The notes under the pieces are model-generated. The model ran no database searches and was not told where the DNA came from. It saw only the letters and a program-made list of their open reading frames with translations. DNA of 64,000 nt from Jidongwangia harbinensis (lineage in GTDB: Bacteria > Actinomycetota > Actinomycetes > Mycobacteriales > Micromonosporaceae). Position 1 is the first letter of the stretch. Each line of letters opens with the position of its first letter. Shown here piece by piece: positions 1 to 64,000 of this stretch. The translations under genes were made by a program, and so were the position numbers. Location of the stretch: the NCBI RefSeq assembly GCF_020216025.1, contig NZ_JAIWNC010000003.1, positions 310,001 through 374,000 on the forward strand. Reading direction: 5' to 3'.

Positions 1-199
1 GGTGTACGGCGATCTGCGCGATCAGGTCGGAGTCGCTGTAGGTGAAGTACCACAGGTCGCCGTCGAACTCCACGTCCTGCAGCGCCATCGGCCGGCTCAC
101 ATGCTTGCCGTCCGCGGTCATCGTGGTCAGCATGCTGATGCGGGCGTCCTTGACGAGTTCCTTGACCTTCTCGCGGTGGTCCTGCTCGGTGCCGGCCAT
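1..199 (-). CDS. Pyridoxamine 5'-phosphate oxidase-family (general stress protein 26-like) protein, N-terminal part
   Basis: The gene runs off the left edge, so only about 66 N-terminal residues are visible, starting MAGTEQDHREKVKELV from an ATG whose last base is 199. The segment ISMLTTMTADGKHVSRPM followed by DGDLWYFT is the usual opening of FMN-binding split-barrel proteins of the general-stress-protein-26 / PNPOx-like group, in which the first strands contribute to the flavin site. These are small cytoplasmic flavin proteins, often of unknown substrate. The gene lies 67 bases upstream of the exoribonuclease gene on the same strand and may share its transcript. The family call is fairly secure from the motif. 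The substrate and the C-terminal half cannot be judged. Confidence 0.7.
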   Translation of the reverse strand, partial: MAGTEQDHREKVKELVKDARISMLTTMTADGKHVSRPMALQDVEFDGDLWYFTYSDSDLIAQIAVH

Positions 200-265
200 G
201 GGCGTTTCCCTTCGCTGTGGGTGACCCTCTACGGTCTTCCCGGCCAACGCCCACCGAAACCGGAC

Positions 266-754
266 CTAACCGCCCATGGCCCGCCACCGGGCGAGGTTGT
301 GCTTCGCGTCCACCAGCGCGTCGTGCCGGCCCTGCGCACCCGGCAACGGCGGGCAGCCGCGGTCGTCCCAGAGCTGGCGCAGATCCTTGGTGAACCGGGG
401 GATCTCCCGCGGCAACGCCGGCATGGCACCCCACAGCTGGGCCAGCACGACGTGGTCGTAGGCGGCGTACCAGGCCCAGAGTTCCAGCTTCTCGTCGCGG
501 CCGCGGATCGGCTCGACCAGGAACGCGTACAGGTCGTCGCGGATCCGCTCCCGGGACCGCCACGCCGGGTCGGCCGGGGACGGGAGCTTGTCCAGCACGT
601 TGCGGCGTACCCAGGGCACGGCCTTGGAATCGTCGAACTGCGTCGAGACCGCGTAGAACTCGCGGCCGAACTCGTCGACGACACCGATCGAGACCAGGTC
701 GACCGTGCGCCCGTCCTCGATGAACTCGCAGTCGTAAAAATAGCGGTAGACCAT
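266..754 (-). CDS. DEDDh-type 3'-5' exoribonuclease (Rv2179c-like, 'polyadenylate-specific exoribonuclease AS')
   Basis: This is a 162-residue protein starting MVYRYFYDCEFIEDG. The RNase-T/DEDDh acidic set is visible: D8 and E10 in YDCEF, D100 in the WYAAYDHVVL segment, and H144 with D149 in GRHDALVDAKHN. That pattern and length match the small actinobacterial 3'-5' exoribonuclease described for Mycobacterium tuberculosis Rv2179c, a Mg-dependent enzyme trimming RNA 3' overhangs in the cytoplasm. The ATG at 754 was chosen because AAGGATGGA lies just upstream and the protein then begins at the first beta strand. An in-frame upstream extension to 850 overlaps the next gene and looks non-coding. 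Confidence 0.82.
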   Translation of the reverse strand: MVYRYFYDCEFIEDGRTVDLVSIGVVDEFGREFYAVSTQFDDSKAVPWVRRNVLDKLPSPADPAWRSRERIRDDLYAFLVEPIRGRDEKLELWAWYAAYDHVVLAQLWGAMPALPREIPRFTKDLRQLWDDRGCPPLPGAQGRHDALVDAKHNLARWRAMGG

Positions 755-776
755 CGCGGTCCATCCTTGCCGATGG

Positions 777-1655
777 TCAGGCGGCGTCCGACTCCAGGGC
801 CTCCCGGGCGCGCCGCAGCACCTCTCCGGCGCAGCCCGGGGCCCGGTCACCGGTCAGCGAGCGGGCCGACCAGTCCGCCTGCACGGCCCACCGGAACCGC
901 ACCAGAACCGGCAGCACCGCATCCAGTTCGTCCTGGTCGACCGGCCCGGCGGCCAGGTAGCCGTCGATCAGTTCGGCGGACGCGTCCGGGCCGCCGGCGT
1001 ACACCACGGCCGCGGCCACGTCGTAGACCAGCGGGCCGGTGCCGCCGGACGGGCAGTCCAGCAGGCCGGCCCGGCCGGTCTCCGGGTCCACCACGAAGCC
1101 CTCCGGCGCCGGGTCGCCGTGCAGCACGCCGTAGGTGAGGCGGTCGGTGACGGTGAGCCGGGTGGTCGCGGTGACCGCCTCCGCGACGGCCGCGCGCAGC
1201 CAGGACTCCACCCCGAGATGGGCCGCGTCCGGGTCGAGCAGGTTCCACGGGCGCAGGCCCGGATGGTCGAAATGCTGCAGAGCCCGGTGTACGGCGCCCA
1301 GCCGGTCACCCCACCACTGCTGGTCGACCGGGTCCGCGCCGACCAGCGGCCGTCCCGGCGTCCGGCGGAACACGGTCAGCGAGCCCTCCGGCAACTCCAG
1401 GGTCAGGCCGCCGGTGAGCGTGCGGACCGGCTCACCCGCCGCGATCCCCCGGCTGCGCAGGTGGTCGGCCGCCGCCAGCCCGGCCGCCACGCTCTGCCGG
1501 GCGGCCGGCGGCACCAGGCGCATCACGTACCGTTCCTCGCCGGCCTCGACGTCCCAGGCGCGCGACATCAGGCCGCGCGGCAGACCGGTGATGCCGGTAG
1601 GGGTCAGGTGCCAAAGCTCGCGCAGCACCGATCGAAGCAGGTCGTCATCCGGCAC
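777..1655 (-). CDS. Aminoglycoside/choline-kinase-like phosphotransferase family protein
   Basis: The protein is about 292 residues and begins with the GTG at 1655 (VPDDDLLRSVLREL); an in-frame GTG at 1688 is an alternative and neither has a strong ribosome-binding site. An APH/ChoK fold is suggested by an N-lobe containing YVMRLVPP and by the Brenner-like loop VLHGDPAPEGF, followed by GLLDCPSGGTGPLVYD. Canonical family members have HGDxxxxN and a DFG-like LIDW; here the Asn position of the loop and the segment after the Asp differ. Catalysis may therefore be altered, although the HGD aspartate is intact. The substrate cannot be inferred. It is transcribed divergently from the Crp-type regulator. 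Confidence 0.65.
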   Translation of the reverse strand: MPDDDLLRSVLRELWHLTPTGITGLPRGLMSRAWDVEAGEERYVMRLVPPAARQSVAAGLAAADHLRSRGIAAGEPVRTLTGGLTLELPEGSLTVFRRTPGRPLVGADPVDQQWWGDRLGAVHRALQHFDHPGLRPWNLLDPDAAHLGVESWLRAAVAEAVTATTRLTVTDRLTYGVLHGDPAPEGFVVDPETGRAGLLDCPSGGTGPLVYDVAAAVVYAGGPDASAELIDGYLAAGPVDQDELDAVLPVLVRFRWAVQADWSARSLTGDRAPGCAGEVLRRAREALESDAA

Positions 1656-1708
1656 GGCGGCGATTGTGTCCCCGCACGACCGCGGCACGACGGACAGGAT
1701 GGGCGACT

Positions 1709-1826
1709 ATCACTCTTGGCGACTACCGCTGTACAGATAGCTACTTCAACGGCATGATCGGGTACTGGGCGCTGCGGGCTCGATGTATCAAATGGCGTGT
1801 GGAGCGCTCTTCATGCTAAGAGTGAT
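1709..1826. promoter_or_regulatory. Divergent intergenic region with a symmetric 9-bp motif facing both genes
   Basis: ATCACTCTT at 1709-1717 is the exact reverse complement of AAGAGTGAT at 1818-1826. Read toward the phosphotransferase the left copy is CAAGAGTGATAG; read toward the regulator the right copy is CTAAGAGTGATCG. The two copies are 100 bp apart in a 229-bp gap between divergent genes, so each gene has the same box at the same orientation upstream of it. This could be a shared activator or repressor site, possibly for the Crp-type protein itself, but no consensus for that protein is known to me. Confidence 0.35.
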
Positions 1827-1884
1827 CGTTCGTGCCCGGGGGTCGTCCCCGTGTGACGGCGTCCTGACCGGGGAGGATAGATCC

Positions 1885-2574
1885 GTGGAGCACCGCCCGT
1901 CGGAACCCGGGGACCCGCTAGCGGGCGTAGACATGTTCGCCGGCCTGGAGCCGGACGTACGCCAACGCGTCACCGCCACCGCCGTCCCGCGCACCTACCG
2001 CAAGGGGCAGCTGCTGTTCGTCGAGAACGACCCCGGCGAGTCCCTGATCATTCTCAAGCGCGGCGCGGTGGCCGTCTTCCGCACCGCACCCACCGGCGAA
2101 CGCGCCGTGCTGACCGTGGCCCGCCCACCCGACGTACTCGGCGAGGTCTCCCTGCTGGACGCGTCCACCCGCAGCGCCTCCGCCGAGGCGATCGAGGACT
2201 GCCAGGCCCTCGCCCTGAGCCGCGCCGCGTTCATGGACCTGGTGCACTCCAACCCGCGCATCCTGGACGCGGTGATGCGCTCGGTGGGCGCGCTGATCCG
2301 CCGGCTCACCGAGCAGAACGCCGACCACGTGTTCCTCGACCTGCCCGGCCGGGTGGCCAAGACGCTGGTCCGGCTGGCCGGCGAGAACCAGGCCCCGATG
2401 ATCACCATCGAGCTGAACCAGAGCCAGTTGGCGGAGATGGCGGGCGGTTCCCGGCAGAGCGTCAACCAGGCGATCGGCTCGTTCGCGAGTCGGGGCTGGC
2501 TCCGCACGGAGGGACGCCGGATCGTGGTCACGGACGTCGCCGCACTGCGCCGCCGGGCCGGCATGCCGAGCTGA
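1885..2574 (+). CDS. Crp/Fnr-family transcriptional regulator
   Basis: This 229-residue protein has an N-terminal cyclic-nucleotide-binding-type beta barrel (about residues 14-130, with GQLLFVENDPGESLIILKRG and DVLGEVSLLD) and a C-terminal winged helix-turn-helix (about 160-225, ELNQSQLAEMAGGSRQSVNQ). It is a DNA-binding dimer acting in the cytoplasm. Whether it binds cAMP is not certain: the GE of the phosphate-binding cassette is present in LGEVSLLD but the following residues differ from classical CRP. The GTG at 1885 was chosen because GGGGAGG lies 8 bases upstream and the domain starts soon after; frames continuing upstream to 1783 cross the promoter region. Confidence 0.88.
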   Translation: MEHRPSEPGDPLAGVDMFAGLEPDVRQRVTATAVPRTYRKGQLLFVENDPGESLIILKRGAVAVFRTAPTGERAVLTVARPPDVLGEVSLLDASTRSASAEAIEDCQALALSRAAFMDLVHSNPRILDAVMRSVGALIRRLTEQNADHVFLDLPGRVAKTLVRLAGENQAPMITIELNQSQLAEMAGGSRQSVNQAIGSFASRGWLRTEGRRIVVTDVAALRRRAGMPS

Positions 2575-2578
2575 CGAA

Positions 2579-3310
2579 TCAGGTGGACGTCGGGAACTCC
2601 GTCGCCACCGGAGCCGGATGGGACGGGCCGGGTGCGACGATCGCGGTCTTCAGGCTGGCGGCGTAGACGTCGACGTACTCGCGGCCGGTCAGCGTCATCA
2701 GCTCGTACATGATCTCGTCGGTGACCGCGCGCTCGACGAAGCGGTCGCCCTTGCCGGCGGCGTAGCGGGAGAAGTTCAGGGGTACGCCGAACCGCATCCG
2801 GACCCGCTTGATCGTGGGTATCAGCGTCCCGGTGGGCTGGATCTCGTCCGTGTTGAGCAGCGCCACCGGCACCACCACCGCGCCGGACTCCAGGGCCAGC
2901 CGCGCCACCCCGGTCTTGCCGCGGTAGAGACGGCCGTCGGGCGACCTGGTGCCCTCCGGGTAGATGCCCGCGACCCCACCGTCGCGCAACACCCGCAGCA
3001 GCGTCTCCAGGGCCGCCTGCGCCGCCTTCCCGCCGGAGCGGTCCACCGGGATCGTGCCGGTGCCGGCGAAGAACTGCCGCATCAGCCAGCCCTTGATCCC
3101 CTTGCCGGTGAAGTACTCGGCTTTCGCGACGAACGTCACTCTGCGCCTGACGATCAGGGGTGTGAAGATCGAGTCGGAGAACGACAGGTGGTTGCACGCC
3201 AGGATGACCGGACCGGTCCGGGGTACGTGGTGCAGCCCCTCCACCTGCGGACGGAACAGCAGTTTCAGCAGCGGGCCCAGAAGCACATGCTTGAGCAGCC
3301 AGTAGAACAC
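2579..3310 (-). CDS. 1-acyl-sn-glycerol-3-phosphate acyltransferase (PlsC family)
   Basis: The 243-residue protein transfers a fatty acyl group to the sn-2 position of lysophosphatidate or a related acceptor at the membrane, in phospholipid synthesis. The catalytic HX4D block is NHLSFSDS (H41, D46) and the glycerophosphate-binding block is EGTRS (residues 119-123); FPVDRSG-type spacing between them is normal (IPVDRSGGKA at 87-96). A hydrophobic N-terminal stretch (YWLLKHVLLGPLLKLL) probably anchors it. The GTG at 3310 has GGAAAGGA five bases upstream; the in-frame extension to 3487 is low-complexity. It converges tail-to-tail with the Crp-type regulator, four bases apart, so the two share a termination region. 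Confidence 0.9.
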   Translation of the reverse strand: MFYWLLKHVLLGPLLKLLFRPQVEGLHHVPRTGPVILACNHLSFSDSIFTPLIVRRRVTFVAKAEYFTGKGIKGWLMRQFFAGTGTIPVDRSGGKAAQAALETLLRVLRDGGVAGIYPEGTRSPDGRLYRGKTGVARLALESGAVVVPVALLNTDEIQPTGTLIPTIKRVRMRFGVPLNFSRYAAGKGDRFVERAVTDEIMYELMTLTGREYVDVYAASLKTAIVAPGPSHPAPVATEFPTST

Positions 3311-3449
3311 CGAAGTCCTTTCCCATGCTGCGGGGCGTGCGGGCGCACTGCAGAGCGTACGAATGGGAGCGGCACACCACAACGCACTCCCGCAACCGGC
3401 ACCTGTCGTGTCACCATTCAAGGCACGTCTCGGCGAGGGAGTGTGTGGG

Positions 3450-4379
3450 GTGTCGACAGGTGGCGCCCGTCGCGGGCGACGGGACAACGGGCTCGACGCG
3501 GCTGACTACGCGGTCGCGGGCGATGTCGATCCGCGGGTGGGCGAGCATCTGCTCGATGTGCTGGCCGCGGGTGGCATCGCGGCGTACCTGCAACCCTCGG
3601 CCGACCTGAACCCCATTCTGCGCACCACCACGTTCCCGGCCCGGCCCACCGACCGGCTGTTCGTCGACCGCACCCAGCTCGCGGTGGCCCGGGAACACCT
3701 GCACAAGCTCACCGGCGGCGCCGGGCCGACCCCGCCCGCTCCCCGCGACGACCGTCCCGCCGCGGGCGGCAGCCAGAGCGAGGTGGACGCGGCGTGGGCG
3801 CAGATCATCGCGGGCTTCCACCACCCGGTGGACTCGCCGAGCTGGCCGGCCGCCGAGGGCGTGGATCCCACCCGGGCGCCGGCACCGGGCCCGGATCCGA
3901 CCGCGGCACCCGGCCCGAACCCGCCGTCCGGCCCGAACCCGCCGTCCGGCCCGAACCCGCCGTCCGACCCGGTGCAGGCGGGCGACCCGGAGCAGCCGCG
4001 GCGGCCGGGACCGACGTTGCCGTCCGCGGCGGACTTCACCGGCATCACGCTGAACCGGCGCCGCACCGACCCGCAGCCGACCGACCCGTCGCTGCTGGAC
4101 GGGCTGGACACGTTCGGTTCCGGGCTGGAGGACGACGACGAGCGGTACGTCCCGCCGCCCCCGCCCCCGCTGCCGCGCATCTCCAAGTACGCGGTCGCCG
4201 GCGTGCTCGGCATCGTGATCGGTTTCGTGCTGTTCCTGCGGCCGACGCTGCTGCCGCTGGGCCGGGATCTGGTCACCATGATCGGCTTCACCGCGATCGT
4301 GGCGGGTGCGGTCACGTTGGTCTGGCGGTTGCGCTCCGGCGACGACGACGAGGATCTGGACGACGGCGCCGTAGTGTGA
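3450..4379 (+). CDS. Uncharacterised membrane protein with proline-rich cytoplasmic region and C-terminal membrane helices
   Basis: This 309-residue protein has three zones. Residues 1-95 form a compact domain containing DPRVGEHLLDVLAAGGIAAY and ARPTDRLFVDRTQL. Residues 95-250 are low-complexity and contain three consecutive GPNPPS units (15-18 nt DNA repeats near 3913-3967). The last 60 residues hold two membrane helices (YAVAGVLGIVIGFVLFL and LVTMIGFTAIVAGAVTLVW) followed by an acidic tail GDDDEDLDDG. The first zone is a recurring actinobacterial domain of unknown function, so no activity is assigned. The GTG at 3450 is preceded by GAGGGAG eight bases away. otsA follows 49 bases downstream. 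Confidence 0.72.
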   Translation: MSTGGARRGRRDNGLDAADYAVAGDVDPRVGEHLLDVLAAGGIAAYLQPSADLNPILRTTTFPARPTDRLFVDRTQLAVAREHLHKLTGGAGPTPPAPRDDRPAAGGSQSEVDAAWAQIIAGFHHPVDSPSWPAAEGVDPTRAPAPGPDPTAAPGPNPPSGPNPPSGPNPPSDPVQAGDPEQPRRPGPTLPSAADFTGITLNRRRTDPQPTDPSLLDGLDTFGSGLEDDDERYVPPPPPPLPRISKYAVAGVLGIVIGFVLFLRPTLLPLGRDLVTMIGFTAIVAGAVTLVWRLRSGDDDEDLDDGAVV

Positions 4380-4416
4380 TCGACCACCTTCAATGCTCCC
4401 GAGGGTAGTCATGGCG

Positions 4417-4422
4417 TAACCT
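4417..4422 (+). promoter_or_regulatory. Putative -10 box of a leaderless otsA transcript
   Basis: TAACCT lies exactly 6 bases before the ATG at 4429 and there is no Shine-Dalgarno sequence at the usual distance. A transcription start 6-8 bases after a TAnnnT box would fall on the start codon, giving a leaderless mRNA. Confidence 0.45.
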
Positions 4423-4428
4423 TTCGTG

Positions 4429-5877
4429 ATGCGTCAGAGTTCCCTGGTCGTCGTTGCCAACCGCCTTCCCCTGGACGACAACGCCGCTCCGGACGGCGCG
4501 TGCGAGTGGCGGCGCAGCCCCGGCGGGCTGGCCGGCGCCTTGCACGCCATCCTGGAACAGACCCCGGCCACCTGGGTCGGGTGGAACGGCGGCGCCGGGC
4601 CCGCCCCGGACCTGCCGGACGTCGGCCCGATGCGGCTGCGCGCGGTGCCGATCTCGGTGGACGAGCTGAGCGGGTACTACGAGGGCTTCGCCAACTCGAC
4701 GCTGTGGCCGCTGTACCACGACGCCGTCGAGCAGCCCGTGTTCGACCGCGGCTGGTGGGAGACGTACCGCAGCGTGAACCGCCGGTTCGCCGAGGCCGCC
4801 GCCGAGGTGGCCGAGCCGGGCGCGGCGGTCTGGGTGCAGGACTACCACCTGCACCTGGTGCCGGAGATGCTCCGGCAGCTCCGCCCCGACCTGCTGATCG
4901 GGTTCTTCCTGCACGTGCCGTTCCCGCCGCCCGAACTGTTCATGCAGCTCCCCCGCCGGGTCGAGCTGCTGCGCGGGATGCTCGGCGCCGACCTGGTCGG
5001 ATTCCAGCGACCGCAGGCCGCGCACAACGTCGCCCAGCTGGCCACCAAGCTGCTCGGCGCGCAGGCCACCGACGACGAGATCCACCTGGACGGCCGGGTG
5101 GTGCGGACCGGCGCGTTCCCGGTCTCCATCGACGTGGCCGAGATGCAGGCCCTGGCGGCCCGGCCGGACGTGGTGACCCGGGCCCGCCAGCTGCGTGCCG
5201 ACCTGGGCCCGCCGAAGCGGGTCCTGCTGAGCGTGGACCGGCTGGACTACACCAAGGGCATCGAGCACCGGCTGACCGCGTACAGCGAGCTGCTGCGGGA
5301 CGGGCGGGTGCGGGTGCGGAACACGGTCATGGTGCAGGTGACCGTGCCCAGCCGCGAACAGATCGGCCGGTACCGGCAGCTGCGGCACCGGATCGAGGGC
5401 GAGGTGGGCCGGATCAACGGCGAGCACGGCCGGGTCGGCGAGCCCGCCGTCCACTACCTGAATCAGCCGTTCGACCGGGCCGAGCTGGCCGCGCTCTACC
5501 AGACCGCCGACGTGATGGTGGTGACGCCGCTGCGGGACGGGATGAACCTGGTCGCCAAGGAGTTCGTGGCGGCCCGCGAGGACGACGCCGGCGCGCTGGT
5601 GCTCAGCGAGTTCGCCGGGGCGGCCGCGGAACTGCCGGGCGCCTTCCTGGTCAACCCGCACGACGTGGACCGGCTCAAGGACACCCTGCTGGAGGCGATG
5701 GACGCGGACCCGGCCGATCTGGCGGCCCGGATGGCGGCGATGCGCAGGCACCTGCGTACCCATGACATCGTGGGCTGGGCGCGGGCGTACCTCACCACCC
5801 TCGACCACACCGGGCGGCTCGCCGCCTGGCTGCCGCCGGTGCCGGGTCCGCGACGGGCCCGGCACCAGCCGGTCTGA
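4429..5877 (+). CDS. otsA: Trehalose-6-phosphate synthase (GT20)
   Basis: The enzyme condenses a nucleoside-diphosphate glucose with glucose-6-phosphate to trehalose-6-phosphate in the cytoplasm, for osmotic and desiccation protection. The 482-residue GT20 fold shows the N-terminal VVVANRLP and SPGGLAGAL glycine loop, [12 protein letters not shown], the sugar-nucleotide-binding [12 protein letters not shown], and the C-terminal [15 protein letters not shown] segment. The length is typical of bacterial OtsA. I chose ATG 4429 over the adjoining GTG 4426 because a TAACCT box sits six bases before it, consistent with leaderless translation; the difference is one residue. No otsB phosphatase is adjacent, so the product must be dephosphorylated by an enzyme encoded elsewhere. 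Confidence 0.95.
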
Positions 5878-5889
5878 GCCGCACCCGGC

Positions 5890-6672
5890 TCAGACCGCGA
5901 GTTCCTTGTCCAGCCAGTCCAGGATCGCGTCGATCGGCTCCACCCAGTCGGCGTCCAGCATCAGGTCGTGGCCCATGCCGGGGAACAGCAACGGCGCACT
6001 GCCGTAGCCGGCCGCGGTGCGGTCCAGCGAGGACCGCGGCACCACCCGGTCGTCCGGGCTGCCGACCACCAGCACCGGCGGATTCCCGACCGGCCGCGGG
6101 ACGGTCCGGTGGGTGGCCACCTGCCGCGGCGCCCGGCCCGCGGTCCGGGTCATCCGGGACAGGTACGCGTCCGCCCGCTCGTCCGGCAGCGCCGCGCTGA
6201 ACAGCTGCGCCCGGTTCAGCCGCAGCGTCCCGCCGAACATCGCGGGCAGCGTACCCGCCGGATTGGCCCGCAGCGCCGCACCCAGCGCGGCCCAGCCGTG
6301 CAGGACCGGCGCGGCCAGCACCGCGGCGCGGGCCGGATAGCGGCCCAGCGCGCGGGCCACGATCAACGCGCCGGCGCCGTGCCCGATCAGCACGGTCTGC
6401 CGGGGCAGGGACGCCGCCACCTGCACCACGTCGTGGGCGTACGCGCGCAGATCGCCCCGCTCGCGCAGCCCGACCGCGTACGCCGGGAAGCCGCGCGCCG
6501 CGGCGTGCCCGAGCCAGTGCTCGGCGAACGCCCACGGCCCGTGACCCAGACCCGGCACGAACAGCAGCGGCGGCCGGTCCCGGCCGGCGCCCTCCGGCAG
6601 CACGGCGGCCACCTCGCGCTCGACCGGCGGCACCGGGGAGGTCCAGTCCGCGAAGCGCAGGATGCCGCTCAT
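5890..6672 (-). CDS. Alpha/beta-hydrolase fold protein with glycine in place of the nucleophile serine
   Basis: The 260-residue protein has the alpha/beta-hydrolase layout: an oxyanion-loop-like [12 protein letters not shown] (39-50), a nucleophile elbow LIGHGAGAL (96-103), an acid site GSPDDRVVP (204-212) and a C-terminal [10 protein letters not shown] with the expected histidine at 235. The elbow consensus GxSxG reads G-H-G-A-G, so the catalytic serine is replaced by glycine 99, while the Asp and His are kept. It may be a non-hydrolytic member or use another mechanism. Its ATG overlaps the stop of the upstream monooxygenase gene (ATGA), so the two are translationally coupled and probably act together. 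Confidence 0.82.
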
Positions 6673-8021
6673 CGGGCGGCTCCGGCCGGCTCCAGCTGGG
6701 CCAGCAGGTCCTCCAGCGTGCGCAGGTAGTCCACGTGGTCCACCTCGAACCAGTGCCGCGGGGTGGGCACCACGACCCGCCTCGACCAGGCGCGCAACGG
6801 CCGGGTCGACTCCTTCTGCTGGACCGCGGCCGCCCGCACCGGGTCGGTGTCGCGCAGCCGCAACCAGCGGGCCACCGCCACGGTCTGCCAGTGGACCAGC
6901 GGGAACACGCCGGCGTCGCCCTGCACCAGCCCGACCACCGCCAGCGTGGGATGTTTCCGGGCGAACGCGTGCAGGTGCAGGTCCGGCCGGCCGTCGGCGT
7001 CGATGTCGAGCAGTTCCGGCGCCAGGAAGTCGAACGACGGGCGGTAGCCGGTGGCGGTGATGACCATCTCCGGCTCGATCCGCCGGCCGTCGGCCAGTTC
7101 CACCGACGCGCCGTCGAAGCGGGTCACATCCGGCACCGGGGTGATCCGGCCGTGGCCCAGGTAGTACACCAGCTGACTGTTGATCACCGGGTGGCTCTCG
7201 TACGGCCGGTGGTCGGGTGCCGGCAGGCCGTACCGGGTGACGTCGCCGACGGTGAGCCGGACCGTCCAGTGGTAGAGCCACTGCCGCACCCGCAGCGGCA
7301 GCCGCCACTTCAGCAGCAGGTCGTTGACCTGGTCGGCCGGGCGGCCCAGGACGTACTTGGGGGCGTACCAGTAGCCGCGCCGGGTGGAGTGCCACACCGT
7401 ACCGGCCTGCTGGGCGGCCTCCACCGCGATGTCGCAGCCGGTGTTGCCGCCGCCCACCACGAGCACCTTGCGGCCGCGCAACTGCGCCGGATCCTTGTAC
7501 GCCCCGGCGTGCAGCAGCTGACCGCGGAACTCACCGGGGATGTCCGGCCGGCGCGGCGACCAGTTGTGCCCGTTGGCGATCACCACGGCCGCGTACCGCT
7601 GGGTGCGTTCCACGCCGCCGCCGGTGCTGCGCGTCGTCACGTCCCACCGGCCGTCGCCGACCGGTGTCACGGCGACCACCTCGGTGCCGAACCAGATGTG
7701 CTCGCCCAGGCCGAAGTGCGACGCGTACCGCTCCAGGTAGGACAGCAGCTGGCTGTGGTGCGGATAGTCCGGCCACGAGTCCGGCATCGGGAAGTCCGGG
7801 AACTCGGTCAGCGGCCGGGACGAGATCAGGTGGGTGCCCGCGTACACCGGGCTGCGGTCGTGGCGCCAGTTCCAGGCGCCGCCGACGGACGTGTCCCGCT
7901 CGTAGCAGTCGACGGCGAAGCCGTGCTCCCGCAGGTTCTTGATGGCGGCGAGGCCGCTGCCTCCGGCGCCGACGACACACACCGCATCATGGCGGTCGGC
8001 GATGTCTGGGGTGTCCTGCAC
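6669..8021 (-). CDS. Flavin-containing monooxygenase (FMO family)
   Basis: This 450-residue FAD- and NADPH-dependent enzyme would insert one oxygen from O2 into a soft nucleophile or ketone. Visible motifs are the FAD-binding VVGAGGSGLAA near the N-terminus (GxGxxG 18-23), the FMO fingerprint FRGQLLHAGAYK (FxGxxxHxxxY), the NADPH-binding VVGGGNTGCDIA, and the ATGY block VITATGYRPSFDF. There is no signal peptide. It is the first gene of a two-gene unit with the alpha/beta-hydrolase-like gene, overlapping by four bases. Substrate is unknown; FMO or Baeyer-Villiger activity cannot be separated from sequence alone. Confidence 0.9.
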   Translation of the reverse strand: MQDTPDIADRHDAVCVVGAGGSGLAAIKNLREHGFAVDCYERDTSVGGAWNWRHDRSPVYAGTHLISSRPLTEFPDFPMPDSWPDYPHHSQLLSYLERYASHFGLGEHIWFGTEVVAVTPVGDGRWDVTTRSTGGGVERTQRYAAVVIANGHNWSPRRPDIPGEFRGQLLHAGAYKDPAQLRGRKVLVVGGGNTGCDIAVEAAQQAGTVWHSTRRGYWYAPKYVLGRPADQVNDLLLKWRLPLRVRQWLYHWTVRLTVGDVTRYGLPAPDHRPYESHPVINSQLVYYLGHGRITPVPDVTRFDGASVELADGRRIEPEMVITATGYRPSFDFLAPELLDIDADGRPDLHLHAFARKHPTLAVVGLVQGDAGVFPLVHWQTVAVARWLRLRDTDPVRAAAVQQKESTRPLRAWSRRVVVPTPRHWFEVDHVDYLRTLEDLLAQLEPAGAAR

Positions 8022-8047
8022 GCGGCGATCCTGCCAGACCGACCACC

Positions 8048-8737
8048 CTACGAGGAAGGCAGCAGAACGTCCGCAATCACCGGAAGATGGTCGCTGGCCC
8101 GCCGGGCCTGGTCGGAGTCGATCACCTCGTACTTCTCGACCGTGACGTCCGGCGTGACGAACAGCGCGTCCAGCCGCAGGCGGGGCAGCGACGCCGGGTA
8201 CGTCGCCGGCGCGTCCGGTCCCGTCCCGGCCGCGTCCACCAGGCCGTCGGCCACCGTCCGCCAGGCGCCGCCGCCCGGGCCCTCGTTCAGGTCACCGCCG
8301 GCGATCAGCGGCCCCGGCGCGGCGGACAGCGCCGCCTTCCACAGCGCGGCCTGGTTCGGCCGTTCCGCCGGGTCGGTGGCCAGGTGCGATCCGGAGACCG
8401 TGAACGTGGCGCCGCGCACCGCACCGCGCAGGAACGCCGCGCCGCGCATGTGCCGGCCCGGGGTGAGCGGGTACCGCAGGCACCAGGTGTCGAGCACCCG
8501 TACCCGCAGGCTGACCAGCAGCAGGTTGCCCAGCGACGGGAGGCCGCCGGCCGCCACCACCATGCCGAAGTCACCGGCCAGCGCCGCACATTTCTGCCGC
8601 CAGCGGAACCGGCGCGGCGCCTCCTGCACGATCAGCACGTCCGGCGCCAAGTCGCGGACCAGGCCGGCGAGCGCGGTCCGGTCGTCGCGCAGGCTGTGGA
8701 TGTTGTAGTTCAGTACCCGCAGCGGCACCCCGCCCAC
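8048..8737 (-). CDS. Endonuclease/exonuclease/phosphatase-family protein
   Basis: The 229-residue protein has the four landmarks of the EEP fold: VLNYNIHSLRDD at the N-terminus, LIVQEAP with the metal-binding Glu, GGDLNEGPG with the Asp-x-Asn pair, and C-terminal SDHLPVIADV with the Asp-His. Such proteins are metal-dependent phosphodiesterases or phosphatases acting on nucleic acids, lipids or small molecules, and the substrate cannot be told here. The GTG at 8737 is taken as start because it places the first strand at residues 6-12. It sits 17 bases after the end of the glucokinase reading frame on the same strand, so co-transcription is likely. Confidence 0.84.
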   Translation of the reverse strand: MGGVPLRVLNYNIHSLRDDRTALAGLVRDLAPDVLIVQEAPRRFRWRQKCAALAGDFGMVVAAGGLPSLGNLLLVSLRVRVLDTWCLRYPLTPGRHMRGAAFLRGAVRGATFTVSGSHLATDPAERPNQAALWKAALSAAPGPLIAGGDLNEGPGGGAWRTVADGLVDAAGTGPDAPATYPASLPRLRLDALFVTPDVTVEKYEVIDSDQARRASDHLPVIADVLLPSS

Positions 8738-8754
8738 GACGCCGCCCCGCCCGC

Positions 8755-9705
8755 TCAGATCCGCCGGGCCAGGTCGGCCGCGCCCACCACGCCGGCGGTG
8801 TTGCCGGTCTCCGCCGCCTTGATCGACGACACCGGGAAGCGGCCACGCTGCGCCAGCTGGTCCCGGTACGTCCGCTCGGTCGGACCCAGCAGCAGGTCAC
8901 CGGCATCGATGACACCGCCGCCGACCACCAGGATCTGCGGGTCGAAGGTCTGCGCCAGGTCCGCCATCGCCACGCCCAGCCAGTACCCGATCTGCGCGAA
9001 CGCATCCCGCGCCACGCCGTCGCCGTGCTGTGCCGCCTGGGTGATCTGCCGGCCGGTGATCGCCAGCGGGTCGCCGCCGGCCAGTTCCAGCAACAGTCCG
9101 GCCCGGTCCGGCTCCTGGCGCGCGCCGGCCCGAGCGAACCGGACCAGGGCGTTGCCGCTGGCATACTGCTCCAGGCAGCCGAGGCGGCCACAGCCGCAGG
9201 GATGACCGTCCGGTACGGACTGGATGTGCCCCAACTCCCCGGCGATCCCGTTGGCGCCGCGCCACAGTGCACCGTTGAGCACGATGCCGCCCCCGATGCC
9301 GGTGCCCACCGTGATCATCAGCATCGAGTCGTCCGCGTCCCGGGCCGCGCCGAACCGGAACTCGGCCCAGGCGGCCACATTGGCGTCGTTCTCCAGCACG
9401 GTGGGCAGACCCACCGCCTTGGTCACGTAGTCGCGCAGCGGTTCGTCGCGCCAGGCCAGGTTCGGCGCGAACAGCACGGTCGACCCGGCCGCGTCGATCC
9501 AGGCCGCGGCGCCGATCCCGATCGCGGTGGCCTGCGGGTACTCCGCCGCCAGCTCGGCCGCCACCTCGACAATGGTGTCGCGGGTGCCCGCCTGGTCCTC
9601 CGCGGGTGTGTCCCGGCGGTTCGACGCCAGCACGGTGCCGTGCTCGTCGACCACTCCACCGGCCACCTTCGTGCCGCCGACGTCGACTCCGATGGTCAGC
9701 GTCAC
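8755..9705 (-). CDS. glkA: ROK-family glucokinase
   Basis: The enzyme phosphorylates glucose to glucose-6-phosphate with ATP in the cytoplasm, and in Streptomyces the orthologue also takes part in glucose repression. The 316-residue sequence carries the ATP-binding GVDVGGTKVAGGVVD, the sugar-binding LENDANVAAWAE, TVGTGIGGGIVLNG, and the ROK zinc block GHIQ...CGCGRLGCLEQYASG with its three cysteines and histidine. The GTG at 9705 follows GAGGGG at a good distance and starts just before the first beta strand; an in-frame extension to 9852 overlaps the next gene. Downstream it is followed by the EEP-family gene. Confidence 0.95.
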   Translation of the reverse strand: MTLTIGVDVGGTKVAGGVVDEHGTVLASNRRDTPAEDQAGTRDTIVEVAAELAAEYPQATAIGIGAAAWIDAAGSTVLFAPNLAWRDEPLRDYVTKAVGLPTVLENDANVAAWAEFRFGAARDADDSMLMITVGTGIGGGIVLNGALWRGANGIAGELGHIQSVPDGHPCGCGRLGCLEQYASGNALVRFARAGARQEPDRAGLLLELAGGDPLAITGRQITQAAQHGDGVARDAFAQIGYWLGVAMADLAQTFDPQILVVGGGVIDAGDLLLGPTERTYRDQLAQRGRFPVSSIKAAETGNTAGVVGAADLARRI

Positions 9706-9727
9706 GCTGCCCGTCCCCTCTGTTTTG

Positions 9728-10921
9728 TCACACCCGGTCGCCGGTGCGGGCGCCGTCGCCCGTACCCGCGTCCGGGTCCTCGGCCGCCGCAGCGGCCGGT
9801 GCAGATCCGGCACCCGGCCGGTCGGCACCCGCCGGCCGGCCCGGAACATCATGATCCACGGTGGTCGGCTGCGCCACGCCGTGAACAGTCTTATCAGCGG
9901 TGGCGGCGGCCCACACGTCCCCGCCCACGCGGCGGGACGGGGGTGATCCTGCGGACGGTGCGGCGGTGCCGGGGGCGGTCACGCCGGGCGTGGCGGAGCC
10001 GGGCTTCGCGGAACCGGACGTGGTGGGACCCGGCGTGGTGGGACCCGGCGTGGCGAGCTCAGGCGTGGCAAGGCCGGGCTTCGCGGAACCGGGCGTGGCG
10101 AGGTCAGGGGTGGCGGGGCTGAAGGTGGCGGTGGCCGGCGCCGCGTTCGGCCCTGGCCGCTGCGGGGTGGTGGGGGCGGCGTCGGCAGAGCCGGTCCCGC
10201 CCGGCTCCGGGCGCGCGGCGTCGGCAGAGCCAGTCCCGCCCGGCTTCGGCCGCGCGGCGCCGGGAGCGCCCGGTCGGCCCGGCTTCGGCCGTGCGGTGGC
10301 CCGCCGGCTCGTCTCGTCCTTGGCCGCGGCCTCGCGGGTGGCCGCGCTCCACGGCGAATCGTTCCCGTCCGGAGCGGGGGCGGCGGCCGGAGCGGCTCCC
10401 CGGCGGGTCGCGGCGCCCCAGGCCGAGTCGGGATCGGGACGTGGCGGGGCCGGGCGGGCGGGCCGGGGCCGCTCACCGCTCATCGCCGAGACCGCCCGCA
10501 TCAGGGAGGCGACGCCGGTGGCGAAGTCACCCGCACCGGTGGCGAGCCGCTCCACCGACTGCGGGCTCGGGTCGCGCAGACCGGCGATCACCCGGCAGAT
10601 CGGGCAGACGCAACACTCCGCGCTCCCGGTCGCCCAGGCCCCGTGCCCGGCCACTGAGGCGTTGTCGGGGTCGGTTCCGGCGGCCCCGCCGTCACCGCGA
10701 GCCTCCGTGCCGCGACCGGCGTCACCGCGAGCCTGCGCCCCGGAACCGGCGTCGCCGCCGGACCGGTGCCCGCCGGACGACCCGGTGAACTGACCGACCA
10801 GGCCGGCCACCGTGTCACCGAGACCACCCGGCCGGGTGACGCCGCTGCGGACCGCCATCGCGAGCACGGTGGCGACCAGCCGCTCGGCCTCCTCGCGCGC
10901 CGATCCGGTGCCTTCCGCCAT
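9728..10921 (-). CDS. Uncharacterised low-complexity protein with a CxxC-like motif
   Basis: This 397-residue protein is not recognised. Residues 1-30 form a helix (EEAERLVATVLAMAVRSG), and a second conserved-looking block near 100-145 reads CCVCPICRVIAGLRDPSPQ, then a helix ERLATGAGDFATGVASLMRAV; the cysteines suggest metal or redox binding. From about residue 160 to the end the sequence is a run of imperfect proline/alanine/threonine/glycine units (PEPGGTGSADAA, ATPGSAKPG, TTPGPT) with no predicted fold. Similar N-terminal blocks occur beside SRPBCC genes in actinomycetes, and here the SRPBCC gene lies directly upstream on the same strand, 31 bases away. The function is unknown. Confidence 0.65.
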   Translation of the reverse strand: MAEGTGSAREEAERLVATVLAMAVRSGVTRPGGLGDTVAGLVGQFTGSSGGHRSGGDAGSGAQARGDAGRGTEARGDGGAAGTDPDNASVAGHGAWATGSAECCVCPICRVIAGLRDPSPQSVERLATGAGDFATGVASLMRAVSAMSGERPRPARPAPPRPDPDSAWGAATRRGAAPAAAPAPDGNDSPWSAATREAAAKDETSRRATARPKPGRPGAPGAARPKPGGTGSADAARPEPGGTGSADAAPTTPQRPGPNAAPATATFSPATPDLATPGSAKPGLATPELATPGPTTPGPTTSGSAKPGSATPGVTAPGTAAPSAGSPPSRRVGGDVWAAATADKTVHGVAQPTTVDHDVPGRPAGADRPGAGSAPAAAAAEDPDAGTGDGARTGDRV

Positions 10922-10952
10922 GAGTGCCCCCTGCCCGTACCGCTGTGGTGTG

Positions 10953-11405
10953 TCAGGCCTGTGTCAGGCTCTCCACCCGGCGCTTGAGCTGCTTCAACGC
11001 CGTATCCATGATCATCTTTTCGGCCTTGCGCCGGAACATGCCGAGCATGCCGATGGAGAGTTCCACCTCGAGGGTGTACGTCACGGTGGTGCCGCCGGCG
11101 CCGTCGTCCACCAGGTCATAGGAACCCTGCTGCGACTTCTGCGTCTTCGACGGCGCGACCAGGTGCCACTCGATGCGGGACAGATCCTCGGCGTAGGAGT
11201 ACTCGAGGGTGTACTCGTCGGCCATCACGCCGGCGTCGATCACGAAATGGACCTCGGCGGCGTACCCGTCCTCATATTCGCTCACCACCTCGACCCGCTT
11301 CATCGCCTCCGCCCACTCCGGATAGCGCGCGAAGTCGCAGATCACCGCGGCGACCTGAGCGAGCGGCGCCTGAACCTGGATCGACTGCGTCGAGGTGTCC
11401 GCCAT
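10953..11405 (-). CDS. SRPBCC (START/Bet v1-like) family protein
   Basis: The 150-residue protein has the polyketide-cyclase/dehydrase-like helix-grip arrangement: SIQVQAPLAQVAAVICDFARYPEWAEAMKRVEVV at the start, alternating strands (AAEVHFVIDAG, RIEWHLVAPS, TTVTYTLEVELSI) and a long C-terminal helix. Such cytoplasmic proteins bind hydrophobic ligands; members beside acyl-CoA or polyketide genes act as cyclases, but no such context exists here. The ATG at 11405 is eight bases after a TAGCCT box that belongs to a damage-type promoter match, so the mRNA may be leaderless although a GGAG also lies close. It is divergent from the sensor kinase gene. Confidence 0.85.
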   Translation of the reverse strand: MADTSTQSIQVQAPLAQVAAVICDFARYPEWAEAMKRVEVVSEYEDGYAAEVHFVIDAGVMADEYTLEYSYAEDLSRIEWHLVAPSKTQKSQQGSYDLVDDGAGGTTVTYTLEVELSIGMLGMFRRKAEKMIMDTALKQLKRRVESLTQA

Positions 11406-11413
11406 AGCTCCGG

Positions 11414-11436
11414 AGGCTACCCGGTACGACCGACAA
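11414..11436 (-). promoter_or_regulatory. RecA-independent DNA-damage (PafBC-type) promoter match upstream of the SRPBCC gene
   Basis: Read on the minus strand: TTGTCGGTC, eight bases, then TAGCCT. This has the element order and spacing of the published mycobacterial RecA-NDp consensus TTGTCRGTG-N8-TAnnnT, with one mismatch in the first block. The -10 hexamer ends eight bases before the ATG. Confidence 0.55.
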
Positions 11437-11490
11437 TCCCGGCGACCGGGCCGAGGAGTCAACAGGCTGCGCCGAGTCGCCGATGGGCCG

Positions 11491-13209
11491 ATGTCGGAGG
11501 GTGCGACTACGATCCGTCACGTGCCAGCCTCCCCCACCGTCCCGGCGCGCGTCCAGCCGCTCGCGATGGCCGCCCGCATCGTCATGATTGCCCTGGTCAC
11601 GACGCTGACCCTGATCACGACGAAGGAGTTCGCGCAGCTCGGCTGGATCGCTCTTCTCCTGGTGGCCGCGCTGCCCGCGTTCGTCGCGCCGGACCACCGG
11701 ATCTGGGCTCCGTTCGGGCGCTTCGCCGAGGTGGCCGTGACCGGGCTGGCCGCCGGGTCGGTGGCCGTGGCGGCCGCGCGCACCGGCACGCTGGACTCCG
11801 GCTTCGGCGCCGAGGCGGTGCTGCCCTACCTGGCCGTCCCGCTGCTCACCGCGGCGCTGCGCCGGCGGCCCACCGAGGGTGCCGCCCTGCTGGGCGTGGC
11901 CGCCGCGACGATGGTGGTGGGCGGCGCGTTCGTCGGCGACCCGCGGCCGATCACCCAGTTCGGCTTCCTGGTCGCCTGCGGGCAGTGGCTGGTGCTCGGC
12001 ACGATCATCACGTTCGCCACCGACACCATGCGCCAGCTGATGCAGCCGGCCGAGCCCACCCCGCAGCCGTACGCCGAGGCCACCCGCCTGCTCACCCAGC
12101 TGCGCAGCGTGGCCCGGTCGCTGCCCGGCGCCACCCTGGACCCGGGCGGCATCTCCGAGCACCTGCTGGAGGAGCTGCGCGCGGTCGCGCCGGGGCACCG
12201 GGCGGCGGTGCTGTCGGCCAGCGGTGGCGGCCGGCTGGTGGTGCTGGCGCAGACCGGTGCCGACCGGGTGGACTGGGAGACGACGCTGGACTCCGACTCG
12301 GCGATCGCCGACGCCTGGGCGACCCAGCAGCCGCAGACGGCCAGCCGGTCCCAGGCGCGCTCGCACCGGGGCGGAGACGCCTCGTCACTCGTGGTGCCGC
12401 TGGTCGCCGGTGTCCGTACCATCGGCCTGGTGATCCTGGAGGCGGACGTCGCGCAGGCGTACCCCTCCGCGGTCGTCAACCGGGTCCTGGAGGTGACCGG
12501 CCCGGCCGCGCTGCGGCTGGAGGCCGCCCTTCTCTTCGACGATGTCCGCTCGCTGGCCACCAACGAGGAACGCCAACGGCTCGCCCGGGAGATCCACGAC
12601 GGGGTGGCGCAGGAACTCGTGATGGTCGGGTACGGCATCGACAACGCCGCGGCGACGCTCCCCGAGGGCGCCGACGAGACCGCGGAGGAGCTGCGCGTGC
12701 TGCGCGGCGAGGTCACCCGGGTCATCACCGAGCTGCGGCTGAGCCTGTTCGAGCTGCGCTCGGAGGTGGACCGCAACGGCGGTCTGGCGGCGGCCATCGC
12801 CGAGTACGCCCGCACCCTCGGCACCTCGGCCGGCCTGCGGGTGCACTTCACGTTCGACGAGTCCACCGCCCGGCTGCCCGCCGCGACCGAGGCGGAACTG
12901 CTGCGCATCGCGCAGGAGGCGATCACCAACGCCCGCAAGCACGCGGGCGCGTCCAACCTGTGGGTGACGTGCACCGTCGACCCGCCGTACGCCGAGATCG
13001 AGGTCTCCGACGACGGCAAGGGTTTCGCCGACGACCGGCCGGACGGACGGTACGGGCTCACCATCATGGCCGAACGGGCCGAACGAATCCGCGGAAGGCT
13101 CAAGATCACGCCGCGACACCCCAGCGGGACAACCGTTGCCGTAGTGCTCGGAAGTTCCGCTCGGCGCGATAGCGTGCGAGATAGCGTTTCCGCTCCAGAA
13201 GGGGAGTAA
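11491..13209 (+). CDS. Membrane sensor histidine kinase, NarL/DegS class
   Basis: About 572 residues. The N-terminal third has several membrane helices (MAARIVMIALVTTLTLIT, LGWIALLLVAALPAFVA, and further segments to about residue 170). A GAF-like region follows (about 200-340, with HRAAVLSASGGGRLVVLAQTG), then the HisKA_3 phosphoacceptor LAREIHDGVAQELVMVG and the ATPase domain with EAITNARKHAGAS (N box) and SDDGKGFADDRPDGRYGLTIMAERA (G1/G2). It would autophosphorylate the HisKA_3 histidine and pass phosphate to the response regulator gene seven bases downstream. ATG 11491 is the best start because earlier codons overlap the divergent gene; GTG 11521 is also possible. The signal sensed is unknown. 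Confidence 0.9.
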   Translation: MSEGATTIRHVPASPTVPARVQPLAMAARIVMIALVTTLTLITTKEFAQLGWIALLLVAALPAFVAPDHRIWAPFGRFAEVAVTGLAAGSVAVAAARTGTLDSGFGAEAVLPYLAVPLLTAALRRRPTEGAALLGVAAATMVVGGAFVGDPRPITQFGFLVACGQWLVLGTIITFATDTMRQLMQPAEPTPQPYAEATRLLTQLRSVARSLPGATLDPGGISEHLLEELRAVAPGHRAAVLSASGGGRLVVLAQTGADRVDWETTLDSDSAIADAWATQQPQTASRSQARSHRGGDASSLVVPLVAGVRTIGLVILEADVAQAYPSAVVNRVLEVTGPAALRLEAALLFDDVRSLATNEERQRLAREIHDGVAQELVMVGYGIDNAAATLPEGADETAEELRVLRGEVTRVITELRLSLFELRSEVDRNGGLAAAIAEYARTLGTSAGLRVHFTFDESTARLPAATEAELLRIAQEAITNARKHAGASNLWVTCTVDPPYAEIEVSDDGKGFADDRPDGRYGLTIMAERAERIRGRLKITPRHPSGTTVAVVLGSSARRDSVRDSVSAPEGE

Positions 13210-13216
13210 CCCGAGC

Positions 13217-13885
13217 ATGTCGACCAGTCCGATGCCGACGACGCGCACCAAGGTCCTCCTTGTCGACGATCACGACCTGATCCGTAAGGGGCTGCGACAC
13301 GCATTCGAGCGCGATCGGCAGTTCGAGGTCGTCGGCGAGGCCGCAACGGCCGCGGAGGCGGTACGCCAGGCCGGTGCGCTGCAGCCCGATGTCGTGATCA
13401 TGGACCTGCGCCTGCCCGACGGGAGCGGCCTGGAGGCCACCCGTGCGCTGCGCAAGAACAACGCCAACATGGGCATCGTGGTCCTCACCATGTATGCCGG
13501 TGACGACCAGCTCTTCGGCGCGCTCGAGGCCGGGGCCAGCGCGTTCGTGCCCAAGACCGCGCCCGCGGACGAGGTGGTGGCCGCCGCCCGGCACGCCGCG
13601 TCGGCGCCCAGCGCGTTCACCGCGGCCGACCTGGCCGAGGCGATGAAGCGGCGGCTGGCGCCGTCCGGTCCGCAGCTGTCCCCGCGCGAGGGCCAGGTGC
13701 TGCGGCTGCTGGCCGACGGCATGAGCGTGGCCGGGATCGCCAAGCAGCTGTTCGTCTCCGAGTCGACGGCGAAGACCCACATCTCCAAGCTGTACGAGAA
13801 GCTCGGTGCCGCGAACCGCGCGCAGGCCCTCATGACGGCACTGCGGCTGGGTCTGCTCGAAGCGCCCGACGCGCCGAAATTCTGA
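13217..13885 (+). CDS. NarL/FixJ-family response regulator
   Basis: The 222-residue regulator has a receiver domain with acidic pair D17-D18, phosphoacceptor D63 in VIMDLRLPDGSG and K113 in FVPKTAP, followed by a LuxR-type helix-turn-helix (LSPREGQVLRLLADGMSVAGIAKQ, then STAKTHISKLYEKL). All receiver catalytic residues are present, so phosphorylation by the kinase encoded just upstream is expected, with dimerisation and DNA binding as output. The ATG at 13217 follows GGGGAGTAA at short distance. A hairpin terminator lies 43 bases after the stop. Confidence 0.93.
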   Translation: MSTSPMPTTRTKVLLVDDHDLIRKGLRHAFERDRQFEVVGEAATAAEAVRQAGALQPDVVIMDLRLPDGSGLEATRALRKNNANMGIVVLTMYAGDDQLFGALEAGASAFVPKTAPADEVVAAARHAASAPSAFTAADLAEAMKRRLAPSGPQLSPREGQVLRLLADGMSVAGIAKQLFVSESTAKTHISKLYEKLGAANRAQALMTALRLGLLEAPDAPKF

Positions 13886-13927
13886 TCCCGGCCCGGCCCC
13901 GCGCGAGGAGCCGGACCCGCCCGCTGC

Positions 13928-13960
13928 GAACCGCCCGCCGCTACTGAGGTCGGGCGGTTC
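13928..13960 (+). terminator. Hairpin terminator after the two-component operon
   Basis: GAACCGCCCG (13928-13937) pairs perfectly with CGGGCGGTTC (13951-13960) across a 13-base loop, followed by TTGGCATT. It lies between the response regulator stop and the convergent DUF4395 gene, so it could serve both strands. Confidence 0.6.
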
Positions 13961-14056
13961 TTGGCATTCCGGGCAGTTGCGGCGTGTCCGGGCCGGTCGA
14001 CCTTCGGCCGGACTTGGCTGCCCGCGCGGTGGCGCCCGGTGACCGAGCGGACCAGC

Positions 14057-14470
14057 TCAGAGCCGCCGGGCGGTCAACCGGCGCGCCGCCAGGTAGGTCT
14101 CGCACCCCAGGCAGAAGCCGAACGCCGCGTTGAGGAACGCGGCGAACAACCCCATCGCCGCGAACGTGACCCCCACGGCCACGACCCCGGACAGGTACCC
14201 CGCCGCGGACACCGCCAGGAACGCGAAGCCGACCACCTGGGCGAACCGCACGGGCGCGGCCGGCTCCCGCTCGGCCGGCGGCCCGATGCGCGGCAGCACG
14301 AGCAGACGGAAGATCAGCGGGTACGGGCCGCGCTGCGGATCGAGCGCGGTGACCGCGAAGACGGCGGCCTGCGCGAGGGCCAGCCAACCGGCGCCGGTGA
14401 CCAGGACGGCGACCAGGACGGCGCTGGTCAGCACGGCGGCGAAGCGCTGGCCACGGGGATCGAGTTCCAT
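14057..14470 (-). CDS. DUF4395 membrane protein
   Basis: The 137-residue membrane protein begins MELDPRGQRFAAVLTS and has about four hydrophobic helices. The family marks are FRLLVLPRIGPPAEREPAAPVRFAQ in the middle loop and the C-terminal GFCLGCETYLAARR with two cysteines. DUF4395 proteins are regularly encoded beside thioredoxin-like proteins, as here where the membrane-anchored thioredoxin gene lies 120 bases upstream on the same strand; the paired cysteines suggest a redox partner in the membrane, which is inference. ATG 14470 was preferred over the GTG seven codons earlier because it begins at the conserved MELDPRG start. Confidence 0.82.
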   Translation of the reverse strand: MELDPRGQRFAAVLTSAVLVAVLVTGAGWLALAQAAVFAVTALDPQRGPYPLIFRLLVLPRIGPPAEREPAAPVRFAQVVGFAFLAVSAAGYLSGVVAVGVTFAAMGLFAAFLNAAFGFCLGCETYLAARRLTARRL

Positions 14471-14590
14471 GGGAAGACTGTGGCAGCTCACCGTCCCGGT
14501 GACCCGGTGAGCATGATCACCTTCGGCCGGGTGCAGATTCGGGGAACCGGGGATCGACCGGAGGCCGACGTCGGCCCGGCCGGTACCGGG

Positions 14591-15130
14591 TCAGCGCGAC
14601 GGGGACAGCAGATCGGCCACCGCGGCGATCAGGTGCGGCTTACCCGGTACGCCGGTCGCCCGCTTGACCACCCGGCCGTCCGCGTCGAGCACCAGCAGCG
14701 TCGGCGTGCGCCAGATGCCCAGTGCCCGCACCTCGTCCAGGTGGCTCTCCGCGTCCACCTCGACGTGCCGCACGCCCGGCAGCATCGCCGCGACGTCGGT
14801 GCACACCCGGCGCACCGCCCGGCACGGCGCGCAGAACGCGGTGGAGAACTGCAGCAGGGTCGCGGGGGCCGGCACCACACCGAGCGACGCCAGCAGGGCG
14901 GCGTCGATCCGCTCCCCCGGTTGCGCTTCCGGGGCCTCGGCGCCGGCCCCGGACTCGACCACACCCTCGCCAGCCCCGGCCGTCACGTCCGCCTCCCCGG
15001 CTCCACGTCCACCCGACCCGGGCGGCGGTGCGGCGACCGGCCGCAGCCGGCCATCCGTGCCCCGGCGCCACAGGCCGACCGCGCCGCCGAGGAGCAGCAC
15101 CGCGACGACGACGAGCAGGCCGGTGGTCAT
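14591..15130 (-). CDS. Membrane-anchored thioredoxin-like protein
   Basis: This 179-residue protein has one N-terminal membrane helix (TGLLVVVAVLLLGGAVGLW, residues 3-21), a 60-residue glycine/alanine-rich linker and a C-terminal thioredoxin domain. The redox motif is FCAPC (C100, C103) inside LLQFSTAFCAPCRAVRR, and the cis-proline loop is IWRTPTLLVLDADG. The active domain therefore probably lies at the membrane surface; the positive residues right after the helix (LWRRG) argue for a cytoplasmic domain. With the DUF4395 gene downstream it forms a probable two-gene redox unit. The ATG at 15130 directly precedes the helix. Confidence 0.85.
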   Translation of the reverse strand: MTTGLLVVVAVLLLGGAVGLWRRGTDGRLRPVAAPPPGSGGRGAGEADVTAGAGEGVVESGAGAEAPEAQPGERIDAALLASLGVVPAPATLLQFSTAFCAPCRAVRRVCTDVAAMLPGVRHVEVDAESHLDEVRALGIWRTPTLLVLDADGRVVKRATGVPGKPHLIAAVADLLSPSR

Positions 15131-15169
15131 GATCTCTACTCTGACACGCCATCGGCGGAGCACCCGCGC

Positions 15170-17134
15170 TCATCCCGGCTGGTAGGCGCTCGCCTGCAGG
15201 GTGAACAACTGGGCGTAGATCCCGTCCGCGGCCATCAGCGACCCGTGATCGCCCTCCTCGACCACCGCGCCGTGGTCCAGCACGTAGATCCGGTCCGCCT
15301 CCCGCACGCTCGCCATCCGGTGGGTGATCAGCACGACGGTCCGGCCGGCGGCCAAGTCGCGGAGCCGGCGGTACACCTCGTGCTCGGCGCGGGCGTCCAG
15401 GTTCGCGGTGGGTTCGTCGCAGATCAGCAGCGGCGCGTCCCGGTAGAACGCCCGGCTGACCGCGAGCCGCTGCCACTGGCCGCCGGACAGGTCGGCGCCG
15501 TCGGTGAAGTGCCGGGACAGCAGCGTGTCGTACTGGCGGCTGAGTTCCATCACGAAGTCGTGGGCGTCGCCGGCCCGGGCCGCCTCGTGCACGTCGCCGG
15601 CCCGTACCTGGCGGTCGTACCGTCCGATGGTGATGTTGGTCCGCGCGGAGAGCGGCCACCGGGTCGGTTCCTGCAGCACCACCGCGACCCGCTCGCGGAT
15701 CGTCTCCGGGTCGTAGGCCCGGGCGTCCACGTCGTCCCACCGGACCGTGCCCCGCTGCGGCCGGTAGAGGCCGGCGAGCAGCGCGGCGAGCGTGGACTTG
15801 CCGGAGCCGTTCTCGCCGACCAGCGCGACCACCTCACCCCGGCGCAGCGTCATGGTGACGTCGCGGACGGCGGGTCGCTCGGCGTCCGGATAGCTGAACG
15901 TGACACCGTCCAGGCGGACCTCGGCGAACTGTGCCGGCGCGACGCCGCCCGGCGCCGGTTCGGCACGGTGCTCGGACAGCTCGCAGAAGCCCTGGAAGTC
16001 GGCGAAGTACAGACCCTGTTCGAACACCCGGTTCGCGGTGAAGGCCAGCTCGGTGAGTTTGCCGATGCCCATGTTGATCGCGTACGCGGCCGCGCCGCCC
16101 GCCGCCAGGTCCATCCGGCCGGTCCACAGCAGCCAGAGCAGGGTCGCGTACGTGGCACCGGTGGCCACCGCGCTCAGTGCCGTGCCGACGAGCGTGGTCC
16201 GGACCCGCCGCCCGGAGATCCGGATCTCCTCCGCGGTGGAGATGGCCAGCACCCGCCGGACCTCGGCGAGCAGGAACTCGCGCACCGTGAACGCCCGCAG
16301 TTCGGACGCGGGTTCCCGGGCGGCGAGCAGTTCGGCGAGCATCCGCTGGCGCCGCCACACGGCGATGAGGCGCAGCACCGAGCGGTATCCGAGGCGCGCG
16401 GACCGCACCGCCGCCCAGCCGACCGGGATGACCGTGAGCACCAGCAACGGCAGCAGGACGGGGTGCAGCACGGCGAGCACACCGGCCGCCGCGGCCAGCG
16501 CGATGAGGTTGGTGACCAGTTCGATGGCGCGGTCGACGAGTTGCTCGGCGGCGGCGATGCCCCGGTCCCGGGCCCGTTCCATGGCGTCGCGCCAGCTCGG
16601 GTCGTCGAAGGTGGACAGGTCGACGCGGGTGGTGAGGTCGAGCAGCCGGAGTTCGGCGGCCTGGTACACCTGGGGTGACAGGCGGCCGTTGGCGGCGGCC
16701 GCGGCGGAGGAGAGCACGCCGCGCACGGCCGCGGCGCCGACGAGCAGGACCAGCGAGGGTACGGCGGCACGCACCCGGTCCGGGGTCGGCCCGTCGCGCA
16801 GCAGGCCGTCGAAGACCCCGACCACGCTGATCATGCTGACCGCGCTGGCGGCTCCGGCCGCGATCTGCAGCGTCACCACGGCCGCGGTGGTGCGCCGGCT
16901 GGCCCGCCAGGCGAGCAGCCAGGCCTGCTGGAGCAGTCGCGGCAACCGGCGCAGCATCCGCAGGAAGCTGGTGTTGGCCGCCTCCTCGGTGCTGGTCATC
17001 CAGTACGGCAGCGCCAGCTCACCGTCGTCGGCCCACTCGGCACCGACGTCGTTCCCGCCCTGCCCCGGTGGCGTCCCGGCCCCGTCACCGACCCGGCCCG
17101 GCGTTTGCGTGTCGTCGGCCGTGGCGTCCTGCAT
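15170..17134 (-). CDS. ABC transporter, fused permease and ATP-binding domains
   Basis: The 654-residue polypeptide is an exporter-type half transporter. A 65-residue polar N-terminus precedes a six-helix membrane domain (about 70-370) and a nucleotide-binding domain (about 400-640) with Walker A GENGSGKST, signature LSGGQWQRLAVSRAF, Walker B LLICDEPTANLD and the H-loop ITHRM. The domain starts with RLDGVTFSYPDAERPAVRDV, as in MsbA/peptide exporters. It must form a homodimer or pair with another half transporter. Substrate is unknown, and no biosynthetic or protease gene adjoins it. The ATG at 17134 starts the protein MQDATADD. Confidence 0.88.
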   Translation of the reverse strand: MQDATADDTQTPGRVGDGAGTPPGQGGNDVGAEWADDGELALPYWMTSTEEAANTSFLRMLRRLPRLLQQAWLLAWRASRRTTAAVVTLQIAAGAASAVSMISVVGVFDGLLRDGPTPDRVRAAVPSLVLLVGAAAVRGVLSSAAAAANGRLSPQVYQAAELRLLDLTTRVDLSTFDDPSWRDAMERARDRGIAAAEQLVDRAIELVTNLIALAAAAGVLAVLHPVLLPLLVLTVIPVGWAAVRSARLGYRSVLRLIAVWRRQRMLAELLAAREPASELRAFTVREFLLAEVRRVLAISTAEEIRISGRRVRTTLVGTALSAVATGATYATLLWLLWTGRMDLAAGGAAAYAINMGIGKLTELAFTANRVFEQGLYFADFQGFCELSEHRAEPAPGGVAPAQFAEVRLDGVTFSYPDAERPAVRDVTMTLRRGEVVALVGENGSGKSTLAALLAGLYRPQRGTVRWDDVDARAYDPETIRERVAVVLQEPTRWPLSARTNITIGRYDRQVRAGDVHEAARAGDAHDFVMELSRQYDTLLSRHFTDGADLSGGQWQRLAVSRAFYRDAPLLICDEPTANLDARAEHEVYRRLRDLAAGRTVVLITHRMASVREADRIYVLDHGAVVEEGDHGSLMAADGIYAQLFTLQASAYQPG

Positions 17135-17176
17135 CGGCGCTCCCGTCCCGGGCGTCGCGGGCCACGAGCCGTGCCC

Positions 17177-17198
17177 GGGCGTGCCGCACCGCACGCCC
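17177..17198 (-). terminator. Hairpin between pimB and the ABC transporter gene
   Basis: GGGCGTGC (17177-17184) and GCACGCCC (17191-17198) form an 8-bp stem with a six-base loop. It lies 68 bases beyond the pimB stop on the minus strand. There is no clear T-run, so it is a weak or factor-assisted terminator. Confidence 0.4.
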
Positions 17199-17265
17199 GT
17201 GCCGGCCCCTCAGCCGTTGATACGCCGCCAGAACGGAGTGTGTCTATACACAGGACTAGGAGTGA

Positions 17266-18396
17266 CTATTCATTCAGGCTCAGAAGCGTCTCCAGGCGGC
17301 CCGCCTGCCGCTCCCAGCGCCACTCGCGTTCCACCCAGGACCGCCCCGCCGCGCCCATCTCCTTGGCCCGGACCGGGTCGGCCAGCAGGTCCACGATGCG
17401 GCCGGCGACGGCGTGCACGTCCCGGCCGCCCACCACGTACCCGGTCTCGCCCTCCCGGACCGCGTCCGGTGCGCCGCCCGAGTCGCCCGCCACCACCGGC
17501 AGTCCGGTCGCCGAGGCCTCCAGGTAGACGATGCCGAGGCCCTCGACGTCCAGGCCGCCGGCCCGGGTGCGGCAGGGCATCGCGTAGACGTCGCCGGCCG
17601 CGTACAGCGACGGCAGCTCGGCCCACGGCACCGAACCGGTGAACACCACGTCGGACTCGACGTCGTGCTCGCGGACCAGCCGTTCCAGCTTCGGCCGGTA
17701 CGGTCCGCCGCTGCCCAGGAGCAGCGCGGCACCGGGCACCCGGCGGCGGATCAGCGGCAGCGCCCGGATCAGCATGTCCTGGCCCTTGCGAGGGACCAGC
17801 CGGGACACGCACACGATCACCGGGCGGCCGGTGAGGCCGTACCGGCGGCGGATGTCGGAACCGTCGACGCCGGGGTGGAACGCGTCGACGTCCACGCCGG
17901 GCGGCAGCCGGTGCAGGTCGGTGAGCCCGTGCAGCGCGCGGTCCAGCCGGACCCGCTGATAGTCGGTGAGGTAGGTGACCACGTCGTTGCCGCGGGCGAT
18001 CCGCCGCAGCGCCTGCCGGGCGCCGGGCAGGGCCGCCCAGCCGATCTCGTGCCCGTGGGTCAGCGCCACCGCACGGCGGATGCCGGCGGTGCGGCGCAGG
18101 CCGTCGGCGAGCAGGCCGAGCGGAGCGGCGGCGCCGAACCAGACCCGGTCGCAGTCGTGCGCCCGGGCCAGCTCGGCCGCCCGGCGCGCCACCGCGGGCG
18201 TGGGCAGCAGCACCGAGGTGTCCTCGCGGACCACCTCGAACGGCTGCTCGGCGTCGAACGCGGCGGCACCCTTCCAGGTGGAGGCGTAGACGACCACGGA
18301 ATCCGCCGGCTGGCGCACCGCGAGGTTGTGCACGAACTGCTGGATGCCGCCGGCCCGGGGCGGGAAGTCGTTGGTGATCAGCAGGGTGCGGCCCAT
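17266..18396 (-). CDS. pimB: GT4 mannosyltransferase, PimB'-like (phosphatidylinositol monomannoside mannosyltransferase)
   Basis: The 376-residue GT-B enzyme would add the second mannose from GDP-mannose to phosphatidylinositol monomannoside at the inner face of the membrane. The start MGRTLLITNDFPPRAGGIQQFV is the hallmark of the actinobacterial PimB' group. Other features are ALTHGHEIGW, the phosphate-binding RLVPRKGQD with its Arg and Lys, and the EX7E block in RTRAGGLDVEGLGIVYLEASATG. The ATG overlaps the upstream M48 protease stop by one base (TGATG), so the two genes are translationally coupled. The specific acceptor is inferred from the family and has not been demonstrated here. Confidence 0.85.
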   Translation of the reverse strand: MGRTLLITNDFPPRAGGIQQFVHNLAVRQPADSVVVYASTWKGAAAFDAEQPFEVVREDTSVLLPTPAVARRAAELARAHDCDRVWFGAAAPLGLLADGLRRTAGIRRAVALTHGHEIGWAALPGARQALRRIARGNDVVTYLTDYQRVRLDRALHGLTDLHRLPPGVDVDAFHPGVDGSDIRRRYGLTGRPVIVCVSRLVPRKGQDMLIRALPLIRRRVPGAALLLGSGGPYRPKLERLVREHDVESDVVFTGSVPWAELPSLYAAGDVYAMPCRTRAGGLDVEGLGIVYLEASATGLPVVAGDSGGAPDAVREGETGYVVGGRDVHAVAGRIVDLLADPVRAKEMGAAGRSWVEREWRWERQAGRLETLLSLNE

Positions 18397-19652
18397 CAGC
18401 GTTCCCCCCGGGCGTACGCGCGGGCGGCGGCCATCCGCTCCACCGTGGACGGATGCGAGGCGAACAGCGCGTGCTCCCAGGCCGGGGGGTCGGGATCGGA
18501 GAGGTTCACCGTGCCGAGCCGGCGCTGCATCGACTCGAACGTCGCCGGGTCACCGGTCAGCGCGAGCGCGTGCGCGTCGGCGCGGGCCTCGATGCGCCGG
18601 GACACGAACGCCTGCGCCGGCCCGGACACCAGCCCGGCCACCGCGACGACCGCGAGCAGCAGCCCGATCGCCCGGGGCTCGCCGATCGACGAGACGCCGG
18701 CCAGCCGCAGCAGCGGCGTCCACGCGCCGAGCAGGTAGAGGAAGACCACGGCGGCGGCCGCACCGAGCGCACCGATCGCGGTGCTGATCAGGACGTCGTT
18801 GTCCTTGGCGTGGCCCAGTTCGTGGGCCACCACGGAGGCCACCTCGTCCGGCGTGGCCTCGGTCAGCATGGTGTCGTAGACGACGATCCGCCGGGTCGGG
18901 CCGAAGCCGGACACGTACGCGTTGACCGCGCGGGTGCGGCGGGACGCGTCCGCCACCAGCACGTCGCGCACCGGCACGCCGTCGCGAGCGGCCAGCGTCA
19001 TCAGTTCGGTGCGCAGGGGACCCTCCGCCATCGGGGTGAACTTGTTGAAGATCGGCTCGACCACCACCGGCAGCACGAACGACAGCAGCACCACCAGCGC
19101 GGCGGCGCCGGCCGCGCCGAACGCCCACCACCAGCGCGGCGCCAGCCGGATCACGGTGTAGAAGCCGAGCAGCGCGAGGCCGCCGATCACCGCGCCCACC
19201 GCGTAGGACTTGGCGACATCGACCGACCACGCGCCCCAGCCCTGGGTGGAGATGCCGTACCGCACCACGACGGTGTGCCGCCACGCCGCCAGCGGCAGCG
19301 TGAGCACCTCGACCAGCAGCACCACGGCCAGCCCGCCGAGCACCGCCTGTGCGATCCAGTGGTCGCCGAACGGGCGGCCGGCCAGCGACACCAGCCGGGC
19401 GCCCAGCGGGGTCAGCCCGAGCAGCAGCGCCGCCGCCAGGCCGAGCACCATCGCGCCGTAGGAACCGGGGCGCAGCGCGGCATGGAAGGCGCGGGCCCGC
19501 TCGACCTGCTCGCCGGGCAGCTGCCCGAGCGCGGCCAGCTGGTCCGGGCGCGGGGCGGGCGGCCGGTGCCACGGGATCAGCGCGACGGCGAGCACCACCA
19601 GGACCACCGCCAGCACGCCGAGGGCGCCGCCGGCCCAGAGCCGTGGCGTCAT
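18396..19652 (-). CDS. M48-family membrane metalloprotease (Ste24/CAAX protease-like)
   Basis: The 418-residue integral membrane zinc protease has the HELGH motif (H277-H281) in VASVVAHELGHAKDND and a downstream RRIEARADAHAL segment with the third ligand Glu. The preceding NAYVSGFGPTRRIVVYDTML block is typical of Ste24-type enzymes. At least six hydrophobic segments surround the active site. Bacterial members take part in membrane-protein quality control. The ATG at 19652 follows GGAGGAGGGG at a normal distance. It is directly coupled to pimB, an association whose meaning is unclear. Confidence 0.92.
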   Translation of the reverse strand: MTPRLWAGGALGVLAVVLVVLAVALIPWHRPPAPRPDQLAALGQLPGEQVERARAFHAALRPGSYGAMVLGLAAALLLGLTPLGARLVSLAGRPFGDHWIAQAVLGGLAVVLLVEVLTLPLAAWRHTVVVRYGISTQGWGAWSVDVAKSYAVGAVIGGLALLGFYTVIRLAPRWWWAFGAAGAAALVVLLSFVLPVVVEPIFNKFTPMAEGPLRTELMTLAARDGVPVRDVLVADASRRTRAVNAYVSGFGPTRRIVVYDTMLTEATPDEVASVVAHELGHAKDNDVLISTAIGALGAAAAVVFLYLLGAWTPLLRLAGVSSIGEPRAIGLLLAVVAVAGLVSGPAQAFVSRRIEARADAHALALTGDPATFESMQRRLGTVNLSDPDPPAWEHALFASHPSTVERMAAARAYARGER

Positions 19653-19713
19653 GTCCCCTCCTCCCGCACCGCGTCGTGGTCCGCTCGCGCGATCATCCTA
19701 GAGACGCCCGGCC

Positions 19714-19935
19714 TCACGCCACGTGGCGGCGGCGCGGCAGCATCGGCACCGCGACCGGCGGCGCCGGCGTCTCCAGCAGCTCCACGTCGAACCCGGCCAG
19801 CTCGAACGTCTCGATCGCGCGCAGCTCGTTGGGGGTGAGATCGGTGATCCCGTCGTGGGTGTCCAGCAGCGTGCTGACCAGGCATCCGCGACAGTCATCG
19901 GCCCGCTCGGCGCAGCGCCCGCAGTCGATGATCAT
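19714..19935 (-). CDS. Small cysteine-rich conserved protein, function unknown
   Basis: This 73-residue protein starts MIIDCGRCAERADDCRGC with a C-x2-C-x6-C-x2-C array (C5, C8, C15, C18), which could bind zinc. The middle LTPNELRAIETFELAGFDVELL is a conserved-looking helix-strand unit. A GAGGAGG ribosome-binding site lies four bases before the ATG. The promoter region upstream has a near-exact RecA-independent damage promoter match, so a role in the DNA-damage response is possible but unproved. It is not otherwise recognised; it lies downstream of the NYN-domain gene on the same strand. Confidence 0.75.
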   Translation of the reverse strand: MIIDCGRCAERADDCRGCLVSTLLDTHDGITDLTPNELRAIETFELAGFDVELLETPAPPVAVPMLPRRRHVA

Positions 19936-20015
19936 GGCTCCTCCTCTGCCTGGCGGACGGCCGCGACGTCAACGGGGGAAGCACCGTCGCGAACCGACCA
20001 CCATCGGTGACAGTC

Positions 20016-20038
20016 ACGCTAAGGAGGGGGTACGACAA
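20016..20038 (-). promoter_or_regulatory. RecA-independent DNA-damage (PafBC-type) promoter match upstream of the 73-residue protein gene
   Basis: On the minus strand: TTGTCGTAC, eight bases, TAGCGT. The match to TTGTCRGTG-N8-TAnnnT keeps the whole TTGTC core, the spacing and both invariant -10 positions. It begins three bases beyond the NYN gene stop codon and would give a 5' leader of about 70 nt before the ATG at 19935. Confidence 0.6.
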
Positions 20039-20040
20039 AA

Positions 20041-21408
20041 TCAGGAGCGGCTGAGCCGGCGCAGCAACGAGTCGGCGCCCATCGGGTACGCGCCGTGCCG
20101 CCGTACCCCGTCCGCGACCTCCCGGTCCGACGAGATCACCACCAGCGGCCGGCCGGCCGGTTCGGCCCGGACCAGCTGACGGATCAACTCGTCCGCGGTG
20201 TCGCCCTTGCGGGAGAACAGCACGCGTACCCCGCGCGGGGCCGGCGGCAGGCCGTGCACCCGTTCCGCGCCGTCGAACACCACGGTCACCTCGTCGCCGG
20301 TCTGCGCGGCGATCCCGCCCAGCCCGGTGACCAGGCGTTTGCGCTGCTGCTCCAGCGACATCTCGGCGAAGCCGCGCTTGGTCACGTTGTAGCCGTCCAC
20401 GATCAGGTGCGCCCGGGGCAGCGCGAGCAACTGGTCCAGCCGGGCCGGGTCGTCGGTGTCCTGCGCCCGGGCCCGGGACCGTTCCGGCGTACCGGGGCGG
20501 TCCGCCGCGGTGTCCGCCACGAAATCCGCGGGCAGCTTGTCGGCCGGGCCGAGCGCCAGCTCCCGGCGCAGCCCGGACGCCGCCTGGCCGATCGTCTCGA
20601 GCAGCAGCCAGAGGCGGGCGTCGTCGACCGCGCGGGCGTCCTTGGCGGTCTGTTTGCCGGTGGCCGCGGCCGCCTCCGCCTCCGCCAGCCGGGTCTTGAG
20701 CCGGCGTACCTCGGCCTCGTGGTCCGCGGTGGCCCGCGCGGCCCGACCCTTCTCGGTGGCCAGCAGGTCGGCGGCCCGCTTCTGCGCGGCCAGCGCCTCG
20801 CGCAGCGCCTTGCCGGTGGACCGGGCCTCCTCACGCAACTGGCCCAGTTCCTCGCGGACCCGGGCCAGCTCGTCACGGAGCTTGTCGGCCTCCACCCGGG
20901 CCACCGCGCGGTCGTGTTCAGCCCGGGCGGCACGCTGCTCGGCCTCGCGGATCAGGTGCGCGACCGCGGCGCTGTCCGCCTCCGCGCGGACCGCCTCCCC
21001 GGCCGCACCGACCAGGTCCCGCCAGCCCTCCGGACGGGCCAGGTAGGCGATCGCGGCGACCTCCACCGGATCGGCCGCGGCCGGCGCCATCCCGCCCACC
21101 ACGGCGGCGCCCAGGTCGCCGGTGTCGGTCACCACCCGGGCGCCGATCCGCTGCCGGAACAGCGGGTCCGAGGCGAGCTGGGCGGCCACCGCGGCCCCAC
21201 CCAGGCGGGCCCGGCGATTCGGTGCGAATCGGGCGACCCGCCGCAGCGGAACCGGGATCTCGTCGCCGGCCAGGCCGGGCAGAGCGGCCGCCGCGAGCGC
21301 CGTGACCCGCTGCCGGACCTGCTCGGGCAGGGTCGGTTCGGGCACCAGGTCCACGTCGGCAGCCGCCTCCTCGGGGAGGTCGTCTTCGAACGGCGCAGGC
21401 GCGGACAT
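20041..21408 (-). CDS. NYN/YacP-domain (PIN-like) RNA-binding protein with central coiled coil
   Basis: The 455-residue protein has three parts. Residues 1-170 are an alpha-helical region (EQVRQRVTALAAAALPG and further). A charged coiled coil follows (about 175-285, heptad-like REEARSTGKALREALAAQKRA). The C-terminal 140 residues form a NYN/YacP domain with HLIVDGYNVTKRGF, VTVVFDGAERVH, SRKGDTADELI and VISSDREVADGVRRHG, which supply the acidic cluster of the PIN-like nuclease fold. Such proteins are suspected RNA or DNA nucleases in the cytoplasm. The ATG at 21408 follows GGGAGAATGGA. It is transcribed divergently from the exonuclease fusion gene. Confidence 0.85.
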   Translation of the reverse strand: MSAPAPFEDDLPEEAAADVDLVPEPTLPEQVRQRVTALAAAALPGLAGDEIPVPLRRVARFAPNRRARLGGAAVAAQLASDPLFRQRIGARVVTDTGDLGAAVVGGMAPAAADPVEVAAIAYLARPEGWRDLVGAAGEAVRAEADSAAVAHLIREAEQRAARAEHDRAVARVEADKLRDELARVREELGQLREEARSTGKALREALAAQKRAADLLATEKGRAARATADHEAEVRRLKTRLAEAEAAAATGKQTAKDARAVDDARLWLLLETIGQAASGLRRELALGPADKLPADFVADTAADRPGTPERSRARAQDTDDPARLDQLLALPRAHLIVDGYNVTKRGFAEMSLEQQRKRLVTGLGGIAAQTGDEVTVVFDGAERVHGLPPAPRGVRVLFSRKGDTADELIRQLVRAEPAGRPLVVISSDREVADGVRRHGAYPMGADSLLRRLSRS

Positions 21409-21505
21409 GAATCCATTCTCCCACCGCACCCGGGTGAACAGCCCGTGGACGTAGGTGATCTTTTGGCCGGCCCGGGAAACCGCCCGGACGGGCCGTCGCG
21501 GAACT

Positions 21506-21528
21506 TTGTCGTACCCCCGTCCTAGATT
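21506..21528 (+). promoter_or_regulatory. RecA-independent DNA-damage (PafBC-type) promoter match upstream of the exonuclease/GIY-YIG gene
   Basis: TTGTCGTAC, eight bases, TAGATT, with the -10 hexamer ending seven bases before the GTG start. The first nine bases and the following CCCC are identical to the copy at 20016-20038 on the other strand. The downstream gene encodes a DNA-repair-type nuclease, which fits damage control. Confidence 0.65.
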
Positions 21529-21535
21529 GCCCGCC

Positions 21536-23335
21536 GTGGCACAACCGGCATACGTCCAGGGCACTCTGGACACCCTCCTGAGCGCCGACGGCTCGGTCGA
21601 CCCGGCGGCGTTGTCCCTGCGGGACACCACGTTCGTGGTGCTCGACCTGGAGACGACCGGCGGCGCGCCGGACGGCGGGGGGATCACCGAGATCGGCGCG
21701 GTCAAGGTGCGCAGCGGCGAGGAGCTGGGCGTCTTCGCCACGCTGGTCAACCCGGGCGAGCGGCTGCCGCCGTTCATCACGGTGCTGACCGGCATCACCG
21801 AGGCCATGCTGGCGCCGGCCCCGCGGATCGAGACGGTGCTGCCCAGCCTGCTGGAGTTCCTCCGCGGCGCGGTGCTGGTGGCCCACAACGCGCCCTACGA
21901 CGTGGGGTTCCTCAAGGCCGCCTGCGCCCGGCACGGCTACCCGTGGCCGCAGATCCGGGTGCTGGACACCGCGGCGCTGGCCCGCCGCGCGCTGACCCGC
22001 GACGAGGTGCCGAACCGCAAGCTGGCCACGCTGGCCCAGTTCTTCCACGCCCGGGTCCAGCCGATCCACCGCGCGCTGGACGACGCGAAGGCGACCGTCG
22101 ACGTGCTGCACGGCCTGATCGAGCGCCTGGGCAGCTTCCGGGTGCACACGCTGGGCGACGCGGCCGAGTTCGCCAAGGCGGTCACGCCCACCCAGCGCCG
22201 TCAGCGCCACCTGGCCGACGGCCTGCCGCACGTCCCCGGGGTCTACGTGTTCCGCGCCGCCGACGACCGCCCGCTCTACGTGGGTACGTCGAAGGACATC
22301 GGCACCCGGGTCCGCAGCTACTTCACCGCCAGCGAGAAACGGGCCCGGATCTCCGAGATGCTCGGGGCGGCCACCCGGGTGGAGGCGGTGGAGTGTGCCC
22401 ACTCGCTGGAGGCGGAGGTCCGCGAGCTGCGCCTGATCGCGGCGCACGCGCCGCCGTACAACCGCCGGTCGAAATATCCGGAACGGGTGGTCTGGCTGAA
22501 GCTGACCGCGGAGGTCTACCCCCGGCTGTCGGTGGTGCGCGCGCTGGCCGACGACGACGCCACCTACCTGGGCCCGTTCTCCTCCCGGCGCACCGCCGAG
22601 CTGGCCGCGGCCGGGGTCTACGACGCGGTGCCGCTGCGCCAGTGCACGCACAAGCTCTCGGTCCGGACGATCACGCCGGCCTGCGCGCTGGCCGAGCTGG
22701 GCCGGTGCCCGGCACCCTGTGAGCACCAGATCAGCCCGGAGGAGTACGCCGCCCGCGCCGCGATCCCGTTCCGTACCGCGACGGAGGGCGACCCGCGGCC
22801 GATCGTGGACGCGCTGCTGGCCCGGATCGAGGTGCTGTCCGGGCGGCAGCGCTACGAGGAGGCCGCGGTGGTGCGGTCCCGGCTGGTCGCGCTGCTGCGC
22901 GCCACGGTGCGGATGCAACGGCTGGGCGCGCTGACCCGGCTGCCGGAGATGGTGGCGGCCCGCCGGGACCAGATCGGCGGGTGGGAGATCGTGGTGGTCC
23001 GGCACGGCCGGCTGGCCGCCGCGGCGACCTCGCCGCCGCGCCAGCACCCCCGCCCGACGCTCGACATGGCCCGGGCCACCGCGGAGACCGTGCGGCCCGG
23101 CCCGGGGCCGGTGCCGGCCGCCTCCGCGGAGGAAACTGAGCGCATCCTCGCGTGGCTCGAACGCCCGGACACCCGTTTGGTGGAGACTTCCGGCGACTGG
23201 GTGTCACCGGCTCGTGGCGCCGCGCGGTTTTCCGACCTGCTCACCAGGGCGGAAGCCGCCGGATCGGCACGAGACTCGTCCGTTCGCTCATCGGTAACTG
23301 ACCGTTCGGATGACGCTCGCTCGCTTAGGCTGTAA
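21536..23335 (+). CDS. DEDDh exonuclease fused to a UvrC-like GIY-YIG nuclease domain
   Basis: This 599-residue fusion has an N-terminal DnaQ/epsilon-type 3'-5' exonuclease (residues about 25-195: FVVLDLETTGG, VLVAHNAPYDVGFL, and IHRALDDAKATVDVL with the His-Asp pair). A GIY-YIG domain follows (about 220-300: HVPGVYVFRAADDRPLYVGTSKDIGTR written in two blocks VPGVYVF and PLYVGTSKDIGTR). The remainder resembles the UvrC middle region with cysteines and a UVR-like segment (ARIEVLSGRQRYEEAAVVR). Orthologues in mycobacteria (Rv2191 type) are called UvrC-like or Cho-like nucleases. It probably acts in excision repair. The GTG at 21536 has no ribosome-binding site but a perfectly placed -10 box. Confidence 0.92.
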   Translation: MAQPAYVQGTLDTLLSADGSVDPAALSLRDTTFVVLDLETTGGAPDGGGITEIGAVKVRSGEELGVFATLVNPGERLPPFITVLTGITEAMLAPAPRIETVLPSLLEFLRGAVLVAHNAPYDVGFLKAACARHGYPWPQIRVLDTAALARRALTRDEVPNRKLATLAQFFHARVQPIHRALDDAKATVDVLHGLIERLGSFRVHTLGDAAEFAKAVTPTQRRQRHLADGLPHVPGVYVFRAADDRPLYVGTSKDIGTRVRSYFTASEKRARISEMLGAATRVEAVECAHSLEAEVRELRLIAAHAPPYNRRSKYPERVVWLKLTAEVYPRLSVVRALADDDATYLGPFSSRRTAELAAAGVYDAVPLRQCTHKLSVRTITPACALAELGRCPAPCEHQISPEEYAARAAIPFRTATEGDPRPIVDALLARIEVLSGRQRYEEAAVVRSRLVALLRATVRMQRLGALTRLPEMVAARRDQIGGWEIVVVRHGRLAAAATSPPRQHPRPTLDMARATAETVRPGPGPVPAASAEETERILAWLERPDTRLVETSGDWVSPARGAARFSDLLTRAEAAGSARDSSVRSSVTDRSDDARSLRL

Positions 23336-23348
23336 GGCAACGCGAGAT

Positions 23349-23370
23349 GATTGTCGGCAAGCCGACGATC
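23349..23370 (+). other. Hairpin in the leader of the RelA/SpoT homologue gene
   Basis: GATTGTCGGC (23349-23358) and GCCGACGATC (23361-23370) form a ten-base stem (one G-U pair) around a tiny loop, 14 bases after the exonuclease gene stop and 51 bases before the next start. It has no T-run, so it may end the upstream transcript weakly or act as a leader structure. Confidence 0.4.
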
Positions 23371-23421
23371 TTGCGGTGGCACCGCATCACAAATGCGGAC
23401 GAACGGTGAGGGGGTGTCCGA

Positions 23422-25215
23422 GTGGACGTCGACGCCGGTCACGGCGCCGCACTCGGCCGTGCCCCGTCCACCGCGCCCGCCGAGATAACGCTCTCGCAAC
23501 GTCTGCGCTCCTTCCTCAGCTTCCAGGGCAACGACGACGACCCGGTCACCACGCTGACCCGGACCCACCGCGGCATTCATCCGTCGGCCGACGCCGCGGT
23601 GCTGCGCCGGGGGTACGCGATCGCCGAGAGCATGCACCGCGGTCAGATGCGCAAGAGCGGTGACCCGTACATCACCCACCCGCTCGCGGTCGCCCAGATC
23701 TGCGCCGAACTCGGCATGGACACCACCACGCTGGTCGCGGCGCTGCTGCACGACACGGTGGAGGACACCAGCTACACGCTGGAGGCGCTGCACGGCGACT
23801 TCGGTCCCGAGGTGACCCACCTGGTCGACGGCGTCACCAAGTTCGACAAGGCGTTCTACGGCAAGGCCGCGGAGGCCGAGACCATCCGCAAGATGATCGT
23901 GGCGGCCGGCAAGGACGTCCGCGTACTGATCATCAAGCTCGCCGACCGCCTGCACAACATGCGCACGCTGGGTGCCCGCTCCCCCGCCTCCCGCGCCCGG
24001 ATCGCCACCGCCACGCTGGACGTGCTGGTCCCGCTCTGCGACCGGCTGGGCATCCAGGCCCTCAAGCGCGACCTCGACGACGTGGTGCTCTACCACCTGG
24101 AACCGGACGCGTACGCGCGGATCGAGGAGCACGTCCGCAACCGTCCCGGCTGGGGCGAGTACCTCGCCGACGTGACCGCGAAGGCCCGCGCCGCGATGCG
24201 GCGCAGCAAGGTGGACGCGGAGGTGACTCCGCGACCCCGGCACTTCTACTCGATCTGGAAGGACACCGTCGCGGGTGGTCATAAGGTGCCTTTCGACCTG
24301 CCCCGCATCGCGGTCATCGTGGACGGCCCGGACACCGACTGCTACGCCGCGCTGGGCGCGATCCACGGACAGTGGCGGCCGGTCGCCGGACGCTTCAAGG
24401 ACTTCATCGCCTCGCCCAAGAACAACCTGTACCGCTCCCTGCACACCACGGTGGTCGGCCCGGACGGCCGCCTGGTCGAGGTGCTGATCCGCACGGACGC
24501 GATGCACCGCTGCGCGGAGTACGGCGTGGCCACCAACTACCGCTACCCGCGCAAGTCCTCCGACGCCGGCGAAGCCCCCGGCTCGGACCAGCTCACCTGG
24601 CTCAAGCGGGTGCTCGACTGGGAACAGGACACCACCGACTCCACCCAGTTCCTCGCCTCGCTGCGCTGCGACCTGTCCGAGGCCCAGATCCAGGTGTTCG
24701 CGCACGGTCACACGTTCGAACTGCCGGCCGGCTCCACCCCGGTCGACCTGGCGTACGAACTGAGCCCGGACAAGGGCGACCAGTGTCTCGCCGCCACCAT
24801 CAACGGCCGCCTGGCACCGCTCAGCTCGCAACTGCGCGACGGCGACGTGGTGGAGATCTTCACCGAGAACGACGGGCACGTCGAGGTCGAGCCGACCGCG
24901 CCGCGCGGCCCGCGCCGGGAATGGCTCGGCTTCGTCAAGTCCAGCCAGGCCCAGATGCAGATCAACCGGTACTTCGCCGAGGACAACGAGCCCGGCATCA
25001 GCATCGCCGACAAGGTGAAGCTGGGCCGCGCCACCATCGGGCTGACCCTGCGCAAGCACGACCGCGGCCTGGCCAGCGAGGTGCCGCTGCGCCGCCTCGC
25101 CGACGACCTCGGCTACCCCGACCTGGAGACCATGCTGGTCGCCGTGGTCGAGCGCAACCTCGACCCGGACGTGGTGGTCGAGCAGCTGATCGCGCTTGTC
25201 GACCACCCGGACTGA
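23422..25215 (+). CDS. Short RelA/SpoT homologue: HD hydrolase, synthetase and TGS domains, no ACT
   Basis: The 597-residue protein has an HD hydrolase domain (about 60-210: RKSGDPYITHPLAVA in the first block, LLHDTVEDT, KLADRLHNMRTL), a (p)ppGpp synthetase domain (about 260-385) and a TGS domain (about 420-485, IQVFAHGHTFELPAGSTPVD). The synthetase keeps the RFKD form of the RxKD motif typical of Mn-dependent bifunctional enzymes and the YRSLHTT and VEVLIRT residues; the usual K of GRxK is R here (RPRHFYS). The ACT/zinc-finger C-terminus of long Rel (normally 730 residues or more) is missing, the final 110 residues being unrelated helices. It is probably a second RSH enzyme. GAGGGGG precedes the GTG. 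Confidence 0.9.
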   Translation: MDVDAGHGAALGRAPSTAPAEITLSQRLRSFLSFQGNDDDPVTTLTRTHRGIHPSADAAVLRRGYAIAESMHRGQMRKSGDPYITHPLAVAQICAELGMDTTTLVAALLHDTVEDTSYTLEALHGDFGPEVTHLVDGVTKFDKAFYGKAAEAETIRKMIVAAGKDVRVLIIKLADRLHNMRTLGARSPASRARIATATLDVLVPLCDRLGIQALKRDLDDVVLYHLEPDAYARIEEHVRNRPGWGEYLADVTAKARAAMRRSKVDAEVTPRPRHFYSIWKDTVAGGHKVPFDLPRIAVIVDGPDTDCYAALGAIHGQWRPVAGRFKDFIASPKNNLYRSLHTTVVGPDGRLVEVLIRTDAMHRCAEYGVATNYRYPRKSSDAGEAPGSDQLTWLKRVLDWEQDTTDSTQFLASLRCDLSEAQIQVFAHGHTFELPAGSTPVDLAYELSPDKGDQCLAATINGRLAPLSSQLRDGDVVEIFTENDGHVEVEPTAPRGPRREWLGFVKSSQAQMQINRYFAEDNEPGISIADKVKLGRATIGLTLRKHDRGLASEVPLRRLADDLGYPDLETMLVAVVERNLDPDVVVEQLIALVDHPD

Positions 25216-25234
25216 CCCGGGAGCATCCCCCCGA

Positions 25235-25240
25235 TAGCCT
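25235..25240 (+). promoter_or_regulatory. Putative -10 box of a leaderless NUDIX-gene transcript
   Basis: TAGCCT lies seven bases before the GTG at 25248 and there is no Shine-Dalgarno sequence. The position fits transcription starting at the start codon. Confidence 0.45.
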
Positions 25241-25247
25241 TGCGGAC

Positions 25248-25772
25248 GTGAAACTCCCCCGGCGCTGGCGCGGATACGCCTATCAGATCTTCTACCGGCT
25301 GCCGGTCCCCGCCCGCCGTAACCTGGTGCGCCTGATGGTGCCGAAGTACACGGTCGGCGCGGTCACCCTCGTGCTGGACTCCGAGGCCGCCGACCCGGGC
25401 CGCCTGTTGCTGCTGCGCCAGCCGCCCGGCCACGCCTGGGGCCTGCCGGCCGGCCTGCTCAAGCGGCGCGAGAATCCGGCCGTCGGCGCGGCCCGCGAAC
25501 TGCACGAGGAGTCCGGCGTCGCGCTGGCCCCGGAGCAACTGGAACCGGCCACCCCGAACGCGGTGGTGCACCTCAAGGGCTGGGTGGACATGGTCTACCG
25601 CGCCTCGGTGCCGTCCTCGACGACGACCCTGGCCGTGGACGGCGGCGAAGTACTGGAGGCGGGCTGGTTCCCGCTGGACGACCTGCCACGGCTCACCACG
25701 CCCACGGCGGTGCTGCTCGGCATCTACGGCATCGGCCCGCGGGCCGGCGGCGTGGCCCCGGGGCGGCCGTGA
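25248..25772 (+). CDS. NUDIX hydrolase
   Basis: The 174-residue enzyme would cleave a nucleoside diphosphate linked to another group, releasing a monophosphate, with Mg or Mn. The NUDIX box is complete: GLLKRRE, seven residues, then RELHEESGV (GX5EX7REUXEEXGU). Preceding strands (YTVGAVTLVLD, LLLLRQPPG) match the family. The N-terminus is rich in Arg and aromatic residues (RRWRGYAYQIFYRL), unusual for the family and possibly membrane-associating. Its stop overlaps the next gene start by four bases (GTGA), so it is coupled to the nucleotidyltransferase; a role in nucleotide-sugar metabolism is a reasonable inference. Confidence 0.88.
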   Translation: MKLPRRWRGYAYQIFYRLPVPARRNLVRLMVPKYTVGAVTLVLDSEAADPGRLLLLRQPPGHAWGLPAGLLKRRENPAVGAARELHEESGVALAPEQLEPATPNAVVHLKGWVDMVYRASVPSSTTTLAVDGGEVLEAGWFPLDDLPRLTTPTAVLLGIYGIGPRAGGVAPGRP

Positions 25773-26593
25773 CGGCCGTGTGCGCGGTGGTGCTCGCCGC
25801 GGGTGAAGGACTACGACTCCGTCCGCTGACCGAGCTGATGCCCAAGTCGTTGTGTCCGGTCGGCAACCTCCCGCTGATCGACCACGCCCTGCGCCGGGTG
25901 GCGGGCCTCGGCTTCGCCCCGGACGCGGTCGCGGTGAACGCCGCCTACCTGGCCGACCAGGTGGTACGGCACGTCGCCGGGCGCGCCCACCTGTCGGTCG
26001 AGCCGGACGGCCCGCTCGGCACCGCGGGCGGCCTGGGCCGGCTGAAGGGCTGGATCGACGGCCGCGGAGCGCTGGTGGGCAACTCCGACGCGTACCTCGC
26101 CGATCCGCACCGCGGGCCCGGCCCGGACGTCGCGGCCCTGCTGGACGGCTGGAGCGGCGAGACGGTCCGGATGCTCACGCTGCCGGTCCTGCCGGGCGAC
26201 GACGGCTTCAGCGGGCGGCGGTTCGCCGGTTTTTCGCTGATCCCCTGGCGCTACCTGCGCGACCTGGCGGCCCAGCCGAGCGACCTGGTGCGGCTGGTCT
26301 GGCGGCCCGCGGAACAGGCCGGGGAGCTGGAACTCATCGGGTACGACGGCATCTACCTGGACACCGGCACGCCCGCCACCTACCTGGAGGCGAACCTGCA
26401 CGCCGCCGCCGGGACGACCGATCCCGCCGCGACGGTCACCGGCCACGCCGAGGACTCGGTGGTCGGCGCGGGCGCGGTGGTGGCCGGCCGGGTGACCCGG
26501 TGCGTGGTGTGGCCGGACGCCGTCGTCGCCGCGGACGAGGACCTGACCGACGTCATCCGCGCCGGCCCGGACCTGACGGTCCCGGGTCGCTAG
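25769..26593 (+). CDS. NTP-dependent sugar-1-phosphate nucleotidyltransferase
   Basis: The 274-residue GT-A-type enzyme would join a sugar-1-phosphate to a nucleotide. It opens with AVVLAAGEGLRLRPLTELMP, followed by the pyrophosphorylase lysine region KSLCPVGNLPLIDH, and has the DGPLGTAGGL loop and GNSDAYLADP metal site. After residue 220 a short hexapeptide-like tail (ATVTGHAEDSVVGAGAVVAGRV) suggests the beginning of a left-handed beta helix. Mannose-1-phosphate guanylyltransferase-like enzymes have this shape; the actual sugar is not decidable. It is translationally coupled to the NUDIX gene. Confidence 0.87.
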   Translation: MTAVCAVVLAAGEGLRLRPLTELMPKSLCPVGNLPLIDHALRRVAGLGFAPDAVAVNAAYLADQVVRHVAGRAHLSVEPDGPLGTAGGLGRLKGWIDGRGALVGNSDAYLADPHRGPGPDVAALLDGWSGETVRMLTLPVLPGDDGFSGRRFAGFSLIPWRYLRDLAAQPSDLVRLVWRPAEQAGELELIGYDGIYLDTGTPATYLEANLHAAAGTTDPAATVTGHAEDSVVGAGAVVAGRVTRCVVWPDAVVAADEDLTDVIRAGPDLTVPGR

Positions 26594-26596
26594 CAT
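26591..26596 (+). promoter_or_regulatory. Putative -10 box for the RAM-domain gene
   Basis: TAGCAT overlaps the end of the nucleotidyltransferase stop region and lies 28 bases before the GTG at 26625. An AAGGAG ribosome-binding site (spacing 4-5) is inside the short leader. Confidence 0.35.
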
Positions 26597-26624
26597 GAAC
26601 CGATCACAGCCTTAAGGAGCGCCC

Positions 26625-26912
26625 GTGAACACCGCGATCGTGCACATCGACTGCGCCACCGACTCCATTCCGGAGGTCGCCGAGGCGCTGGCCGCCCTGC
26701 CCGGCGTCAGCGAGGTCTACTCGGTGGCCGGCAACGTGGACCTGATCGCGGTCGTCCGGGTGCCGCACTTCGACGACATCGCCGAGGTGATCGCGGGCCG
26801 CATCTCGAAGACGCCGGGCGTGCTCAACACGGAGTCGCACATCGCGTTCCGGGCGTACTCGCGGCACGACCTGGAGGACGCGTTCGCGATCGGGCTGAAC
26901 GACGCCGACTGA
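26625..26912 (+). CDS. Stand-alone Lrp/AsnC ligand-binding (RAM) domain protein
   Basis: The 95-residue protein is only the regulation-of-amino-acid-metabolism domain of Lrp/AsnC regulators: VHIDCATDSIPEVAEALAAL, then GVSEVYSVAGNVDLIAVVRV and SKTPGVLNTESHIAFRAYS. No helix-turn-helix precedes it, so it cannot bind DNA alone; it may form octamers or pair with full Lrp proteins. AAGGAG lies just before the GTG. It is separated from the convergent qcr operon by a strong terminator. Confidence 0.9.
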   Translation: MNTAIVHIDCATDSIPEVAEALAALPGVSEVYSVAGNVDLIAVVRVPHFDDIAEVIAGRISKTPGVLNTESHIAFRAYSRHDLEDAFAIGLNDAD

Positions 26913-26925
26913 CCGCCACGACGTG

Positions 26926-26961
26926 AAGAAGGGCCCGCCTGGTCTCAGGCGGGCCCTTCTT
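26926..26961. terminator. Strong bidirectional terminator between the RAM gene and qcrB
   Basis: AAGAAGGGCCCGCCTG (26926-26941) pairs perfectly with CAGGCGGGCCCTTCTT (26946-26961) over a GTCT loop, a 16-bp stem with AT-rich ends on both sides. Position between convergent genes suits termination of both. Confidence 0.85.
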
Positions 26962-26973
26962 GCGCTCGCTGCG

Positions 26974-28593
26974 TCAGCGACCGGTGGTGATCTCCTCGCG
27001 TTCCTCGCGCGGCGACACCGGCGGCATGCCCGGCGACACCGGGGCCTCGCTCGGCTTCTCGATCGGGAAGAAGAAGCCCTTGATCGCCGGCGCGAGAGCG
27101 CCGAGACGGTTCATCTTCTTCGGTACGACCCAGCCGGCGTACTCCAGCGGCAGCGGGTGACCGTGGTCGTCCACCGGGCCCAGCGGCTGGTGCACCTCCA
27201 CGAACTGGCCGTTCGGCAGCCGCTTGATGATGCCGGTCTCCACCCCGTGCGCCAGCACCTCGCGGTCGTGCTGCTGCAGCCCGAGGCAGAGCCGCACGGT
27301 GAGGTAGTACGCCAGCGGCGGCAGGATCACCAGGCCGATGCGGCCGGCCCAGGTCATCGCGTTCAAGCTGATGTGGAACTTGTCCGCGATCACGTCGTTG
27401 CCGCCGGAGATGGTGGCGATGATGAAGAACGTGAACGCCATCGCGCCGACGCCGGAGCGTTCCGGGTTGTCCCGGGGGCGCTGCAGCAGGTGGTGCGAGG
27501 CCTTGTCCTTGAGCCGTCGCGCCTCGATGAACGGATAGAACATCGGCACCGTGGTCAGCGCGCCCAGGCCCACCACGGCGGGCCAGAACAGCGGCGGGAT
27601 GACGTAGCCGTCGCCGATCGGCAACGTGATCTCCCAGGCCGGCATGAGCCGGACCAGCCCGTCCATGAACATGACGTACCAGTCGGGCTGGCTGCCCGAG
27701 GACACCTCGGCGGCGCGGTAGGGCCCGAAGATCCAGATCGGGTTGATCTGGAACAGGCCGGCCATCAGCGCGACGACGCCGAACACCGCCATGAAGAAGC
27801 CGCCCTGCTTGAGCGCGTACCGCGGGAACATGCGCTCGCCGACCACGTTGGCGTTGGTCCGCATCGGGCCGGGCCACTGCGTGTGCTTCTGCTTGAACAC
27901 CAGGCCCAGGTGGACGCTGATCAGCGCCAGCAGGATGCCCGGGATGAGCAGCACGTGCGCGATGTAGAAGCGCCCGATGATCAGGTGGCCGGGGAACTCG
28001 CCGCCGAAGACCGAGGCCGACGCCCAGGTGCCGATCACCGGGATGGAGAGGAAGATCGCCGAGGCGATCCGCAGGCCGGTGCCGGACAGGCCGTCGTCCG
28101 GGAGCGAGTACCCGGTGAAGCCGGCCAGGAAGCCGAGCAGGAACAGCGCGACGCCGATCGCCCAGTTCGCCTCGCGCGGCTTCCGGAACGCGCCGGTGAA
28201 GAAGACCCGCGCCATGTGCACCACGATCGCCGCCATGAACAGCAGCGCCGCCCAGTGGTGCATCTGCCGCATGAACAGACCACCGCGCACCTCGAACGAG
28301 ATGTTCAGCGACGACTCGTAGGCGGCGGACATCATGGTGCCGCGCAACGCGGAGTACGAACCCTCGTACGGCACCTCCTTCATCGACGGGTCGAAGAAGA
28401 GGGTCAGGAACGTACCGGTGAGCAGAATGATGACGAACGAGAACAGTGCGATCTCGCCCAGCAGGAACGACCAGTGGTCGGGGAAGACCTTGTTCAGCAG
28501 GCCCCGCAGCGGCGTGGCCGCCTGGAACCGGTCGTCCACACCCTTGCCGACGTTGGCAGGAACCTGCGCGACATCGAACTTACGACGTTTCAT
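26974..28593 (-). CDS. qcrB: Cytochrome bc1 complex cytochrome b subunit
   Basis: QcrB is the di-haem membrane subunit that oxidises menaquinol in the actinobacterial bc1-aa3 supercomplex. The 539-residue sequence has about nine membrane helices, haem-ligand histidines in [23 protein letters not shown] and in the segment [17 protein letters not shown] with VHLGLV, and the cytochrome b PEWY-equivalent region reading [10 protein letters not shown]. It has the long cytoplasmic C-terminal extension of actinobacterial QcrB ([23 protein letters not shown]). It is last in qcrC-qcrA-qcrB and overlaps qcrA by four bases. Start ATG 28593 (MKRRKFD). This subunit is the target of Q203-class inhibitors in mycobacteria. 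Confidence 0.96.
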
Positions 28594-29687
28594 GGCCGCT
28601 CCCAGAAGTCGGGGCCGACGGTCTCCCGGTAGTCCGAACTTGCCACGAAGAACCCCTCGTCGTCCACCTCGAGCGGCAGGGCGGGGAGCCTCCGGCTGGC
28701 CGGACCGAAGATGGGTCGGGCGTTGTCGGTGATCAGGAACTGCGACTGGTGGCACGGGCAGAGCAGACGGTTGGTCTGCTGCTCGTACAGGCTGGCCGGG
28801 CAGCCGGCATGGGTGCAGATCTTCGAGTACGCGACGTAGTTACCCCACATTACGCCCTGGTTGATCCGGTCCGCGTCCAGAGCCGCGCGGGCCTTCTCCG
28901 CGTCACCACCGCGCAGGTGGATGAGCAGCGTGGGCGAGTCGGCGTACTCGTTGGTGGCGCCGTGCGGCACGCCGGGGAACACGGTGATCTGACCGCCGAC
29001 GCTGACGTCGTCCGGCCGGATCGGGGAACCGTCCTCGCGGGTGAGGCGGATCAGTTCGCCGTCGCGGGGCTTGAACCCGGTGGTGAACAGCATGGGGTCG
29101 TCGTCGCCGTGCGGGTTCTGGATCATCCCGCCGACCAGCGGCGCCACGGCGACCAGGCCGAGCGGGGCGAGCCCCAGCGCGATCGCGCCCTTGAGCAGCG
29201 GGCGGCGCTGCACGCCCAGCTCGTCCACCACGTACGCCATGGTCTGGCCGGCGATCAGCCGGTCGTCGTCGCTGGACGGCGCGTGGTGCCGGTCCTGCAC
29301 CGAGACCTCGTGCGGGAGCAGCTTCTTGGCCCAGGTCAGGATCGCGAAGCCGAGCGAGAACAGGGACACGCCGAGCGTGACGCCGAGCAGCACGGTGTAG
29401 TAGTCGCTCGAGGTGTTGCCGAGTTCGAACTTCCACGGCCACCAGATGTAGAAGCCCAGGAAGGCCAGGGCGGCTGCGCCGGAGAGCAGGAAGAACAGCG
29501 CGATGGTACGGACGACGCGCTTCTCCGCCTTCGAGTTCGGCGTCGGGAACTGAGACTCGTACGTGACGATCTCGATGTCGTCCCGGCGGGCGCCCTCACG
29601 GACGATCTCGAAACGGCTGAGCCGCGGATCCTGCACGTCGACCGGCTTCGTGCCGGCGCCGTGCGCCCCTTCCTTCATGACCGTCAT
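28590..29687 (-). CDS. qcrA: Cytochrome bc1 complex Rieske iron-sulfur subunit
   Basis: QcrA passes electrons from quinol to cytochrome cc. The 365-residue protein carries three N-terminal membrane helices (about residues 60-80, 95-115 and 175-195), an actinobacterial feature, and a C-terminal Rieske domain with cluster-binding CTHAGCP and CPCHQSQF (two Cys, two His, plus the bridging cysteines). Its first codon overlaps the stop of qcrC (ATGA) and its stop overlaps the qcrB start, giving tight coupling. A second ATG three codons on (MKEGAHG) is an alternative start. Confidence 0.96.
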
Positions 29688-30532
29688 GACTTCCCCGCAA
29701 TCCACAGCGACGTAAAGACCAGGATCGTGATGCCCACCAGGAAGATGGCCAGTCCTTCGGTCACCGGGCCGTACCGTCCGAGGTTGAACAGACCACCCGG
29801 ATCCTTGTCCTGCTGCAGCTGCAGCGTGACATACGTGATGAGCTTGCGCTTCTCGTCCGGGGTGAGCTGGTTGTCGCCGAACACCGGCATGTTCTGCGGG
29901 CCGGAGAGCATCGCCGCGTAGATCTGCTCGGCGGTGGCGTCGTGCAGGGACGGGGCGTACTTGCCCGAGGACAGGGCGCCGCCCGCACCGCCGAAGCTGT
30001 GGCACGAGGTGCAGTTGATCCGGAACAGCTCGCCGCCGCGGGCCAGCGCCTCCGGGTCCTCCGCCAGGTCGACGGTGAGCTCGCCGCTCGGCAGCTGCGG
30101 GCCGCCGCCCAGCTCCTGCACGTACTGCGCCAGCTGCTTGGTCTGCGCCTTGTCGAACTGCGGCGGCTTCTCCTCCGCCTGGGCCTCCTGCCGGGCCATC
30201 GGCATCCGGCCCGTGCCCACCTGGAACTCCACCGACGCGGACCCGACGCCGATCAGGCTGGGGCCGCGTCCCTCGACGCCCTGGGCGTTGGCACCGTGAC
30301 AGGAGATGCAGCTGTTGTCGAAGAGGGCCTTGCCCTCGGCCGCGGCCGCGGACAGCTGGGGGGTGTCCTTGGCGAGCGCACCCGGCGCGAAGGCGGTGTA
30401 GACGCCGCCCGCGAGGGCGAGCGCGGCCGCCATGCGCACCACCGCGCCGACGCGCCGGCGCAACCGGCTCGGCGCCGACCGTCGCCGGCGGAACACCCTG
30501 AAGCGCCGGCCGGCTGGGGTGTCAGAACTCAT
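29684..30532 (-). CDS. qcrC: Cytochrome bc1 complex di-haem cytochrome c subunit
   Basis: QcrC is the membrane-bound dihaem cytochrome c that carries electrons directly to cytochrome aa3 in actinobacteria lacking soluble cytochrome c. The 282-residue precursor has an Arg-rich N-terminus and a hydrophobic segment (VRMAAALALAGGVYTAFAPGALA, given here in parts VRMAAALALAGG and VYTAFAPGALA), two CxxCH sites (CISCHGANAQG and CTSCHSFGG) and a C-terminal membrane helix (GLAIFLVGITILVFTSLWI). First gene of the qcr operon; ctaE lies 55 bases upstream on the same strand and is probably co-transcribed. Confidence 0.96.
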   Translation of the reverse strand: MSSDTPAGRRFRVFRRRRSAPSRLRRRVGAVVRMAAALALAGGVYTAFAPGALAKDTPQLSAAAAEGKALFDNSCISCHGANAQGVEGRGPSLIGVGSASVEFQVGTGRMPMARQEAQAEEKPPQFDKAQTKQLAQYVQELGGGPQLPSGELTVDLAEDPEALARGGELFRINCTSCHSFGGAGGALSSGKYAPSLHDATAEQIYAAMLSGPQNMPVFGDNQLTPDEKRKLITYVTLQLQQDKDPGGLFNLGRYGPVTEGLAIFLVGITILVFTSLWIAGKS

Positions 30533-30587
30533 GGGCTGTCCTCTTGGATTTGACCTGACTCACGGACGAACGGGCGACAGCCCACGG

Positions 30588-31187
30588 TTACTGCAGCCAA
30601 TAGATCATGGCGAACAGCGCGATCCACACCACGTCGACGAAGTGCCAGTAGTACGACACCACGATCGCCGAGGTGGCCTGCGCCGGCGTGAACCGCCCCA
30701 TGGTGGTGCGGATCATGAAGACGATGAAGGCGATCAGACCACCGGTCACGTGCAGGCCGTGGAAGCCGGTCGTCAGGTAGAACATCGAACCGTACCCGTC
30801 GGCGTTGATCTTGATGCCCTCGTGCACCAGCTCGCGGTACTCGTTCGCCTGGCCGAGCACGAAGATCAGGCCCATCACGAACGTGATGGCGAACCAGCGG
30901 CGCAGCGCGAAGACGTCGCCCTTCTCCGCCGCGAAGACGCCGAGCTGGCAGGTCACCGAGGAGAGCACGAGGATCACCGTGAAGGTGGTCGCGTACGGGA
31001 TGTTGAGGTGCTCGGTGTGCCGCTCCCACATGCTGTAGTCCGCCGCGCGGATCGCGAAGTACATCGCGAACAAGGCTGCGAAGAACATGAGCTCGCTGGA
31101 GAGCCACACGATGGTCCCGACGCTGACCATGTTGGGACGAGTCAGCGAGTGGATCCGGCTCTTGTCGATGGCTGAGGCCGCTGTCAC
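30588..31187 (-). CDS. ctaE: Cytochrome c oxidase (aa3) subunit III
   Basis: CtaE is the non-metal core subunit of cytochrome aa3 oxidase. The 199-residue protein has five membrane helices, the family block [18 protein letters not shown] here as [17 protein letters not shown], and the C-terminal [14 protein letters not shown] followed by [15 protein letters not shown]. The shorter five-helix form is usual in actinobacteria. It starts with GTG 31187 and heads the ctaE-qcrCAB cluster, as in Streptomyces and Mycobacterium. Confidence 0.96.
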
Positions 31188-31283
31188 GGCCTCATTATTG
31201 CCCCGCGATCAGGAGAACGTGCGCGGGGGGCCCAATCCGCGCGTCCCTGCGGCCCGGCATGATGATCTCCAGTGCGGTGCGCC

Positions 31284-31289
31284 TAGCCT
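31284..31289 (+). promoter_or_regulatory. Putative -10 box of the oxidase assembly gene, leaderless type
   Basis: TAGCCT is six bases before the GTG at 31296. The intervening CGAGGG could act as a very short ribosome-binding site, but the spacing fits transcription starting at the codon. Confidence 0.4.
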
Positions 31290-31295
31290 CGAGGG

Positions 31296-32243
31296 GTGCA
31301 GCATGCCGAAATCAGCCTCCTGGCCGACGCGGCCGGGGATACTGTGCCGCCGGAGTTCACCGCCGCGACGATCTTCACGCAGATCCGCCTGACCAGCCTG
31401 ATCGCGCTGTTCCTGGTGGTCGCGGCCGCGCTCTATCTGTACGGGGTGTACCGGCTCCGGCAGCGCGGGGACGGCTGGCCGGCCGGGCGCACGGTGGCGT
31501 TCCTGCTCGGCGGCCTGGGCTCGATCGCCGCGGTCACCGTGACCGGCATCGAGGCGTACGACACCACACTGCTGTCCGTGCACATGGTGCAACACATGGT
31601 GCTGACCATGGTCGGCCCGATCTTCCTGGCCCTCGGTGCGCCGGTCACGCTGGCCCTGCGCAACCTGCGGGTACGCCCGCGCAAGCTGCTGCTCGCCGTG
31701 CTGCACAGCCGGGTCGCCCGGGTGCTGACGTTCCCGCTGGTGGCATTCGGGCTCTTCATCGCGAACCCGTTCATCCTGTACTTCACCGACGTCTACCGGG
31801 CCACGCTGGAACACGCCTGGCTGCACGAGCTCGTCCACGTGCACTTCATCGTGACCGGCTGCCTGTTCTTCTGGCCGCTGCTCAGTCAGGACCCGCTGCC
31901 GAACCGCTGGCCGTACCCGGCCCGCGCCCTGCTCATGGTGCTGTCCGTGCCGTTCCACACGGTGTTCGGGCTGACCATCATGCAAAGTCAGACCCTGCTC
32001 GGCGGCGACTGGTACCCGAACCTGCACCTGACCTGGGCCGACCCGCGCAGCGACCAGGTCGTCGCGGGCGGCATCCTGTGGGCCGGCGGCGAGATCGTCA
32101 GCGTCACCATGCTCGGCATCCTGGTGCTGCAGTGGATCCGCCAGTCCGAGCGCGAGGCCCGCCGCACCGACCGGGCGCTGGACCGCGCCGAGGCCGAGGC
32201 CGCGCGGGCCGACACGGACGCGGTCGGGCCACGGGCTGATTAG
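31296..32243 (+). CDS. ctaG: Cytochrome c oxidase assembly protein, caa3/CtaG family
   Basis: The 315-residue membrane protein has about seven helices and the family histidines and methionines: SVHMVQHMVLTMVGP, HAWLHELVHVHFIVTGCLFFWPLL and PFHTVFGLTIM, then WYPNLHLTW. CtaG_Bacillus-type proteins help copper delivery and assembly of the oxidase; the conserved His/Met set in the membrane fits metal handling. The start MQHAEISLLADAAG and the location divergent from ctaE support the role. A charged C-terminal tail (REARRTDRALDRAEAEAARA) is extra. The family is sure, the copper function is inferred. Confidence 0.9.
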   Translation: MQHAEISLLADAAGDTVPPEFTAATIFTQIRLTSLIALFLVVAAALYLYGVYRLRQRGDGWPAGRTVAFLLGGLGSIAAVTVTGIEAYDTTLLSVHMVQHMVLTMVGPIFLALGAPVTLALRNLRVRPRKLLLAVLHSRVARVLTFPLVAFGLFIANPFILYFTDVYRATLEHAWLHELVHVHFIVTGCLFFWPLLSQDPLPNRWPYPARALLMVLSVPFHTVFGLTIMQSQTLLGGDWYPNLHLTWADPRSDQVVAGGILWAGGEIVSVTMLGILVLQWIRQSEREARRTDRALDRAEAEAARADTDAVGPRAD

Positions 32244-32302
32244 CCGATTCGGTACGATCAGCGCGCAGCCATGGCGTTCCCCTCGAGGAGCTGGATCACC
32301 CG

Positions 32303-32728
32303 ATGAGCGACAAGTACACCGTCCTGCTCTACAGCGACGACGTCGCCGTGCGCGACAAGATCCGGCTGGCCATCGGTCCCCGGCCCGCGGCCGACCTGTC
32401 GATCGAGTTCGTCGACGCGTCGACCTGGGAGGACTGCCGCCGGCTGCTCGACGACTACGAGATCGACCTGATGATCCTGGACGGCGAGGCGGCCCCCGCG
32501 GGCGGTCTCGGCATCGCCCGCCAGGTCAAGGACGAGTACGCCGAGCCCCCGCCCACCTGCGTCGTGATCGCCCGCGCCGCGGACCGCTGGCTGGCCGCGT
32601 TCGCCCAGGTGGACCACACCCTGATGTACCCGCTGGACCCGGTGACCACCGGCCAGGCCGTGGCCGGCATGATCCGCGCCCGGCGCAACGGCGTGGTGCC
32701 GCTCGGCACCCTCGGCACGCTCGGCTGA
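32303..32728 (+). CDS. Stand-alone receiver-like protein lacking the usual switch residues
   Basis: The 141-residue protein is a CheY-like fold without output domain. The acidic pair (SDD at 11-13) and the phosphoacceptor position (D60 in [10 protein letters not shown]) are present. The switch Thr/Ser after strand 4 is alanine (VVIARAA, about A90) and the invariant Lys-Pro of strand 5 is Tyr-Pro (LMYPLDP, Y109). Such atypical receivers often act without phosphorylation. It sits between ctaG and trpD on the same strand, 59 and 40 bases away, a conserved location in actinobacteria. Confidence 0.82.
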
Positions 32729-32768
32729 CCCGACCCAGTCCCGCCGTACCCCCCGACGGAGGCCCACC

Positions 32769-33833
32769 ATGGGCGCACGCACCTGGCCCAACCTGCTGAG
32801 CGCCCTGCTCCGCGGCGAGGAACTCGACGCACCGGACACCGCCTGGGCGATGGGCGAGATCATGGCCGGCAACGCCACCCCGGTCCAGGTGTCCGGCCTG
32901 GCGGTGGCGCTGCGGGCCAAGGGCGAGACGCCCGGCGAGCTGGCCGGCCTGGTCGACGCGATGCTGGCCAACGCCACCCCGGTGGACCTGCCGGACGAGT
33001 TCCGCACCGACGCCGTGGACGTGGTCGGCACCGGCGGTGACCGGGCCCACACCGTGAACATCTCCACCATGGCCGCGATCATCGTGGCGGCGGCCGGCGT
33101 CCGGGTGGTCAAGCACGGCAACCGCGCCGCCTCGTCCGCCTGCGGCACCGCCGACCTGCTGGAGCACTTCGGCATCCCGCTCGACCTGGGCCCCGCCGGC
33201 GTGCTGCGCACCGTGTCCGAGGCCGGCATCGGCTTCTGCTTCGCCGCCCGCTACCACCCCGGCATGCGGCACGCCGCCGTCCCCCGGCGCGAGCTGGGCG
33301 TACCCACGTTCTTCAACATGCTCGGCCCGCTCACCAACCCGGCCCGGCCGACGTCCGCCGCGGTCGGCTGCTTCGACCTGCGGATGGCCCCCGTGATGGC
33401 CGAGGTGTTCGCCCGACGCGGCGACTCCGCCCTGGTCATGCGCGGTGAGGACGGCCTCGACGAGTTCACCACGGCGGCGCCGACCCGGGTGTGGATGGCC
33501 CGCGTCGGCAAGGTCGAGGAGTCCGTGGTCGACGCCGTCGACCTGGGCCTGCCCCGCAGCGCACCGGGCGACCTGCGCGGCGGGGACGCCGAGTTCAACG
33601 CGGACGTGGCCCGGCGCATCTTCGCCGGCGAGACCGGGCCGGTACGGGACGCGGTCCTGCTCAACGCGGCGGCCGCGTTCGCGGCGCATGCGGGCTTCCC
33701 GGGTGAGTTTCGCGACACCATGCGGGCCGGCATCGTCCGGGCCGGGCAGGCGGTGGACTCGGGGGCGGCCACGGCGCTGCTGGACCGGTGGGTGACCGCG
33801 GCACAGGCCGCCAAGGCCGCCGAGTCCGACTGA
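32769..33833 (+). CDS. trpD: Anthranilate phosphoribosyltransferase
   Basis: TrpD joins anthranilate to PRPP in tryptophan synthesis. The 354-residue protein shows [18 protein letters not shown] (PRPP-binding GTGGD and NIST loops), [32 protein letters not shown], and [10 protein letters not shown]. The length is normal. It is not in a trp operon here; isolated trpD beside the qcr cluster is the usual actinobacterial arrangement. The ATG at 32769 follows GACGGAGG at a short distance. A repeat-rich gap follows. Confidence 0.95.
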
Positions 33834-33879
33834 GCTAACCTCGCGGGCCGCGGTCCCTGCGGCTTCGGGTCAGGCAGCC

Positions 33880-34136
33880 TGGCCACGCTGGGGAAGCAGC
33901 CGCCTCGCCCACTCGGACCGCCTGCTCACTCGGCCCGCCCAGACCGCCTGATCACTCGGCCTGCTCACTCGGCCTGCCCAGACCGCCTGCTCACTCGGCC
34001 TGCCCTGCCCAGACCGCCTGATCAGGCCGCCTGCTCACTCGGCCTGCCCAGAGCGCCTGCTCAGGCCGTCTGCTCAGGCCGCCTGCTCACTCCGGTCGCT
34101 GATTAGCGAGGCAGCCTCGCGAGGCAGCCTCGTGTT
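33880..34136. repeat. Irregular repeat tract after trpD, in a 415-bp gene-free gap
   Basis: The gap 33834-34248 has no convincing reading frame. From about 33896 to 34090 it is a patchwork of CGCCTGCTCACTCGG and CCTGCCCAGAC units, each recurring three to five times with changes (GATCA for GCTCA, CAGG for CACTCGG). At 34107-34134 two copies of GAGGCAGCCTC stand in tandem, each a near-perfect palindrome. Unit length and spacing are irregular, so this is not a CRISPR array. It may contain the trpD terminator; the remainder up to 34248 shows only a GAGGAG ribosome-binding site for the next gene. Confidence 0.6.
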
Positions 34137-34248
34137 TCGTTGGCCGACACGCCGATCGGCCTCCCCCGCGTTTCCTGGTGTCCATGGCAGCGTCAGAATG
34201 ACAACCGGGTAATTCCACCTTCCGACTGCCGACGAAGAGGAGCCACCC

Positions 34249-34455
34249 GTGAAAGAGCGCGAACAACGCTGCATCATCTGCAACGGCGACATGCTCTTCG
34301 AGGTGCCGCCGTGCGGCGACGGGCACGACGACGAGTGCCCCGAGTTGGTCTGCACCCGGTGCGGTGCGGCCGAACTGCTCGTCCCCGTCACGGTGCACCT
34401 GCTGCAGACCCGGCGGAAGGGGCAGGTCGCCCCGCAACAACGGCGCGCCGCCTGA
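34249..34455 (+). CDS. Small zinc-ribbon-like protein
   Basis: The 68-residue protein begins MKEREQRCIICNGDMLFEV and has two cysteine knuckles, C8-x2-C11 and C35-x2-C38 (VCTRCGAAELL), plus C22 and C30. The pattern of a knuckle, an acidic loop (GDGHDDECPE) and a second knuckle is that of a zinc ribbon, which may bind nucleic acid or protein. The GTG is preceded by GAGGAG seven bases upstream. It stands alone between two repeat regions; function is unknown. Confidence 0.7.
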   Translation: MKEREQRCIICNGDMLFEVPPCGDGHDDECPELVCTRCGAAELLVPVTVHLLQTRRKGQVAPQQRRAA

Positions 34456-34473
34456 TCCCCCACCGCCCTGCTT

Positions 34474-34542
34474 CGATCTTGGAGTTGTGGACGGAGAGCT
34501 ACGTCCCATTGGCATTGTGCGACCACCACAACTCCAAGATCG
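34474..34542. repeat. Long inverted repeat with GATCTTGGAG core, copy 1
   Basis: CGATCTTGGAGTTGTGG (34474-34490) and CCACAACTCCAAGATCG (34526-34542) are perfect 17-bp arms around a 35-base loop. It lies 18 bases after the zinc-ribbon gene and could end its transcript, but the arms share the GATCTTGGAG core with the element at 34696, which suggests a dispersed palindromic family. Confidence 0.75.
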
Positions 34543-34695
34543 GCGGAAGCCGGGCAGCCGAGGCCAGCTCGCGGTTGCTGGGACGAGGCCGTTGGCACGG
34601 TCGAACCGTCACTAACCGGGTCTCGTTGCTCGAATGCCACCGGGTGCGGCGTCGGATCGGCGGCGCTCGTGACCGTTATGCGTCATTCGAGCGGT

Positions 34696-34783
34696 AGATC
34701 TTGGAGGCTGAGGCAGATCTTGGCGCGGGAACGCCCCTCCAGGGGCCATTTCGCTCCAAGATTCGGCCCAGTCTCCAAGATCT
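34696..34783. repeat. Nested inverted repeat with GATCTTGGAG core, copy 2
   Basis: AGATCTTGGAG (34696-34706) pairs perfectly with CTCCAAGATCT (34773-34783), and pairing continues imperfectly inward through a second GATCTTGG (34717-34724) and CTCCAAGAT (34754-34762). At the centre, CCCC TCCA GGGG (34735-34746) forms a small hairpin. The whole could extrude as one cruciform. Confidence 0.7.
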
Positions 34784-34785
34784 CC

Positions 34786-35211
34786 CCGCGTAGCGGCAGG
34801 CTGCGCGCGTGGTGGCACGGCTGCGCGCGTGGTGGCACGGCTGCGCGCGTGGTGGCACGGCTGCCCGCGTGGTGGCACGGCTGCCCGCGTGGTGGCACGG
34901 CTGCCCGCGTAGCGGCAGGCTGCCGCTTGATGACACGGCTGCGCGCGTGGTGGCACGGCTGCCCGCGTGGTGGCACGGCTGCCCGCGTAGTGACACGGCT
35001 GCCCGCGTAGTGACACGGCTGCCCGAGTGACCGGCACGACTGCGCGCGTGTGGCACAGCTACCGCGTGGCAGCACGGCTACCGGGTGGCGGCACCGCTGC
35101 CGCGTGGCAGCACGGCTACCGCGTGGCGGCACCGCTGCCGCGTGACAGCTCGGCTGCCGCGTGACAGCTCGGCTACCGCGTGACAGCTCGGCTGCCGCGT
35201 GACGGCACTGG
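34786..35211. repeat. Tandem array of 21 diverged 19-21 bp units
   Basis: After a partial copy at 34786, units begin at 34801 and repeat every 20 bases to 34900, then every 19-21 bases to 35211. The first type is CTGCGCGCGTGGTGGCACGG, with CTGCCCGCGT and AGTGACACGG variants. Past 35040 units shorten to 19 bases (CTGCCGCGTGACAGCTCGG, CTACCGCGTGGCAGCACGG). Both strands are open in some frames only because the units lack stops; because the unit length is not a multiple of three and changes, I treat the array as non-coding. The 826-bp stretch 34456-35281 has no gene. Confidence 0.88.
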
Positions 35212-35233
35212 TCCGCGGCGATACATACGCAAG

Positions 35234-35263
35234 GGCCCGGACCCCCACCAGGGGATCCGGGCC
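35234..35263. terminator. Hairpin terminator after ctaF
   Basis: GGCCCGGACCCCC (35234-35246) pairs with GGGGATCCGGGCC (35251-35263) across ACCA, with one C-A mismatch. It is 18 bases beyond the ctaF stop on the minus strand and also separates the tandem array from ctaF. Confidence 0.7.
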
Positions 35264-35281
35264 GCTCGTCGTGCGAAAGCG

Positions 35282-35707
35282 TCAGTGTTCCGCCGTGTGG
35301 CGGGTGCCGCTGTAGTACTCGAACAGCAGCCCGCAGGCCGCGAAGATCACCATGACCAGACCCAGGGTGATCAGCCACCACTGCCAGTACACCAGGCCCA
35401 GGCCGGCCACCGACGCGGCCAGCGCCAGGCCGAAGGGCCAGTAGCTGCCCGGGCTGAAGAAACCGATCTCGCCCGCACCCTCGGCGATCTCGCCGTCCGC
35501 CCGGTCCTCGGGGCGCAGGTCGATGCGCCGGGCGACGAACCAGAAGAAGCCGCCGCACATGAGGCAGAGCAGGCCGGACAGGATGAGCGCCACGGTGCCC
35601 ACCCACTCGGTCTGGCCGACCTCGCCCTTGGTGTAGAGGCCGTAGACGATCGCGCATCCGAACAGGAAGACGGCGACGCCGGAGAAGATCTTGTACTCGG
35701 TCTTCAC
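35282..35707 (-). CDS. ctaF: Cytochrome c oxidase (aa3) subunit IV
   Basis: CtaF is the small actinobacterial subunit of the aa3 oxidase. The 141-residue protein starts MKTEYKIFSGVAVFLFG and has two N-terminal helices (FSGVAVFLFGCAIVYGLY and WVGTVALILSGLLCLMCGGFF) and two C-terminal helices (PFGLALAASVAGLGLVYW and WLITLGLVMVIFAACGLLF), with the family segment EIGFFSPGSYWPF between. The GTG at 35707 is 8 bases after the ctaC stop, so both are one operon. No ctaD follows. Confidence 0.95.
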   Translation of the reverse strand: MKTEYKIFSGVAVFLFGCAIVYGLYTKGEVGQTEWVGTVALILSGLLCLMCGGFFWFVARRIDLRPEDRADGEIAEGAGEIGFFSPGSYWPFGLALAASVAGLGLVYWQWWLITLGLVMVIFAACGLLFEYYSGTRHTAEH

Positions 35708-35715
35708 GTTGTCCC

Positions 35716-36648
35716 CTACTTCCCTGCGGTGACTTCGCCGGACTTGTTCCAGCTCTGCGTCTGCCGGCGGGTGTCGAACGGCCGGGTGGTGACCGCGAAC
35801 CGGTCGTCACCGGTGAAGCCGATGGCAGCCATCGCGTCGGCGGTGGAGGCACCCCCACGCTTGGCGGCGAGGTACTGGTCGAACCGCTCCGGGGAGACCA
35901 CGACCAGCTCGAACTGCATGAACGCGTGGTACGTGCCACAGAGTTCGGCGCAGCGGCCGACGTACCGGCCCTCCTTGTCGAGGGTCACCTCGAACGAGTT
36001 GCGCACGTTGCCGGGGAACACGTCCCGCTTGAACAGCATCTCGGGCACCCAGAACGAGTGGATGACGTCCCGGCTGGTCTCCTCGAACCGGACCTTCTTA
36101 CCGGTCGGCAGCACCAGCAGCGGAATCACGTCGTCGGTGCCGAGCGTGGAGGCGACCGTGTCGGCCTCGGGCCCGACGCCGTCGCGGTAGTTGAACTGCC
36201 AGTTCCACTTGAACGCGACCACCTCGACCACCTGGTCGGGGTTGCGCGACATCTTGTCGACGTCGGTCTGCACGATCGCGGTGTAGTAGAAGAGCACCGC
36301 GACGATCAGGATCGGGGTGACCGTGTAGAGCGTCTCCATCGGCATGTTGAACCGGGTCTGCACAGGCAGTTCGTCGCTGCGCTTGCGGTACCGGATCACG
36401 CACCAGAAGATCAGGCCCCAGACGAGGACACCGACGGCGAGCGCGGCGATGGTCGAGGCGATCCACAGGTCGTACATGCTGTGGGCCTGCAGCGTGATGC
36501 CTCTGCCCGGCCAGCCGAAGTGGCCGAAGGCCTTGCCGACGCCGTCCACGGAACAGCCCGCCAGCAGGGGCAGCAGCGTCGCCACGACGACACCGAACCC
36601 GGCGAGCCGGGTTGCCCGTGGCCGTGCGGCCGTACTCTTTACGCCCAC
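35716..36648 (-). CDS. ctaC: Cytochrome c oxidase (aa3) subunit II
   Basis: CtaC carries the CuA centre that takes electrons from cytochrome cc. The 310-residue precursor has a lipoprotein signal peptide (VVATLLPLLAGCSVDG, lipobox LLAGC), two membrane helices (ASTIAALAVGVLVWGLIFW and LYTVTPILIVAVLFYYT), and the CuA ligands in GRCAELCGTYHAFMQF (Cys, Cys, His, Met, with Glu) plus the upstream HSFWVPEMLF His. The GTG at 36648 was chosen; AGGAG stands close by. It is divergent from the cysteine desulfurase gene, and ctaF is coupled downstream. Confidence 0.96.
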   Translation of the reverse strand: MGVKSTAARPRATRLAGFGVVVATLLPLLAGCSVDGVGKAFGHFGWPGRGITLQAHSMYDLWIASTIAALAVGVLVWGLIFWCVIRYRKRSDELPVQTRFNMPMETLYTVTPILIVAVLFYYTAIVQTDVDKMSRNPDQVVEVVAFKWNWQFNYRDGVGPEADTVASTLGTDDVIPLLVLPTGKKVRFEETSRDVIHSFWVPEMLFKRDVFPGNVRNSFEVTLDKEGRYVGRCAELCGTYHAFMQFELVVVSPERFDQYLAAKRGGASTADAMAAIGFTGDDRFAVTTRPFDTRRQTQSWNKSGEVTAGK

Positions 36649-36815
36649 CTGCTCCTGCCTCCTATGCAGCACGCCGGAGTGCCGATCCGGACACCGGCGC
36701 CAAGGCGTCACCGACGGTCGCACATTACTCGACCTGGCCCTACCGTCCGGGTCGGGGGTCCGATCTTCGTGCGCTCGTGCATACCCCCGGATTACCGGAC
36801 GATACCGTTCCTGGC

Positions 36816-38063
36816 GTGGAAGACACGGGCGTTCCCGCCGGTGCGGCGGCATACCTGGACGCGGCCACGGCCGCGCCGCTGCATCCGGTGGCACGGCAGG
36901 CGCTGCTGGCGGCACTCGACGACGGCTGGCCCGACCCGGACCGGCTCTACGCGAGCGGTCGCCGGGCACGCCGGCTGCTGGAGGCGGCACAGGCCGCGAC
37001 CGCGGAGAGTCTGGGGGTACGCCCGGACGAGCTGTCCTTCTGGCCCTCCGGCACCGCCGCGGTGCACGCCGCGATCCTGGGCGGGCTGGCGGGCCGGGAG
37101 CGGGCCGGGCACACGCTGGTGCACTCGGCGATCGAACACTCCGCGGTACTGCACGCCGCGGCCCGGCACGCCACAGCCCGCGTCGGTGGAACACCACGGT
37201 CGTCATCCGGGCCCGATGACGACGCTGGTGTGCCACTGGAGCGCTCCAGTGGCACACCACCGCACAACCGCCCCTCCGTCCCGGTCGGGGTGGATCTGCG
37301 CGGACGGCTGGACCTGGACGCCTGGCGGGCCGCGGTGGCCGCGCCCGGGGTGGCGCTGGCCAGCCTGATCAGCGCGAGCCACGAAGTCGGCACGGTGCAA
37401 CCGGTGGCGGCGGCCGCGGAGGCCTGCGCGGAGGCCGGGGTGCCGCTGTACGTCGACGCCGCGCAGTCGGTGGGGCGGGTCCCGGTGCCGCCGCAGTGGT
37501 CACTGCTGACCGCGAGCGCGCACAAGTGGGGCGGGCCGCCCGGGGTCGGCCTGCTGGTGGTGCGGAAGGGGACGCGCTGGCGGTCGCCGTACCCCGGTGA
37601 CGACCTTTATCGGCCGCGCGCGGCCGGTGCGCCGGACCTGCCGGCGATCGTGGCGGCGGCGGCGTCGCTGCGGGCGGTGCTCGACGCGGCCGCGGCCGAG
37701 GCGGTACGCCTGTCCGCGCTGGTGGACCGCATCCGGGACACGGTGTCGCGGACCGTGCCGGACGTGGAGGTGGTGGGCGACCCGGTGGACCGGCTGCCGC
37801 ACCTGGTGACGTTCTCCTGCCTGTACGTCGACGGCGAGGCCCTGCTGCACGCCCTGGACCGGCACGGGTTCGCGGTCTCGTCCGGCTCGTCGTGCACGGC
37901 GTCGACGCTGCGGCCCAGTCACGTGCTGGAGGCGATGGGCGTGCTCAGCCACGGCAACGTGCGGGTGTCGCTGCACGCCGGCACCACGGAGGCGGACGTG
38001 GACCGGTTCCTCGCGGTGCTGCCGGGCGTGGTGGCGGACCTGCGGACGGAGGTTGGGCTGTGA
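36816..38063 (+). CDS. Cysteine desulfurase-like PLP enzyme (IscS/NifS group) with an inserted segment
   Basis: The 415-residue class-V aminotransferase-fold enzyme would remove sulfur from cysteine as a persulfide. Landmarks are YLDAATAAPLHP, the substrate/PLP His in HSAIEHSAVLH, VDAAQSVGRVP, the PLP lysine in TASAHKWGGPPG, and the mobile-loop cysteine in SSGSSCTASTLRPSHV. Near residues 123-155 a low-complexity stretch (GGTPRSSSGPDDDAG, then VPLERSSGTPPHN) interrupts the usual short join before VGVDLRGRLDL; its DNA is a series of palindromes. The gene is coupled to the TusA-like gene by a GTGA overlap. The GTG at 36816 gives the start VEDTGVPAG. Confidence 0.9.
   Translation: MEDTGVPAGAAAYLDAATAAPLHPVARQALLAALDDGWPDPDRLYASGRRARRLLEAAQAATAESLGVRPDELSFWPSGTAAVHAAILGGLAGRERAGHTLVHSAIEHSAVLHAAARHATARVGGTPRSSSGPDDDAGVPLERSSGTPPHNRPSVPVGVDLRGRLDLDAWRAAVAAPGVALASLISASHEVGTVQPVAAAAEACAEAGVPLYVDAAQSVGRVPVPPQWSLLTASAHKWGGPPGVGLLVVRKGTRWRSPYPGDDLYRPRAAGAPDLPAIVAAAASLRAVLDAAAAEAVRLSALVDRIRDTVSRTVPDVEVVGDPVDRLPHLVTFSCLYVDGEALLHALDRHGFAVSSGSSCTASTLRPSHVLEAMGVLSHGNVRVSLHAGTTEADVDRFLAVLPGVVADLRTEVGL
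37186..37258. repeat. Chain of palindromes in frame inside the cysteine desulfurase gene
   Basis: Three hairpins follow each other: GTGG-AACA-CCAC (37186-37197); GTCGTCATC (37199-37207) with GATGACGAC (37215-37223); and a perfect 32-bp palindrome whose halves are GGTGTGCCACTGGAGC (37227-37242) and GCTCCAGTGGCACACC (37243-37258). The reading frame stays open across all of it. Confidence 0.8.
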
Positions 38064-38269
38064 TCGAGCTGGACTGTCTGGGGCGGCGGTGTCCGCTGCC
38101 GATCATCGAGCTGGCGAAGGCGGTCCGGACGGTGGAGGTGGGTGACGTGGTGCGGGTGCTGGCCGACGACCCGGCCGCGGCCAACGACATCGCCGCGTGG
38201 TGCCGGATGAAGGGCCAGGAACTGGTCAGCGCCGCGGACACCGCGTTCGAGGTGCGCCGGATCAGCTGA
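38060..38269 (+). CDS. TusA-family sulfur carrier protein
   Basis: The 69-residue protein starts VIELDCLGRRCPLPIIELAKAV. The CPxP signature (C11-P-L-P) carries the persulfide in TusA proteins, and the downstream VRVLADDPAAANDIAAWCRMKGQEL is the standard body. It would accept sulfur from the desulfurase encoded immediately upstream, whose stop overlaps its GTG start (GTGA). The destination of the sulfur (tRNA thiolation, molybdenum cofactor or Fe-S) is not indicated. It converges with the small kinase gene and the ends overlap by eight bases. Confidence 0.92.
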   Translation: MIELDCLGRRCPLPIIELAKAVRTVEVGDVVRVLADDPAAANDIAAWCRMKGQELVSAADTAFEVRRIS

Positions 38270-38762
38270 GGTACGCCACCACGGGCGGCACCGGCTCCGT
38301 CGCCAGGTGGGTGTCGACCACCAGCCGCGGCCCGAGGTACGGCTCGTACTCGCTGCGGCGTTCCAGTACGCGCACCCAGTCCGGGACGCCGTCGTGGTCG
38401 CGGGCCGCGTACCGGGCCTCGACCCGGCGGCGGTGTTCGGCGTCGTCGCCGCAGACCACCTCGACGACGCGCAGCGGCACCCGGAGCCGGTCGGCCAGGT
38501 CGACCCAGAGGTCCCGGGCCGACCGGACCGGATTGACCGCGTCGATGATCACGTGGTGGCCGATCCGCAACTGGACCTCGGCGAGCGCGGCGACCACGCC
38601 GTACGCCGCGTAGCCGGGACGGGCCTCGGCGACGTCGTACCGCTGCAGCGTGAAGTCGACCGTGTCCACCGGGAGCACGGCGGCGGGCAGCTCCGCGGCC
38701 ACCCGGGCGGCGAGTGTGCTCTTGCCGACCCCGGGCAGCCCAGCGAAGACCGCCAGCACCAT
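38262..38762 (-). CDS. Small P-loop (AAA/ Zeta-like) kinase
   Basis: The 166-residue protein has a P-loop GLPGVGKST (8-16), an LPVDTVDFTL substrate segment, HVIIDAVNPV (Walker-B-like with Asp) and an arginine-rich lid region (CGDDAEHRRRVEARYAARDHDG). It matches small-molecule kinases often annotated AAA-family ATPase. Its substrate is unknown. Its ATG touches the stop of the adenosine kinase gene (one-base overlap), so the two are coupled. Confidence 0.82.
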   Translation of the reverse strand: MVLAVFAGLPGVGKSTLAARVAAELPAAVLPVDTVDFTLQRYDVAEARPGYAAYGVVAALAEVQLRIGHHVIIDAVNPVRSARDLWVDLADRLRVPLRVVEVVCGDDAEHRRRVEARYAARDHDGVPDWVRVLERRSEYEPYLGPRLVVDTHLATEPVPPVVAYLS

Positions 38763-39736
38763 CAGGGCAGGTGCGGCTGGATCTCGGCGGCGGCGGCGTC
38801 GCCGTACGAGTCGGCGAAGCGCTTCACGAAGAAGTCGCTGCGCACCTCGTATTCCTGGGGGCCGACCGTCTCCAGCACCAGGGCCGCGATCAGCGAGCCC
38901 ACCTGGGCGGCCCGTTCCAGTCCGACGCCCCAGCCGATGGCGGCGAAGAAACCGGCCCGGAAGCCGTCGCCGACGCCGGTCGGGTCGTCCGGGATGACGT
39001 CGCGGGCGACCGGCACGTGGATCCGCTCGATGCCGCGGCCGGTGATCTCGACGCCGTCCCGGCCCTGGGTGGTGACCCGGATCTTGACGTGTTCCAGCAC
39101 CTGGTCGCTGCTCAGGCCGGCCTTCGTCTCGAGCAGCGAGCGCTCGTAGTCGTTGGTCAGCAGGTATTCCGCGCCGTCGATCAGCGTCATCACGTCGCTG
39201 CCCTCCATGCGGGCGAGCTGCTGTGACGGGTCGGCGGCGAACCGCAGGCCCCGGGCCCGGCACTCCTGCGAGTGGCGGATCATCGCGGCCGGGTCGTTCG
39301 CGCTGATCAGCACGAGGTCGAGGCCGCCGGCCCGGGCGGCCACCGGGGCCAGCTCGATGTTGCGGGCCTCGGCCATGGCGCCGGCGTAGAAGGAGGCGAT
39401 CTGGTTGAGGTCGTCGTCGGTGGTGCAGACGAACCGGGCGGTGTGTGCGACCTCGCTGACGTGCACGGAGTCGCAGTCGACGCCGTGCCGTTCCAGCCAG
39501 GACCGGTAGTCGGCGAAGTCGGCACCGACGGCACCCACCAGGATCGGCCGGAGGCCGAGCTGGCCCAGGCCGAAGGCGATGTTCGACGCCACGCCGCCCC
39601 GGCGGACCACCAGGTCGTCGACGAGGAAGGACAGCGACACCTTGTGCAGCTGGTCGGCGATGAGCTGGTCGGCGAACTTGCCCGGGAAGTGCATCAGGTG
39701 GTCGGTGGCGATCGAGCCGGTGACCGCGATCTTCAT
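38762..39736 (-). CDS. PfkB-family carbohydrate/adenosine kinase
   Basis: The 324-residue kinase starts MKIAVTGSIATDHLMHFPGKF, a start shared with the mycobacterial adenosine kinase (Rv2202c), which is likewise encoded near ctaC. Signatures are VVRRGGVASNIAFGLGQLG (PfkB motif 1 region) and DPTGVGDGFRAGF (motif 2 with catalytic Asp). It probably phosphorylates adenosine to AMP in purine salvage; ribokinase-like specificity cannot be excluded. GAGGG precedes the ATG. The downstream P-loop kinase gene is coupled. Confidence 0.88.
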   Translation of the reverse strand: MKIAVTGSIATDHLMHFPGKFADQLIADQLHKVSLSFLVDDLVVRRGGVASNIAFGLGQLGLRPILVGAVGADFADYRSWLERHGVDCDSVHVSEVAHTARFVCTTDDDLNQIASFYAGAMAEARNIELAPVAARAGGLDLVLISANDPAAMIRHSQECRARGLRFAADPSQQLARMEGSDVMTLIDGAEYLLTNDYERSLLETKAGLSSDQVLEHVKIRVTTQGRDGVEITGRGIERIHVPVARDVIPDDPTGVGDGFRAGFFAAIGWGVGLERAAQVGSLIAALVLETVGPQEYEVRSDFFVKRFADSYGDAAAAEIQPHLP

Positions 39737-39816
39737 GGTGGCCCTCGAGGTCGGGAACGGGGGGCGTACGCCGAGAGCCTACCGGGACGATGCCTGCCGG
39801 ACATCCCGCGGACATG

Positions 39817-39846
39817 CCGAAGGCCGCCCCGGGGGGCGGCCTTCGG
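39817..39846. terminator. Hairpin terminator after the IscA-type gene
   Basis: CCGAAGGCCGCCCC (39817-39830) pairs with GGGGCGGCCTTCGG (39833-39846), a 14-bp perfect stem. It lies 18 bases beyond the stop of the Fe-S gene on the minus strand and upstream of the adenosine kinase gene. Confidence 0.7.
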
Positions 39847-39863
39847 GTCGGATCAGCGACTGA

Positions 39864-40238
39864 TCAGTGGAACGAGTCGCCGCACGCGCACGAGTTCTGC
39901 GCGTTCGGGTTGTCGATGGTGAAGCCCTGTGCGTCGATCCGGTCCGCGAAGTCGATCGTGGCGCCGGCCAGATAAGGCGAACTCATCCGGTCGACCACGA
40001 CCTCCACGCCGTCGAAGTCGGCGACGACGTCGCCGTCCAGCGACCGCTCGTCGAAGAACAGCTGGTACCGCAGGCCGGAGCAGCCGCCCGGCTGCACGGC
40101 AATGCGCAGGCGCAGATCGTCGCGCCCTTCCTGCTCGATCAGGGCCTTGACCTTCACGGCCGCGACATCGGTCAAGATGACGCCGGTCGGCGCGGCGGTG
40201 ACGGCCTCGGTCGACTCGGTGTGCGCTTCAGTGGTCAC
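39864..40238 (-). CDS. HesB/IscA/ErpA-family iron-sulfur cluster insertion protein
   Basis: The 124-residue A-type carrier has the three family cysteines: one in VQPGGCSGLRYQL and two in NSCACGDSFH at the C-terminus. ILTDVAAVKVKALIEQEG and the FIDNPNA-equivalent FTIDNPNAQ are standard. The first 25 residues (VTTEAHTESTEAVTAAP) form a flexible acidic extension. It would transfer Fe-S clusters to targets such as QcrA or NadA. GGAGAAAC precedes the GTG at 40238. The ErpA/IscA subtype is not distinguishable here. Confidence 0.93.
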   Translation of the reverse strand: MTTEAHTESTEAVTAAPTGVILTDVAAVKVKALIEQEGRDDLRLRIAVQPGGCSGLRYQLFFDERSLDGDVVADFDGVEVVVDRMSSPYLAGATIDFADRIDAQGFTIDNPNAQNSCACGDSFH

Positions 40239-40281
40239 GTGCGTTTCTCCTGCCGGTGCGGATGGTCTTCCGTAATCGACA

Positions 40282-40287
40282 ACGCTA
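40282..40287 (-). promoter_or_regulatory. Putative -10 box for the IscA-type gene
   Basis: TAGCGT on the minus strand, about 44 bases before the GTG, would give a leader of roughly 37 nt carrying the GGAGAAAC ribosome-binding site. Confidence 0.35.
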
Positions 40288-40334
40288 GCCCTACCGCGGA
40301 TGATTCCCAATCGGTAGCGCGATGACGTCACCCA

Positions 40335-41447
40335 CTACCGGCTCCATTGGCGGGCCAGCCGGGCGCCGATCTCACCCAGTCCGCGGGCCGCCTCCGCCAT
40401 CGCCCGCTCCTCGGACCCGAAGTGCTCGACCAGCGAATGCAGCTCGGTGACGCCGGCCGCGGCGGCCTCCCGGTACCCGGTCTCCACCCGCCCGGCCACC
40501 ACCACGCAGGGCAGGCCGCGGTCCCGGGCACCGCCGGCCACGCCCGCGGCCACCTTCCCGCGCAGGCTCTGATGGTCGAAGGAGCCCTCTCCGGTGATCA
40601 CCAGGTCCGCGGCGTCCAGCTCGGCTTCCAGCCCGATCAGGCCGGTGACCAGGGAAATCCCGGAAACCACCCGGCCGCCGAGGGCCAGTAGCGCCGCCCC
40701 GATGCCGCCGGCCGCGCCGCCGCCGGGGAGGGTGGCCAGCCCGGGTACGCCGAACGCGGTTCCGAGCACGCCCGCGAAGTGCTCCAGTGCCGCGTCCAGC
40801 CGCAGCACGTCCTCCCGGCTCGCGCCCTTCTGCGGCCCGTACACGTTGCTGGCGCCGTGCAGGCCGACCAGCGGGTTGTCCACGTCGGTCGCGGCGACCA
40901 GCCGGACCTGCCGCAGCTGGGGCCGCCCGGCCAGCGCCTCGGCCGCACCGAGCACCGCTCCCCCGTACGGCAGCGCGTACCCGCCCACGTCCACCGGCCC
41001 GGCGCCGAGCGCGGCCAGCATCCCGGCGCCGGCGTCGTTCACCGCGGAACCGCCCAGCCCGACCACCACCTCGGTGGCGCCGGCCTCCACCGCGGCGGCG
41101 AGCAGCAGGCCCAGGCCGTACGAGGTGGTGACGTTGGGGTCGCGCTCGGTCTGGTCGAGCAGGTGCAGGCCGCAGGACTGGGCACTCTCCACGTATGCGG
41201 TGGCGCCGACCAGCAGGATCTCGCCGGTGACCGGTCGGCCGAGCGGGTCCACGGTCGTGACCGGAAGCCGCCGCCCGCCCAGCGCCTCGGCCAGCACCTC
41301 GACGAAACCGGGGCCGCCGTCGGCGAGGGGCCGCAGCACCGTCTCGTCGCCGGGTGCGGACTCGTGCCACCCCGCCGCGAGCGATCGTGCCGCTTCCGAG
41401 GCGGTAAGTGTTCCGGCGAACTTGTCGGGGCATATGAGTACGCGCAC
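40335..41447 (-). CDS. Glycerate kinase (GlxK/GarK type)
   Basis: The 370-residue enzyme phosphorylates D-glycerate with ATP. It opens MRVLICPDKFAGTLTASEAA and has ADGGPGFVEVLAEAL, VVVGLGGSAVNDAGAGML, the ASNVYGPQKGAS block and VITGEGSFDHQSLRGKV, all marks of type-1 bacterial glycerate kinases. Its GTG is seven bases after a TACGTT box, so the transcript may be leaderless. It lies alone, divergent from the 49-residue protein gene, with no other glyoxylate gene nearby. Confidence 0.94.
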   Translation of the reverse strand: MRVLICPDKFAGTLTASEAARSLAAGWHESAPGDETVLRPLADGGPGFVEVLAEALGGRRLPVTTVDPLGRPVTGEILLVGATAYVESAQSCGLHLLDQTERDPNVTTSYGLGLLLAAAVEAGATEVVVGLGGSAVNDAGAGMLAALGAGPVDVGGYALPYGGAVLGAAEALAGRPQLRQVRLVAATDVDNPLVGLHGASNVYGPQKGASREDVLRLDAALEHFAGVLGTAFGVPGLATLPGGGAAGGIGAALLALGGRVVSGISLVTGLIGLEAELDAADLVITGEGSFDHQSLRGKVAAGVAGGARDRGLPCVVVAGRVETGYREAAAAGVTELHSLVEHFGSEERAMAEAARGLGEIGARLARQWSR

Positions 41448-41454
41448 GACTGCG

Positions 41455-41460
41455 AACGTA
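41455..41460 (-). promoter_or_regulatory. Putative -10 box of a leaderless glycerate kinase transcript
   Basis: On the minus strand TACGTT is followed by seven bases and the GTG at 41447; no ribosome-binding site is present. Confidence 0.45.
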
Positions 41461-41529
41461 GCGGACCACAGGGATCACCCAGGTTCGGATGCGACCGTGG
41501 AACCCGGCACCACTCTGCGAGGAGACACC

Positions 41530-41679
41530 ATGGCATCACTGGTACAGCGCATTCAGATGTTCCTGCGTACCCCGAAGGGTCAGCGCCTTCTCCAGCAGGG
41601 CCGGCAGCAGCTCGCCAAGCCGGAGAACCAGGCCCGGGCCCGGAGCATCCTGGCCAAGCTGCAGGGGCGCCGCCGCTGA
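41530..41679 (+). CDS. 49-residue conserved basic protein
   Basis: The protein reads MASLVQRIQMFLRTPKGQRL then LQQGRQQLAKPENQARARSI and LAKLQGRRR. It is almost all helix, strongly basic, with Gln/Arg-rich faces and no membrane segment. GAGGAGACACC precedes the ATG, an ideal ribosome-binding site, and the gene stands between nadA and glycerate kinase. Similar tiny proteins with a TPKGQ start recur in actinomycetes. Function is unknown; the charge would allow nucleic-acid binding. Confidence 0.7.
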   Translation: MASLVQRIQMFLRTPKGQRLLQQGRQQLAKPENQARARSILAKLQGRRR

Positions 41680-41740
41680 GTGTCACAGACCACCGCCGGA
41701 GCCCGGATCTCCGGGCCCGGCGCTGTGGAACCATGGGCTC

Positions 41741-42910
41741 GTGACGTCGACCTGGACCGAACCCGCCAACACCGCGTTGTCCCTGCTGTTGCTGGGCCGC
41801 GACACCGACCCCGCCAGCGAGCGCGGCGTCGACTGCCCCGGTGACCTGCCCGCGCCCAGCGACCCCGACCTGGTGGCCCGGGCCACCGCCGCCAAGGCCG
41901 CGCTCGGCGACCGGGTGTTCGTGCTCGGGCACCACTACCAGCGCGACGAGGTCATCCAGTTCGCCGACGTCACCGGGGACTCGTTCAAGCTGGCTCGGGA
42001 GGCCGCCGCCCGGCCCGCGGCCGAGTTCATCGTGTTCTGCGGCGTGCACTTCATGGCGGAGAGCGCCGACATCCTGACCGGCCCGGACCAGCGGGTGGTG
42101 CTGCCCGACCTGGCGGCCGGCTGCTCGATGGCCGACATGGCGGTGCTGGGGCAGGTGGAGACGGCCTGGGAGCAGTTCACCGACCTGGGCATCGCGGACG
42201 ACATCGTCCCGGTGACGTACATGAACTCATCGGCCGACATCAAGGGCTTCGTCGGCCGCAACGGCGGCACGGTCTGCACCTCGTCCAACGCCGAGCGCGC
42301 GTTGACCTGGGCCTTCGAGAGCGGCTCGAAGGTCTTCTTCCTGCCCGACCAGCACCTGGGACGCAACACCGCGGTGCTGGAGATGGGGCTGACGCTGGAC
42401 GACTGCGTGCTCTACGACCCGCACAAGCCGAACGGCGGCCTCACCGCCGAGCAGCTGCGCGCGGCGAAGATGATCCTCTGGCGCGGGCACTGCTCGGTGC
42501 ACGGCCGGTTCACCCTGGACAGCGTCCGTGAGGTACGCGAGCGGGTGCCCGGCGTGAACGTGCTGGTGCACCCGGAGTGCCGGCACGAGGTGGTGCGGGC
42601 GGCCGACCAGGTCGGCTCGACCGAATACATCATCAAGGCCCTGGACGCGGCCCCGGCCGGCTCGGCGTGGGCGGTGGGCACGGAGCTCAATCTGGTACGC
42701 CGGATGGCGCTGGCCCACCCGGACAAGCAGATCATGTTCCTGGACCGGGCGGTCTGCTACTGCTCCACGATGAACCGCATCGATCTGCCGCACCTCGTCT
42801 GGTCGCTGGAGGAGCTGGTGGCCGGCCGCGTGCCGAACCAGATCACGGTCGACCCGGACACCGCACACCATGCGCGGGTCGCGCTGGATCAGATGCTCGC
42901 GCTTCCCTAA
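41741..42910 (+). CDS. nadA: Quinolinate synthase
   Basis: NadA condenses iminoaspartate with dihydroxyacetone phosphate to quinolinate for NAD synthesis and carries a [4Fe-4S] cluster. The 389-residue sequence has VLGHHYQRDEVIQFADVTGDSF, FCGVHFMAESADIL, VTYMNSSADIKGF, FLPDQHLGRNTA, VHPECRHEV and the final CYCSTMNRIDLPHL; the three cluster cysteines fall in FCGVHFM, HPECRHE and CYCSTMN regions. It is not followed by nadB or nadC, which must be elsewhere. GTG 41741 is taken; the start has no clear ribosome-binding site. Confidence 0.95.
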   Translation: MTSTWTEPANTALSLLLLGRDTDPASERGVDCPGDLPAPSDPDLVARATAAKAALGDRVFVLGHHYQRDEVIQFADVTGDSFKLAREAAARPAAEFIVFCGVHFMAESADILTGPDQRVVLPDLAAGCSMADMAVLGQVETAWEQFTDLGIADDIVPVTYMNSSADIKGFVGRNGGTVCTSSNAERALTWAFESGSKVFFLPDQHLGRNTAVLEMGLTLDDCVLYDPHKPNGGLTAEQLRAAKMILWRGHCSVHGRFTLDSVREVRERVPGVNVLVHPECRHEVVRAADQVGSTEYIIKALDAAPAGSAWAVGTELNLVRRMALAHPDKQIMFLDRAVCYCSTMNRIDLPHLVWSLEELVAGRVPNQITVDPDTAHHARVALDQMLALP

Positions 42911-42936
42911 TTCGTCACGGTACGTAACCGGCAGTT

Positions 42937-42970
42937 GCCCGTACGCACGGGCCTGTCTTTCTGTTGTCTT
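42937..42970 (+). terminator. Intrinsic terminator after nadA
   Basis: GCCCGT (42937-42942) and ACGGGC (42947-42952) form a short stem with an ACGC loop, followed by the T-rich CTGTCTTTCTGTTGTCTT. Confidence 0.65.
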
Positions 42971-43032
42971 AAACATCAGCAATTCCTGCCTCCCTGAGCC
43001 TTCTGGTGATTTCTGCTCTGGTCACGCAGGGC

Positions 43033-43038
43033 TATGCT
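43033..43038 (+). promoter_or_regulatory. Putative -10 box of murA
   Basis: TATGCT lies about 88 bases before the TTG start. The leader between contains a GC-rich self-complementary stretch (GCCCGGGCGGC) and ends with GGAGG. Confidence 0.35.
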
Positions 43039-43125
43039 GCCCGGGCGGCTGCCGTGGGTCCCCCACCCGCCGGCGCACCCCCTCGTACTCGCCGGGCGGT
43101 CTTCCCGCCCCTTCTGGAGGTTGCT

Positions 43126-44481
43126 TTGAGCGACGACGTCCTGGTCGTGCACGGCGGAGCGCCGCTGCACGGACAGATCCGGGTCCGTGGCGCCAAGAAC
43201 CTGGTTTCCAAGGCCATGGTGGCCGCCCTGCTGGGCGAGACACCGAGCCGGTTGTTCGACGTACCCCGCATCCGTGACGTGGAGGTCGTCAGCGGCCTGC
43301 TCGAACTGCACGGCGTCAAGGTCAGCGACGGCGCCGACGACGGTGAGCTGGTGATGGACCCCAGCCACGTGGAGACCGCCAGCACCGATGAGATCAACGT
43401 GCACGCCGGGTCGAGCCGGATCCCCATCCTGCTCTGCGGCCCGCTGCTGCACCGGCTCGGGCACGCGTTCATCCCCGACCTGGGCGGCTGCCACATCGGC
43501 CCGCGCCCGATCGACTTCCACATCCAGGCGCTGCGGCAGTTCGGCGCGGTCGTCGACAAGACCCCTGAGGGCATGCACCTCACCGCGCCGAACGGGCTGC
43601 ACGGCACCAAGCTGGAGCTGCCGTACCCGAGCGTGGGCGCCACCGAGCAGGTGCTGCTCACCGCGGTCCGCGCGGAGGGCGTCACCGAGCTGCGCAACGC
43701 CGCGGTGGAGCCGGAGATCGTCGACCTGATCTGCGTCCTGCAGAAGATGGGCGCGATCATCACGGTGCACACCGACCGGGTCATCGAGATCCAGGGCGTA
43801 CCGCGGCTGCACGGCTACACCCACCGCCCGATCCCGGACCGGATCGAGGCCGCCAGCTGGGCCGCCGCCGCGCTGGCCACCCGCGGCAACGTCGAGGTGC
43901 TCGGCGCCCGGCAGGCCGACATGATGACGTTCCTGAACGTGTACCGCTCCATCGGCGGCGAACTCGAGATCGCCGACGAACGGGTCGGGCGGCCCGGGGT
44001 GACCGGCCACGAGGGCGGCATCCGGTTCTGGCACCCCGGCGGCGAGCTGCAGGCGGTGGCGCTGGAGACGGACGTACACCCGGGCTTCATGACCGACTGG
44101 CAGCAGCCGCTGGTGGTCGCGCTGACCCAGGCCCGCGGCCTGTCGATCGTCCACGAGACGGTGTACGAGCAGCGGCTCGGCTACACCGAGGCGCTGAACC
44201 AGATGGGCGCCACCATCCAGGTCTACCGCGACTGTCTGGGCGGCACCCCGTGCCGGTTCGGCCGGCGCAACTTCAAGCACTCCGCGGTGATCGCCGGCCC
44301 GTCCAAGCTGCACGCCGCCGACCTGGTGATTCCCGACCTGCGGGCCGGCTTCAGCCACCTGATCGCGGCGCTGGCCGCGGAGGGCACCTCCCGGGTGTAC
44401 GGAGTCGACCTGATCAACCGCGGGTACGAGGACTTCGAAGGCAAACTGGCGGCGCTCGGCGCCCACGTCGAGCGGCTCTGA
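43126..44481 (+). CDS. murA: UDP-N-acetylglucosamine 1-carboxyvinyltransferase
   Basis: MurA transfers enolpyruvate from PEP to UDP-GlcNAc, the first committed step of peptidoglycan synthesis. The 451-residue protein starts SDDVLVVHGGAPLHGQIRV and has GAKNLVSKAMVAALLG, the fosfomycin-target cysteine in LGGCHIGPRPIDFHI, RIEAASWAAAAL and TDWQQPLVVAL. The active-site residue is Cys, so the usual fosfomycin sensitivity is expected. The rare TTG start at 43126 is supported by GGAGG five bases upstream and by alignment to the normal N-terminus. It follows nadA after a terminator. Confidence 0.95.
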   Translation: MSDDVLVVHGGAPLHGQIRVRGAKNLVSKAMVAALLGETPSRLFDVPRIRDVEVVSGLLELHGVKVSDGADDGELVMDPSHVETASTDEINVHAGSSRIPILLCGPLLHRLGHAFIPDLGGCHIGPRPIDFHIQALRQFGAVVDKTPEGMHLTAPNGLHGTKLELPYPSVGATEQVLLTAVRAEGVTELRNAAVEPEIVDLICVLQKMGAIITVHTDRVIEIQGVPRLHGYTHRPIPDRIEAASWAAAALATRGNVEVLGARQADMMTFLNVYRSIGGELEIADERVGRPGVTGHEGGIRFWHPGGELQAVALETDVHPGFMTDWQQPLVVALTQARGLSIVHETVYEQRLGYTEALNQMGATIQVYRDCLGGTPCRFGRRNFKHSAVIAGPSKLHAADLVIPDLRAGFSHLIAALAAEGTSRVYGVDLINRGYEDFEGKLAALGAHVERL

Positions 44482-44526
44482 TCGAGCCCCCGGCGGCGCG
44501 GTGTAGGCCGCGTCGCCGGGCTTGGC

Positions 44527-44532
44527 TACGCT
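44527..44532 (+). promoter_or_regulatory. Putative -10 box of a leaderless DUF3043-gene transcript
   Basis: TACGCT is six bases before the GTG at 44539; no ribosome-binding site intervenes. Confidence 0.4.
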
Positions 44533-44538
44533 TCTGGG

Positions 44539-45165
44539 GTGTCCTCGCTTTTTCGCCGCAGCAAGTCCGCCGACGTCGCCGACTCCGTGACCACCACCGA
44601 GCCGGCGGAGCCGTCTGCGCCCCGGCCGAAGGGCTACACGCCCAGCAAGAAGGAACTCGGGGTGGCCACCCCGAAGCGGAACAGCAACCAGCGCCGGGCG
44701 GCCGAGCCCGCCCCGTCCAACCGGCGCGAGGCCTACAAGCAGATGCGGGCCCGCCAGCGCGCGGAGCGCGCCGAGGCCGCCGAGGGCATGCGGGCCGGCG
44801 ACGAGCGGTACCTGCTGGCCCGGGACCGCGGTCCGGAGCGGGCCCTGGTCCGCAACATCGTCGACTCCCGCCGCACCGTCGGCACCTGGTTCTTCGCCGG
44901 CGCGATCATCGTGCTGCTGGGTTCCTCGACCCGGATGCCGATGCCGGTCCAGATCGCGTCGAACCTGCTGTGGGCGCTGCTCGCGGTCGGCGTCATCCTG
45001 GACAGCTGGCTGATCGCGCGGCGCACCCGGCGCCTGGTCAAGGAGCGTTTCCCGAACACCACGCAGCGGATGGGGTCGCTGTACCTGTACGGGATCATGC
45101 GCGGCCTGACGTTCCGCCGCATGCGCGTGCCGAAGCCGAAGATCGAACTGGGCACCAAGGTCTGA
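44539..45165 (+). CDS. DUF3043 membrane protein
   Basis: The 208-residue actinobacterial protein has a long basic cytoplasmic N-terminus (KGYTPSKKELGVATPKR, then ANRREAYKQMRARQRAER-like charged helices), two membrane helices (GTWFFAGAIIVLLGSS and IASNLLWALLAVGVILDSWLI) and the family tail RRTRRLVKERFPNTTQ with LYLYGIMRGLTFRRMR. The family is of unknown role; its conservation with cell-envelope genes such as murA suggests an envelope function, which is inference only. Confidence 0.9.
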   Translation: MSSLFRRSKSADVADSVTTTEPAEPSAPRPKGYTPSKKELGVATPKRNSNQRRAAEPAPSNRREAYKQMRARQRAERAEAAEGMRAGDERYLLARDRGPERALVRNIVDSRRTVGTWFFAGAIIVLLGSSTRMPMPVQIASNLLWALLAVGVILDSWLIARRTRRLVKERFPNTTQRMGSLYLYGIMRGLTFRRMRVPKPKIELGTKV

Positions 45166-45177
45166 GCCACGATCGGA

Positions 45178-45208
45178 CCCGGTGACGGGTCACGACCCCC
45201 GTCACGGG
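45178..45208. terminator. Bidirectional hairpin between DUF3043 gene and azlD
   Basis: CCCGGTGACGGG (45178-45189) pairs with CCCGTCACGGG (45198-45208) with one bulged G; it overlaps the azlD stop codon and lies 12 bases after the DUF3043 stop. Confidence 0.55.
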
Positions 45209-45510
45209 ACGCCGGCGAGGCGGAGCAGCGCCGTGGTGGCCGCCGCCGCGACGACCACCACCACGAACGGCGCCCGGCGCCAGGCCAGCAGGGCGCCCAC
45301 CGCCACTCCCGCCGGGCGCGCCACACCGGCGAACCTGGAGCCCTCCATCAGGGCCGCGGTGAGCGCGAGCGCCGCCAGCAGTGCCGCCGCGGCCATCGGC
45401 AGCAGCCGCTGCAGCGAGCCGGACAGTTCCAGCCGGTCGGCGAGGACCACCCCGGCCAGCCGCATCGTGTACGTCCCGACGGCCAGCGCCAGAACCGCCG
45501 CGATCACCAT
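45202..45510 (-). CDS. azlD: AzlD-family branched-chain amino acid transport subunit
   Basis: The 102-residue protein has three or four membrane helices (VIAAVLALAVGTYTMRLAG, LLPMAAAALLAALALTAAL and FVVVVVAAAATTALLRL) and the AzlD R-x-hydrophobic spacing TYTMRLAGVVL. AzlD is the small partner of AzlC in exporters of branched-chain amino acids or analogues. It overlaps the azlC gene by seven bases, so translation is coupled. Confidence 0.9.
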   Translation of the reverse strand: MVIAAVLALAVGTYTMRLAGVVLADRLELSGSLQRLLPMAAAALLAALALTAALMEGSRFAGVARPAGVAVGALLAWRRAPFVVVVVAAAATTALLRLAGVP

Positions 45511-46250
45511 GCCGCCTCCCGCTCCCCCACCGGGTTGTCACCGGCGGTCTCCGCGCCCTCGGGCGTTCCGCCACCCCACCGCCGGGGCAGGAGCAGCACA
45601 CCGAGCCCGAGCAGCGCGCACAACACCGGCAACCCGGCCGGCAGGACCGGCGTGGCCAGGACCGCGATGCCCGCCCCGGCGAGCGCCACCAGCCGCACCT
45701 GCCGGTCCCGCAGCGACGGCAGGATCAGCGCGATCAACCCGGCCGGGAAGGCCGCGTCCAGGCCCAGCGCGGCCGGATCGCCGGTGGCCCCGCCGAGCAG
45801 GACCCCCAGCGCGGTGCCGGCGTTCCAGCTGGTGAACAACGTGATGCCGATCAGCCAGTAGACCCGGCGCCGCCGCAGCGGGTCCTTCTCGGCCAGCGTG
45901 AACGCGACCACCTCGTCGGTCATCAGGTGGCTGCCGATCAGGCGGTCCCGCCAGCGGGTGCCGACGGTGTCCGACACGGCCAGGCCGAACGGCAGGTGGC
46001 GGGCGTTCAGCAACAGCCCGGCGAACACGGCGGCGATCGGGTTCCCGGCGGCGATCAGGCCGACCGCGAGGAACTGGGCGCCGCCCGCGAACACCACCGT
46101 GGACATGGCGAACGGGATCCAGGTGGGCAGCCCGTACGCGATGGTGATGGCGCCGAACGACGCGCCCACCGCGATCATGGCGAGCGCGATGGCGCCGGCG
46201 TCCCGGAGCAGTGCCCGGTCCGTGGCTTTCGTTCGGCCTGCCGTACGCAT
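45504..46250 (-). CDS. azlC: AzlC-family permease
   Basis: The 248-residue membrane protein has the AzlC pattern: AIALAMIAVGASFGAITIAYGLP, VVFAGGAQFLAVGLIAAG, LLLNARHLPFGLAVSD and HLMTDEVVAFTLAEKD. Together with AzlD it exports branched-chain amino acids or related compounds. It is transcribed divergently from an XRE/cupin regulator across a 54-bp gap containing an inverted repeat, the usual arrangement for regulator and target. Confidence 0.93.
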   Translation of the reverse strand: MRTAGRTKATDRALLRDAGAIALAMIAVGASFGAITIAYGLPTWIPFAMSTVVFAGGAQFLAVGLIAAGNPIAAVFAGLLLNARHLPFGLAVSDTVGTRWRDRLIGSHLMTDEVVAFTLAEKDPLRRRRVYWLIGITLFTSWNAGTALGVLLGGATGDPAALGLDAAFPAGLIALILPSLRDRQVRLVALAGAGIAVLATPVLPAGLPVLCALLGLGVLLLPRRWGGGTPEGAETAGDNPVGEREAAW

Positions 46251-46263
46251 AGATTGAAATATT

Positions 46264-46282
46264 GAACGGCCGTCCGCCGTTC
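46264..46282. promoter_or_regulatory. Inverted repeat in the azlC/regulator divergent promoter
   Basis: GAACGGC (46264-46270) and GCCGTTC (46276-46282) are perfect 7-bp arms with a CGTCC spacer, in the 54-bp gap. Size and position suit an operator for the XRE regulator encoded next to it. A second pair of TTCG/CGAA steps follows at 46281-46300. Confidence 0.5.
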
Positions 46283-46304
46283 GTCAAACCGAACGTTTCG
46301 ACCG

Positions 46305-46874
46305 ATGGAGCGAACGTTGCACGAACCCGCGCCTCCGCTGGCGACCATCGCCGCAGCTCTGCGGCGCGAACGCGAACGCGTCGGCGTCTCCATCGCGGAG
46401 CTGGCCCGGCGTGCCGGTGTGGCGAAGTCCACGCTCTCCCAACTCGAGGCCGGCACCGGCAATCCCAGCATCGAGACGCTGTGGTCGCTGGGCGTCGCGC
46501 TCGGCGTCCCGTTCAGCCGGCTGGTCGAGCCGCCGGTGCCGCCGGTACGGGTGATCCGCGCCGGCGAAGGGCCGCGCCTCGCCTCCGAACAGGCCGACTT
46601 CCTGGGCACGCTGCTGTCCGCGGGCTCCCCGCACGCGCGGCGGGACATCTACGTGATGGAGCTGGAGCCGGGGAAGCCACGGCAGGCCGACGCGCACATC
46701 CCGGGCAGCATGGAGCACGTCGTGGTGTGCGCCGGGCGGCTCCTGACCGGTCCGGCGGGCGAACCGGTCGAGGTGGGTCCGGGCGACTACATCTCGTTCC
46801 CGGGCGACGTGCCGCACCACTACCAGGCGCTGGAGCCGGGCACCTGGGCGGTGCTCGTCATGGACCACCGCTGA
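46305..46874 (+). CDS. XRE-family regulator with C-terminal cupin domain
   Basis: The 189-residue protein has an N-terminal helix-turn-helix (ALRRERERVGVSIAELARRAGVAKSTLSQLE in the order scaffold, recognition helix VAKSTLSQLEAG) and a C-terminal cupin (about 110-185: EHVVVCAGRLLTGPAGEP, VGPGDYISFPGDVPHHYQAL). Such regulators sense small ligands through the cupin and control adjacent transport genes. It is divergent from azlCD and is the likely repressor or activator. Its 3' end overlaps the convergent ABC gene by 17 bases. Confidence 0.92.
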   Translation: MERTLHEPAPPLATIAAALRRERERVGVSIAELARRAGVAKSTLSQLEAGTGNPSIETLWSLGVALGVPFSRLVEPPVPPVRVIRAGEGPRLASEQADFLGTLLSAGSPHARRDIYVMELEPGKPRQADAHIPGSMEHVVVCAGRLLTGPAGEPVEVGPGDYISFPGDVPHHYQALEPGTWAVLVMDHR

Positions 46875-47826
46875 CCGAGGTGTACAACCGCGCCACCACG
46901 TCCTCGATGTCCGGTTCCACCAGCGACAGGTCGCGCACCGGCGCGGACGCCATCAGGGCCGCCACGGCCGCACCGGCGGACACCGTGTCCAGCGCGAACG
47001 ACACCCGGTGCCGGTCCGCCTCCACCGCGGTGACCGACGCGCCGGGCAGCGTGAACCCGTCCGGCAGCGGCGACTCCAGGTCGACCACCAGGCGGCGGCG
47101 GGAACCGTACCGGTCGTGCAGCGCGTCGATCGTGCCGTCATGCACCACCCGGCCGTGGTCGATCACCACCAGCCGCCGGCAGAGCCGCTCGATGTCGGCC
47201 AGGTCGTGGGTGGTCAGCACCAGCGTCACGTCGCCCCGGGCACCCAGCTCGGCCAGGAACGACCGCACGGCCTGCTTGCTGACCACGTCCAGCCCGATGG
47301 TCGGCTCGTCCAGGAACAGCACCCGCGGGCCGTGCAGCAGCGCCGCGGTCAGCTCGCCGCGCATCCGCTGACCGAGCGACAACTGCCGCACCGGGGTGTC
47401 CAGGAAACCGTCCAGGTCCAGCAGCGACCGGCACCGGGTCAGCCGGGCGGCGTGCTCGGCCGGCGGCACCCGGTAGATGTGCCGCAGCAGCGCGAACGAC
47501 TCCCGCAGGGGCAGGTCCCACCACAGCTGGGAGCGCTGCCCGAACACCACGCCGATCTGCAGCGCCAGCCTGGTGCGCTGCGGCACCGGCGTCAGCCCGC
47601 ACACCGACACCGTGCCCGCGGACGGGGACAGGATGCCGGTCAGCATCTTCAGCGTGGTCGACTTGCCGGCGCCGTTCGGCCCGATGTACCCGATCATCTC
47701 GCCGCCGTCCACGGTCAGGTCGACGCCGTCCACGGCCGGCACGATGCGTTTCTCCCGCCGCAGCCGGCCCGCTTTCACCCGTACCGTGAAATCTTTGCGC
47801 AGCCCGCGCATCTCGATCATGCTCAT
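46858..47826 (-). CDS. ABC transporter ATP-binding protein (ABC-2 exporter)
   Basis: The 322-residue ATPase has Walker A IGPNGAGKSTTLKML, Q-loop FGQRSQLWWDLP, signature LSLGQRMRGELTAALLH, Walker B VLFLDEPTIGLD and H-loop TTHDL. The QRSQLWWDLP segment is typical of ATPases paired with ABC-2/DUF990-type permeases. The C-terminal 80 residues form an extra domain (RRLVVDLESPLPDG). It is the last of three genes with two permeases encoded upstream. ATG 47826 follows GGGGGAAG. Substrate unknown. Confidence 0.92.
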   Translation of the reverse strand: MSMIEMRGLRKDFTVRVKAGRLRREKRIVPAVDGVDLTVDGGEMIGYIGPNGAGKSTTLKMLTGILSPSAGTVSVCGLTPVPQRTRLALQIGVVFGQRSQLWWDLPLRESFALLRHIYRVPPAEHAARLTRCRSLLDLDGFLDTPVRQLSLGQRMRGELTAALLHGPRVLFLDEPTIGLDVVSKQAVRSFLAELGARGDVTLVLTTHDLADIERLCRRLVVIDHGRVVHDGTIDALHDRYGSRRRLVVDLESPLPDGFTLPGASVTAVEADRHRVSFALDTVSAGAAVAALMASAPVRDLSLVEPDIEDVVARLYTSVSGGP

Positions 47827-47855
47827 GCTTCCCCCGCCTCGATGAGGTGCGCCGG

Positions 47856-48656
47856 TCAGGAGCCGGTGCTTCGGTACTGCCGGATGCCGGCCCGCCACAT
47901 CGCGGCGGCCGCCGCCGCGGCTACCACCGCGACCAGCGGCGTGACATAGCCCGCCCAGGCGGGCAGGCCGAGCGGATCGGCCCGGCCGAGCAGCGCCAGC
48001 GCCGGCTGATAGGCCACGAAACCGAAGCCCAGCGCGTACGCGAAGACGGCGCGGAACCAGCCCGAATACACCGGCACCGGATACGACGTGAAGTCCCGCC
48101 CGCCGTAGGTGAACGCGCTGCCCAGATCGCCGGAGTCCACCCACCAGAACGCCAGGCTGGCACTGAGCACGAAGATCGACCCGAAGAACACCGCCCCCGC
48201 CACCGGCGTCACCACCAGCAGCGCCACCCGGGCCGGCGTCCAGTCCAGGTCGTTGACGACCAGCGCGACCACCAGCACCGATGCGCTCACCGCCAGGCGC
48301 AGCAGCTTGCGGAACGGCAGATCCATCAGCAGCAGCTGGCCCATCGCGCTGAGCGGCCGGACCAGGACCGCGTCCATCGTGCCGGCCCGCACGTACGTCT
48401 TCAGCCGGTCGATGTTGCCGACCGCGAAGTCGGCCAGCGTGAACGCACACGACGACAGCGCCGCGATCAGGATCGCCTCGGGCAGCGTGAACCCGGCGAC
48501 CGCGTTCGTCGTGCTGAACAGCACCAGCACGGTGAGCACGTCGAGCGCCGTACTCCCCAGGTTGGTCACCATCTCCACCACGAACGACGCCCGGTACGAC
48601 ACCACCGAACGCAACTGCCCACCGGCCAACGCGGCGTACGCCCGCAGCTCAGCCAC
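47856..48656 (-). CDS. ABC-2 family permease, second subunit
   Basis: The 266-residue membrane protein has about six helices (for example LDVLTVLVLFSTTNAVAGF and VALLVVTPVAGAVFFGSIFVL) and the family segments YRASFVVEMVTNLGS, DRLKTYVRAGTMDAVLVRPL and FTSYPVPVYSGWFRAVF. These match the ABC2_membrane_6 (DUF990) permeases that work with the ATPase encoded 29 bases downstream. It overlaps the first permease gene by eight bases. Confidence 0.9.
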   Translation of the reverse strand: MAELRAYAALAGGQLRSVVSYRASFVVEMVTNLGSTALDVLTVLVLFSTTNAVAGFTLPEAILIAALSSCAFTLADFAVGNIDRLKTYVRAGTMDAVLVRPLSAMGQLLLMDLPFRKLLRLAVSASVLVVALVVNDLDWTPARVALLVVTPVAGAVFFGSIFVLSASLAFWWVDSGDLGSAFTYGGRDFTSYPVPVYSGWFRAVFAYALGFGFVAYQPALALLGRADPLGLPAWAGYVTPLVAVVAAAAAAAMWRAGIRQYRSTGS

Positions 48657-49509
48657 CCTGCACCACCAGCTTGCGCTCCGCCCGCCGCTGCACCGCCGCG
48701 CACACCGCCAGCAGCACCGCGCAGTGCACCGCCTGCAGCGCCACCAGCGCCACCTGCAGCGCCGGCCCGTCCCGTTCCACCAGCACGTCCAGCGGGGTCT
48801 GCAGCAGCCCCGGGAACGGCGTCGCCACCCACAACGTCACGGTCAGCCAGTCCGGCAGCAGGCGCAGCGGGAAGTACAGGCCGGCCAGCACACCCGCGGA
48901 CAGCATCCAGAGCATGATCGGACCGCGCGCGTCGTGCAGCCAGTACGCGGTCGCGTTGACCAGGAACCGGCAGGCGAAACTGGCCACCACGGCGAGCACC
49001 ACGGACACCGCGAACAGCGGCACCGTGTACCAGCGCGCCGGCACGTACAGCGGGAAGAAGATCAGGCCCACCACCAGCGGCGGACCGAACCGGGTGAGCA
49101 TGCCGTGCCCCGCGCGGCCCAGGTCCGCGGCAAGATAGCTGGTCACCGGCGGGACCGGGCGCAACAGGTCGGCGGCCACGTCACCGGTGCGGATCCGGTC
49201 GGCAAGCTCGGTCCACCCCCACAGCGCCACCACGCTGAGCAACCCCTGACCCACCCAGACGTACGTGGCCAGCTGCGTCGCGTCGTACCCGCCCGGGCGG
49301 CCGCCCGCCACCGCCGCAGCCACCGCCAACAGGACATAGCAGCGCAGGAACCCGAAAACGACATTGGTGAACGATCCGGCTATGGTCGCCTGCCGGTAGG
49401 TCGCGTACCGCCGGAAACCCGACCATGCGAGCGCACCGAACGTAGTCACCGACTCCCGGAACGGACTGCTTGGAGAGATCGTGAGCACCCTGGCGTCGAG
49501 CCGGTCCAC
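48649..49509 (-). CDS. ABC-2 family permease, first subunit
   Basis: The 286-residue membrane protein has about six helices and the family blocks SGFRRYATYRQATIAGSF, WTELADRIRTGDVAADLLRPV and LDVLVERDGPALQ. It pairs with the second permease as a heterodimer. GTG 49509 is chosen because AAGGAG lies nine bases upstream; an in-frame GTG at 49449 (VTTFGALAWSG) is an equally plausible start where most homologues begin. The giant WG-repeat gene diverges 145 bases away. Confidence 0.88.
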   Translation of the reverse strand: MDRLDARVLTISPSSPFRESVTTFGALAWSGFRRYATYRQATIAGSFTNVVFGFLRCYVLLAVAAAVAGGRPGGYDATQLATYVWVGQGLLSVVALWGWTELADRIRTGDVAADLLRPVPPVTSYLAADLGRAGHGMLTRFGPPLVVGLIFFPLYVPARWYTVPLFAVSVVLAVVASFACRFLVNATAYWLHDARGPIMLWMLSAGVLAGLYFPLRLLPDWLTVTLWVATPFPGLLQTPLDVLVERDGPALQVALVALQAVHCAVLLAVCAAVQRRAERKLVVQGG

Positions 49510-49653
49510 GCCGCTAATCTCCTTCCCAGAACCCCCCGCAGTGGAGCCGGGCGACTTTACCCGGTGGCCCGGCCTGCCACCGCGCCATTTCTGACAAGGT
49601 GGGACCCGCGTGACGGAGCGTCACCAGCCATCCGGCGCCCTGACGGGTGCCCG

Positions 49654-52600
49654 ATGAACGGCTGGAGCTCCCACCTGGGCGCGGACCGCTGGGACGACGA
49701 GCCGGCCTGGATCTACGAGATCACCTGGGAGTGGGAACCGGTCGGTGACCAGCGCTATCCCGGCGATCCCGGCCACCGGCGCCGGGTCGTGCACACTCCC
49801 GTCTACGAGGCCTCCCACGGCATCGACCCGGCCGACCCGCCACCGGAGTTGCCGTCCCGCGCCCCCGTTCCGTACGTCGCTCCCCCGCCCGCGGTCCCGT
49901 CGCCGGCCCCGATCCCACCGTCACGCTCCGCCGCGCCTCCGTCGCGCTCCGCCGCACCGGCGTCACGTTCCGCAACGCCGCCGGAGTGGGACCGGCCCGC
50001 GTACCCCGAGCCGTCCGCGCCGGCCCGCGACGTACCGTCCTGGAACCGCGCGGTACCGCTGCCGGAGCGGCTGCCGGACGCGTGGGCGGCCCGGCGCCAG
50101 CCTGGGAGTGCCGGGGCCCAGCGCGAGGGTGCCGGGGCTCAGCGCGAAGGCCGGCCGGACCGGTACCGGGCCGATCAGCAGTGGTCCGGGCCGGAGCCGC
50201 ACGGCGGGTCCGGGTGGAACAGCAGCGAGCAGCGGCCGTCACCGCCCCGGCCTCCGGCCGATTCTTGGGGTACGGGCGGGGCTGTTCAGGCAACGCCGCA
50301 TTCACCAGCGCCTGAGCGGTCGGCTTCCGGGTATCCCGGCGCTGGCCAGCACGGTCCTGGGCAGCACGGTCCTGGCCGGCACGGTCCTGGCCAGCACGGT
50401 CCTGGCCAGCACGGTCCTGGCCAGCACGGTCCTGGCCAGCACGGTCCTGGCCAGCACGGTCCTGGCCAGCACGGTCCTGGCCAGCACGGTCCTGGCCAGC
50501 ACGGTCCTGGCCAGCACGGCTACGACCAATCCGGCTACGGCCAAACCGGCCCCGGCCAGCCTGGCTATGGCCAGCCCGGCCACGCCCAGCCCGGCCACGG
50601 ACAGGCTGGCCACGCGCAACCCGGCCACGGGCAGTCTGAGCACGGGCAGTCTGGACACGCCCAACCCGGCCACGGGCAGTCTGGGCACGGGCCGTCTGGA
50701 CAGGGATGGGTGGTGCCCGGCCAGCGGTGGCCGGAGACGGATCCGGACGGTCCGCCCGGGCTGCCGCAACGCACCAGCCGGCGGCAAGACGCGCACGGTG
50801 CGCCGGTCCCGCCCGTCTCTCCGGCGTCGCCCTACCGCCAGGGTTGGGCCGACGACCCACGCGGTGTGTCGGGCCCGCCCGGATCGGCCCGGCCGCCGCA
50901 CTACGATCCCCGGGACACGCCCGCTTCGCCCGCCGCCGCCCGGCCACCCCAGCATGACCCGGGCGCGCCGCCGGGATCGCACCGATCCGGCTACTACGAC
51001 GACCCGCGCGGCGTCTCCGCACCGCCGGGCCCCATTCGGTACGACGACCCACGTGGCGTCTCCGCGCCGCCGGACCCCATTCGGTACGACGACCCACGTG
51101 GCGTCTCCGCGCCGCCGGGACCAACCCGATACGACGACCCGGGCGGCGTATCGGCGCCGCCCGCATCGCAGTGGTCCGGCTACGACGACACGCGCCGGGT
51201 GTCGGGACGGCCGGCCGACCCGACGCATGACGATCCGCGCGGTGTGTCGGCGCCGCCGGTCTCGCCCGGGCCCTACTACGGGCGTCCGGCCGCCCCGCCG
51301 GCGCGCGATGCCGGTGTCTACGGGTCGCCGGCCGTGCCGCGAGCCGCCGTACCGCCGCCCCGGCCCGTCCCGGGTACCGACCAGCCTGCGCCACCGCGGT
51401 CCGGTGCGCGGCCCCCGGTGCCCGGTGCCCCGCAACGCCCGTCGGGCGATGCCGCGCGCCCCCAGCCGGCCGCGCCGTTCCAGGCGACGCCGCCGGTGCC
51501 GCAGGACGTGCGCCCGCAGTTCCGGGACCTGCCGCCGTCCCGGCAGGAGATGCCGCCACCGTTCTACGGGGCGCAGGAACCGACGTTGCGGGATACCCGG
51601 CCCGGCCCGGTCGCCCATCCGGCGCCACGAGAGTCGCGTCCGACACCGTTCGAACCGCCGACCGATCCCACGATGGCGGTGCCACGCCGCGCCGACGGCA
51701 CCCCGGTCACCTGGGACCGCCGGCCGAACACCGCCGGGCAGCCCGCGCTGGAGGCACCGCGCCCGCAGCCGCCCGCGCCGGAGGCACCGCGCCCGCAGCC
51801 GCCCGCGCCGCCGTGGAAGGCCGCCCGATCGGCCGCCTCCCCGGCCGCCCCGCCGACGGCACGCCCGCAGCCCGCACCCCAGCAACCGGCGTCACCGCAA
51901 CCAGCTCCGCAGCTGCCGGCATCCCGTCAGCCGGCAGCGCAGCTACCGGCGTCCCGTCAGCCGGCAGCGCAGCTTCCGGCGTCCCCGCGGCCGGCACCAC
52001 AGCAGGCAGCACCTCAGCAGCCAGCGCCTCAGCAGCCAGCACCACAGCAGCCAGCGCCTCAGCGGCCGGCAGCCCAGCAAGCCGCAGCCCAGGAAGTGGC
52101 GCCGTGGCAGCAGCCCGCCGTGCCGCCGCCGGTTCCGCCCCAGCGGGTCGCGCCCGAGTCGGCAGTGCCTCAGCCGTCGGCATCGCACCGGCCCGCACCC
52201 CAGTCACCGGCGCCGCCCTGGTCCGAACGCCCGCCGGCACCGCCAGAGGTACCAGCATCGCCGGCGGCACCGTCTCCGTCACCGGCACCTCCGGTGACGC
52301 CTCCTCCGCCACCCGCGCCCTCGGCGGCACTGCCACCGGCACCCGCGCCCGCGCCTGAGTGGACTCCGCTGCCGTGGGAGGCCCCGCCGTCACCGATCGA
52401 CATCCCGGCTCGCCCGGAGACGGCGGCCGTCGCGGACCCCGCGCCGGCGCCGCCCGCCGAAGCGCCCGCTCCCTCGTGGCCGGAGGCGCCCTGGTCGAAT
52501 CCGACACCGGAACCGTGGCCGGATGCGTCACCGGAGAACACCTCGACGGCGCCCAGCTCGGGCCTTCCGGCCGCGTCGGAGTCGGCTGCGGAGATCGAGG

Positions 52601-55149
52601 ACACCCAGCGGGTGCTCCTGCCCGTCTCCGACGCCGAGTCCGGTCCGCCGGACCGCGACGGCTGGGACGGCACGGCGCTGGACCGGGCCGACGCCCCGGT
52701 CACCGGGCCGCCGGCCGTGGACCCGGTCGCGGCGTCACCGTTCGAGGACGGGGAACCGGACGACGAGGTGCCGGAAGCCGGGACCGGCCCGGATCTGGCG
52801 ATCGAACCGGCGGCGGCCGCCCCGGCCGAGCACCGTTCGATCGAACCCGCCGCGACCACGACAGCGGCGCGGTCCGGATCCGAACCGGTCAGCGGAGGCT
52901 CGCCGGCCGGGCCGACGTCGTCGGTGCCGGTGTCGCCGTCCGCGCGGTTCGAGGAACTCTCGGCCGACGCACCCGCGCCTCCGGACGGCGAGGGGCACGG
53001 CCTCGGCTGGCTGCTGAACCTGAGTGGCCTGGGTGCGGTCACCCCCGCGCCCGAGGAGGCCGAACCGGAGTCCGCGTCGTCCGTGGCCGTCGAACCGTCG
53101 GCGGCGACTCCGGTCAGTGGTGCGCCGAAGAAGCAGAACTGGTTCGCGCCGATCGGCGACACCGAGGAGGCGACGGGCGACACCGAGGAGGCGACGGGCG
53201 ACACCGAGGAGGCGACGGGCGACACCGAGGAGCCGCCGTCCGCCACGGCGGACCCCACGGACGCGGCGGCAGCGGAGGACCCGGACCCGGCCGGACCAGC
53301 GACGGACCCGGTGGACGAGACACCCCGCCCGACCGAACCGGCGGCGACCGCACCACCGGACCCGGCGGCACCGGTTGACGAGACCTCAGACCCGGCCGCA
53401 CCGGCGAACGAGACACCGGACCCGGCCGCACCGGCGAACGAGACCCCAGACCCGGCCGCACCGGCGAACGAGACACCGGCGTCCGTCGAATCGGCAGACG
53501 AAACACCGGACCGGGCCGAACCGGTGGAGGACCGCGAGCCGGCCGAGCGCGCAGCCGCTCCTGCGCCGGGCCCGGTGGCACCCGCCGACCCGGAACCAAC
53601 CACCGACCCGGAGCCGGAGCCGGAACCGGAACCGGAACCGGAACCGGAACCGGAACCGGAACCAGAACTGCGGGATTCCACCCCGGACCAGTCCCCGGCG
53701 AAGGCGGAACACCGGAACGACGCCGCCCCGGAACCGGAGACGGCGGCACCGACCACCGGCCGGCGCACGCCGCCGCCGGACGCCGGGACCGCGTCCCGGC
53801 CCGACCGCCCGGCGGCCCGGCAGCCGGGCTCCGGCCCGGACCGGGGTGCGCGCCGGCTCACCGACCCGGAGCAGGTGCTTTCGGCGTACCCCTGGAGGTT
53901 CTCGCCGGACACCCTGCGGGAGCAGATCGACGACCCGGAGGAACTGCTGATCGTCCGGGACCGGCTGACCGACAAGCTGGAGTACGCGGAACGCGACGCG
54001 GTCCGCGCCCGGCTGCTGAGCCTGCGCGCGGTGGTCTCCCGCGTGCTTGGCGACCTGGACCTGGCGCTGGCCGACGGCCGGGAGGCGCTCGGGCACGCGG
54101 AGGCCACCGGTGAGCTGCGGCGCACCGCGATCGTGCAGGCCCGGCTGGCGCACGTGCTGCACTGGGCGGGCGAGTTCGAGGAGGCGGACCGGCTCTACGA
54201 GCAGGCCAACTCGGAGGAACTGCCGGACCGGTTGCGCGCCGAGATGTTCGAGCTGGCCGGGCGGTCGGCGTTCGAGCAGGGGCGGCATCTGGAGGCGATG
54301 AACCGCTTCGAGCAGGCGCTGTCCGCGCGGCGGGGTGAGGACCCGGAGCTGGTGGCGCGGGTCGAGACGGCGCTGGACGCGGTGCAGGCGCGGGCCCGGA
54401 AGGACGGCTGGGGTCCGTACCCGCGCGGTGTTGCGGAGATTCTGCAGGAGCGGCCCGCGCCGCGCCCGCTGCGGGACGAACGGACCGGGCTCTGGGGGTA
54501 CGTGGGGGCGCTGGCCCCGCAGTTCGCCGAGGTGCAGCCGTTCCGGGAAGGGCTGGCCTGGGTACGGCGACCGGACAGCCGGGCCTGGGACCTGGTCGAC
54601 GTCGGTGGCCGCCCGGTGGTGGACGCGTCGGCCGGCTACCTGCTGGTGCAGGCGTTCAGTGACGGCCTGGCCTGGGTGTCGCGGGACCAGGCGGGCGGCT
54701 GGTTCGGCGTCGACCGCGGCGGCCGGGTGGTGGTGCCGGGTGGGTTCGACGAGGTACGCCCGTTCCGGCGCGGCGTGGCGGCGGTGCGGCGGGCCGGCTG
54801 GGGTGCGATCGACCGGCACGGGCGGATCGTGGTGGCGCCCAAGTACCGCGGGTTCGCCACCGCGCTGACCGGGGGCCGCCGGGTGGACGGGTTCACCGAC
54901 GAGGGGCTCGCCGTGGTGGACGCGGGCGACCGGCTCGGCGTGGTGGACCGCGCCGGGCATCTGCTGGTGGCGCCGGTGCACGCGCGGCTGGTGATCCACC
55001 CGGTGGCGTTCCTGATCGGTGACCGGAACGGGCGGTGGGGCGCGCTGGACCGGGACGGCGAACCGCTCATCGACGTGGTGCACCGCACCGAGGGCGATGT
55101 GGCCGACGCGATAGACGGATTGCTGGCCGACACGCGTCCGGTGCTGTGA
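49654..55149 (+). CDS. Giant proline-rich repeat protein with C-terminal helical region and WG-type repeats
   Basis: An 1831-residue protein. Residues 1-60 are a small ordered head (MNGWSSHLGADRWDDEPAWIYEITWEW in two parts MNGWSSHLGADRWDD and EPAWIYEITWEW). Residues 60-1390 are disordered Pro/Ala/Gly/Glu-rich sequence with arrays of GQHGP (about 230-288), YDDPRGVSAPPGPIR (about 449-503), GDTEEAT (1168-1190) and PEPE (about 1320-1338). Residues about 1397-1585 form helical repeats resembling TPR (AIVQARLAHVLHWAGEFEEADRLYEQ). Residues about 1596-1815 are WG-type beta repeats (AWDLVDVGGRPVV, GGWFGVDRGGRVVV, GWGAIDRHGRIVV). No signal peptide or membrane helix, so it is probably cytoplasmic. The long scaffold with binding ends suggests an assembly role. 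ATG 49654 lacks a strong ribosome-binding site. Confidence 0.85.
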   Translation: MNGWSSHLGADRWDDEPAWIYEITWEWEPVGDQRYPGDPGHRRRVVHTPVYEASHGIDPADPPPELPSRAPVPYVAPPPAVPSPAPIPPSRSAAPPSRSAAPASRSATPPEWDRPAYPEPSAPARDVPSWNRAVPLPERLPDAWAARRQPGSAGAQREGAGAQREGRPDRYRADQQWSGPEPHGGSGWNSSEQRPSPPRPPADSWGTGGAVQATPHSPAPERSASGYPGAGQHGPGQHGPGRHGPGQHGPGQHGPGQHGPGQHGPGQHGPGQHGPGQHGPGQHGPGQHGYDQSGYGQTGPGQPGYGQPGHAQPGHGQAGHAQPGHGQSEHGQSGHAQPGHGQSGHGPSGQGWVVPGQRWPETDPDGPPGLPQRTSRRQDAHGAPVPPVSPASPYRQGWADDPRGVSGPPGSARPPHYDPRDTPASPAAARPPQHDPGAPPGSHRSGYYDDPRGVSAPPGPIRYDDPRGVSAPPDPIRYDDPRGVSAPPGPTRYDDPGGVSAPPASQWSGYDDTRRVSGRPADPTHDDPRGVSAPPVSPGPYYGRPAAPPARDAGVYGSPAVPRAAVPPPRPVPGTDQPAPPRSGARPPVPGAPQRPSGDAARPQPAAPFQATPPVPQDVRPQFRDLPPSRQEMPPPFYGAQEPTLRDTRPGPVAHPAPRESRPTPFEPPTDPTMAVPRRADGTPVTWDRRPNTAGQPALEAPRPQPPAPEAPRPQPPAPPWKAARSAASPAAPPTARPQPAPQQPASPQPAPQLPASRQPAAQLPASRQPAAQLPASPRPAPQQAAPQQPAPQQPAPQQPAPQRPAAQQAAAQEVAPWQQPAVPPPVPPQRVAPESAVPQPSASHRPAPQSPAPPWSERPPAPPEVPASPAAPSPSPAPPVTPPPPPAPSAALPPAPAPAPEWTPLPWEAPPSPIDIPARPETAAVADPAPAPPAEAPAPSWPEAPWSNPTPEPWPDASPENTSTAPSSGLPAASESAAEIEDTQRVLLPVSDAESGPPDRDGWDGTALDRADAPVTGPPAVDPVAASPFEDGEPDDEVPEAGTGPDLAIEPAAAAPAEHRSIEPAATTTAARSGSEPVSGGSPAGPTSSVPVSPSARFEELSADAPAPPDGEGHGLGWLLNLSGLGAVTPAPEEAEPESASSVAVEPSAATPVSGAPKKQNWFAPIGDTEEATGDTEEATGDTEEATGDTEEPPSATADPTDAAAAEDPDPAGPATDPVDETPRPTEPAATAPPDPAAPVDETSDPAAPANETPDPAAPANETPDPAAPANETPASVESADETPDRAEPVEDREPAERAAAPAPGPVAPADPEPTTDPEPEPEPEPEPEPEPEPEPELRDSTPDQSPAKAEHRNDAAPEPETAAPTTGRRTPPPDAGTASRPDRPAARQPGSGPDRGARRLTDPEQVLSAYPWRFSPDTLREQIDDPEELLIVRDRLTDKLEYAERDAVRARLLSLRAVVSRVLGDLDLALADGREALGHAEATGELRRTAIVQARLAHVLHWAGEFEEADRLYEQANSEELPDRLRAEMFELAGRSAFEQGRHLEAMNRFEQALSARRGEDPELVARVETALDAVQARARKDGWGPYPRGVAEILQERPAPRPLRDERTGLWGYVGALAPQFAEVQPFREGLAWVRRPDSRAWDLVDVGGRPVVDASAGYLLVQAFSDGLAWVSRDQAGGWFGVDRGGRVVVPGGFDEVRPFRRGVAAVRRAGWGAIDRHGRIVVAPKYRGFATALTGGRRVDGFTDEGLAVVDAGDRLGVVDRAGHLLVAPVHARLVIHPVAFLIGDRNGRWGALDRDGEPLIDVVHRTEGDVADAIDGLLADTRPVL
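50344..50519 (+). repeat. 15-bp tandem repeat array, about 12 copies, coding GQHGP
   Basis: GGCCAGCACGGTCCT is repeated about 12 times with only three changes (CTGGGC, GCCGGC), the most uniform array in the window. Identity this high suggests recent expansion. Confidence 0.95.
50998..51162 (+). repeat. 45-bp tandem repeat, 3.6 copies, coding 15-residue units
   Basis: Units start at 50998, 51043, 51088 and 51133; each encodes DDPRGVSAPPGPIRY-type sequence. Three full copies are nearly identical, the fourth is partial. Confidence 0.9.
53155..53482 (+). repeat. 21-bp (GDTEEAT) and 30-bp (PAAPANETPD) coding repeats
   Basis: Three full 21-bp units start at 53155, 53176 and 53197 with a partial fourth; from about 53390 a 30-bp unit (GACCCGGCCGCACCGGCGAA plus ten bases) occurs three times. 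Further on (about 53610-53670) runs a GAACCG hexamer tract. Confidence 0.85.
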
Positions 55150-55155
55150 GCTGGG

Positions 55156-55161
55156 TAGGTT
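55156..55161 (+). promoter_or_regulatory. Putative -10 box of a leaderless aldo/keto reductase transcript
   Basis: TAGGTT, seven bases, ATG at 55169. No ribosome-binding site is present. Confidence 0.45.
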
Positions 55162-55168
55162 GACCCGT

Positions 55169-56167
55169 ATGGAATTCCGTCACCTCGGCCGTTCCGGCCT
55201 CATGGTAAGCGAGCTCGCTTACGGCAACTGGATCACCCACGGCTCCCAGGTGGAGGAGGACGCCGCCGCCGCGTGCGTCCGGGCCGCGCTGGACGTGGGC
55301 ATCACCACCTTCGACACCGCCGACGTGTACGCGGGCACCCGCGCGGAGGCGGTGCTCGGCCGCGCGCTGAAGGGCGAGCGCCGGGAGGGCCTGGAGATCT
55401 TCACGAAGGTCTACTGGGCGACCGGGCCGGGTCGCAACGACCGCGGCCTGTCCCGCAAGCACATCATGGAGTCGATCAACGGCTCGCTGCGCCGGCTGCA
55501 GACCGAGTACGTCGACCTGTACCAGGCCCACCGGTACGACTACGAGACCCCGCTCGAGGAGACGATGCAGGCGTTCGCCGACATCGTGCACTCCGGCAAG
55601 GCGCACTACATCGGCGTGTCCGAGTGGACCGCGTCGCAGATCCGGGCCGGCTGGGAGCTGGCCCAGGACCTGAAGATCCCGTTCGTGTCCAACCAGCCGC
55701 AGTACTCGATGCTGTGGCGGGTCATCGAGGCCGAGGTGGTGCCGACCTCGATCGAGCTGGGCGTGGGTCAGGTGGTCTTCTCGCCGATCGCGCAGGGCGT
55801 GCTGACCGGTAAGTACGAGCCGGGCAAGCAGCCGCCGGCCGGTTCCCGGGCCACCGACGACAAGTCCGGCGCGAACTTCATCTCGCGCTGGATGAGCGAC
55901 GAGGTGCTGAGCACGGTGCAGCAGCTCAAGCCGCTGGCCGAGCAGGCCGGTCTGTCGCCGGCCCAGCTGGCGGTGGCGTGGGTGCTGCAGAACGACAACG
56001 TGTCCGCGGCGATCATCGGCGCGTCCCGGCCGGAGCAGGTCCACGACAACGCCAAGGCGTCCGGCGTCAAGCTCGAGGCCGACCTGATGAAGGCGATCGA
56101 CCAGGTGCTGGACCCGATCACCGAGCGCGACCCGGCCAAGACGGAAAGCCCGGCCAAGCGCCCGTAG
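55169..56167 (+). CDS. Aldo/keto reductase, KvBeta-like group
   Basis: The 332-residue NADPH-dependent oxidoreductase has a TIM barrel with the catalytic tetrad: Asp in FDTADVYAG, Tyr in DVYAG, Lys in IFTKVYW and His in LYQAHRYD. The ending AWVLQNDNVSAAIIGASRPEQVHDN is typical. Motifs SNQPQYSMLWR and SPIAQGVLTGKY place it near voltage-gated channel beta-subunit-like AKRs. Substrate unknown. ATG 55169 is chosen over TTG 55160 because a -10 box sits seven bases before it. It converges with the M50 protease gene, 3 bases apart. Confidence 0.93.
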   Translation: MEFRHLGRSGLMVSELAYGNWITHGSQVEEDAAAACVRAALDVGITTFDTADVYAGTRAEAVLGRALKGERREGLEIFTKVYWATGPGRNDRGLSRKHIMESINGSLRRLQTEYVDLYQAHRYDYETPLEETMQAFADIVHSGKAHYIGVSEWTASQIRAGWELAQDLKIPFVSNQPQYSMLWRVIEAEVVPTSIELGVGQVVFSPIAQGVLTGKYEPGKQPPAGSRATDDKSGANFISRWMSDEVLSTVQQLKPLAEQAGLSPAQLAVAWVLQNDNVSAAIIGASRPEQVHDNAKASGVKLEADLMKAIDQVLDPITERDPAKTESPAKRP

Positions 56168-56170
56168 GAC

Positions 56171-56998
56171 TCAATTCCAGAAACGCATGAGGGCCATGCC
56201 GAGCTGGGCGGTTTCCTGCGGGACGCCGATCAGCTCGGCCAGCCAGTAGACCGCGGTGAAGAACCAGCGGTTGATCTCGGACTGCCAGAGCAGGATGAAC
56301 AGCAGGATGAAACCGTACGGCGCGAACAGGTTGTAGGCGCGCTGGTAGGGCGGGCTCAGCCAGGGCTGGAGCAGGTTGCCGCCGTCCAGCCCGGGCACCG
56401 GCAGCAGGTTGAGCACGCTCGCGGTGACCTGCAGGAACGCCAGCGCGCCGAGGGCCGCCCAGAATTCGGTGTGTGCGTCGCCGGCCAGGAAGTATCGCCC
56501 GCTGGCCGGGTCCTGGGCGACCAGGTCGGGGGCCAGGCCGAGGACGAACGGGATCGCCAGCAGCAGCGCGAACAGCACGTTGGTGAGCGGACCGGCGGCG
56601 CTGATCAGCGACTTCTTCAACTTGCTGCCGATGTGCGTGTGGTCCACCCAGACCGCGCCGCCGGGCAGGCCGATGCCGCCCAGGATCACCACGATCACCG
56701 GCAGCACGATGGACAGCAGCGGGCTGGTGTACTTCAGCGGGTTGAGGCGCAGGTAGCCGCGTTCCGCCACGCCCCGGTCGCCGGCGAAGTACGCGATCAC
56801 CGCGTGGGCGTACTCGTGCAGGCAGAGCGAGAGCAGCCACCCGGAGATGATGAACAGGAAGACGTCGACCCGGACGTTGCCGTACCCGGTCCAGGTCATG
56901 AAGCCGCTCACCACGGTGAGCGCGACGATCCCGATGAAGACCGGGCTCGGTACGAACGCGTGGCGCGGCGTCTGCCGCGAGACGTCGAAGCTGGTCAC
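56171..56998 (-). CDS. Site-2 protease family (M50) membrane protein
   Basis: The 275-residue intramembrane metalloprotease has the zinc motif HEYAH in SLCLHEYAHAVIAYFAGD and the third-ligand block NLLPVPGLDGGNLL (Asp). About six membrane helices are present. Members cleave membrane-bound anti-sigma factors or process membrane proteins; no sigma factor is nearby. The GTG start overlaps the stop of the 65-residue gene (GTGA), so both are made from one message. Confidence 0.92.
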   Translation of the reverse strand: MTSFDVSRQTPRHAFVPSPVFIGIVALTVVSGFMTWTGYGNVRVDVFLFIISGWLLSLCLHEYAHAVIAYFAGDRGVAERGYLRLNPLKYTSPLLSIVLPVIVVILGGIGLPGGAVWVDHTHIGSKLKKSLISAAGPLTNVLFALLLAIPFVLGLAPDLVAQDPASGRYFLAGDAHTEFWAALGALAFLQVTASVLNLLPVPGLDGGNLLQPWLSPPYQRAYNLFAPYGFILLFILLWQSEINRWFFTAVYWLAELIGVPQETAQLGMALMRFWN

Positions 56999-57192
56999 TC
57001 GGCCGGCAGCAGACTCATCTTGTAGTCCACCCGGTCGTCCTCGACGAGGCTGACCTGGGTGACCCCGGCGGCCGCCAGTTCACGCCACGCCTGGCCGATC
57101 CACGACTCGGCGTCGGCCTGGCTGCTGAACGTCTCGGCCGGGCCGGCGACCGGCTTCCCGTCGACGCCCTCGTACCGCCAACTCCACGGCAT
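56995..57192 (-). CDS. 65-residue conserved small protein coupled to the M50 protease
   Basis: The protein starts MPWSWRYEGVDGKPVAG and has FSSQADAESWIGQAWREL then VTQVSLVEDDRVDYKMSL. It is a compact helix-strand fold with conserved tryptophans, repeatedly found as a short actinobacterial protein of unknown role. GAGGGGG precedes the ATG and its stop overlaps the protease start, so it may be an adaptor or substrate of the protease, which is inference. Confidence 0.8.
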   Translation of the reverse strand: MPWSWRYEGVDGKPVAGPAETFSSQADAESWIGQAWRELAAAGVTQVSLVEDDRVDYKMSLLPAE

Positions 57193-57261
57193 GCGCCGCC
57201 CCCTCAAGTCTGTTCGTCGGTGCCGTTCCACCCTACGGCGTCGGCGGGTGCGACCCGGCCT

Positions 57262-57267
57262 TAAGGT
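57262..57267 (+). promoter_or_regulatory. Putative -10 box of a leaderless cobU-cobT transcript
   Basis: TAAGGT, seven bases, ATG 57275. No cobalamin riboswitch motif is visible in the 82 bases upstream. Confidence 0.45.
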
Positions 57268-57274
57268 ACGGGGC

Positions 57275-59320
57275 ATGTCGGTTGATCGGTGGAACTCGGT
57301 CCTGGTGCTCGGCGGGATCCGGTCCGGCAAGTCGGTGTTCGCCGAGTCGCTGGTGTCCGACGCGCCGTCGGTGCGCTACATCGCCACGGCGGTGGGCGGC
57401 GAGGACGATCCGGAGTGGTTGAACCGGATCGAGGCGCACCAGCGGCGCCGCCCGCAGTCCTGGAGCAGCGAGGAGACCGGCGCCGACCCGGCGCGCCTGG
57501 CCGCGGTACTGGCCGACGCCAAGCCGGACGACACGCTGCTGGTCGACGACCTGGGCGGCTGGGTGGCCGCGCTGCTGGATCCGGCCCACCAGCCGAACGA
57601 CGACGTGGCGAGCGTGGACGCCCTGGCCGCGGCGGTCCGAAACTGCGCCGCGCGCCTGGTGGTGGTGAGCCCCGAGGTGGGCCTGTCACTGGTACCGACC
57701 ACGCCGGTGGGCCGGGCGTTCGCGGATGCCCTGGGTACCGCCAACCAGGCACTGGCCGCGGCCTGTGACCGGGTGGCGCTGGTGGTCGCCGGCCAGGCCA
57801 CCTGGTTGAAGGCAACCCAACCGGCCGGGACGACCGAACCGGCCGGGACGACCGAACCGGCCGCTGAGCCGGGGCCAGCCGGGATGTCCGGGCCGGGGCT
57901 CGCCGCACCGGCCGGGATTACCGGGCCGGGGTCCGCCGAACCGGCCGGGATGGGGCTCGCCGATCCGGCCGGGATGACCGTGCCGGGGTCGGCTGTGCCG
58001 GTCGCGGAGCCGGGGACGTCCGCCGGATCGCCGGCGGCGGCGCCGGTGATCGTCACGCCGGCCGGGCCGGCGGCGGCGCCGGTGGACACCGCCGGCGTGC
58101 TGGCCGAGGCCACGACCGGCACGCCGGGCGGGTCGGACCCGGTGATCGAGCCGGGCATGGACCTGCCGCTGCCGGACCCCGACGCCGGGCCGGACGCCCG
58201 GGACCGCCTCGTCACGCTGGACCTGCCGGGCGCCGGCATCGGCACGCTCAGCGAGGTGGTCGAGTTCGCCGCGGCCGTGCAGGGCACGGTGGTACCCCGG
58301 CCGTGGACCGCGCCGCGGGTGCTGCTGCTGTCCGGCTCGCATGCCGGCGGCGCGGCGGCCGGGGCCGGCGACGACGCCGAGCGCCGGGTGGCCCAGGTGG
58401 AGGCCGGCGAGGGCGCGCTGATCCGGCTGGCCGCGGAGGCCGGCGCGGACGTGGCCGTGGTCCGGGTACCGGACTCCGGCGCCATGGAGGACGACCCGGT
58501 GCTGGACGCCGAGGCCGTCGACGCGGCCCTGCGGCGGGGCTGGCAGCTCGCCGACGCGGCCGGCGAGGCCGGACGGGACGTGCTGATCCTCGGTTCCTGC
58601 GGCGTCGGCACGGACGCGGCCGCCACCGCCGTGCTGGCCGCGACCACCGGCGCCGAGCCCTCCGCGGTGCTGCCCCGGGTGCTGACGGCCGGCGGGCGGT
58701 TCGACGACGCGGCCTGGATGCTGCGCTGCGCGGCGGTGCGGGACGCGTTGCACCGGATCCGGCACGAGTCGCGCGGCGCGCAGGACATCCTGGCGCAGAT
58801 CGGCGGCGCGGACCTCGCGGTGGCCACCGGCGTGCTGCTCGGCGCCGCGGCCCGCCGGATGCCGGTGCTGCTGGACGGCCCGGTCGGGGTCGCGGCCGCC
58901 CTGGTGGCCCGCGACCTGGCGAGCCAGGCCCGGCACTGGTACCTGATCCCGGAGGCGGGCACCACCGCGCTGGTCCGGCAGGGCGCCGACGTGCTCGGCC
59001 TGACGCCGGTGGTGGAGCTGGGGCTGGACCTCGGCGAGGGCGTGAACGCGCTGGCGGCGCTGCCGCTGCTGCGGACCGCGATCGGGCTGGGCGCGACGCT
59101 GCCGGTGCATCCGGCGCTGCTGACCACCCCGGGCGACGGCGGCCTGACCGCTCCCGATGCCGACACCGAGACCGGGGCCGACACCGAGACCGGGGCCGCC
59201 ACCGAGACCGGGGCCGACACCGACGACGGCACCGACGACCACGACGACGACGGGACAGACTTCCGGGAGCCGACGCCGGCCGGTCCTGGCCCGGCCACCA
59301 CCGGCCCGGCCGCCGGCTGA
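57275..59320 (+). CDS. Fused adenosylcobinamide kinase/guanylyltransferase (CobU) and CobT-like phosphoribosyltransferase
   Basis: This 681-residue fusion serves the nucleotide-loop assembly of cobalamin. Residues 1-175 are CobU: P-loop LGGIRSGKSVFAES, the guanylylated His region EAHQRRRPQSW, and LLVDDLGGWVAALL. A low-complexity linker of about 130 residues (PAGTTEPAGTTEPA and similar) follows. Residues about 310-610 resemble CobT: a degenerate entry block (LPGAGIGTLSEVVEFAA in place of PPGSLGRLE), VLILGSCGVGTDAAATA, and the catalytic LGLDLGEGVNALAAL (the Glu in LGEG). The last 70 residues are acidic DTETG repeats. cobS follows 11 bases downstream, completing the pathway segment. CobT activity is likely but the entry block is divergent. 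Confidence 0.88.
   Translation: MSVDRWNSVLVLGGIRSGKSVFAESLVSDAPSVRYIATAVGGEDDPEWLNRIEAHQRRRPQSWSSEETGADPARLAAVLADAKPDDTLLVDDLGGWVAALLDPAHQPNDDVASVDALAAAVRNCAARLVVVSPEVGLSLVPTTPVGRAFADALGTANQALAAACDRVALVVAGQATWLKATQPAGTTEPAGTTEPAAEPGPAGMSGPGLAAPAGITGPGSAEPAGMGLADPAGMTVPGSAVPVAEPGTSAGSPAAAPVIVTPAGPAAAPVDTAGVLAEATTGTPGGSDPVIEPGMDLPLPDPDAGPDARDRLVTLDLPGAGIGTLSEVVEFAAAVQGTVVPRPWTAPRVLLLSGSHAGGAAAGAGDDAERRVAQVEAGEGALIRLAAEAGADVAVVRVPDSGAMEDDPVLDAEAVDAALRRGWQLADAAGEAGRDVLILGSCGVGTDAAATAVLAATTGAEPSAVLPRVLTAGGRFDDAAWMLRCAAVRDALHRIRHESRGAQDILAQIGGADLAVATGVLLGAAARRMPVLLDGPVGVAAALVARDLASQARHWYLIPEAGTTALVRQGADVLGLTPVVELGLDLGEGVNALAALPLLRTAIGLGATLPVHPALLTTPGDGGLTAPDADTETGADTETGAATETGADTDDGTDDHDDDGTDFREPTPAGPGPATTGPAAG
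59162..59227 (+). repeat. 18-bp coding repeat in the cobU-cobT tail
   Basis: GACACCGAGACCGGGGCC occurs at 59162 and 59180 and, with one change, at 59198, then a partial copy; it encodes DTETGA units in the acidic C-terminal tail. Confidence 0.85.
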
Positions 59321-59331
59321 CCGCCGCTGCC

Positions 59332-60096
59332 GTGCCCGAACCGGCCCGCGGCGGCGGCACCCTGTCCGCCGGATTGCGGCTGGCGTTCACCACCCTGACC
59401 GTGCTGCCGTTGCGCGCCGGCCGGGTGGACCGCCCGGCCGCGGCCGTGGCGATGAGCGTGGCCCCGCTGCCCGGCGCGCTGCTCGGCCTGGCGGTCGCCG
59501 CGGTGCTGGCCGGGTTCCAGTGGGCCGGCGCTCCCCCGCTGGTCGCGGCCGGGCTGGCCGTCGGCACCGGCGTCCTACTCACCCGCGGCCTGCACCTGGA
59601 CGGGCTGGCCGACACGGTGGACGCGCTGGGGTCGTACCGCCGGGGTGACGCCGCGCTCGCGGTGATGAAGCAGCCGGACATCGGCCCGTTCGGGGTGGCC
59701 GCGCTCGTGCTGGTGCTGCTGGTGCAGGCCGCGGCGCTGACCGCCGTGCCGATCTGGACGGTGCCGGTGGCCTGGGCGGCGGGGCGCCTGGCCGTGCCGC
59801 TGGCCTGCCGTCGCGGGGTGCCGGCGGCCCGCCCGGACGGGCTGGGTGCGCTGGTCGCCGGGACGGTGCCACGCGCCGTACCGGCCGTGGTCGCGGTGCT
59901 CGTCGCGGTCGCCGCGGTGCCCGCGGTGCCGGGCCGTCCGTGGCAGGGTCCGGCCGCGGTGGCCGCCGCGCTGCTGGTGGTGCTTCCGCTGGTGCGTCAT
60001 GCGGTACGCCGGTTCGGCGGGATCACCGGTGACGTTCTCGGTGCCGCGGTGGAGGCCGGCACCACGGTGGCGCTGGTGGCGTCAACCCTGGGCTGA
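59332..60096 (+). CDS. cobS: Adenosylcobinamide-GDP ribazoletransferase
   Basis: CobS is the membrane enzyme joining alpha-ribazole to adenosylcobinamide-GDP, the last assembly step of cobalamin. The 254-residue protein has about six membrane helices, the signature HLDGLADTVDALGSYR, MKQPDIGPFGV and RFGGITGDVLGAAVE. It starts VPEPARGGGTLSAGLRLAF at GTG 59332. It is in one operon with the cobU-cobT fusion and its end overlaps the convergent YjbR-like gene by 15 bases. Confidence 0.94.
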   Translation: MPEPARGGGTLSAGLRLAFTTLTVLPLRAGRVDRPAAAVAMSVAPLPGALLGLAVAAVLAGFQWAGAPPLVAAGLAVGTGVLLTRGLHLDGLADTVDALGSYRRGDAALAVMKQPDIGPFGVAALVLVLLVQAAALTAVPIWTVPVAWAAGRLAVPLACRRGVPAARPDGLGALVAGTVPRAVPAVVAVLVAVAAVPAVPGRPWQGPAAVAAALLVVLPLVRHAVRRFGGITGDVLGAAVEAGTTVALVASTLG

Positions 60097-60435
60097 GTCG
60101 TACGCCCGGACGGCCTTCTTCGGTGCGGTACGGCGCCACGCGTCCACCACGATCCGGTGCAGTTCCGCGGCGTCCGCGGTGGCCAGCGTGACCCGGACCC
60201 AGCCGTACCGTCCGGTGTAGTCGGCGATCGCGTACGTCTCCGGCGCCGACGCGATCAGCTCGGCCTGCTCCTCGCGGGTGGCTTTGACCGACAGGGTGGC
60301 CTGTCCCGGCGCGCCCCCGGCGATCATCTTGTCGCCGACCCGCAGCGTCGGGTGCCCCCAGGACTCGACCATGACCTCGCACCCGCCGGGCAGGGCGAGC
60401 ACCCAGTCGCGGACCTGCTCGTAGGTCACGGCCAC
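60082..60435 (-). CDS. MmcQ/YjbR-family protein
   Basis: The 117-residue protein shows the YjbR fold (CyaY-like): TYEQVRDWVLALPGGCEVMVESWGHPTLRVGDKM in two parts, FSVKAT-like LSVKATREEQAELI, and YGWVRVTLATADAAELHRIV. The family binds DNA in some members; the role is unknown. The GTG at 60435 lies five bases past the gcvT stop on the same strand, so it is probably translated from the gcvT message. Confidence 0.85.
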   Translation of the reverse strand: MAVTYEQVRDWVLALPGGCEVMVESWGHPTLRVGDKMIAGGAPGQATLSVKATREEQAELIASAPETYAIADYTGRYGWVRVTLATADAAELHRIVVDAWRRTAPKKAVRAYDSAQG

Positions 60436-60439
60436 CGGG

Positions 60440-61513
60440 TCACCGCACCGACGTCTGCACGAACGGCGGCTTGACCAGGCGGGCCTCGGTGCGCCGGCCA
60501 CGGATGTCGATCTCCACCAGGTCACCGTCGGCGAGCCCGGCGGACGTGTCGAGCAGCGCGAGCGCGATGCCGATCTTGCGGGTGGGCGAGAACGTACCGC
60601 TGGTGGTCTCACCGACCGCGGTGCCGCCGGCGTACACCGGCATGTGTCCGCGGGGAACGCCGCGGCCGGTCAGCTCCAGACCGCGCAGTGACCGGCGGGG
60701 GCCGGCCGCCTTCTCCGCGAGCAGGGCGTCGCGGCCCCAGAACGCCGGCTTGGACCAGCCCACCGCCCAGCCGGTGCGGGCCTGGACCGGCGAGATCTCC
60801 AGCGACAGGTCCTGGCCGTGCAGCGGGTAGCCCATCTCGGTGCGCAGCGTGTCCCGGGCGCCCAGGCCGCAGGGCCGGACCCCGGCCGCGACCAGCGCGT
60901 CCCAGGTCTTGGCCGCGTCGTCCCACGGGAGCACCAGTTCGAAGCCGAGTTCGCCGGTGTAGCCGGTGCGGCAGACCACCGCGTCCTCGGTGGCGGTGAA
61001 CGACATGTAGTTGTGCTCGGCGGGCAGGCCGAGCTGCCGGATCACCTCGGCGGAGCGTGGGCCCTGGACCGCGAGGATCGCGTACGCCTGGTGTGCGTCC
61101 CGCACGGTCACCCCGGCCGGCGCCGCCGCGGTCAGCCGGCGCACCACCTCGGCGGTGTTGGCCGCGTTCGGCACCAGGAAAACGTCGTCCGGGGAGTTCA
61201 GGTAGGCGATCAGGTCGTCCACCACGCCGCCGGTGGCGTCGTCGCAGCACAGCGTGTACTGCGCCGCGCCGGGGGCGATCCGGCCCAGGTCGTTGGTGAG
61301 GCAGGAGTTGACGAAGTCGGCCGCGCCCGGCCCGGTCACGGTTGCCTTGCCCAGGTGCGACACGTCGAACACGCCGGCGTCGGTACGCACCGCGGTGTGC
61401 TCCTTCAGCACCCCGCCGCCGGCGTACTCCAGCGGCATCTCCCAGCCCCCGAAGGAGGCGAACTTGGCCCCCAGCGCTTCGTGGCGGTCGTGGATCGGCG
61501 AGCGCAGCAGCAT
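60440..61513 (-). CDS. gcvT: Aminomethyltransferase (glycine cleavage T protein)
   Basis: GcvT transfers the methylene group of glycine from the H protein to tetrahydrofolate. The 357-residue protein starts [22 protein letters not shown] and has the family marks [48 protein letters not shown] and [14 protein letters not shown]. GcvH and GcvP are not nearby, and lpdA starts 2 kb away on the other strand. ATG 61513 follows TAAGTT by seven bases, so it may be leaderless; no glycine riboswitch is visible. Confidence 0.94.
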
Positions 61514-61520
61514 GGGTGTC

Positions 61521-61526
61521 AACTTA
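61521..61526 (-). promoter_or_regulatory. Putative -10 box of a leaderless gcvT transcript
   Basis: On the minus strand TAAGTT, seven bases, ATG. A TAGAGT at 61547-61552 on the plus strand could serve the divergent pepA gene. Confidence 0.45.
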
Positions 61527-61626
61527 CCCGTGACCTTGTCTGTGGTTAGAGTCGGCGGGACACCATGACCCGCCCCCGCCGGAGAAAACCCCCGATCCGG
61601 CCCCCGAGTCCCGCGGAGAGCCACGA

Positions 61627-63171
61627 GTGATCCAGCCCAGCCTGACTTTGGTCGACACCGACCCCGCCGAACTGGCCGTCGATGCGATCGTGATCGGCCT
61701 GCACAGCCAGCCCGACGAGGACGGCGCGCTGCTGCCCGCGGCCGGGGCGGAGAGTATCGCCGCCGCGTTCGAGGGGCGGCTGACGTCGACGCTGGCGCTG
61801 CTCGGCGCCACCGGTGCCCCGGGTGAGGTGACCAAGCTCGCCACGCTGGGCACGGTGACCGCCCCGCTGATCGTCGCGGTCGGCCTCGGTGACGAGCCGT
61901 CCGGTTCCGCGCCGACGCCGGAGACGTTGCGGCGGGGCACCGGCGCCGCGGTCCGCGCGCTGGCCGGGAGCGCGACGGTGGCGCTGGCGCTGCCGCTGCC
62001 GGACGACGCGGACGCCCCGGCGGTGCTGCGGGCCGTGCTGGAGGGCGCGCTGCTCGGGTCGTACCGGTTCGCCGGCTACAAGACCAAGCCGCAGCCGGCC
62101 CGGCGTGACCCGGTGACCGCGCTGCAGGTGCACGTGCCGGACGCCGCGGACGACGCGGCGCGGGCGGAGGTGGCCCGCGCCGAGGTGGTGTCGCGGGTGG
62201 TCCGGCTGACCCGGGACTGGGTGAACACCGCCCCGAACGAGCTCCGGCCGCCGCAGTTCGCGGACGCCGTGCTGGCCGCCGTGGACGGCAGCGGGCTGGA
62301 GGTCGAGGTGCTCGGCGTGCCCGAGCTGGAGGCCGGCGGGTACGGCGGCATCCTGGCCGTCGGGCTGGGTTCGGCGGCGCCGCCGCGGCTGGTCCGGCTC
62401 AGCTACACGCCCGCGGGTGTGTCCGACCCGAAGCGGGTGGCGCTGGTCGGCAAGGGCATCACGTTCGACACCGGCGGCATCAGCATCAAGCCGGCGGCCG
62501 GCATGTGGGAGATGAAGTCGGACATGGCCGGCGCGGCCGCGGTGGGCGCGACGATGCTGGCGGTCGCGGCGCTGAAGCCGTCGGTCGCGGTGACCGGCTA
62601 CCTGGCGATGGCGGAGAACATGCCGTCCGGGACCGCGTACCGGCCGGGCGACGTGGTCACCATGTTCGACGGCAAGCGGGTCGAGGTGCTGAACACCGAC
62701 GCGGAGGGCCGGATGGTGCTGGGCGACGCGATCGCCCGCGCCTGCGCGGACGGCACCGACTACCTGTTCGAGACGTCCACCCTGACCGGTGGCCAGGTGG
62801 TGTCGCTGGGCAAGCGGATCGCCGGGGTGATGGGTACGCCCGAGGTGTGCGAGCGGGTCAGGAAGGCCGGCGAGTCGGTCGGCGAGCCGGCGTGGCCGAT
62901 GCCGCTGCCGGACGAGGTCCGCAAGGGCATGGACTCGGACGTGGCGGACATCAGCCAGACGAACGCGAGCATGGACCGGGCCGGACACATGCTGCAGGGC
63001 GGCGTGTTCCTCCGCGAGTTCGTGGCGGACGGCGTGGACTGGGCGCACATCGACGTCGCCGGGCCCGCCTACCACACCGGGGAGCCCACCGGTTACTGGA
63101 CGAAGGGCGGCACCGGGGTCCCGGTCCGTACCCTGCTGGCCCTGGTCGAGGACGTGGCCGCGAACGGCTGA
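61627..63171 (+). CDS. pepA: Leucyl aminopeptidase (M17)
   Basis: PepA removes N-terminal residues from peptides with a two-metal site. The 514-residue protein has an N-terminal macro-like domain (1-180) and a catalytic C-terminal domain with [11 protein letters not shown] (Lys and Asp), the signature [12 protein letters not shown], and GWGEMKSDM-equivalent [13 protein letters not shown]. All metal ligands visible are intact. The GTG start at 61627 has GGAGAGCC in front. Next on the plus strand comes lpdA, the same order as in Streptomyces. Confidence 0.95.
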
Positions 63172-63495
63172 CTAGCCGGCGGGGCGCCGCTTCTGGCGTT
63201 CGTTGTAGTCGCGCATGCGCTGCGGGTAGCCCATCAGCTTGATGTCGTAGATCGGCATGGAGAGCTGGTGGGCGAACCGCCGGGCGTTCTCCGGGGAGTC
63301 GATGCGCCGCCGGGTCCATTCGCCGTCGTGCGCGACCAGCAGCAAGGTGGTCTCGGTCACGGTGGTGCGGGGCTCGATGAAACCCTCCACACCACGCCTC
63401 GAGCGGACAAACTCCGCAAGGTGCTCCAAACCGGCACGATCCGCCGCCCGATCGGTCGTCCGACCCGGCTCCCTACGCCGACGGAACCAGGCCAC
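63172..63495 (-). CDS. Conserved 107-residue protein between pepA and lpdA
   Basis: The protein starts VAWFRRRREPGRTTDRAAD and has LEHLAEFVRSRRGVEGFIEP, TETTLLLVAHDGEWTRRRI and YDIKLMGYPQRMRDYNERQ. It is a small basic cytoplasmic protein, widespread in this position in actinomycetes and of unknown function. GGGGAGGG lies five bases before the GTG at 63495. Its stop abuts the pepA stop, so the two converge. Confidence 0.85.
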   Translation of the reverse strand: MAWFRRRREPGRTTDRAADRAGLEHLAEFVRSRRGVEGFIEPRTTVTETTLLLVAHDGEWTRRRIDSPENARRFAHQLSMPIYDIKLMGYPQRMRDYNERQKRRPAG

Positions 63496-63657
63496 CGAGC
63501 CCTCCCCAGGTTTTGTTGCGGCAAGGGTACTTCGATACCCCGTGTCGTTGGGCACCTGACTGCATCTACCGGTTCTCCAAGTGACAAGATGGCGTGGACG
63601 ACTGTGACCGTTTCCGGTGTGTGACCCACAGGGGAAACGACGCTTAGGGAGTTGACC

Positions 63658-64000
63658 GTGAGCCAGCCGAACGGCGGAACCTTCGACATCGTGATCCTCG
63701 GCGCCGGCAGCGGGGGGTACGCCGCGGCGCTGCGCGCGGCCGAGCTGGACCTGTCGGTCGCGCTGATCGACAAGGCCGAGCTGGGCGGCACCTGCCTGCA
63801 CCGCGGCTGCATTCCGACCAAGGCGCTGCTGCATGCTGCCGAGATCGCCGACCAGACCCGGGAGAGCGAGCAGTTCGGCGTCAAGGCCGATCTGGTCGGC
63901 ATCGACATGGCCGGGGTGAACGCGTACAAGGACGGTGTCGTCTCCCGCCTCTACAAGGGCCTGCAGGGTCTGCTCAAGCAGGACAAGATCACCGTGGTGC
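63658..64000 (+). CDS. lpdA: Dihydrolipoyl dehydrogenase (E3), N-terminal part
   Basis: The frame runs off the right edge after 114 residues. The visible part has the FAD-binding VILGAGSGGYAAALRAAEL and the redox-active disulfide GGTCLHRGCIPTKALLHAA (Cys-x4-Cys), diagnostic for the E3 component of pyruvate/2-oxoglutarate dehydrogenase and the glycine cleavage L protein. GGGAG is six bases before the GTG at 63658. The enzyme reoxidises lipoyl groups with NAD. In actinomycetes sucB normally follows. Confidence 0.95.
   Translation, partial: MSQPNGGTFDIVILGAGSGGYAAALRAAELDLSVALIDKAELGGTCLHRGCIPTKALLHAAEIADQTRESEQFGVKADLVGIDMAGVNAYKDGVVSRLYKGLQGLLKQDKITVV

Follow-up and report, generated by a model that had tools for sequence, protein, structure and literature searches.

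The window analyzed here, meaning the whole 64-kb stretch of DNA, carries three intergenic sites in which TTGTC is followed after 12 nt by a TAnnnT hexamer, each oriented toward its adjacent gene. An earlier note on this DNA had reported these sequences with their coordinates, strands, and orientations, and all of this was confirmed. Site A (TTGTCGGTCGTACCGGGTAGCCT, positions 11436-11414, minus strand) has TTGTC at the spacing of a -26 element and the -10 hexamer TAGCCT, of which only the -10 is conserved. It precedes a gene for an SRPBCC protein (Polyketide_cyc2; 10953..11405, minus strand; Pfam 1.1e-15). Site B (TTGTCGTACCCCCTCCTTAGCGT, 20038-20016, minus strand) combines the -26 element TGTCGTACC (20037-20029) with the -10 hexamer TAGCGT (20021-20016). 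The gene behind it (19714..19935, minus strand) encodes a 73-residue protein with a CxxC-x6-CxxC pattern and is preceded by an 80-nt leader, in which a ribosome-binding site of its own can be made out by eye. Site C (TTGTCGTACCCCCGTCCTAGATT, 21506-21528, plus strand) shares the -26 element TGTCGTACC (21507-21515) and has the -10 hexamer TAGATT (21523-21528), followed by a gene for a protein that joins a DEDD exonuclease to a UvrC-like GIY-YIG domain (21536..23335, plus strand). A gene for an NYN/YacP-like protein lies between sites B and C (20041..21411, minus strand; Pfam NYN_YacP 1.4e-18). The start codons behind sites A and C are placed as in leaderless transcripts, with an ATG 8 nt and a GTG 7 nt after the -10, respectively.

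Exact matches to TTGTC-N12-TAnnnT are expected only 0.05 times in the window, and none of 100 shuffles reached three. Because sites A, B, and C are the only exact matches in the 64 kb, the earlier statement that no further TTGTC has a TAnnnT at this spacing stands. The mycobacterial RecA-NDp/PafBC promoter is given in PMC5656591 as tTGTCRgtg-8 nt-TannnT. Site A differs from the full TTGTCRGTG-N8-TAnnnT form by one mismatch. Neither B nor C has TTGTCRGTG as its first block, and with three mismatches each they are therefore classed as a variant of the published consensus. That consensus alone would not pick them out, because the window holds 39 matches with three or fewer mismatches (19.2 expected). 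Both sites have TGTC-N12-TAnnnT at the fixed distance. Their departures from TTGTCRGTG, which the earlier note had read as mismatches in the tail of the block, follow the consensus TGTCR-N-ACC and are not random.

Site C is conserved in all 46 Micromonosporaceae loci compared (48 loci minus the distant L070 and L071), with the ACC triplet in 45 and an ATG or GTG 6 to 8 nt after the -10 in all 46. Unlike in mycobacterial TTGTC, the first T is conserved in just 10 of these loci. The protein encoded behind this site matches Pfam RNase_T (1.6e-34) and GIY-YIG (8.4e-6). Its score of 822.6 bits against NCBIfam NF005907 (cut-off 454) assigns it a DEDD exonuclease domain of the PRK07883 group, and its score against NF005904 is 954.7, slightly below the cut-off of 969. 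As a side observation, the one paper found to name Rv2191 does so once, in a gene list.

Site B is present, with the ACC triplet, in all 37 Micromonosporaceae relatives where the CxxC-CxxC gene was found, the other 9 of the 46 loci having no match to this protein at the cut-off. Across the phylum, homologs of the protein occur in 50 of 198 genomes, including that of the window. A TGTC-N12-TAnnnT site lies upstream of the gene in 30 of these 50 (reversed control, 0/50) and is missing from 20, including all genomes with the gene in families f27 (6/6), f43 (4/4), and f39 (2/2). These counts come from a profile-based pass that recognized the protein in 50/50 genomes and superseded a strict protein pattern (36/50 recognized, 27 with a site). 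The four cysteines are invariant in a 40-row alignment. The protein matched no Pfam family at an E value of 0.01 and no NCBIfam family at 1e-8, and AlphaFold models were too weak to use (mean pLDDT of 60 without an alignment; 66, with a pTM of 0.36, using the 40 rows). Rv2708c, a guess for a mycobacterial homolog, was dropped, its two literature matches being unrelated. The small Cys-rich gene stands as a candidate damage-response gene, as the earlier note proposed.

Beyond the window, the genome contains 30 sites of the form TGTCRTACC-N7-TANNNT, compared with 1 for the reversed pattern. The genes behind them include recA, uvrA, uvrB, polA, dinB, radA, tag, and two AlkZ-like genes. RecA, UvrB, Pol IV, RadA, and Tag score above their NCBIfam cut-offs; UvrA and PolA give strong NCBIfam matches, but both proteins are cut by the end of the locus. 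The sites thus stand at repair genes as PafBC promoters do, though not in all 30 cases, and several of the genes have no evident link to repair. A start codon 6 to 8 nt downstream, typical of leaderless transcripts, is found at 22 of the 30 sites (background, 5.6%). This placement and the reversed-pattern control are the results that come closest to the refuting condition of the earlier note, a motif just as common in coding sequence. Only two sites in the genome match TTGTCRGTG-N8-TAGNNT, so a search with the mycobacterial consensus overlooks most of this putative regulon. Sites with a TGG triplet include those upstream of dnaE1 and uvrD (named by eye). We do not claim PafBC feedback on pup, because the exact site is present in only 2 of 9 loci with pup, its own included (13 Micromonosporaceae loci examined).

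The same genome encodes both PafB and PafC. PafC, on contig C78, scores above its family cut-off, and seven weaker HTH_PafC matches fall below it. The pafB gene adjoins pafC and lies near pafA, prcA, prcB, and dop (names assigned by eye). PafB is an ortholog by sequence of the M. smegmatis protein (PDB 7p5x, 4.7e-66; also 9fnd), with the same HTH carrying an F-x-R-x-FERDK helix, which begins F-Q-R-K in the window's genome but F-S-R-M in M. smegmatis. Residue X of F-X-R is thus Q here, and it is S, N, D, or E in the genomes that favor TGG. ACC sites outnumber TGG sites in all 13 Micromonosporaceae genomes (328 versus 77 sites) and in none of the 13 genomes with an S/N/D/E helix (97 versus 313 sites); TGG is preferred in the class-mate families f2, f4, f5, and f6. 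The form is a preference and not a rule. Each Micromonosporaceae genome retains 2 to 16 TGG sites (reversed control for all 77, 7), the S/N/D/E genomes hold 97 ACC sites where the reversed pattern gives 15, G206 of the Micromonosporaceae has nearly as many sites of one form as of the other (16 and 14), and the Gly-helix genome G008 has 4 ACC sites and 1 TGG site. Sites sampled in addition were the 20 TTGTCRGTG sites listed for G023, G038, and G062 and 20 of the 22 ACC sites listed for G010 and G040.

Helix and triplet were also paired at the promoter of the CxxC-CxxC gene. PafB N-termini were available for 45 of the 50 genomes with this gene (all but G021, G040, G064, G086, and G157), and the helix pattern matched in 35. 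Of the other 10, only G028 has a promoter site; with its helix read by eye as L-R-R-M, the paired genomes number 26. The triplet contains TG in 7 of 7 genomes with an S/D/E helix and in 0 of 19 with a Q/R/H/K helix. These comparisons suggest that the triplet likely changed together with residue X, apparently through about two independent changes as judged by kinship labels. Because Micromonosporaceae PafB also differs by an M-to-K change in the same helix and by a loop insertion, Q is only a candidate determinant.

Comparison with known systems places sites B and C close to the mycobacterial RecA-NDp/PafBC promoter. They share TGTCR, the spacing, TAnnnT, the orientation, the repair genes, and the presence of PafBC, and they differ in having ACC for TG(G) after TGTCRN. 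The bases after TGTCR already vary in M. tuberculosis, for which PMC8151990 names the variants TGTCGG, TGTCAG, and TGTCAC-N10-TA-N3-T; none of these three is TGTCGT or TGTCAT, the forms that B and C usually take. Promoters of this type occur outside mycobacteria. PMC5087735 describes a RecA-NDp promoter for the UV-inducible Streptomyces gene SCO6735 and reports its alignment with the recA promoters of M. tuberculosis and S. coelicolor. In contrast, an initial motif search reported in PMC9380542 found no conservation of the M. smegmatis motif in S. venezuelae. Our literature search found no paper covering both PafBC and Actinoplanes, and among the matches listed, no title or abstract start concerned the ACC form.

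We conclude, with a probability of roughly 0.8, that sites B and C are conserved TGTCR-N-ACC-N7-TAnnnT elements that serve as -26/-10 promoters activated by PafBC after DNA damage. PafBC dependence and damage induction are accordingly predictions for the genes behind them. The earlier note had given all three sites a PafBC-type reading; deep conservation, genome-wide repair-gene neighbors, and the encoded PafB and PafC favor it for B and C, and it is not supported for A. The mechanism would follow the one published for M. smegmatis PafBC (PMC11804915). Single-stranded DNA would bind PafBC, the PafC HTH would dock on domain 4 of sigma-A, and the PafB HTH would read the -26 element; because of these two contacts, housekeeping RNA polymerase could start at a promoter without a -35 element. 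Transcription from site C would begin on or beside the GTG to give a leaderless message for the exonuclease/GIY-YIG protein, and site B would drive the small CxxC-CxxC protein through its 80-nt leader. The element would then consist of a fixed part (TGTCR plus the -10) and a switchable triplet. A wider reading, which we offer tentatively and rate at somewhat less than even odds, is a two-part PafBC -26 code across the Actinomycetota, with TGTCR fixed and a single recognition-helix residue of PafB dictating the triplet (ACC, AGG, or CGG with Q/R/H/K; TGG with S/N/D/E). The mycobacterial consensus would be one regional dialect and ACC the wider form, and the CxxC-CxxC protein encoded beside the exonuclease/GIY-YIG gene would have long belonged, unnamed, to the core of the RecA-independent damage response. 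Such a shift in spelling would yield a testable PafB specificity code. The analysis also puts forward a small cysteine protein, widely conserved and uncharacterized, as a likely participant in the damage response.

The strongest competitor to this code holds that the triplet differences are drift of unread bases and that the PafB helix change coincides through shared ancestry. Independent changes are few and the two forms are mixed within genomes, as this account would have it, but ACC kept in 45/46 loci at C and 37/37 at B is hardly expected of unread bases, and both changes coincide in Micromonosporaceae, which shares order or class with TGG genomes. We consider drift unlikely, though it carries more weight than the remaining alternatives. 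It is improbable that another activator, ClgR or a different WYL regulator, reads TGTCR-N-ACC in place of PafBC. Seven sub-cut-off HTH_PafC matches supply candidates, and ClgR is reported in PMC5656591 to recognize the mycobacterial P1 promoter region. Against this, the spacing and orientation equal those of the published PafBC element, the TGG form occurs at the recA, uvrA, CxxC-CxxC, and exonuclease/GIY-YIG promoters in other families, and the form of the site tracks the PafB helix. Control of the set by LexA is very improbable. Two genes of the set, recA and uvrA, belong to the classical SOS response, and the window has 45 SOS-like matches with three or fewer mismatches, compared with 22.6 in shuffles. 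However, all 45 have at least two mismatches to the TCGAAC-N4-GTTCGA-like palindrome, the only one that overlaps a site (21509-21524) has three, and an element at a fixed distance upstream of a -10 is not a LexA box.

For site A, one could propose that all three sites are PafBC promoters and that A was gained recently at the SRPBCC gene. Site A is the closest of the three to TTGTCRGTG, and TGTC at its spacing also occurs in G203, G244, L028, and L035. Yet among the orthologous promoters (the best 30 of 56 genomes with an SRPBCC match), TGTC is present in only 3, its own included, whereas a TAnnnT lies 5 to 9 nt upstream of the ATG in all 30. The SRPBCC gene was found in just 6 of the 46 Micromonosporaceae loci, and 4 of these 6 also lack TGTC. 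A recent gain therefore seems improbable; site A, rejected as a conserved PafBC site, is probably an ordinary leaderless promoter in which TTGTC occurs by chance. The SRPBCC gene, earlier proposed as a damage-response candidate, should be dropped because TGTC is missing in 27 of the 30 promoters. The adjoining site D (TGTC-N12-TACGAT, 11492-11513, plus strand), which the earlier note did not mention, lies 7 nt upstream of the GTG (11521) of a histidine-kinase gene. It shows the same pattern as A and was likewise rejected as a PafBC site, with TGTC in 3 of the 10 loci where the kinase was found, its own included (36 loci examined).

The three TTGTC sites that the earlier note described are all present, upstream of an SRPBCC gene (11414..11436, minus strand), a gene for a 73-residue Cys-rich protein (20016..20038, minus strand) and an exonuclease/GIY-YIG gene (21506..21528, plus strand). 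Its statement that no further TTGTC has such spacing also holds, as exact TTGTC-N12-TAnnnT matches in the window (C48:310001-374000 of a 9.74-Mb genome) are these three only (0.05 expected). Allowing up to three mismatches to TTGTCRGTG-N8-TAnnnT, the form of the PafBC-type DNA-damage promoter built on the mycobacterial -26 consensus, the window yielded 39 matches versus 19.2 expected. The Cys-rich and exonuclease gene sites have three mismatches each, and therefore evidence beyond the consensus was required.

Conservation of the exonuclease gene site was assessed in 46 Micromonosporaceae loci with named relatives, where gene identity is 81-91% in 32 Actinoplanes-type loci and 71-78% in the other 14 (Micromonospora, Phytohabitans, Plantactinospora, Virgisporangium, and others). 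All 46 loci have TGTC-N12-TAnnnT before the gene and an ATG or GTG 6-8 nt past the -10 element. The triplet is ACC in 45 and ACG in one, and the first T of TTGTC is found in only 10/46. The Cys-rich gene is preceded by TGTC-N12-TAnnnT with an ACC triplet in all 37 gene-positive loci. A GTCACCGATGGTGG-like sequence lies directly past the -10 element in the leader of its mRNA (19936-20015), with GTCAC[CG]GA in 27 of 37 relatives, and this conserved stretch may form a small hairpin or carry a second signal.

At the SRPBCC promoter, TAnnnT lies 5-9 nt before the ATG in 30/30 orthologues, and TGTC occurs at the right spacing in only three of them, its own included; among named loci, TGTC is found in two of the six that contain the gene. 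A similar pattern holds for the histidine-kinase promoter (11492..11513, plus strand), where TGTC occurs in 3/10, its own included. These promoters serve as internal controls: both are of the leaderless -10 type, stand in the same stretch of DNA, and do not retain TGTC. The SRPBCC -10 element (11414-11419; orthologues L133-L162) is of the GGTAGCCT type with a leaderless ATG in 30/30 family genomes examined, and with TGTC not conserved upstream it is an example of a promoter pared down to the -10.

In the whole genome, TTGTC-N12-TAGNNT gave 15 matches versus 4 for the reversed control, nine of them spelled TTGTCGTAC, and TGTCRTACC-N7-TANNNT gave 30 versus 1. Among the genes behind the 30 ACC sites, RecA, UvrB, DNA polymerase IV, RadA, and 3-methyladenine glycosylase I score above NCBIfam cut-offs, and UvrA and PolA, truncated where their loci end, score below them for that reason. 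The sites also precede genes for two AlkZ-like glycosylases, for a DEAD-type helicase, and for a JetA (Wadjet) protein, both the Cys-rich and exonuclease genes of the window, and genes, named by eye or Pfam, with no evident repair role (VOC, AraC-type, ABC ATPase, HAD, and unnamed). An ATG or GTG that begins an open frame of 100 codons or more lies 6-8 nt past the -10 at 22/30 sites versus 5.6% at other downstream positions.

Several individual sites merit description. The AlkZ-like DNA glycosylase genes (L076 and L102; Pfam) have the element and leaderless-type starts. The jetA gene (L101, C109:21796-21817; PADLOC 4e-207) starts 8 nt past its TGTCGTACC element, and a damage-type promoter on a defence gene would be unusual. 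An identical TGTCGTACCGGCCTCGTAAGGT site with the same unnamed protein start occurs twice in the genome (L082 and L086, on C23 and C29), perhaps as a repeated element. The mycobacterial TGTCGGTGG form, with TGG in place of ACC, has only two matches in this genome, one in front of dnaE1 (L010, C48:209647) and one in front of uvrD (L014, C53:17608), both genes being identified by eye.

We then counted TGTCRNACC and TGTCRNTGG sites at equal spacing in 30 genomes. ACC exceeds TGG in 13/13 Micromonosporaceae genomes (328 versus 77 sites), narrowly in one (16 versus 14 in G206), compared to 0/13 genomes of families f2, f4, f5, and f6 (97 versus 313). Six f4 genomes (7.9-9.9 Mb) have 32-47 TGG sites each. 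ACC also prevails in three distant-family genomes (G010, G040, and G092; 42 versus 4) and in G008 (4 versus 1). Reversed controls gave 5 ACC and 7 TGG for Micromonosporaceae and 15 and 10 for the f2, f4, f5, and f6 genomes, whose PafB helix carries S, N, D, or E. Because the minor form exceeds its reversed control in both groups, the difference is a preference. When 40 sites from five genomes were compared with a reference set of window-genome proteins, 10 had a match and 30 had none. TGG-form sites precede recA and uvrA (f2, f4), the Cys-rich gene (f2), and the exonuclease gene (f5), and f15 ACC-form sites precede the Cys-rich gene (twice), a RadA-like gene, and a UvrD-like gene. The 30 unmatched sites include some before repair genes recognised by eye only and one before the f5 Cys-rich gene (L180), which was confirmed by a separate homologue search of phylum genomes.

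The genome has a PafC on contig C78 that scores above the family cut-off, with the other seven of eight genome matches below it. PafB is encoded next to it, together with genes identified by eye as pafA, prcA, prcB, pup, and dop, and matches M. smegmatis chains 7p5x and 9fnd and the A. aurescens fusion 6sj9. A TTGTCGTAGCC site precedes pup (L015, L072; C78:11314-11336, minus strand); it is exact in 2/9 family loci with pup, its own included, and G226 and G198 have near matches with CGTC in place of TGTC. For M. smegmatis, one report (PMC11804915) describes contacts of the PafB HTH with the -26 motif and of the PafC HTH with sigma domain 4, and by analogy the same contacts may be made here.

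The PafB helix reads EAFQRKFERDK in 13/13 Micromonosporaceae genomes (DAF once), F-[S/N/E/D]-R-M-FERDK in f2, f4, f5, and f6, F-R-R-M in G010 and G092, and F-G-R-M in G008. The phylum sample contains 26 genomes in which the helix could be read and the Cys-rich gene is preceded by a site. In these, S, D, or E accompanies a TGG or TGC triplet in 7/7, and Q, R, H, or K accompanies ACC (13), AGG (3), CGG (2), or ACG (1), with TG in 0/19 (Fisher 1.5e-6, shared ancestry ignored). Chemically, changing TGG to ACC would put the guanines on the opposite strand, making them accessible to hydrogen bonds donated by Q, R, H, or K; S, N, D, or E could act as acceptors of hydrogen bonds from C or A.

The promoter type, its occurrence outside mycobacteria, and variation after TGTCR are in print (PMC5656591, PMC8151990, PMC5087735, and PMC8223512). 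The open-licence literature searched yielded no paper on PafBC together with Actinoplanes. Within the literature searched, mostly listings and open-licence papers only, the family preference for ACC, its association with the PafB helix, and the wide retention of the Cys-rich gene as a target appear to be new.

The Cys-rich protein (CxxC-x6-CxxC) falls into no Pfam or NCBIfam family under the thresholds applied, has 4979 relatives at E 1e-3 in a large protein set, and keeps all four cysteines across 40 sequences. It is likely a metal-binding accessory of a nuclease step; its structure models were of too low confidence to refine this. Its gene is present in 50/198 phylum genomes, with a PafB match in 46 of the 50 (weak in G021), and a promoter site lies within 220 nt in 30/50, covering 13 family labels (reversed control, 0/50; shuffle rate, 0.0042 per sequence). 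Among 30 of the 50 loci surveyed over about 1.5 kb, the exonuclease gene is a divergent neighbour in seven (f2, f5, and f12), an NYN gene is nearby in five, including the window's own, and neither is found in 18. The divergent arrangement is seen in G038 (L207) and G062 (L180, L181), and in the latter the back-to-back genes each carry the same 23-base PafBC-type site, the two copies lying 40 bases apart.
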